From: a virus | IMG/VR virus record: IMGVR_UViG_3300017765_000059 | Coordinates: 1 to 24,099 of that record | DNA: 24,099 bases | Reading direction: 5' to 3' (one strand) | Part shown: positions 1-24,099 of the stretch, in pieces | How the letters are laid out: every line of letters begins with the position of its first letter | Numbering within the stretch: the stretch's first letter is position 1 | Notes under the pieces: model-generated | The model's database searches: none | Told to the model about the DNA's origin: nothing | Seen by the model: the letters and a program-made list of their open reading frames with translations, nothing else | Translations under genes and position numbers: made by a program

Positions 1-103
1 GGCTGATGCGAGCGTCAATCACGAAGATCAAGCCTGAAAGAAGCAGACCGAAGATACTCAGTACGGCTAGCAAAGCGCCAGGAGTATCAAGATTCCAATG
101 CAC
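1..103 (-). CDS. Small membrane protein, C-terminus beyond window
   Basis: A GTG start at 103 shares its first base with the TAG stop of the upstream gene, and a purine-rich ribosome site (GAAGAGG) lies just ahead. The frame then stays open to the window edge. The 34 visible residues begin with a short polar stretch (MHWNLDTPG), followed by one strongly hydrophobic helix at about residues 10-29 (ALLAVLSIFGLLLSGLIFVI), then charged DARIS. This is a single-pass membrane protein. At the end of a tail-gene run it could be a holin or other lysis-associated protein, but that is inferred from position and topology only. The rest of the gene is outside the window. Confidence 0.6.
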   Translation of the reverse strand, partial: MHWNLDTPGALLAVLSIFGLLLSGLIFVIDARIS

Positions 104-354
104 TATGGAACCTCTTCCTCAACAACAGGAGCGACGAACACATCCTCGTCAGCGTCGTAAGTGAAACCGATACCGGCGTAACGACCACGCCGGGAACCAA
201 GGTACGAGGTATCCATCCAGGTACCCGCTAAGCCAAGCCCGTTGCAGTAACCGGTAATTTCATTGTCGTTATCGTTGCAGTACGGGATCACGATGACTTC
301 CCGAACGATCCCGTCCTCCACGCGAACCGCGTGAGCATTATCAGAGTGTGCCAT
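103..354 (-). CDS. Small tail-associated protein with YAGIGFTYD motif
   Basis: An 83-residue protein with a good ribosome site (GAAGAGGAAAA) directly before ATG 354. The N-terminal half is a short beta segment (REVIVIPY) followed by an acidic stretch. The C-terminal half carries a TSYLGSRRGRYAGIGFTYD block followed by ADEDVFVAP. That arrangement (TSY, then R, YAG-G-TYD, D-F--P) is one I recognise from small proteins near tail-fibre genes of many marine and freshwater phages, where the role is unassigned. It follows the glycine-rich adhesin genes, so a virion or fibre-associated role is the best guess. The C-terminus is very acidic (VVEEEVP). Confidence 0.8.
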   Translation of the reverse strand: MAHSDNAHAVRVEDGIVREVIVIPYCNDNDNEITGYCNGLGLAGTWMDTSYLGSRRGRYAGIGFTYDADEDVFVAPVVEEEVP

Positions 355-365
355 TTTTCCTCTTC

Positions 366-2024
366 CTAGATTGCGTACCTAAGAATTACGATTCCGCTGC
401 CACCGTTGCCACCTGCAGATGAACCACCAGAACCCGCACCTGATCCTGTGTTCACAGAACCATCGCCGCCTGTCGTCGCAGAACCTGCGCCGCCTCCACC
501 AGAGCCACCCGCGCCATGCGCAAAAGCACCATTAGCACCGCCGCCTCCTCCCCGAGTGACGGACGAGCCCGTAATGCTTGAAGCAACTCCGTTACCACCA
601 TCGCCGCCTTCACGAGTAGACGAGTCAGAGCCGTCCTCGCCAACTTGCCCTGCACCACCTCCACCGCCACCACATTGGCTTCCTCCCGAACCACCAGAAA
701 AACCACCTGCCGTGGTAACACCAGGAGTGACCGTTACGTCGCCACCACCACCACCAGAACCACCGTCGCGTCCAATGCCACGGTTAGTAGACCCACCGCC
801 GCCAACTGCCCAAAACTCTCCTAGCCGTGACTGCAATCCGTTGCTGCTGTCTGCGGTCGTGCTTGATCCAGCACCACCCGCGCCAATAGTGACCGTGTAA
901 GTATCGGGTGCGAAGTAAAGTTGCTTCTCAAAATACTGTCCTGCCCCACCGCCGCCGGAAGGCCCCTTAGCGCCGCCTCCACCACCGCCGATGACAACAG
1001 AGTCTACGAAGCCAGCCGCGCTCACAGTCAGCGAACCAGAAGAAGTAAACGAGTGAACCTTGTACGACTGACCAGCGACACCATTCGCTCCATCACCCGT
1101 GTAAGTAGTTTCCGTGCCACCAGTCGCTACGACACCCGCAGCAGAGCCACCGATGATCGTTCGTACCACGATGATCCCTGAGCCACCAGCACCACCAGCA
1201 ACGGAAGCACTACCACTATTGTAAGCAGCACCACCTCCACCGCCAGTATTCACAGTAGCGGCTGTGCCCGTTGCTCCGGCTAACGCAGCACCGCCGCCAC
1301 CAGCGCCGCCTGCACCCTTGGTCGTGCCGTAGCCACCGCCACCGCCACCATACGTTTGTGCGCTGCCTGTTTGCAGCGAAGATGCTTGACCTGCCCCGCC
1401 TGCGCCACCCGTGGTTCCGCTACCTGCCGCGCCCACGGCTCCGGCACCGCCTCCACCACCTGAGCCTTGACCCGCGCTCGTGCTGCTTACGCCTGCTCCG
1501 CCGTCATTTCCTTGGCCGGTAACCCCAATGCCGGGATTTTTGCTTGCGTTCGTGTGCGTGTTGCCGCCACCACCCGACGCTCCCGAAAGCCCACCGTAGT
1601 AGCCACCAACGTCCGCTACGTCGTAGCCCCCGCCAAGGCCGCCACCAAAAGCAAACAACTCACCAACGCGACTACTCGTGCCCAGCCCTGCACCCGCAGC
1701 AGCACCCGCACCGATGGTTACTGTGACTGCTCCCGGTTCAAGAAAATGTGAGCCGACCTCAATGACTCCTCCGGCTCCACCGCCACCTCCACCGTAAAAC
1801 TGACCTGACGCTCCTGCACCCCCACCGCCAACGACAAGAACATCAACGACACCGCTAGATGCGACAGTCAAAGTGCCAGACGCGGTGAATGTGTGGACTC
1901 CATAGGTGGTTGATCCACTTGTGTACGTCGTGTAAGTGCCACCAGAAAGTTGAGCAAACCGACCCGCCGAAGGGACTGTTGATCCCGCGCCAAGAGTCGC
2001 TTCAGATAACCGTTGAATACTCAT
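366..2024 (-). CDS. Glycine-rich tail adhesin with two tandem domains
   Basis: A 552-residue protein made almost wholly of two copies of one glycine-rich domain. Copy 1 (about residues 33-290) and copy 2 (about 302-552) each begin with a beta-rich head (YGVHTFTASGTLTV and YKVHSFTSSGSLTV), then V-D-VV-GGGGG, then long runs of GGGGG blocks, and end GGSGIIVVR or GGSGIVILRY. This matches the glycine-rich domain common in phage tail proteins; comparable glycine-rich stretches in phage S16 gp38 pack as polyglycine-II helices at the fibre tip. A host-receptor adhesin or fibre-tip role is therefore inferred. ATG 2024 overlaps the stop of the upstream paralogue (ATGA), so the two are probably translationally coupled. 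Confidence 0.85.
   Translation of the reverse strand: MSIQRLSEATLGAGSTVPSAGRFAQLSGGTYTTYTSGSTTYGVHTFTASGTLTVASSGVVDVLVVGGGGAGASGQFYGGGGGGAGGVIEVGSHFLEPGAVTVTIGAGAAAGAGLGTSSRVGELFAFGGGLGGGYDVADVGGYYGGLSGASGGGGNTHTNASKNPGIGVTGQGNDGGAGVSSTSAGQGSGGGGGAGAVGAAGSGTTGGAGGAGQASSLQTGSAQTYGGGGGGYGTTKGAGGAGGGGAALAGATGTAATVNTGGGGGAAYNSGSASVAGGAGGSGIIVVRTIIGGSAAGVVATGGTETTYTGDGANGVAGQSYKVHSFTSSGSLTVSAAGFVDSVVIGGGGGGAKGPSGGGGAGQYFEKQLYFAPDTYTVTIGAGGAGSSTTADSSNGLQSRLGEFWAVGGGGSTNRGIGRDGGSGGGGGDVTVTPGVTTAGGFSGGSGGSQCGGGGGGAGQVGEDGSDSSTREGGDGGNGVASSITGSSVTRGGGGGANGAFAHGAGGSGGGGAGSATTGGDGSVNTGSGAGSGGSSAGGNGGSGIVILRYAI
369..1121 (-). repeat. Glycine-rich domain, copy 2
   Basis: Second copy of the roughly 250-residue glycine-rich domain in the adhesin gene. 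It starts near TETTYTGDGANG and ends GGSGIVILRY. Boundaries are approximate, set by matching the V-HSFTSSGSLTV head and GGSGIV tail to the other copies. Confidence 0.7.
1155..1928 (-). repeat. Glycine-rich domain, copy 1
   Basis: First copy within the same adhesin gene, from TYTSGSTTYGVHTF to GGSGIIVVRT. It aligns by eye with the copy downstream in the same gene and with the single copy in the upstream paralogue. Boundaries are approximate. Confidence 0.7.
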
Positions 2025-2887
2025 GCTGTCCTCACTCGTACAACAACTATTCCGCTGCCGCCTGCGCCGCCAGATCCGGTCGGGTGATTCGCAAACTCAG
2101 ACCCACCGCCCCCGCCACCCGTGTTTGCTGTGCCTGCCGTGCCGCTAGACGACCCTCCAGTTGCACCCGCACCGCCGCCACCGGAACCACCAGCACCAGC
2201 AGTTGATCCATTACCTGCACCGCCTCCACCACCCGCGTAGGTGACGGATGAGCCTGTGAACTCATTGGCTAGGCCTGCGCCTCCTGCGCCGCCAACGTTG
2301 CTGGCTGCGCCTGTGCCGACTGCGCCAGCACCGCCACCTCCACCGCCCGCTCCGTTGTGAACACCCGCACCGCCGTTATTGCCTTGGCCAGATACGCCTG
2401 CTCCACCCGCTTGAGCAGCCTGATCGGAACCAGCACCGCCGCCGCCAGAACCACCGGGGGCAGCGGCATAGTTCAGAGCCGTATCTCGTGTGCCTGCCGC
2501 GCCGCCCCCGACCGCGTAGTACGAGCCGCAGCGTGAAGCAGAACCGGGAAGGCTATTGAATGTGTTGTTCTGCGTAGTGCCTCCGGCCCCAACGACAATC
2601 GTTTGGCTTCCTGATGTGAGGTACGCACCGGATACGACTAGCATCCCGCCTGCGCCACCGCCGCCCCCCGCGCTTGCTGAGTTTGTGCCGCCGCCTGCGC
2701 CTCCGGCCACAAGCATTATGTCGGCAAGGCCAGCGGTGGTCACGTTCAGAGAACCTGATGCCGTCAGCGTGTAGAAACTGTACGAGGCAGACCCAGACGT
2801 ATACGTCCCCGTAGGCGTATCGCTAATCACCGCGTTACCAGGCACAGAACCAATCAACCCAGATCCGCTGAACGAACTCATCGTCAT
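2021..2887 (-). CDS. Glycine-rich tail adhesin, single domain
   Basis: A 288-residue protein with the same glycine-rich domain as the downstream gene, once only: head TYTSGSASYSFYTLTASGS at about residue 29, then L-D-MLVAGGAGG, Gly-rich core, and end GGSGIVVVRVRTA. The open frame extends to 2980, but the first 31 codons overlap the previous gene and encode an Arg/Cys-rich sequence with no similarity to phage proteins. I start at ATG 2887, one base after the previous TAA, with GGAG ten bases upstream; ATG 2881 is an alternative. The role is inferred to be host recognition, as part of a fibre tip built from three related domains. Confidence 0.83.
   Translation of the reverse strand: MTMSSFSGSGLIGSVPGNAVISDTPTGTYTSGSASYSFYTLTASGSLNVTTAGLADIMLVAGGAGGGTNSASAGGGGGAGGMLVVSGAYLTSGSQTIVVGAGGTTQNNTFNSLPGSASRCGSYYAVGGGAAGTRDTALNYAAAPGGSGGGGAGSDQAAQAGGAGVSGQGNNGGAGVHNGAGGGGGGAGAVGTGAASNVGGAGGAGLANEFTGSSVTYAGGGGGAGNGSTAGAGGSGGGGAGATGGSSSGTAGTANTGGGGGGSEFANHPTGSGGAGGSGIVVVRVRTA
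2024..2806 (-). repeat. Glycine-rich domain, copy 3
   Basis: The single copy in the 288-residue paralogue, the third copy in this window. It shares the TYTSG head, the V/L-D-LVAGG core entry and the GGSGIVVVR ending with the other two. Gene duplication followed by internal duplication or fusion is the simplest explanation. Confidence 0.7.
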
Positions 2888-2888
2888 G

Positions 2889-3221
2889 TTATGTAATCTC
2901 CGAGAGGAAGGCCGAGAACGCAATAGTGTTCGCTGAACTAGACACCCGCAGGTACTTAGACGCAGGCATCGTGATACCAAGCGTCAACGCCACCGTGTCA
3001 TTACCGGCAACGATCGCGTCATACACGAGAAACTCAGAAGCACCCGGTGTACCCTCTGTTGCGTCCAAGCCAATCCGCACCGTGATAGCCGATGACGACT
3101 GGTTGCAGATCACGAGGGAAGAGATGACCGCCTCAGTCGAACCAGGGGTCGTGTACAAGGTGGCAAACGTCCCAACGGCTGCCGTGCCCTGCACCTGTGC
3201 ATATTTGTAGGCTGTCGCCAT
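2889..3221 (-). CDS. Small beta-rich virion protein
   Basis: A 110-residue protein, mostly alternating hydrophobic beta strands (AVISSLVICNQSSSAITVRI, TVALTLGITMPASKYLRV, NTIAFSAFLSEI). The pattern, in which strands carry NQSSSAITVRIGL and the end has YLRVSSSANTIAFSAF, resembles small single-domain beta-sandwich proteins next to fibre genes in many phages. It lies between the fibre and the glycine-rich adhesins, so it may be a fibre cap, collar or trimerisation protein; the function is not established. Residue 1 is ATG 3221, four bases after the fibre gene stop. Confidence 0.75.
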   Translation of the reverse strand: MATAYKYAQVQGTAAVGTFATLYTTPGSTEAVISSLVICNQSSSAITVRIGLDATEGTPGASEFLVYDAIVAGNDTVALTLGITMPASKYLRVSSSANTIAFSAFLSEIT

Positions 3222-3225
3222 TGTC

Positions 3226-4311
3226 TTACGCTCCCATCAAAAAGAAAACATCTTGCAATCCTGCGCCGCCACCTGTGGACGCAGACCATTTCAACCCTGT
3301 CGCTTCCGCTGAGTCAGCGGTAAGCACGAACGTGTCAGTCCCGACAGCCAAACGAGCAGCCGTGTTATCGGCAGACCCAACGATCAGGTCACCCTTAGCG
3401 TCAATCAGTGTTTCTGAAATGCCAGTCGAACTGTCAACGAGTTGCCAAGCCGACCCGTTCCACACCTTCATCTCGTTTGATGTGGTATTGAACACGAGGG
3501 CTCCGGTAACCAAAGCGTCGCCATCGTTGTCGGTTCCGGGATCGGACGACTTGGCCCCCAAATACCGATCATCGAAAGAATCGTACGATGCTGCTGCCGA
3601 CGTGGCGCTCGACGCTGCCGCTGTCGCACTCGACGCGGCACCTGTGGCAGACGTAGCCGCCGCAGTCGCAGACGTAGCAGCAGCAGTAGCCGAACTAGCC
3701 GCAGCAGTAGCGTTCGACGCGCCAGTCGCGATAACCGAATCGACGTAAGCCTTCGTGCTTGCATCTTGCGCCGCTGTCGGATCACCCAACCCCGTGATCT
3801 TGTTCGTTCCAGCAGCCAAAGCACCACCAAGAGTGGCGCTCGTGATTGTCTGGCCCGACAAGGTTGCCCCACCCGACAGTGTGCCGCTCAAAGTCGCAGC
3901 ATTGATTGTCGGGCTGGTCAGGGTCTTATTCGTCAGCGTTTGCGAAGTGTCAGTTCCAACAACGCTCGCCGACGATCCAATGTCGTGAACATTGGCTGCC
4001 GCAGCCTGATGGCTGCGCTGATCCGTGAAGTCCAGGGCGGAGACACCATGCTCGACCGACGTGCCAGCCGAGTGAGTACGTCCCGAAGTGCCGTCCACAC
4101 CACGAGTAATCTGAAAGTTGCTGCCAGCAAGAGACGTGACCGTGACGATCTCTTCATTAGCACTGTCCTTCTCCAAGATCAGCGTGTACGGGTAACTGGA
4201 CGGGAAGCCGCTAGATGAGGCTACCGTCAACGCCGTGTCCGTCGCACTAATTGACCCCGAGAGGGTGGTGGTGACCGCCGTAGATGAATAATACCGAGCA
4301 GGAGTTCCCAT
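3226..4311 (-). CDS. Tail fibre protein with alanine-rich heptad stalk
   Basis: A 361-residue modular fibre. Residues 17-95 form a beta module ending QITRGVDGTSGRTH and AGTSVEHG. Residues 120-165 contain TLTNKTLTSPTINAATLSG, a strand repeat typical of fibre shafts. KITGLGDPTAAQDASTKAYVD (171-191) is a very common phage fibre motif. Six alanine-rich heptads (199-240) form the likely trimeric coiled stalk. YLGAKSSDPGTDNDGD then ALVFNTTSNEMKVWNGSAW (250-289) is another recurrent fibre module, followed by a beta-rich C-terminus ending in a Gly linker (TGGGAGLQ). Start ATG 4311 has GAGGTAACGC directly upstream. It is inferred to attach to the tail, possibly through the adjacent adaptor. Confidence 0.88.
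   Translation of the reverse strand: MGTPARYYSSTAVTTTLSGSISATDTALTVASSSGFPSSYPYTLILEKDSANEEIVTVTSLAGSNFQITRGVDGTSGRTHSAGTSVEHGVSALDFTDQRSHQAAAANVHDIGSSASVVGTDTSQTLTNKTLTSPTINAATLSGTLSGGATLSGQTITSATLGGALAAGTNKITGLGDPTAAQDASTKAYVDSVIATGASNATAAASSATAAATSATAAATSATGAASSATAAASSATSAAASYDSFDDRYLGAKSSDPGTDNDGDALVTGALVFNTTSNEMKVWNGSAWQLVDSSTGISETLIDAKGDLIVGSADNTAARLAVGTDTFVLTADSAEATGLKWSASTGGGAGLQDVFFLMGA
3592..3717 (-). repeat. Six 21-base (7-residue) tandem repeats in fibre stalk
   Basis: Residues 199-240 of the fibre read as six consecutive heptads: SNATAAA, SSATAAA, TSATAAA, TSATGAA, SSATAAA and SSATSAA. At DNA level the units are imperfect. An in-register array of this kind can expand or contract by recombination and so change stalk length. 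Confidence 0.85.
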
Positions 4312-4314
4312 GCG

Positions 4315-5208
4315 TTACCTCGCGTATTGAATGATTGACAAGTAGTTGTCTTGCTGCTTCGCTTTTTCTTCCGCCAAGCGAACGTTGAACAACTGATACA
4401 AGTATCGAGCAACCGACGTTGAGTCGCCGGGGCCGATTGGGGTATCCACCAAATCGGCGGATGGAGTCGTTGCCACCACCTTGCCCGGGTCGATAGTAGA
4501 AACTAGACGCCACATAGCACCAAAGCGAATAACGTCCTCGGCGGAGGCGGGCAGCCCTGTGGTTGAATAAAAGTCATCGGTGTCGGCAGACAACGCGGTG
4601 GGGTACTTCGCGTACTGAACGCGAACATTCCGCCCAGGCATCGGGTATTCCATCAAGACAATAGCAGCGCGAACCGTCGAGGTATCACCCGTTGCTCGGT
4701 AGTTACGATCAATTCGATATCTCTTGATAAGAGGCCAGACCTCGGTTGAGTCAGGTGCATTCCAGGCGACACCCGTGACATCCTGGAAATCTGTCGGCAT
4801 TGCGTAAGCGTACTGAGTCCCATCAAACTCAAACTCGTGAGAAGAAAGCGCACGCAGGTCAATTCCCCGAATGGTGTCGTTGATTGCTCGCCGCACTTGG
4901 TCACGAGGAAACGTCGGATTGTTTCGCAGGATTGTGTTGACGCTATGTGCGCTGGCAGTTGTTCCGCGCCACCCTCGACCGCCCGGAAGAACCGAAACGG
5001 TGCCAGCGGTCTGATTCACAGACTTGATGTAAATGAGTTCGTCACCGATCTCTACGACGCCGCGACTCAGGCTGCTCGCATCGTCCACAGTCAAGGTCGT
5101 TTCCGAGTCAGTCGCAGTCTGCGTTATTACTGTGATCGCTTCCTGGTTTCTGACGTACGAAGATACTTCTGCAAGAGTATCCTCAATAATTTCTAAAAAT
5201 GTGCTCAC
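4315..5208 (-). CDS. Probable head-tail adaptor protein
   Basis: A 297-residue protein. An N-terminal helix (MSTFLEIIEDTLAEVSSYV) is followed by a beta module (about 38-94: TLTVDDASSL, GDELIYIKSV, LPGGRGWRGTTASAHS), then a helical, adaptor-like region (FPRDQVRRAINDTIRGIDLR and a C-terminal helix with YLYQLFNVRLAEEKAKQQ). Helical N- and C-terminal parts around a beta insertion, plus placement between the small connector-region genes and the fibre, resemble adaptor proteins of podovirus SU10-type necks, which sit between portal and tail. This assignment rests on pattern and context, not on a search. The GTG start at 5208 overlaps the previous TGA (GTGA), indicating coupling. Confidence 0.7.
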   Translation of the reverse strand: MSTFLEIIEDTLAEVSSYVRNQEAITVITQTATDSETTLTVDDASSLSRGVVEIGDELIYIKSVNQTAGTVSVLPGGRGWRGTTASAHSVNTILRNNPTFPRDQVRRAINDTIRGIDLRALSSHEFEFDGTQYAYAMPTDFQDVTGVAWNAPDSTEVWPLIKRYRIDRNYRATGDTSTVRAAIVLMEYPMPGRNVRVQYAKYPTALSADTDDFYSTTGLPASAEDVIRFGAMWRLVSTIDPGKVVATTPSADLVDTPIGPGDSTSVARYLYQLFNVRLAEEKAKQQDNYLSIIQYAR

Positions 5209-5444
5209 GCTTTTACCGCCCTGCCGAGAGTATCCGAAGCCCTAACTGCTGCATTGACGTCCTTCAGTTTTGTAGTTTTTGGCTGGATTCCGTGCTTACG
5301 CGCACTGCGGTAAGCGTTCAACTCTTTGTCGTTTGCGTGGGACACCGCACGAATGTGCATATTTTGGTAAGACAAGGTGGATGCCTTGCAACCAAAGCAA
5401 CCCTCAACGTACTCCGGGTGCTTCACCACACGATGTAAAGACAT
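5205..5444 (-). CDS. Small CxxC protein, probable metal binding
   Basis: A 79-residue protein with C16-F-G-C19 and nearby histidines (H4, H9, H30, H36), suggesting a zinc site. The EGCFGCKASTL block followed by a helical, basic C-terminal half resembles small proteins found near connector genes of several phage groups, with no assigned role. ATG 5444 overlaps the upstream stop (TAATG) and its own stop overlaps the GTG of the adaptor gene, so three genes here are chained by overlaps. Confidence 0.75.
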   Translation of the reverse strand: MSLHRVVKHPEYVEGCFGCKASTLSYQNMHIRAVSHANDKELNAYRSARKHGIQPKTTKLKDVNAAVRASDTLGRAVKA

Positions 5445-5698
5445 TACAACTCCGAGATGTATTGCGAAAAACCAGCAGCCGTCAACTCGGTTGCCAGTTC
5501 GTCAGTAATTTCAATGTCAAATCCGCCACGCAGCACAACGTCACACTGCGCAAGAAAGTCACCCTGCGGCGTCATTATTGTCCGCCAGGTGCCATCTTTC
5601 TTGACAACAGTTTTTGCGTCAAAGATTGAAGTCCACCACAATGGATCCGGCCTGCCACGCTTTATCTCAAGCGTTGGGCCTCGCCACAACTTAGCCAC
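5444..5698 (-). CDS. Hypothetical phage protein, 84 residues
   Basis: I start at GTG 5698 (MAKLWRGPTLEIKRGRPD), which overlaps the previous TAA and has AGAGG seven bases upstream. The open frame extends to 5761, but that extension is Arg-rich shadow sequence of the upstream gene. The protein is mixed alpha/beta: a WWTSIFDAKTVVKKDGTW stretch, a hydrophobic segment with FLAQCDVVLRGG, then an acidic EITDELATELTAAGF C-terminal helix. I do not recognise a family. Between the capsid and adaptor genes, a head-completion or connector role is possible. Confidence 0.75.
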   Translation of the reverse strand: MAKLWRGPTLEIKRGRPDPLWWTSIFDAKTVVKKDGTWRTIMTPQGDFLAQCDVVLRGGFDIEITDELATELTAAGFSQYISEL

Positions 5699-6080
5699 TT
5701 CTGTACCTCTTGGTCTTCTTCGCAATCTTCTTGGGTTGAGCAACGAACTGCTTGCCCTCACGATTACCTTTGGCTTTGGCCCTATTGGTCGCCCGCTTTT
5801 CAGCGGCGGTCATGTTTTTCCAAGCCTTGTCAGGCAGGTATCGCTTCTTGCCTTCCGACTTGGAGCCATCAGACGTGCGCCAGTTCTGCTTCCCCCACTT
5901 GGACAAAGATCTCTGCTTCTTGGTCTTTGACCCCGTGTATCCACCGCCAGCCTTCTTGTACTCCTGAGCCAGCAGTTGCGCTTTACGAGCAGTCCATTGA
6001 CCGGCACGGCCCCCTCTGGAGCCAGCCATAATCCGGTTCTTGATCCGCTCGCGTTTAGCGTTATCCGTGTAAGCAGACAC
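5691..6080 (-). CDS. Basic DUF5872-like protein
   Basis: A 129-residue, Lys/Arg-rich protein with GTG start 6080 and ribosome site TAGGAGAATTC. After a basic N-terminal helical part (DNAKRERIKNRIMAGSRGG), residues about 57-125 read SLSKWGKQNWRTSDG, then KKRYLPDKAWKNMTAAEK, then KQFVAQPKKIAKKTKRY. The order S/LSKW--W-T-G, RYLP-KA----T--E, GKQF--QPKKIAKK matches what I know as DUF5872, a domain of unknown function seen in phages and large viruses. The high positive charge suggests nucleic-acid contact. Naming the family is from memory of its consensus; no search was run. Confidence 0.8.
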   Translation of the reverse strand: MSAYTDNAKRERIKNRIMAGSRGGRAGQWTARKAQLLAQEYKKAGGGYTGSKTKKQRSLSKWGKQNWRTSDGSKSEGKKRYLPDKAWKNMTAAEKRATNRAKAKGNREGKQFVAQPKKIAKKTKRYRSG

Positions 6081-6088
6081 GAATTCTC

Positions 6089-6247
6089 CTACTTATTGTT
6101 CTTGGCCTTTTCCACTGGAACTGCTTTGTACTTGTAATTCATGTCTACTTTGTGCCCGACCTTCTGATCGGGGATCTTGCCGTTCTTGGCGTTATTCCCC
6201 GGAATCATGACGTCGTTCACGTCTTTGCAACCACAAGAGGCGCACAT
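6089..6247 (-). CDS. 52-residue Cys-rich protein after capsid gene
   Basis: ATG 6247 has an excellent ribosome site (AGAAGGAGAATT) and the frame ends at TAG 6089. The protein begins MCASCGCKDVND, giving three cysteines within the first seven residues (C2, C5, C7), then a Lys-rich tail (KIPDQKVGHKVDMNYKYKAV) with no further cysteines. The clustered cysteines could bind a metal, or the protein could be an incomplete zinc knuckle acting as a dimer. It lies between the capsid terminal stem-loop and the DUF5872-like gene. The strong translation signal and tight spacing to the next gene (nine bases) make it real; the function is unknown. Confidence 0.75.
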   Translation of the reverse strand: MCASCGCKDVNDVMIPGNNAKNGKIPDQKVGHKVDMNYKYKAVPVEKAKNNK

Positions 6248-6262
6248 AATTCTCCTTCTAGT

Positions 6263-6297
6263 GCGAGAGAGGGCCGCTCGTGGCAGCCCCCTCCCGC
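6263..6297 (-). terminator. 15-bp stem-loop after the capsid gene
   Basis: The minus-strand arms (6297-6283 and 6277-6263) pair over 15 positions with three G-U pairs and a five-base loop (CACGA). The GC-rich stem begins 18 bases after the capsid stop. No T run follows it on the transcribed strand (next bases ACTAGAAGG), so a classic intrinsic terminator is not supported. It could be a partial terminator, an mRNA-stabilising 3' structure or an RNase III processing site that sets capsid message levels apart from downstream genes. Confidence 0.7.
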
Positions 6298-6314
6298 TTT
6301 GATCTAGCGATTTA

Positions 6315-7481
6315 CTAGATGCTGGACGTGCAGTTGATGACGTAGCGAGCCTCTGGCCGGTAAATATTCCAGCCGCGCAATCCCTTGTATCCGACAGAGC
6401 GGAACCGCATCAACTTATCGGTGATGGGTGAGATTACTGTCTTCGGTTCGTACGACACTGCTTCCAGAAGGGCCTGCTTACCCATGACGACCACCTTGTG
6501 ATCGAGTGAGGTAACGGTACCCGACGCCGAGGTAGACGACACGTTCGACGCAGTTTTTGCGTAAGTGAACGTGGTCGCCGACGGGGCCGACGCGACGGTG
6601 AACGAACCGTTGAAGGTTGCGTCCACGCCAGCGACGGTCACAGTCTCGCCAACCTCAAAGCCGTGAGCGGCAGAGGTGGTCAGGGTCGCAACATTGCTCG
6701 TCAGAGCCTTGTTGCTGACCGTGCGCGTCACACCATTGGATACCTGCTCTACACGAGCAGACTCGATGAACTTGACGCCTTCGTAGACACCAACCTCACC
6801 GTTCCAGATGTTGCCCACACCAGTGTCGGTGTAGGTGTGCGGCTCACGCCACACGTTTGCTCCCGAAGTCGCAGCCTCCGTGCGGAGGTCGTACGAGGTA
6901 TCCGGGTGCAACATGCCGATGTAGAAGCCACCGTCGCGGGGTTGGACGCTTGCGCCACGCAACTTAGCCACAGCCTTGCGGATATCCGCAGCCTGCAACG
7001 TGGTTGTTGACGCTGTGGTCTTGTCCACACCGTTTACGGTGGTCTCGTCGTCAGCGGACGTTCCTGCGAAACGACCAGTCGCCAGACCAACGAGGGTCTT
7101 GTAAACCAGTGCGTCAAATGAATCCCGCATATTGTAACTGAGCAAGTCGGCCACTGCTGGATCAATCGCAGAGAGCGACTCAAGTGCGAGACGCTCAGTC
7201 GTGGTAACGGCGTTACCATATTCGTTGACGGTTACCTGAACCCGGTTGGTGTTGTTGAGCGCAACAGCACTAACGTCCGAAGTCTCGGTCAAAGGATCTG
7301 TAATCCGAGATAGGTCGTTGTGAAGTTGGAACACAACAGTTGCACCGGGGTTGGTAACGTCAACCGGGCGGACGTCCGCAAACTTGCGGAACATCGGCTC
7401 GCTGCGCAGATTGAACTGCACATATTTGTCGTACGCTGTCTGAATTAGATTAGTCAGCGTACTAGTTGACGTGTCAGCCAT
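6315..7481 (-). CDS. Major capsid protein, N4-gp56-like, with inserted beta-domain
   Basis: A 388-residue protein of the HK97-fold type best matched to the N4-gp56 capsid family. The N-terminus (TLTNLIQTAYDKYVQFNLRSEPMFRKFADV) contains the typical helix and RS-P-F motif. VTVNEYGNAVTTTERLALES (83-102), an FYIGMLHPDTSYDLR block (186-200), GEVGVYEGVKFIES (228-241) and a final GYKGLRGWNIYRPEARYVI also fit. Residues about 253-325 interrupt the family pattern between IESARV and HKVVVMGKQALLEAV with a separate beta module. It follows the scaffold gene by 36 bases with an AAAGGG site, and ends in a double stop (TAGTAA). High expression is expected and fits the stem-loop after it. Confidence 0.9.
   Translation of the reverse strand: MADTSTSTLTNLIQTAYDKYVQFNLRSEPMFRKFADVRPVDVTNPGATVVFQLHNDLSRITDPLTETSDVSAVALNNTNRVQVTVNEYGNAVTTTERLALESLSAIDPAVADLLSYNMRDSFDALVYKTLVGLATGRFAGTSADDETTVNGVDKTTASTTTLQAADIRKAVAKLRGASVQPRDGGFYIGMLHPDTSYDLRTEAATSGANVWREPHTYTDTGVGNIWNGEVGVYEGVKFIESARVEQVSNGVTRTVSNKALTSNVATLTTSAAHGFEVGETVTVAGVDATFNGSFTVASAPSATTFTYAKTASNVSSTSASGTVTSLDHKVVVMGKQALLEAVSYEPKTVISPITDKLMRFRSVGYKGLRGWNIYRPEARYVINCTSSI
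6507..6725 (-). other. Ig-like or beta insertion within the capsid protein
   Basis: Codons 253-325 encode a Thr/Ser/Val-rich module containing VATLTTSAAHGFEVGETVTV, then AGVDATFNGSFTVA and ATTFTYAKTASNV. The H-G-F-VG--V-V-G-----NG-FTV----TFTYA pattern recurs in many phage structural proteins as a small beta domain. The flanking residues rejoin into the usual N4-gp56 order, so this is most simply an inserted domain likely displayed on the capsid surface. Confidence 0.7.
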
Positions 7482-7517
7482 GTTGGCTAACCCTTTCTAC
7501 TAGTGTTGATAGGACTG

Positions 7518-7958
7518 TCAGCCCTTCAGGATCGCCTGCAACTCCTCTGGAGTTGAGGCAGCCTGGATTTTTGCTTCCAGACTTGACCCCACAGTGGGGT
7601 CGATGCCGCCTTCCTCTACGGCTGACATCAGTTCGGCGGCTTGAACGGACTCAGGCTTTTGGTTACCCTCGTCGTCCATGGCCTCAACGCCGAACACCTC
7701 CCCGTACTCACCGATCCACTCTTCGAGATCGTCCATATCCTCGACTTCATCGGGGACAAACGCAGCAACTCTAGGGTTGACACCCATCTCTTGCAACGCT
7801 TCGCCAATCTCATCTTCGCGGCTCACGGCTAAGAACTCGTTGAGGTACTCGTCGCGCTCCTTTACTGCAGCGGAGAGTTCTTTCACCTGCTTTCGCAGGT
7901 CTTTGACCAGATCAGTTCCCTGATCTTCGTCGTAGTCGAACTCGTCGTATTCGGCCAT
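7518..7958 (-). CDS. Probable capsid scaffolding protein
   Basis: A 146-residue, highly acidic protein (MAEYDEFDYDEDQ start) with a predicted coiled coil (about 16-45: DLVKDLRKQVKELSAAVKER) and an acidic helical C-terminal region, directly upstream of the capsid gene. Composition, size and position are those of phage scaffolds, which guide capsid assembly and leave before DNA packaging. I choose ATG 7958 because GGGAG lies seven bases upstream; the open frame extends to 8024, but that stretch lies in the structured leader and has no ribosome site. No protease motif is seen. Confidence 0.85.
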   Translation of the reverse strand: MAEYDEFDYDEDQGTDLVKDLRKQVKELSAAVKERDEYLNEFLAVSREDEIGEALQEMGVNPRVAAFVPDEVEDMDDLEEWIGEYGEVFGVEAMDDEGNQKPESVQAAELMSAVEEGGIDPTVGSSLEAKIQAASTPEELQAILKG

Positions 7959-8089
7959 TTCAACTCCCTTTTCTCGTATGGCCCATCTCGGGTTGCACTC
8001 TCCCGCACGCCTGGCAAGGGGCACCAGGAGTGGCTGAGAATGACTATCGGACTTGTACGCCCGCCGGGGCCGACCGATCCGGCTAGGGG

Positions 8090-8164
8090 TGGATGTGCCC
8101 GGAATCGAACCGGGGTTAGGTGGGCAACTCTCTGGCTGCTCGGCACCTCTGACCTGTCACACCC
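8090..8164 (-). tRNA. tRNA-like element lacking normal D and anticodon arms
   Basis: A 75-base element on the minus strand. GGGTGTG (8164-8158) pairs with CACATCC (8097-8091) over all seven positions (one G-U), followed by discriminator A at 8090. A perfect 5-bp T stem encloses a consensus seven-base T-loop TTCGATT (8114-8098). The middle does not fold as a cloverleaf: no seven-base anticodon loop with a stem is found, and the D stem (GGTC with GAGC) has a mismatch. Instead AGGTG/CACCT (8148-8144 with 8122-8118) and GCAGC/GTTGC (8139-8135 with 8128-8124) form one long arm. No CCA is encoded (ACCCC follows). It is either a degenerate tRNA or a tRNA mimic in the capsid leader; I doubt it is charged and used in decoding. 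Confidence 0.45.
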
Positions 8165-8170
8165 GACAGG
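8153..8170 (-). promoter_or_regulatory. 6-bp hairpin competing with the tRNA-like acceptor stem
   Basis: CCTGTC (8170-8165) and GACAGG (8158-8153) are perfect inverted repeats around the loop GGGTGT (8164-8159). That loop is nearly all of the 5' acceptor strand of the tRNA-like element, so the two folds exclude each other. The hairpin begins one base after the stop of the upstream gene. No T run follows. Confidence 0.55.
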
Positions 8171-8171
8171 A

Positions 8172-9422
8172 CTAAACGTCCTGCATACGCCTCAATGAAC
8201 TACTATCCAGTGCAGATTCCGCACTGAATGCCGCACGCTCACGCGAAGCAAACTTGCGGCGACGACGACCGGACTCAACGCCACCCGTCAAATTCAAGGA
8301 CTCCTTCACTAAATCCTTGAAATCTAAAGGCTCACCGTAAAGAGATCCGAGTCTTTGTAGATCTGGTTCCGCTGCTCCAGCGAACTGGAACGCTTCGTCA
8401 GCACGATCTGCCTTACCCAAGTCAACAATCTCTTCAGCCATTTCTCGACCGACTCCTAGGCCCTGACGTCCAGCCATACCGCCGACTTCAGAGGTGGAGT
8501 AGATCCGCTGCAACTCGTCCGCGCTGTTCAAGCCAAACGGGCTCTGAGAAGCGCGAGCGTTCAAGATTGGCTCTGCCCGAGTTGGGTCGAGCAGGTAAGC
8601 AACCAGATCGCTCTTAGTCAAGTTGTAAAAATTCTGAAGACTGCTCACAACGGACGGGTCTGCCTGGTTGAGAGCAGAAGCAGCAGTGTCCACACGTGAA
8701 GCAAACTCTGTTGCGCTGATGCTGTTAGCAATCAGGTTGGTAAAATCATCCGGCGAGTCGTAGAAACCTTCCGGCATCGAGCGTTGCTGGAGAGTGGTTC
8801 GGTACGTATTCTCCAAGTCTATGTACTCTTTTGGAGACAACATGCGGTCGCCAGGACGCCCTTGACCGTCAGCAATACGTTGACGAATAGCCTCGTTTGC
8901 CTTGAACCGCTGCTTGTACGCATCCGAGTTGTAAATCGTGTTCAAGATCTGACCCTCAGACGGGTCAATGTTGGCAGCGTACACTTGGTCAATCGTTGAC
9001 AATAGGCGATCCACGAACGCGGGATCGAGTCCTGCGTTACGGAATATGGCTGCTGCATCTTCCCCAGCGGACTTGTCTGTGTACGAGTCAATGACTTCTT
9101 GTGAGCCGTCAGAGTAGTACGCAATAACCTGAACAACGCCACCGTAGGTGCGCTTGGTTTGCGTTGATGTCAGCGTGCGAGGCGGTGCAGGGGGAGGAAC
9201 GTTGTTTGCCTGGAAAAATCCGGGAGGAGGGTCATAGTCACCAGGCGTAAAAGTCCCTGGGCCGCCTCCAGCCGGGAACGTAATGCTTGGTGCCTGACCG
9301 TAATCAACGAACCCAGGTTCGGTTGTTGATCCCCCAAGATCAATCGGTGTTGGGTCACGCAAGAAATCCATGATAGAGCCGAAGCCCAAGTCCCGAAATT
9401 CCTGCTCATAATGATTAGGCAT
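8172..9422 (-). CDS. Uncharacterised virion protein, 416 residues
   Basis: Third of three consecutive structural genes ahead of the scaffold. A Gly/Pro-rich N-terminal third (about 45-85, with PPPAPPR) is followed by a short beta segment (GGVVQVIAYYSDGSQEV) and a long alpha-helical body. Residues 200-243 (YIDLENTYRTTLQQRSMPEGFY, then LIANSISATEFASRV) have the look of the helical DUF4214-type repeat, but this is a weak resemblance. The C-terminus is basic and ends RRRRKFASRERAAFSAESAL. The mature role is unknown; an internal or tail virion protein is inferred from position. Confidence 0.75.
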   Translation of the reverse strand: MPNHYEQEFRDLGFGSIMDFLRDPTPIDLGGSTTEPGFVDYGQAPSITFPAGGGPGTFTPGDYDPPPGFFQANNVPPPAPPRTLTSTQTKRTYGGVVQVIAYYSDGSQEVIDSYTDKSAGEDAAAIFRNAGLDPAFVDRLLSTIDQVYAANIDPSEGQILNTIYNSDAYKQRFKANEAIRQRIADGQGRPGDRMLSPKEYIDLENTYRTTLQQRSMPEGFYDSPDDFTNLIANSISATEFASRVDTAASALNQADPSVVSSLQNFYNLTKSDLVAYLLDPTRAEPILNARASQSPFGLNSADELQRIYSTSEVGGMAGRQGLGVGREMAEEIVDLGKADRADEAFQFAGAAEPDLQRLGSLYGEPLDFKDLVKESLNLTGGVESGRRRRKFASRERAAFSAESALDSSSLRRMQDV

Positions 9423-9425
9423 CCG

Positions 9426-10469
9426 CTACCCCAAGAATCCGAAGTCTTTTAGAATGGTGCTTGCCAGCCCCGTGTACTCATTCTTTGCTGTGCTGGTGTA
9501 CTGCCAGCGATCATCCCGTCGAGCAGCCAACTTGGCGTCGTACAAACTCATTGGCTTGAAGGCCCCTTGTCCGTCAACGCTGTTTAGCACCTGTTGAACT
9601 AGGTTGTCGTCAAACGACAGGGTGTTCGGATCCAACTCCAGAACCTCACTGATCGCCTTCATGTACGGGTCAGCCGCCCCCCTCAACGTAAGACCACGAG
9701 CCATCTGCTGCTGCAATCCCGGGAACCGAGATATTGCATTGTTGACAATCTCATCATCAAGATCCTCAGTGGTTGTCTGACGACCCGCAAGTCGTTTCAC
9801 CGAGTTCTCAAACCACCCAGTAAATGAAGTATTGGACATTGACGTGTCCATGCCGTAATCGTACGCCAACTTGTACAAGGTTTCTGCCTGCGTCTCCGCA
9901 GTACCCGACAGGTCGTAGAACGCAACCCCATTTAGAGTCCTTGTCCTACTGAAGTCAATGCTTCCCGACAGGACGCGATCAAGCCAATCTTCATCAAAAT
10001 CTTCGTAGTTGGGGCTCGTCTTATCGCCGCTCGTGGTCAACAAAAACTTCTCCGCGTAATCCAAAGCCTCCGCGTCGGAGATGTCAGCACCCATGTTCTG
10101 CGCACGCTGCTTGATCTCCGTCACCGTGCGATTGACAGTTGCCTGCCACACTTCCGGTGCGCCCTTGCGCAGTTGATCTGCCTCGGTGTACGTGCTCGCG
10201 TAGCGCAAACCCCAATCGCTGTTTGCGATAAAGTTTTTTATCATCGTAGCGTCGGTCATGCCACGCTGAAGAGAAATATCTAGCAGTTCCTGCAAAGCAG
10301 GGGTCTGACTGAGGTAACCAGAAGCGAAGCCGTACATCTCAGCCATAGCCTCAAAATCAGGGCTAGCGACTCGCTGCTCAAACGGAGTGTTCAGGTACGC
10401 TTGCAATTCCTCTTGGCTAGGAATGCCGTCACCGTCGGTGTCAATGGGGTTCGGAACGCCCATGCTCAT
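9426..10469 (-). CDS. Uncharacterised virion protein with EF-hand loop
   Basis: A 347-residue protein whose N-terminus carries a complete 12-residue EF-hand calcium loop (D10-T-D12-G-D14-G-I-P-S-Q-E-E21). The rest is alpha-helical and acidic, with TGWFENSVKRLAGRQ and a C-terminal region LDPNTLSFDDNLVQQVLNSVDG, then DAKLAARRDDRWQYTSTAKNE, which I associate with internal or structural proteins of actinobacterial and uncultured podovirus-like phages. ATG 10469 overlaps the previous TGA, with GAGGGG upstream, so it is coupled to the 303-residue gene. Calcium binding is inferred from the loop; the role in the virion is not known. Confidence 0.75.
   Translation of the reverse strand: MSMGVPNPIDTDGDGIPSQEELQAYLNTPFEQRVASPDFEAMAEMYGFASGYLSQTPALQELLDISLQRGMTDATMIKNFIANSDWGLRYASTYTEADQLRKGAPEVWQATVNRTVTEIKQRAQNMGADISDAEALDYAEKFLLTTSGDKTSPNYEDFDEDWLDRVLSGSIDFSRTRTLNGVAFYDLSGTAETQAETLYKLAYDYGMDTSMSNTSFTGWFENSVKRLAGRQTTTEDLDDEIVNNAISRFPGLQQQMARGLTLRGAADPYMKAISEVLELDPNTLSFDDNLVQQVLNSVDGQGAFKPMSLYDAKLAARRDDRWQYTSTAKNEYTGLASTILKDFGFLG
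10407..10442 (-). other. EF-hand-type calcium loop
   Basis: Codons 10-21 of the 347-residue protein give D-x-D-x-D-G-x-x-x-x-x-E with D10, D12, D14, G15 and E21 in the canonical calcium-coordinating positions (IDTDGDGIPSQEEL). A following helix (ELQAYLNTPFEQRV) fits the second EF helix. Single EF-hand loops also occur in secreted bacterial and dockerin-like proteins. Confidence 0.75.
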
Positions 10470-11377
10470 GCGTTGATCCCCTCGATCCTCTGCTCAATCG
10501 CATTCGGTTCTTCCAAGAACGAGTTGAGCGCAGTCATAAATGTATTTGCTGCAAACGTGTTTGCGTACTCAGGTGTAGCCATCGTGTACTCCCGAGCGAA
10601 CACTCGCGGGTTGAAGCCGGTCTGCGTCGTCTGCGTTCGAGAGTCAGTGTCTTTGCCAGAAACGCCCTCGATGACGGTTTTTGCGGGGTTCATCTGCTCC
10701 ATCATGTTCAAGGCTTGCTTGAACGCCTGACTCTCCTCAGTCGTCGCAACGCGACCCAGGTATTGCTGGTATGCCTGATCCAAGATCTCCATTGCCCCGG
10801 AATCGCTAGACAGGGCAACGTCCGTTGACTCGTAACTGTAAGGGCCGTAAGAGCCACCACCACCACTGCTAGAGCCTTCCATGATTTCCATGCCGCTTTT
10901 AGTGTTCGTGTATTCGTACGGGTCAGTAATGCCAGAGCCAGGAACTTGGGTAAAGTCAATGCCGTCCGAAACTAGCCGATAGATTTTTGCGTCAACCTCT
11001 TCGGGAGTCCTGCCAGTAACACCCATCCCGACGTAGGATTTGCGGATCTGTCGCCACTGAGGAGTGTCGTTCTCGTACCAAATCTGGAGTTCCTGCTTGG
11101 CAACATCAGGGTTAGCAAGCCCACCAGGCCCACTAGCGTTCGGTAATCCATCAGTACCGACCGTCCAGACTAGGGGGAGTCTGAGTTTTTCTGTCCCGTC
11201 AGTGATATTGTAGTAGCCAGAGATTTGACCCGTTTCATCGTAAAATACGTTGAATTCTCCCTGCTGGAAACTTCCGTCAGGGGTTTGGGTCAGGCCCCTC
11301 GTAAAGGCTAACGGATCGAGCGTTGTTTGTATCGGGCTACTGCCCGGGCCAATATGGTCAGGTGTACCTGGGGCCAC
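10466..11377 (-). CDS. Uncharacterised virion protein, 303 residues
   Basis: Starts at GTG 11377 two bases after the giant gene stop. The N-terminal half is mixed beta (DGSFQQGEFNVFYDETGQISGYY), then helices, a Gly/Ser linker (168-180, SSSGGGGSYGPY) and a helical C-terminal domain containing LDQAYQQYLGRVATTEESQAF (199-219), which recalls the L-GR motif of DUF4214-type helices. No catalytic motif is visible. The operon places it directly after the giant ejection-type protein, suggesting a partner in the same virion substructure. Confidence 0.75.
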   Translation of the reverse strand: MAPGTPDHIGPGSSPIQTTLDPLAFTRGLTQTPDGSFQQGEFNVFYDETGQISGYYNITDGTEKLRLPLVWTVGTDGLPNASGPGGLANPDVAKQELQIWYENDTPQWRQIRKSYVGMGVTGRTPEEVDAKIYRLVSDGIDFTQVPGSGITDPYEYTNTKSGMEIMEGSSSGGGGSYGPYSYESTDVALSSDSGAMEILDQAYQQYLGRVATTEESQAFKQALNMMEQMNPAKTVIEGVSGKDTDSRTQTTQTGFNPRVFAREYTMATPEYANTFAANTFMTALNSFLEEPNAIEQRIEGINA

Positions 11378-11379
11378 GA

Positions 11380-14300
11380 CTATCCCACTCCCATCAATTC
11401 AGCCACCTCTTGCGTCACTTGATCGTCCTCCTCGGGCATCGTCAGCCACCGAGAGGAGAACTCCTGGAACTGAGGAGAGGCGTTGTTCACGAAGGTGTAG
11501 TGCCACTCAAGCATCGCGTCTTTCGCCCGCGTGTTGTCTTTAGTGGACGCTGTGATCTTCGTTTGTTCGTAATAATTTTTTAGCAAAATCATGTTATCTA
11601 GCCACGTGCGCAACTCCGGCAGAATAGGGATTCGGTCTCTCTGCCGACGCATGAGCCCGTCATCCTCCACAGCAACTGTCATTGCCTTGACCGTCTGATC
11701 CCAAAAATCTTCTCGCCGCTGGTTGTATGCGTTACTCCACGCACGGTTTTCGCGAAGTTTCTCAAACCTTCGGTTGTACTCTTCTTTCAAGCCACTCGTC
11801 GTGTACCGCTTTTTTTGCGTCGAGGTGATGCCGTACTCAGCCATCTTCCCCGCTTGCCAGTTCCTCAGTGCGTCGAACTCCGCCCATCCAACGCGAGTCA
11901 TTGCCGCTTGCTGAATCTCCTGAGCGTCACGACGCAACAAGAAGGGCTCATTAGTTCCGGGATATTTTCCAGAACGTAGTGCTGCTCGCGCCTCTCCGAC
12001 GTACTCGTCTTCTTCTTCCCCGTAACTCTGGAACATGAAGCCTGCGTACTGGACATCCTGCGTAGCCTGGAATATTTCTCTTAGAACCTGTTCTTCTTCC
12101 TTGACGAGCGTTACGCTCTTCATCGAACTTGGCGTACCAACAGTCTTGTCGTATGTGGAGGCCAGTTGGGCGAGTCCGGGTACGCCAATCAGGCGAATCA
12201 ATTCGCGCTCTGCCTGATCTCCGTCATTGAACTGCTCGTACAAGTTGCCGTAAAGGCGCATCACCGCTGATGTGCGCGTATCCACGACGATGTTTGGATA
12301 CCAACCAAACTGCACACCTAATCGAATAAACTCTGAGAACGCGCCAGCCTTGACCAGTTGTTCTGGTGTGGAGATGTCGCGGCCTTGTCGAATTGCGTCC
12401 TCTGCATCCATTTTCATAAAAACAGCAATGCGAGAGGCGTAGTTAGGCCCCGTAAATATTCCTTGCTCTGTGACACCGAGCGCCATGGGCACTAGGTTCA
12501 TTGCCGTCGTCTGATACCCGGAAAACATGGCTTTTTTTACGGTGTCCGGGAAGTTTTCTGTGTCTAGCGGTTGCCCGCCGTAGAAAATACTGCGCTCGTA
12601 AACGTCGTCACCCAAGTTCTCGCGCATCCAAGCAGCGATCTCAGGGCCGTTCTTTTTGATGAACGGGTACTCTTTGATCTGCGATACGATTTGCGACAAC
12701 CCAATGTTGGCAAACCACGAGATCGACGGATCTCCAACCATGAACTCCATCATGCGCGGGTTGATGTACGTGCCACCAACACCGTCCTTGTCGTACCACT
12801 GATCTTCTGCAAGCCCAACAAATTTACCAAAAGCCCCACTCAGCGCACCTATGGCTCCAGCAGTGTCCTGCATCGGGAACGCTATTTTCACCGCAACATC
12901 GTTGGGAACGTCAGATACATTCTCGTACTCGTTACCCTGGTCGTCAATGATCGGATTGAATCCGTCCCACATATCAAACACGCTCTGGTAGTACAGGGCG
13001 TTTGCTGGGTTCTTCCACAGCAGTCGAGCCGCAACAATTTGGCTGTTGAAGAACGCCTGCGGGAACGCCATCAAGTAGCGAGCCATGTAGCCAGCGTTCG
13101 TCAGGTTCCGCACCGAGTACATCGTGTTCTCGACGCGAGCCAACGATCGGCGGTAGGCAATCTGACGAATACGGTTAGAGACGACGCTGTTATCCACCTT
13201 CACGCCAGCGCGTTGAGCAGCAGCAATTTGCAACTTCATTTCTTCGCGTACGTAGTAGCGGAAAAGTGGGCTGCGGGAAATGCGTGTCTCTAGTGCGCCA
13301 AACCCTTTCCAGACCGCATCTTGCACGGCTCCGGCAAATCGGTACGTGTAATCGCGCCAGTTCTTCGTCTGCAACTCTAGTTTTCTGCCCATAACTTTCG
13401 GCAAATTATCGCGACCTTGAAGGTAGTTACTAACCTCCTCGACCGTTATGTCGCGATCAAGTATGGACTTCCGCATCGCCGGATCAGGGAACAGCAGGTT
13501 GGCCTGCTCGATAGTGTCGTCTACCCAATCAACGAGTCGTTCTTGGGGGGTGAGAACTCTACCGTCAGGTGTTTCCTTTTCCTTCCTGAGCATGTCAAGA
13601 ATGCGAACTCGATACTCAGCGCCATCAGGGCTGTCAAGGTAACGAAGGATGTCTTCGGCGCTTGCGCCTCGCAAGATCAGGCCGCCAACCTCGTCCAACT
13701 CGTTACGAAAGTTACGGTTTGCCAGGCGCGTCACCGCGTCTATGTAAGCCTGCCAACTCCCTGGTTCGGGTGCAATCTCGTCTAATTCCCCCTGTCGCAA
13801 CCGCAAGCGGTCACCACGAGCCTCAGAGGTTCTGGAGGCGGCGAGGAAACTGTTGTAGGCGTCGTATTCCTGCTGGTACGGGCGAACTCCCTTGATGCTT
13901 GGATCCTCAACATCAAGCACGTCAAACCTTTGGCCGTCAACCTCGAACTCCCAGCGACGATCCTCGGCCACCAGTCGAGGGAGGAGGCTTCCGTCGCGAC
14001 GGCGAATAACTGCTTGGCGACCGGTACCAATCGCTGCGCGGTTCTTCTTTCTGCGACCACGTTCCGCGGTGTACCTTAAGTATTCCTTGCGGGATTTCTC
14101 AGTAACCTTCTCAAACCGAGCCAACTGCGCACGCTTCTTTATTAGGCGCTCTTCTCTCTTGGTAACATCTTCGCCTTTTTTGCGCGCTATTTCTAGTTGT
14201 TTCTCAAGTTCGGCTATTGCTTGTTGCTTTTGTCTTTGTTCTTTGGCAATTCCCTCAAACTCATTTTTTGCTTTCTTCCTAGGGCGGCGCGTGCGAGCGC

Positions 14301-16359
14301 GGTACACGCCATTTACGACGCGCTGCGTGTTGTTGTAGATTGAGTTTGCCAGCCCCGGGAACAAGTTTCGGGTCATGAACAGCGACTCGGTGTCCATCGT
14401 TGCGCGAAGAATCGGGTCAATAATTACGTTCGGTGGAATGTAGGCGACACGGAGCAAAACATTGTTCGAGAAAAAAATGTTCATCATATCGAAGAACTGA
14501 CCAGCACCGTAAGCAAAATCGCCCATGCGGGCGCGGGCGGCAGATCCTGCGGAAGGCTGAGTCTTCCCCGTCCATCCGCCCTCTCGTGAACGCTTGTATG
14601 CGTCACGAACACTCCTGATTGTTGCCCGCTCAAGTCCCGCAAGATCAAGCATGACGATTGAGGAGGGCTCGCCTGATCGCAACTTCGGCCCAACCGTTAC
14701 ATTCACAACGCCGTCGGCGTCTTCCCAATTACCATCGCCGTCATTTGCCCACCGTTGAATGTCGGTGCGGCGCGTGTCGATGCCTTTGTAGATGGTGTCC
14801 ATCTGCGCGATAAGAGCATCTGATTTAGTGGAGCCGGTTATCCCTTCAACGCCGTTGGCTCGGGCGATGCGCAACAATGTTGCTCTTTCGATTCGCTCGA
14901 ATACTCTTTTACGCTCAGTGTCTGTTGCTGCACGCATGTAGCGACGGATGGCGTTTTGCTTGAAGCGCGTGCCCTCTGGCGTCGCCAGGGCGCGAACCCG
15001 GTTCAACTCGCTAGCAATCTGCCAAGCAGTTTCCATCGGGCGAGGATTAGAAATGCTGATTTCAGACCTACGACGGGCACGAGATGGTGAGTAAATTACA
15101 CGCACTGCACGCTGGAAAGGCCCATTCTCAAACAGTCGAGCGAAAATCCCATCATTCTCAATAAAACCAAACTGAGTTGCAGTCTTGCGCATTCCACGGG
15201 GCACCGTCGCTCGATCCGCAAAGGCATCGAAAGTACCACCAAATATTGACCGCCTGCTGGCGTACGTCGAAATACCAGCACCCGACTCCACCTCGGCGAT
15301 GAAGTCATCAATGGCGCGAGCGAACTGAGGGTTCTTCTTCTGCCAGTCCGCGAAAACAGCCTGTAATTTTTTAGAACGCTGTACGCTTGGTATCGCGTGG
15401 ATCTGTGACATGTCATCAATTGGAGTAAAGCGAACCCCGAAGTTGTCCACGGCATCAGCCGCAAGAGGTTGAGCCTTCCACAGATCCTTCAACGCTTGGC
15501 GGTTTCCGCGCTCTGCGCGAAGGTAATTTATGACCGATGTTGCATCATCAAGGTTGGAAATAATCGAGATAGCCCGATCAGGGTTTGCCACGCTGCCATT
15601 CGCCATGAGCGGATTCTTGGCAATCTTCAACGGGTCTTTTGACTCAACTAACTGCTGAATCAATCGGACGTCACCGCTGCGCGGCCCTTTGTTCCCTTCC
15701 TTGAAATACTTCTCCGCCTTGTCGAGGCGAAGCATGTACTTGGATAAGTCTTTTTCAGTTCTGATTGTGTTGCGACCCAAGACCGCGCCTTTGCCGCCAC
15801 GCCACACAGGGCCAAAGCCTTTTTCGGATGCAACTATCTTTCCAACGTCGAGTGCGGAGGAAACGGCCCAGCCAGCAAACTGGCTCTTGTACGCAAAGTC
15901 ACGATCTTCCTGATCGAGAATGTCGAAGTCTTCCTGCATAAACTCGGGAAGAGCGTCCGAAGCAAGGTTTCTGCCCTCGAATGGCAAGCGAGAAAACGAC
16001 TGACCTACGGAGATCTCGTTCGCAGAGTCACGAGCGACCTTCCGAACCTGCTCGGGATTTAGGTTGGGGTACCGTCGAGAAATTTCGGGTTCAAGCGCGT
16101 ACCCCGAGAGTGTCTCGAATGCAGGCTCAAATGTTTGCTTGTACACAGCGTTGATGCCTTGCATCGCTGGGTTGAGAACAACACCCAAGGGGCTGTTGAG
16201 TACGCCCTGAACGGGTCGGCCAATGGTTTCTTCGGCTCGATCCACGGCAGTCCTAGCCTGCGGTATTGGTTGCACACTAGGCTTGAAACTTTCGGCGATG
16301 CTTGGCTTTTGCGCAGGCCCCGCCGGGACATCGGGGCTATCCGGCAGCGTTATCGCCAC
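11380..16359 (-). CDS. Giant virion protein, probable internal/ejection protein
   Basis: The largest gene in the window (about 1659 residues), mostly alpha-helical, with no signal peptide. An N-terminal Pro-rich segment is followed by helices, a long charged coiled coil at about 699-775 (EQRQKQQAIAELEKQLEIARKKGEDVTKREERL, broken by basic clusters), and a hydrophobic helical zone at about 1096-1135 (YLMAFPQAFFNSQIVAARLLW) that recalls large polyvalent phage protein domains. The C-terminus is acidic (MPEEDDQVTQEVAELMGVG). Size, helicity and position match internal virion proteins of podoviruses that leave the head with the DNA; no lytic transglycosylase or peptidase motif was found. I use GTG 16359, since GGAGG (16374-16370) is too close to the earlier GTG 16368. 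Confidence 0.75.
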   Translation of the reverse strand: MAITLPDSPDVPAGPAQKPSIAESFKPSVQPIPQARTAVDRAEETIGRPVQGVLNSPLGVVLNPAMQGINAVYKQTFEPAFETLSGYALEPEISRRYPNLNPEQVRKVARDSANEISVGQSFSRLPFEGRNLASDALPEFMQEDFDILDQEDRDFAYKSQFAGWAVSSALDVGKIVASEKGFGPVWRGGKGAVLGRNTIRTEKDLSKYMLRLDKAEKYFKEGNKGPRSGDVRLIQQLVESKDPLKIAKNPLMANGSVANPDRAISIISNLDDATSVINYLRAERGNRQALKDLWKAQPLAADAVDNFGVRFTPIDDMSQIHAIPSVQRSKKLQAVFADWQKKNPQFARAIDDFIAEVESGAGISTYASRRSIFGGTFDAFADRATVPRGMRKTATQFGFIENDGIFARLFENGPFQRAVRVIYSPSRARRRSEISISNPRPMETAWQIASELNRVRALATPEGTRFKQNAIRRYMRAATDTERKRVFERIERATLLRIARANGVEGITGSTKSDALIAQMDTIYKGIDTRRTDIQRWANDGDGNWEDADGVVNVTVGPKLRSGEPSSIVMLDLAGLERATIRSVRDAYKRSREGGWTGKTQPSAGSAARARMGDFAYGAGQFFDMMNIFFSNNVLLRVAYIPPNVIIDPILRATMDTESLFMTRNLFPGLANSIYNNTQRVVNGVYRARTRRPRKKAKNEFEGIAKEQRQKQQAIAELEKQLEIARKKGEDVTKREERLIKKRAQLARFEKVTEKSRKEYLRYTAERGRRKKNRAAIGTGRQAVIRRRDGSLLPRLVAEDRRWEFEVDGQRFDVLDVEDPSIKGVRPYQQEYDAYNSFLAASRTSEARGDRLRLRQGELDEIAPEPGSWQAYIDAVTRLANRNFRNELDEVGGLILRGASAEDILRYLDSPDGAEYRVRILDMLRKEKETPDGRVLTPQERLVDWVDDTIEQANLLFPDPAMRKSILDRDITVEEVSNYLQGRDNLPKVMGRKLELQTKNWRDYTYRFAGAVQDAVWKGFGALETRISRSPLFRYYVREEMKLQIAAAQRAGVKVDNSVVSNRIRQIAYRRSLARVENTMYSVRNLTNAGYMARYLMAFPQAFFNSQIVAARLLWKNPANALYYQSVFDMWDGFNPIIDDQGNEYENVSDVPNDVAVKIAFPMQDTAGAIGALSGAFGKFVGLAEDQWYDKDGVGGTYINPRMMEFMVGDPSISWFANIGLSQIVSQIKEYPFIKKNGPEIAAWMRENLGDDVYERSIFYGGQPLDTENFPDTVKKAMFSGYQTTAMNLVPMALGVTEQGIFTGPNYASRIAVFMKMDAEDAIRQGRDISTPEQLVKAGAFSEFIRLGVQFGWYPNIVVDTRTSAVMRLYGNLYEQFNDGDQAERELIRLIGVPGLAQLASTYDKTVGTPSSMKSVTLVKEEEQVLREIFQATQDVQYAGFMFQSYGEEEDEYVGEARAALRSGKYPGTNEPFLLRRDAQEIQQAAMTRVGWAEFDALRNWQAGKMAEYGITSTQKKRYTTSGLKEEYNRRFEKLRENRAWSNAYNQRREDFWDQTVKAMTVAVEDDGLMRRQRDRIPILPELRTWLDNMILLKNYYEQTKITASTKDNTRAKDAMLEWHYTFVNNASPQFQEFSSRWLTMPEEDDQVTQEVAELMGVG

Positions 16360-16507
16360 TAGCGTCACCCCTCCGAATAATGTCGTTCAATACTTGACGA
16401 CGCTCCGACTCGTTGGCGTACGGAATCTTGGAAAGATCCCAAGCCAGCGGGGCCAAATCAAATCCCAACGCCTCAAGGTTTTCCTCGAAGTAGCGCAAGA
16501 AAATCAT
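16337..16507 (-). CDS. 56-residue helical protein overlapping the giant gene start
   Basis: ATG 16507 overlaps the previous TGA (ATGA) and the frame ends at TAG 16337, which lies inside the next gene. The protein MIFLRYFEENLEALGFDLAP, then LAWDLSKIPYANESERRQVL, then NDIIRRGDASGDNAAG is compact and helical with a plausible amphipathic pattern. The overlap with the giant gene is about 23 bases, so its translation likely delivers ribosomes to that start. The close fit of both junctions argues for a real gene although it is short. Function unknown. Confidence 0.7.
   Translation of the reverse strand: MIFLRYFEENLEALGFDLAPLAWDLSKIPYANESERRQVLNDIIRRGDASGDNAAG
16370..16374 (-). promoter_or_regulatory. 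Ribosome site of the giant gene, inside the 56-residue gene
   Basis: GGAGG sits in codons 45-46 of the 56-residue gene, ten bases before GTG 16359 but only one base before GTG 16368. This spacing is why I prefer the inner start and suggests translational coupling. Confidence 0.55.
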
Positions 16508-16935
16508 TGGGCCGAAACACCTTTCAAGTATCGAACAAAGGCACGCATCGTTCCTGACGATGCTTCTGAGTCTGCGTACATTTGCATCAACGGCAGGTAC
16601 GCACGCAATGCCGTGAAGTCTTCAAGCATTGACTTCTGCCCCACGCCCAACTGTTCCAAGCCACCGCCAGGGCCAGAGGGTGCACCGGAAGTCACCGGCT
16701 CCTCTGGACGCTGAGTTGGTGCGCCTAACGGCGTAATCTTGGGCATCGCCCTGGCCGATCCGGCCATCGGCGCACCCTTCTGGATTCCCATAAACTCTTT
16801 TTGCTCGCCGTAGGCGGCGTCAGGAATCGGCTTCGTGCCTTGGGGGGTTCCGTCAGTTCGCTTAGACATGCGGCCCGGCCCGCTAACTGGAGCGGGCTTG
16901 CTTGGGGCGCGGTATCCGCCTTGTTGTTTAGCCAC
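16504..16935 (-). CDS. Pro/Gly-rich small virion-associated protein
   Basis: A 143-residue protein. I start at GTG 16935 (MAKQQGGYRAPSKPAPVSG), which overlaps the previous stop with GGAG six bases upstream; the frame is open to ATG 16947. The N-terminal half is disordered (PAPVSGPGRMSKRTDGTP, then PDAAYGEQKEF), and the C-terminal 45 residues are helical (MLEDFTALRAYLPLMQMYAD). I recall a QGGYR-P--PAPVSGPG-R-RTDG...PDAAYGE pattern from small proteins between portal and large virion genes of actinobacterial and uncultured aquatic phages, without known function. This is the main lineage hint in the window. Confidence 0.8.
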   Translation of the reverse strand: MAKQQGGYRAPSKPAPVSGPGRMSKRTDGTPQGTKPIPDAAYGEQKEFMGIQKGAPMAGSARAMPKITPLGAPTQRPEEPVTSGAPSGPGGGLEQLGVGQKSMLEDFTALRAYLPLMQMYADSEASSGTMRAFVRYLKGVSAQ

Positions 16936-19630
16936 GGAACGCTCCACTCAGTCTCTTACGCGCATCGGTATCAAGAACGCGAGTTTGCGTACCGCCACCA
17001 CCAATGTTTCGGGTTGCGACGTTGTACGCGCTGCGATCTCCGAAGTTGCCTCGGAAACGCTTGCGGCGCTTCATTTCTTTTTCAGTAATCTGACGAAGAA
17101 TTTCGCCAGGTACCTGGCCCTTGAGTCGCTCACGCTTCGCACGGAATGCCTTGCGACGGTCGAACTCTTCACGGGTGATCTTGCGCCCGTACTTGTCCTT
17201 CAAGAAACCCTGCTTGGGCCTATCTGGCGTACGGGATGTTGGCGTACGGGATGTTGGCCGGAAAGCATTCTTAGTATCGTACGCCTCGCCGGGGATAATA
17301 ACCGGACGGTCGTTATTTTCCTGCCCACCGGCGGAAATGAATCCGTATCCCGCAAGACCGAATGTGCCACTAGCAGCAGTGAAACCCTTGGGCATTTTTA
17401 GCCGTTCTGCCATTTGGGCCGCACTCATGCTGCCCGGCTGGTCGGCTTTACCTTTAGCCTGCTGCTGCTGATTGTCTTCCCTGGTGGCTTTCCGCTGATT
17501 GTCTTCCCTGGTGGCTTTCCCGGGCTTTATGCCCTTGTTGCGCTGCTCTTGAGTTGGGGTCTCCTCAAAAACTTTCTGGGCACCCGTGCCGCCAGACATA
17601 ATCCGGTCAGCGTCGCCAGGGTTCAGAATCCCTTGGCGTTCTAACTCGCGGTAACCCTCGTAGGTTCGAGCGCGGACAGCCTCGGGTGATCGGTCACCAG
17701 ATTGCGGTTGCTGCTGCTTCTTGGGTTCCTTGCCTTTCTTGGGCCCCTCCGCACCGGTTGTTGCCGTACGAGCCTCAATCTCCTCCTTCGTAACGAATAA
17801 CCTAGGGTTACCCCCGTCCGGTGGTTGCGGTGTAGCAACTTTTTCGGGTACGACTTTCGTGGCGGCAGGCCCACCTTGACCAAAACCTTGATAATTGGGC
17901 CGAGACATCTTTAGGGACGGCGGCGTGTCTGGCCCGCCGATGTAGACATCCGGGTCTACCCTCAAGTACTCAGTGAAAATTACAGGGTTGCCGTTGTCAT
18001 CAAGTTGCATTCGTTCAACCGGGAAGAGGCCCTGGGCTGCGTAATCCTTTTCAGTCATTGACTCGAATGACCGCATCGGCTGAGAGCCGCGTTCTCCCCT
18101 ACCCATTACAGGCACACCGCGTGGCATCCCACTAAGGTCTGGTTGCGGTGTCGTCATGCGGCCCGGAACCACTGTTCCTTCTGCGCGACCGATGCGAACG
18201 TTTTGTTCAGCCAGGGAGGGTGTGGTTACTCGGCTTGGTTGTGGTCGAGAGTAACCAGCATAAGCAGAATCGGGAGCGGTCATCGACCTCCGGCCTTCAT
18301 CTGGCCCCTTCGGGTAATCAGGTGCACGCTCGGTTGAGCGGGGCGCACCAGTTGGTCGATTAGAGTCCATCAACTGTTCGGTGCGCTTGGTATCCGCGTC
18401 GGCTCGTAGGTCTTCCGCTTTCGCTTGAGCCTGAAGGCGACCTTCTACTGAATCGGCAGCAGGCCTAGCGAAACCTTCGCCGGGTTTCATTCCTTCACGA
18501 CGAACGCGATCATCGCTGGGAGGGAAAGATCGCCCGGTTGCAGCCTCGTAGCGTGCTGCTTGCGCTTCAGCCCTTTGCTGCTCAATCATGGTTGGGCGAG
18601 TAAAGCGATCAGGATCGGAATACGGGGTTAGCATCCCGGATTCGTCAAGCCTCATGGTGTCGGGAGCGCCGGGGGTTCGGTCGCGAGCATCCAACTGCTG
18701 ACGCATCGTTGCTAAAATATCGTCAATCTTTGTTTCTCTGCCTGGCTTTTTGCCTCCGCCTGCTTGCTTCATCCCCATGCGTTCCGCACGACTATCAATA
18801 AATTTACCAGTACGTTCGCGGGTAATGTCAGCGACGCCAGTATCTTCCCGAGCCTCTGCCACTTGCTGTTCGCGTCGGGCCTTACTCGCTTTGCGCTCTC
18901 CTCGCGCTACGGCTTTCTTTTCTTCGGGGGACTTGTCCGCCTCCGCCTTCTTGACCTGGCGTTCAGTGTCTGTCGCAGCCCTACCCTGACCCGGAGTCAA
19001 GCGGTCTGGCGTCGCCTGAGCAACCTGATTCTCGGGGTTGGACTTGTTCCACGCATCAACTTTCTTCTGCCAGTTGGATACGGCACGCGAATGGGAGGAG
19101 GCGTGAGCGTAATCCTCACGACGCGGCGGGTTAGCAGTTGGCTTGTCCTTGGGTGCCCTGACTTCCTTGGAACCCGTCGCCCCCTTGGGGGTCTTACGAC
19201 CAACGGCTTCGTTGGCAACCCTTTGACCGGGCTCACCAACAGCGTCACCGATAGTCTGAGTCAGACCACTTTCGCCTACTGGTGCCTTCTTACCCTTCTT
19301 AGCCTTACTGACGGTCTTGCCGACAGCCTTGGCGGCGACCTTTGGCCCCGGAATGGGAACCATGCCTGCGGCGATCAGCCCACCAGCAAGTGCTGGATTG
19401 ATTTCGCCGTCCATCGCGGCCTTGATTAGGTCGCGATCACCAATAAAGTTGAGTAAGTCGCTGGCAATCGTTTCAAGATTCCGCCCGCTGCTAATTCTCG
19501 CGTTGTTGTTCGCTCGCTGAATAGCCGCACGCTCTCGGCCACTCAGTCCACTGGTGTCCCTGCTTTTGAGAGTCGTTGCAGTCGGGCGGCTCTTGGTAAA
19601 CTGCCTGCCGGGTGGTTCTCCCCTAGCCAT
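16928..19630 (-). CDS. Large disordered basic protein, 900 residues
   Basis: A 900-residue protein starting ATG 19630 (TAGGAAAAC upstream). It is dominated by Lys, Arg, Gly, Pro and Gln with little predictable fold. One short hydrophobic segment is near the N-terminus (79-94, PALAGGLIAAGMVPIP) and another Gly-rich one at about 745-765 (FTAASGTFGLAGYGFISAGG). The C-terminal 130 residues are rich in R/K pairs (ITREEFDRRKAFRAKRERLK). Two exact short tandem duplications interrupt it. I find no enzyme motif. It may be packaged with DNA, act as a head-internal filler, or need proteolysis; none of this is shown by the sequence. Confidence 0.75.
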   Translation of the reverse strand: MARGEPPGRQFTKSRPTATTLKSRDTSGLSGRERAAIQRANNNARISSGRNLETIASDLLNFIGDRDLIKAAMDGEINPALAGGLIAAGMVPIPGPKVAAKAVGKTVSKAKKGKKAPVGESGLTQTIGDAVGEPGQRVANEAVGRKTPKGATGSKEVRAPKDKPTANPPRREDYAHASSHSRAVSNWQKKVDAWNKSNPENQVAQATPDRLTPGQGRAATDTERQVKKAEADKSPEEKKAVARGERKASKARREQQVAEAREDTGVADITRERTGKFIDSRAERMGMKQAGGGKKPGRETKIDDILATMRQQLDARDRTPGAPDTMRLDESGMLTPYSDPDRFTRPTMIEQQRAEAQAARYEAATGRSFPPSDDRVRREGMKPGEGFARPAADSVEGRLQAQAKAEDLRADADTKRTEQLMDSNRPTGAPRSTERAPDYPKGPDEGRRSMTAPDSAYAGYSRPQPSRVTTPSLAEQNVRIGRAEGTVVPGRMTTPQPDLSGMPRGVPVMGRGERGSQPMRSFESMTEKDYAAQGLFPVERMQLDDNGNPVIFTEYLRVDPDVYIGGPDTPPSLKMSRPNYQGFGQGGPAATKVVPEKVATPQPPDGGNPRLFVTKEEIEARTATTGAEGPKKGKEPKKQQQPQSGDRSPEAVRARTYEGYRELERQGILNPGDADRIMSGGTGAQKVFEETPTQEQRNKGIKPGKATREDNQRKATREDNQQQQAKGKADQPGSMSAAQMAERLKMPKGFTAASGTFGLAGYGFISAGGQENNDRPVIIPGEAYDTKNAFRPTSRTPTSRTPDRPKQGFLKDKYGRKITREEFDRRKAFRAKRERLKGQVPGEILRQITEKEMKRRKRFRGNFGDRSAYNVATRNIGGGGTQTRVLDTDARKRLSGAFRG
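17226..17255 (-). repeat. Exact 15-base tandem duplication (TSRTP twice)
   Basis: Plus-strand GGCGTACGGGATGTT occurs twice head to tail, encoding TSRTP-TSRTP within the 900-residue gene. The exact identity suggests a recent slippage event that keeps the frame. Confidence 0.9.
17467..17520 (-). repeat. Exact 27-base tandem duplication (KATREDNQ twice)
   Basis: Units 17467-17493 and 17494-17520 are identical at DNA level and encode a nine-residue KATREDNQ-type repeat in the 900-residue protein. Identity over 27 bases with codons preserved points to recent in-frame duplication in a disordered linker. Confidence 0.9.
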
Positions 19631-19640
19631 GTTTTCCTAA

Positions 19641-20111
19641 CTAAAGTTCTCGCCGTGCGCGAAGTTCGCGTGCTTGTCGGAGGGCTTCCTTCTGGCGCTC
19701 TGTCATGCCCTTCTTTGCGGGAGCCTTCTTCTTTGCTCGGGGTTGAAGGGTCTTCTTCTCTGATTGAGTTGCCGCGCGTCTTGTCTCAGCCGCCTTCTTT
19801 GCAGCCGCCCCTTCGGCATACGATGGTTTCCCGATTCGCTTCCCTTGGAGTTTGGTACCTCGGTATTGAGGGGTCTTCTTCACCGCCGTCTTCTTGACCT
19901 TGACGTTGCTCTTCGGGTACTTGCGTGAAGAGCCGGAAGGAGTCTTCGCCAACTTGCTGATGGCTTTCTTGTCCTTCGAGCGAGCCAAAGCCCTCATTAG
20001 GCTTGCGACCATGTAGCCAAGCGATCCGCTCTCCTGCACTTTGCCTGGAGTAAATACGTCCTTGCGGTTTGTGGAGCGATTTGCGGGTTCACCCTTTTTG
20101 TAATTAGGCAT
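19641..20111 (-). CDS. Basic Lys-rich protein, 156 residues
   Basis: A 156-residue protein with strong positive charge: VKVKKTAVKKT, KKAAETRRAATQSEKKTLQPR and a C-terminal helix (MTERQKEALRQARELRARREL). The N-terminal third is polar. It resembles histone H1-like tails in composition only. Next to the portal and terminase genes, a role in DNA compaction or head-DNA contact is possible but unproven. It is spaced two bases from the upstream basic gene. Confidence 0.75.
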   Translation of the reverse strand: MPNYKKGEPANRSTNRKDVFTPGKVQESGSLGYMVASLMRALARSKDKKAISKLAKTPSGSSRKYPKSNVKVKKTAVKKTPQYRGTKLQGKRIGKPSYAEGAAAKKAAETRRAATQSEKKTLQPRAKKKAPAKKGMTERQKEALRQARELRARREL

Positions 20112-20113
20112 GA

Positions 20114-20440
20114 CTACTTCTTCTTTCCCGGTTTCGGTCTCGGTTTCGGATCAAAGAGACCCGGGTAGTCCTTGTTTCTAGCGTTGCCAGGCCCGAATCG
20201 GTACTTCCTGTTGGGTGGCTCGCCCTTTTTCTTGGGGCCTTGCTCACTAAACTTGGGCTTGGTGGGCTTGCGGATCTTGTATTTCTTGGTCTTTTCAGGT
20301 ACTACCGTCTCACCCTTGATGCGCTTCGCCTTTGCCACGCGCTTGCGGTAACCACGAGCGTCGTCCTCGTTGATCGCTTTCTTCGCATCCATCATGCCTT
20401 TTTTCGTGTAGGGGTACTTTTTCCCCTTGACGGTTGGCAC
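20114..20440 (-). CDS. Basic protein with VKGKKYPYTKKGM N-terminus
   Basis: A 108-residue, strongly basic protein starting at GTG 20440. Its N-terminus (MPTVKGKKYPYTKKGMMDAKK) is a motif I recognise from small basic phage proteins encoded among head genes. The C-terminus is Pro/Lys-rich (DPKPRPKPGKKK). No fold or function is established. The ribosome site is weak (GAAG), so its translation may depend on read-on from the preceding small gene, whose stop lies two bases upstream. Confidence 0.8.
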   Translation of the reverse strand: MPTVKGKKYPYTKKGMMDAKKAINEDDARGYRKRVAKAKRIKGETVVPEKTKKYKIRKPTKPKFSEQGPKKKGEPPNRKYRFGPGNARNKDYPGLFDPKPRPKPGKKK

Positions 20441-20442
20441 GA

Positions 20443-20598
20443 CTACTTCAGTTTGTGGTTATTGCCACCAACGGGCTTGGGGTTGGAGCCCGTGGCTACC
20501 TGACCTCCACCAACGACACCGCTTCCGGGGTTGCCCTTCGGCTGAATAACGCCTCCACCCGTGGGGGCCTTACTCATTCCGCCTTGTTTTCCGATCAT
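20443..20598 (-). CDS. 51-residue Gly-rich protein after portal
   Basis: ATG 20598 has a strong ribosome site (AGAGGAGAAGCAA) 11 bases after the portal stop, and the frame ends at TAG 20443. The product MIGKQGGMSKAPTGGGVIQP, then KGNPGSGVVGGGQVATGSNP, then KPVGGNNHKLK is low-complexity Gly/Pro/Lys, with no stable fold expected. The translation signal and fit between neighbours support a real gene. It falls below usual length cut-offs, so it may be missed in annotations. Confidence 0.7.
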   Translation of the reverse strand: MIGKQGGMSKAPTGGGVIQPKGNPGSGVVGGGQVATGSNPKPVGGNNHKLK

Positions 20599-20609
20599 TT
20601 GCTTCTCCT

Positions 20610-22352
20610 CTATGCGGGAACTTGCCGAACCACTCGGCCAGCAAGTACGGGATTGCCTGACCCTGTAAGCCCGGCAAGTAACTGTTGCATCGGCGGCGGC
20701 CCCTGATCCATTTCAGGGATCTCACCGCCTGGTTGCATGGCAGGCTGCATTGGATCTTGCTCCTGCTCTTCTTCCTCTGGTTGCTCGAACGCCCTGGCAA
20801 CCGCATCCTCAAGAGGGGTGCCTTTCTTGCGTTCGCCGATGACCGTGGCCATCTTCTCGATAATCTCCAGGGGGTTTTGACCCTGCGTAACCATCTGTGG
20901 GACTGCCGCAGCCAGCGAGGCAACCCCTGCCTTCAATGCGTCGCGCATCTCTTCCATATCAATGGCGCGTTCTTCTTCTGCCGCGTTCATCGTGATCGGC
21001 AGGTTTCGTCGCGTGAAATTGCGGGAGATCAACTTGTCGCCGCGTGCCTGCAACGCAAACACCAGGGCTCGGTTGGGGTCAAGCCCAGCCATCAGGCCGT
21101 ACTCGATGTTGATTCCGTAGTTTCCGTCAATATCGGTCGATGGCCGGTACTTCAACTTGTACGGGACGCCGTTTGCGCTGCCGGAAACCTCACGTTGGAT
21201 GTCTCCGAAGTAAGCATCGTCAATGGCGTACGCTATGGACAGGGCTTCGCCCAGGGCGTCGCCCAAAATCGACTGCGCGGTCTTTACCTGCCCGTCAAAC
21301 CCAGCCATGAGGGCTTTGACGCCCTGACCCGTAACAATGGAGGAGTCCATTTGGCCCGTGCGGGCCTCCGGGAACCTTGTGCCGAACTTCAACTCGTCCG
21401 ACAGCAGGTTGTTCTCAGCGAAAGTGTACTGTGGGATGTCTAATGGGATTCGCCGGACTTTTTCTGGACTATTGGATCGAATAACCGCGTCAGGCCCGAT
21501 GGACAACTGGGTAACGTCCTGCGGCAACGCGAGTGGTGCCTCCACAGACTTCTGCGTGGCCTCCATCATCAGCAAAGCGAGCCGCGCTTTCGCGGCATAC
21601 ACCGGGAGCACGTCATCAAACTGCCCACGGGTCTCCCCGTCGAGGCTTGGTCGATGCGCAATAGCAATGGGGACGCGCCCCAGGGGGTTTGGGGTCTTCG
21701 CCAGCGTCAGTCCTTCGCGCTCCGGCAAGAACATGACGCTTTCGTCCTCGTCGTAGAAGCGAACGACCTCCATTATCGAGGATTCGTCGGTGGAACCAAA
21801 CATTCCCCGCGTGAGGATCTTGTCCGCGTACTCGGGGAACATCGCGGCTAGGTCGCCTGCTTTTCGGCGGAACAGGTGGGCGTACGCGAGGACGCTCCCA
21901 AACCGATCTATGTCATAGTAGGCACCTTCGCACGACTCCACGTGAATGTGGGGGCGGGTTTCCGTGAAGTTAGGCTCAACACGGAACGGCACGAAGCCGT
22001 AGGTAACGAGTTGGTCGGCTGCGCGGATCAGATTCACACCCAAGCGGGAGGAAGAGAGGTAGTAGTTAGCGATTTTTGTGCGCTTGTCTGCCTTTGTTCG
22101 GGACGAATCATCGAGAGACGAGTCGCCGGATGCGCTAACAGACGGGACGACACCGATTTGCTCGGACAAGTCCTTGGCTACAACGTCAATTAGGTTGGCA
22201 ATGATCGGCTTTGACCACATGCCCTCGGGGAATAGTCCAGGAAAAACTTGCCCGGCGTCTCCGGCGCGAACCATCGCAACCTCACGCATACGCTGATCGC
22301 GCTCTCCGTTTCTTTTACGGATTGCGGCGAAGCGTTGAGCGTAATTGGCCAC
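20610..22352 (-). CDS. Portal protein
   Basis: A 580-residue protein directly after TerL, GTG start 22352 with an excellent AGGAGG site that overlaps the TerL stop. Portal-like order: N-terminal helices (FPGLFPEGMWSKPIIANLIDVVAKDLSEQIG), a mixed wing region (EPNFTETRPHIHVESCEGAYYDIDRFGSVLAYAHLF), a long stem/clip-type helical region with RTGQMDSSIVTGQGVKALM, and a Pro/Glu-rich C-terminal tail (EQPEEEEQEQDPMQPAMQPG). Portals form the dodecameric packaging vertex through which DNA passes. Length and context fit podovirus portals; I cannot name a closer family without a search. Confidence 0.88.
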   Translation of the reverse strand: MANYAQRFAAIRKRNGERDQRMREVAMVRAGDAGQVFPGLFPEGMWSKPIIANLIDVVAKDLSEQIGVVPSVSASGDSSLDDSSRTKADKRTKIANYYLSSSRLGVNLIRAADQLVTYGFVPFRVEPNFTETRPHIHVESCEGAYYDIDRFGSVLAYAHLFRRKAGDLAAMFPEYADKILTRGMFGSTDESSIMEVVRFYDEDESVMFLPEREGLTLAKTPNPLGRVPIAIAHRPSLDGETRGQFDDVLPVYAAKARLALLMMEATQKSVEAPLALPQDVTQLSIGPDAVIRSNSPEKVRRIPLDIPQYTFAENNLLSDELKFGTRFPEARTGQMDSSIVTGQGVKALMAGFDGQVKTAQSILGDALGEALSIAYAIDDAYFGDIQREVSGSANGVPYKLKYRPSTDIDGNYGINIEYGLMAGLDPNRALVFALQARGDKLISRNFTRRNLPITMNAAEEERAIDMEEMRDALKAGVASLAAAVPQMVTQGQNPLEIIEKMATVIGERKKGTPLEDAVARAFEQPEEEEQEQDPMQPAMQPGGEIPEMDQGPPPMQQLLAGLTGSGNPVLAGRVVRQVPA

Positions 22353-22363
22353 CCGCTTACCTC

Positions 22364-24099
22364 CTAGATTCGGGCGAACTGCTGCGAAGCAGCAAGATCA
22401 TCAAGATTTATGACATAACGAGACTCAATGTCCGCTTTCGTGGCGAACTCGTTCTTCACAAACCTCGAAACTCCCGAGGATTGTGTGAGAACTTCGCGAG
22501 CGACAATCTCGCAGAACCACAGAGCCATCACTGTGTCCATTTTCAGTTTTTTGCCACGCACCCCCGGCTGCCATGTGACCAACTGTTCGATCATTTTCTT
22601 CATGTGCTCGCTGCGGGAGGCGTCAGGCAACTCGATTAGGTTGTCGCCTGCGTGCTTGGTGGCCTCCTGGCCTTCTCGCTTGGTTTTAGTGCCAAACAGG
22701 GGGGCTAGGGATGCAACACCAAACTCGGGGTCTGTTTTATTCGTGCTCGTGTGATGCGGACGGTAGGCGATCCCACGAGTGGCCAAGGATGTCCTGATTT
22801 CCTCATCCTGAGTCAGGAATAATTGGAAAGCGTTCGACTCCACGATTACCGTGTGCGGCTTGTACGCATCCGCCCAATCTCGGATCAGGTCACGGATAGC
22901 GGCAGGGGTCGGCGATGTCATTACGTAAACATCCATGACGTACCGCTTGTTTGTTCTCCGATCCACGGCGTAAGCGACAGCCGCAGTATCTCCAGTCATC
23001 GCTGGGTCAATGCCGATTACTCGATAAAAATTCACCGAATCGGCGGGGTGGCCTGTCGCACCGGACACCAGTGCTCCCGGCTTTCTCATTCCATTCACTG
23101 CGCCTCTGACGCATACCGGGTCGAAAATGGCATCCTCTGCGACATCGAGGTTCTGGTACACCAGCGACCATTTACCTGGCCCAACCTCGTTGCGAACCGC
23201 ATTCAGACGCGGCCCACTCCACCTCTCGAACAGCCCGTCAGCGTCCGGTTCATCGTTGTCCGCCAAAGGCTGTTCACTCTTGGGCCACAATGTCGCCCAA
23301 TCAGCCGTGTCAGGTTTGTAGCCCAGCACGGCAGGCATTGCAAGATATGTCCACGGAATAGTCCCGTCCGTGTAATGCTCCGGGTTCCGCAGTTCTTTGT
23401 AAAGATCAACTGGGGCAACACGAGTGCCCACCACTAGCAGTTGACCGCCCCCCGGTGGGAGCCGTGAGGCTACCTCCTGGCGAATCCAGTCCATCTGCTT
23501 AGGCCACTCCCCAGCATTAGCCAGGGTCACCACATCATCGAGCACAATGAGGCTCGCGCGCGAACCATAGATCTGACCGCCCATCCCGAGAGCCTCAACG
23601 GTTGGATCCTTCTCGCCGGAGTCCCGGGCATCCCCACCCAAGTAGATCTTGTTCGCCGCCCACTGGTCAGCAGTCGCCCGGTACCCGTCTGCCGGGCCAA
23701 ACGCCACCTGCAGGTCTGCGTACTTGGGATGCGTCAACCGCTGCTTGATTGCGTACAGGAACTTCTTCGCCTGCTCCTGAGTCTTTGATACGATCAGGAC
23801 ATTGATGTTCGGGTCTTTCGCGATCCGATATGTGATGTAATTGATGGTAATGGTCATCGACTTCGCATGATTCGGTGGGACGTTCACCATCAGCCGAGAC
23901 AAGCCCGCACTACCCGGCTCGTAGATCATCGGCTCAGGCAGCCACTCAGGCTCCCGGCCTTCCAGCAACTCCACAACGTTCCGCATGTGCGGCCACACGC
24001 GAGTGTCCAGGTACCGCTCAGAGAAATCCGAGAAACCAAGATCCGAGTTACGGGCCGTCGAGGCAGCATCAGACTGCCGCAGGCGGACACCATCCACCA
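22364..24099 (-). CDS. Terminase large subunit, start possibly outside window
   Basis: Packaging motor and nuclease. ATPase: Walker A-type P74-P-N-H-A-K-S80 (preceded by LMVNV), Walker B S-LIVLDD (D187, D188). C-terminal RNase H-like nuclease acidic triad is visible as D364 (GIDPAMTGD), E420 (VIVESNAFQLF) and D521 (KKLKMDTVMALWF). The first GTG in the window is at 24097, giving 577 residues with Walker A at 74. Related terminases often have a longer N-terminal region before Walker A, and the frame is open to the edge, so the true start may lie outside. The stop is TAG 22364. Confidence 0.93.
   Translation of the reverse strand, partial: VDGVRLRQSDAASTARNSDLGFSDFSERYLDTRVWPHMRNVVELLEGREPEWLPEPMIYEPGSAGLSRLMVNVPPNHAKSMTITINYITYRIAKDPNINVLIVSKTQEQAKKFLYAIKQRLTHPKYADLQVAFGPADGYRATADQWAANKIYLGGDARDSGEKDPTVEALGMGGQIYGSRASLIVLDDVVTLANAGEWPKQMDWIRQEVASRLPPGGGQLLVVGTRVAPVDLYKELRNPEHYTDGTIPWTYLAMPAVLGYKPDTADWATLWPKSEQPLADNDEPDADGLFERWSGPRLNAVRNEVGPGKWSLVYQNLDVAEDAIFDPVCVRGAVNGMRKPGALVSGATGHPADSVNFYRVIGIDPAMTGDTAAVAYAVDRRTNKRYVMDVYVMTSPTPAAIRDLIRDWADAYKPHTVIVESNAFQLFLTQDEEIRTSLATRGIAYRPHHTSTNKTDPEFGVASLAPLFGTKTKREGQEATKHAGDNLIELPDASRSEHMKKMIEQLVTWQPGVRGKKLKMDTVMALWFCEIVAREVLTQSSGVSRFVKNEFATKADIESRYVINLDDLAASQQFARI

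Follow-up and report, generated by a model that had tools for sequence, protein, structure and literature searches.

A probable tmRNA reduced to its tRNA-like domain directly upstream of the capsid genes of a virus, and its counterparts in other phages

The window analyzed in this work, i.e., a stretch of viral DNA of 24,099 nucleotides (IMG/VR record IMGVR_UViG_3300017765_000059), carries a tRNA-like structure directly before its scaffold and capsid genes, which raises the question of what kind of RNA it is and what it could do at this place. The initial annotation delimited a 75-base element with a 7-bp acceptor stem and a T-arm with a TTCGATT loop, and this proved correct to the base, the same structure being the minimum free energy (MFE) fold obtained with exact ends. 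The features of the locus are listed below (TLD, tRNA-like domain; SD, Shine-Dalgarno sequence).

8172-9422, minus strand: upstream gene (phrog_8424, function unknown); the element lies between its stop and the scaffold-position gene
8166-8184, minus strand: hairpin that precedes the element on its 5' side and covers the stop codon of gene 8172-9422, predicted in the majority of TLD-bearing relatives
8090-8164, minus strand: whole element, TLD-only tmRNA-like RNA
8158-8164, minus strand: acceptor 5' strand GGGUGUG, with G3 at 8162 (7/7 pairs, covarying)
8149-8157, minus strand: single-stranded D-loop analogue ACAGGUCAG, with GG 3 bases past the acceptor, tmRNA-like
8118-8148, minus strand: central two-part arm (P2-like helix and capping hairpin) replacing the message domain, as seen in the fold
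8098-8114, minus strand: T-arm CCCGG-UUCGAUU-CCGGG (two-sided changes in 4/5 pairs)
8091-8097, minus strand: acceptor 3' strand CACAUCC, with U70 at 8093 pairing with G3 (G-U in 30/31 relatives)
8090, minus strand: discriminator A73, followed by C
7998-8086, minus strand: leader of the scaffold gene, a distinct element made up of a stem, a pseudoknot (8070-8074 with 8046-8050) and a CCCC-loop hairpin
7518-7958, minus strand: downstream gene phrog_7813, at the capsid scaffold position (ATG 7958, SD GGGAG 7964-7968)
6315-7481, minus strand: major capsid gene (phrog_1357), next after the phrog_7813 gene

From its 5' end at 8164 to its 3' end (A73) at 8090, the element reads on the minus strand GGGTGTG ACAGGTCAG AGGTGCCGAGCAGCCAGAGAGTTGCCCACCT AAC CCCGG TTCGATT CCGGG CACATCC A, then CCCC. 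Therefore, the window copy encodes no CCA (A-CCC), as was noted initially, although a subfamily of relatives (L032, L034, L045, and L048) does encode it. The exact-end MFE structure (-28.8 kcal/mol, z -2.1; 4 of 200 shuffles were as good) comprises the acceptor GGGUGUG/CACAUCC with seven of seven pairs, the unpaired ACAGGUCAG, the arm AGGUG...GCAGC-CAGAGA-GUUGC...CACCU, and the T-arm. The folding check suggested in the initial annotation thus gave a signal for the exact ends, but none for the flanked 116-nt segment, whose folding energy was ordinary on either strand, and since this flanked energy is unremarkable, energy alone is no proof of the element. The description of its centre as one long two-segment arm, with no D and anticodon arms, agrees with the MFE fold and with eight copies folded singly, which share one plan: an A(C/A)AGGT linker without a stem, then a single long arm in the centre. 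The D-stem and the 5-bp/7-nt anticodon arm of a canonical tRNA are absent from the window element, as are the pseudoknots and the tag reading frame with resume codon of a full tmRNA; for such a frame there is no room, because the acceptor closes within 75 nt.

For the comparison of the locus, 28 contigs were fetched on the basis of a capsid-protein scan. Some 20 related contigs carry the element at the same locus, strongly marked by compensatory changes, the acceptors of relatives being GGGTGTG/CACATCC, GGGCGCG/CGCGTCC, GGGCGTG/CACGTCC, or GGGCATG/CATGTCC and their T-stems CCCGG/CCGGG or TCCAG/CTGGA. In 31 aligned sequences, some of which came from patterns constraining the acceptor, 99.5% of the cells at 12 pairs were paired and two-sided changes were present in 74 cells vs. 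17.9 in shuffles, a signal that was abolished by sliding the register; the covariation in related phages for which the initial annotation had proposed to search is thus evident. Moreover, the first scan, constraining only the D-region and the T-arm, returned intact acceptors throughout, and the T-stem was left free in later scans; over all loci at the relaxed-scan stage, the full acceptor was found in 115 of 116 distinct sequences and the T-stem in all 116. The GG of the D-loop analogue is invariant in alignment A2, and the spacing to GG is the same in the family on which the covariance model described below (R2) is based.

These data bear directly on one of the initial proposals, namely that the element derives from a host tRNA that was captured and has decayed, here remaining in a tRNA hot spot. 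It is true that tRNA genes occur at this locus: Streptomyces phage Manuel (L030 1494-3359) has 19 annotated ones at the syntenic place, between the pre-scaffold gene and the scaffold gene (a TLD search in this phage matched only its own tRNAs, weakly), and contig L014 has a tRNA-Ile(gat) there. L014, however, carries the TLD element alongside this ordinary tRNA. Decay is also contradicted by the compensatory changes and the strong pairing constraint that they reflect, by the tmRNA-type GG spacing, by the retained alanine identity, and by the better performance of the tmRNA model over the tRNA model on relatives (both discussed below), and relatives with the pairing broken at neutral rates were not seen. 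This explanation is therefore strongly disfavoured and extremely improbable.

The class of the element was assessed with covariance models. The training set of model R2 consisted of 26 RNAs that have the tmRNA D-loop GGUUUCGAC, none of them from the group of the window, and these RNAs show covariation in every helix, including the lower helix of the central arm. The model recognized 8090-8164 in the window with exact ends (37 bits, E 3.6e-8), while the next window match reached 12.9 bits; relatives scored 27-65 bits and ordinary phage tRNAs 23.5 bits or less. The Rfam tmRNA model (RF00023), searched alone, spans 1-374 on L053, L086, L036, and L080 (34.5, 31.5, 29.5, and 25.1 bits, E 6e-14 to 5e-10, all below the gathering score of 47), for which the Rfam tRNA model gave 13.3 bits, no match, 21.8 bits, and no match, respectively. 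Neither of the two Rfam models matched four other records (the closest relative, L002, among them) or, because it is too diverged, the window copy, even at E 10. ARAGORN, suggested in the initial annotation, and Rfam likewise gave no report in the window. Two other candidates were rejected, i.e., a permuted tmRNA at 7955-8114 (Rfam, 17.4 bits), in which the real T-arm is paired with the ribosome-binding site and start of the scaffold gene, and a tRNA-Sec match in the window (15.3 bits), considered background.

The following features of a TLD-only tmRNA were found in the window element: the 7-bp acceptor with G3-U70 and A73, the T-arm with a TTCRANT loop, the stemless D-region with GG 3-6 nt past the acceptor, and the P2-like helix with no message domain. 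Most members from the relaxed and free-acceptor scans have GGTTTCGAC 3-6 bases past the acceptor, with GGAC preceding the T-arm, and the full tmRNA of Streptomyces phage Yaboi has the same frame. The window D-loop (GGUCAGA) does not match GGUUUCGAC, which is usual in the family and was not an entry condition here, and its central arm is without the common AAAGCCGC..GCGGA core; D-loops intermediate between GGUUUCGAC and the window form are GGUUCGA, GGUGUGA, and GGUUAGA. We conclude that the window element is very probably a tmRNA reduced to its tRNA-like domain, so the initial comparison with this domain, which likewise has no normal D-arm, was apt. The presumed membership of the window copy in this class rests on R2 and on same-locus intermediates such as L036. 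Binding of SmpB by the window copy is not assured, given its diverged D-loop and its arm without the common core.

Standard tmRNAs (RF00023, e.g., that of Yaboi) share with the element the G3-U70 acceptor, A73, a stemless D-loop near the acceptor, the P2 helix, and the T-arm, but they are about 280 (Yaboi) to 370 nt long, whereas the window element has 75 nt, no tag frame, and no pseudoknots. Permuted tmRNAs (RF04321; cyanophage S-CAM1 and the crAss-like cr7_1) are alike in the kind of T-arm and the acceptor 3' end, and the acceptor of the cr7_1 RNA (GGGCGTG/CACGTCC) is identical to that of several TLDs; they differ in the reversed order of the halves and in the presence of the message part. 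In S-CAM1 (L162, near 700-760), the permuted tmRNA is apparently unannotated, with the T-arm half followed by the GGGGGTG..GGTTTCGAC half. Canonical tRNAs, including tRNA-Ala (RF00005), have the acceptor, the T-arm, the G3-U70 wobble, and A73 in common with the element, but have a D-stem and an anticodon arm, neither of which it possesses. Mycobacteriophage DS6A has the closest described form, a TLD-only tmRNA (type "standard, no CDS", with only 9 sequences in the tmRNA database); the class is likened by description. The window copy differs in its diverged D-loop and arm, in having no encoded CCA, and in adjoining capsid genes.

A free-acceptor scan, in which only GGTTTCGAY, GRAC, and the T-loop were specified and both acceptor and discriminator were unconstrained, gave 94 acceptable TLDs, with G3-U70 in 93, A73 in all 94, and C74 in 88, and with acceptor positions 4-6 varying freely. 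Pair 3-70 of the window element is also a G·U wobble, and a subfamily with G3-C70 (L032, L034, and L048) occurs in its group. In tmRNAs, the third acceptor pair is a completely conserved G-U, a determinant for alanyl-tRNA synthetase, and the deformed D-arm touches SmpB (PMC3985003). G3·U70 and A73 are the alanine identity marks common to tmRNA and tRNA-Ala, and the element is likely to be charged with alanine.

Altogether, TLD-only RNAs were found at no fewer than 205 viral loci (at least 142 distinct sequences), and because several loci can come from a single contig, the contigs are slightly fewer. With a strict pattern, 44 viral stretches were obtained, but no match among 84,980 prokaryote genomes; a relaxed one yielded at least 120 stretches in viral contigs and 46 matches in prokaryote genomes, about 8 of which were judged by eye to be TLDs. 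The distance from the acceptor to AGGT separates most ordinary tRNAs (8-10) from TLD RNAs (2-3). Patterns of the D-region and T-arm added nine contigs, including one HK97-type phage with the element between the prohead protease and the capsid. A DNA-level BLAST search of 7900-8300 against named phages gave no match. With one member as the BLAST query, matches were obtained in 82 named Streptomyces phages (those opened belong to the Stanwilliamsviridae), in which the copies are unannotated and, in the six opened, lie within a tRNA array between tRNA-Val and tRNA-Leu. Phages LuckySocke, GiJojo, and pSt2308 carry another form of TLD. ARAGORN calls overlapped the elements of 5 of the 205 loci, four of them as tRNA-Ile or tRNA-Cys; TLD-only RNAs are almost always missed by ARAGORN and the Rfam thresholds.

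Most of the remaining prokaryote matches appear to be tRNAs whose D-arms are very short, mainly from Patescibacteria, where L276, L277, L284, L290, L294, L318, and others have tRNA-like genes of 66-69 nt with a very short D-stem (GCAGGTTTGC). L105, L141, and L151 were excluded as tRNA-like; the last one has, at 4351-4416 on the strand opposite to that deposited, a 66-nt tRNA-like RNA that lacks the D-arm and has a G3-U70 wobble and what may be an anticodon loop with CCA. Furthermore, in a contig of Actinomadura violacea (L311, approx. 169-3418), a tRNA array resembling those of phages occurs together with a high-scoring TLD-only RNA (77.6 bits).

In 63 representative loci, the first downstream gene was a window-type scaffold gene in 13, an HK97 capsid gene (PF05065) in 12, and a PF25209 capsid gene in 3, the latter two counts possibly overlapping. 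The HK97-type capsids near TLDs mostly share 32-91% identity among themselves and have no similarity to the window capsid, so the placement of a TLD before the capsid arose at least twice. No tRNA was found by ARAGORN within 2 kb in 170 of the 205 loci, several of which are short fragments. In the window capsid itself (6315-7481, minus strand), residues ~225-325 form a segment that matches other phage proteins alone, seems absent in L016-L018, and looks like an inserted surface domain.

Such a position invites the reading, also put forward in the initial annotation, that the tRNA-like fold only recruits RNase P and a 3' enzyme, splitting the capsid message from the upstream one. It is consistent with the fact that the element immediately precedes the scaffold and capsid genes on the mRNA, with the similar placement before HK97 capsid genes, and with the hairpin and the structured leader: after cleavage, the upstream message would have the hairpin at its new 3' end, and the downstream one the leader at its new 5' end. 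This leader, unmatched in Rfam, has its pseudoknot paired in 97.9% of cells in 19 relatives (with one covarying pair), and the CCCC loop of its two-tier hairpin is complementary to the SD (AAGGGAG), with which it could pair. It is nevertheless independent of the TLD, being kept in the close relatives L012 and L013, from which the element is cleanly absent, and this speaks against a punctuation role. Moreover, G3-U70 and A73 should be dispensable for processing, yet they are nearly invariant, and the Streptomyces phage copies sit inside ordinary tRNA arrays, where cleavage sites are already supplied by the tRNAs. The release of the scaffold-capsid message is thus possible as a consequence of excision, but unlikely as the main role.

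We consider it fairly probable, as a whole, that a TLD-only tmRNA in the late operon is excised, charged, and used as an antagonist of the host tmRNA. According to this explanation, RNase P would cut the late transcript, which carries the RNA directly upstream of the scaffold and capsid genes, at 8164, 3' processing would occur at 8090, and a CCA tail would be added to the excised RNA. The alanyl-tRNA synthetase of the host would then charge it, and EF-Tu and SmpB would bind it; lacking a message, it would compete for them with the host tmRNA. The tagging of proteins from stalled ribosomes, and their degradation, would thereby be damped during the burst of capsid synthesis, and, as a side effect of excision, the capsid mRNA would start at a new 5' end.

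A literature search for phage tmRNA decoys found only DS6A. The primary paper on the inhibition by its form is reportedly that of Mao et al. (2009). The DS6A form itself was reported to inhibit tmRNA (PMC11915505), and a TLD-only molecule like that of DS6A strongly inhibits tmRNA whether chargeable or not, perhaps via titration of SmpB (PMC4131195). By this analogy, the chances that tmRNA antagonism is the main role of the element are about even. There are points against a decoy: some carriers, namely Streptomyces phages of the Karimacvirus type, encode a full tmRNA, likewise a target of the decoy, and copies of the L032 type have G3-C70. In two such phages (L156 and L403), the full tmRNA lies at ~97 kb and the unannotated TLD-only RNA at ~86-88 kb.

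The main puzzle is that alanine identity is kept although titration of SmpB should not need charging, and this leaves room for a role in tagless rescue, where a charged TLD with host SmpB would take over the nascent chain in stalled ribosomes and recycle them with no degradation mark. Tagless mitochondrial tmRNAs are retained together with SmpB (PMC11915505), which would fit such a role, whereas the element has neither a resume codon nor a stop and the inhibition reported for a similar molecule (PMC4131195) points the other way; we regard tagless rescue as doubtful. The same low probability is given to its broader version, in which many unrelated phages would use an alanyl-charged TLD and host SmpB, timed with the capsid mRNA, to replace trans-translation late in infection and not merely to block it. 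A tRNA-shaped RNA that occurs in many phages, does not decode, and is predicted to be chargeable could also serve as a decoy for a defence system or toxin targeting tRNA acceptors or alanyl-tRNA, or as an alanine donor for a tRNA-dependent ligase. This is very unlikely, as most family members have a D-loop of the tmRNA type, which suggests SmpB instead, and an unsystematic inspection revealed no ligase, toxin, or defence gene linked to the RNA.

As a kind, the TLD-only phage tmRNA is already known from DS6A. What is new is its wide spread (in the literature searched, one phage and a handful of database entries, compared with over 200 viral loci here), a diverged subfamily lacking the usual D-loop, the repeated place before capsid genes, the presence of TLD-only RNA alongside a full tmRNA in the same phages, and the evidence for kept alanine identity. 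The named Streptomyces carriers grow on laboratory hosts, and since disruption of ssrA and smpB is feasible in Streptomyces (PMC2635970), a direct test is possible. In E. coli, the plating of lambda-immP22 drops about 10,000-fold when tmRNA or SmpB is missing (PMC2862035). Manipulating trans-translation may be a common strategy of phages, invisible to annotation tools.
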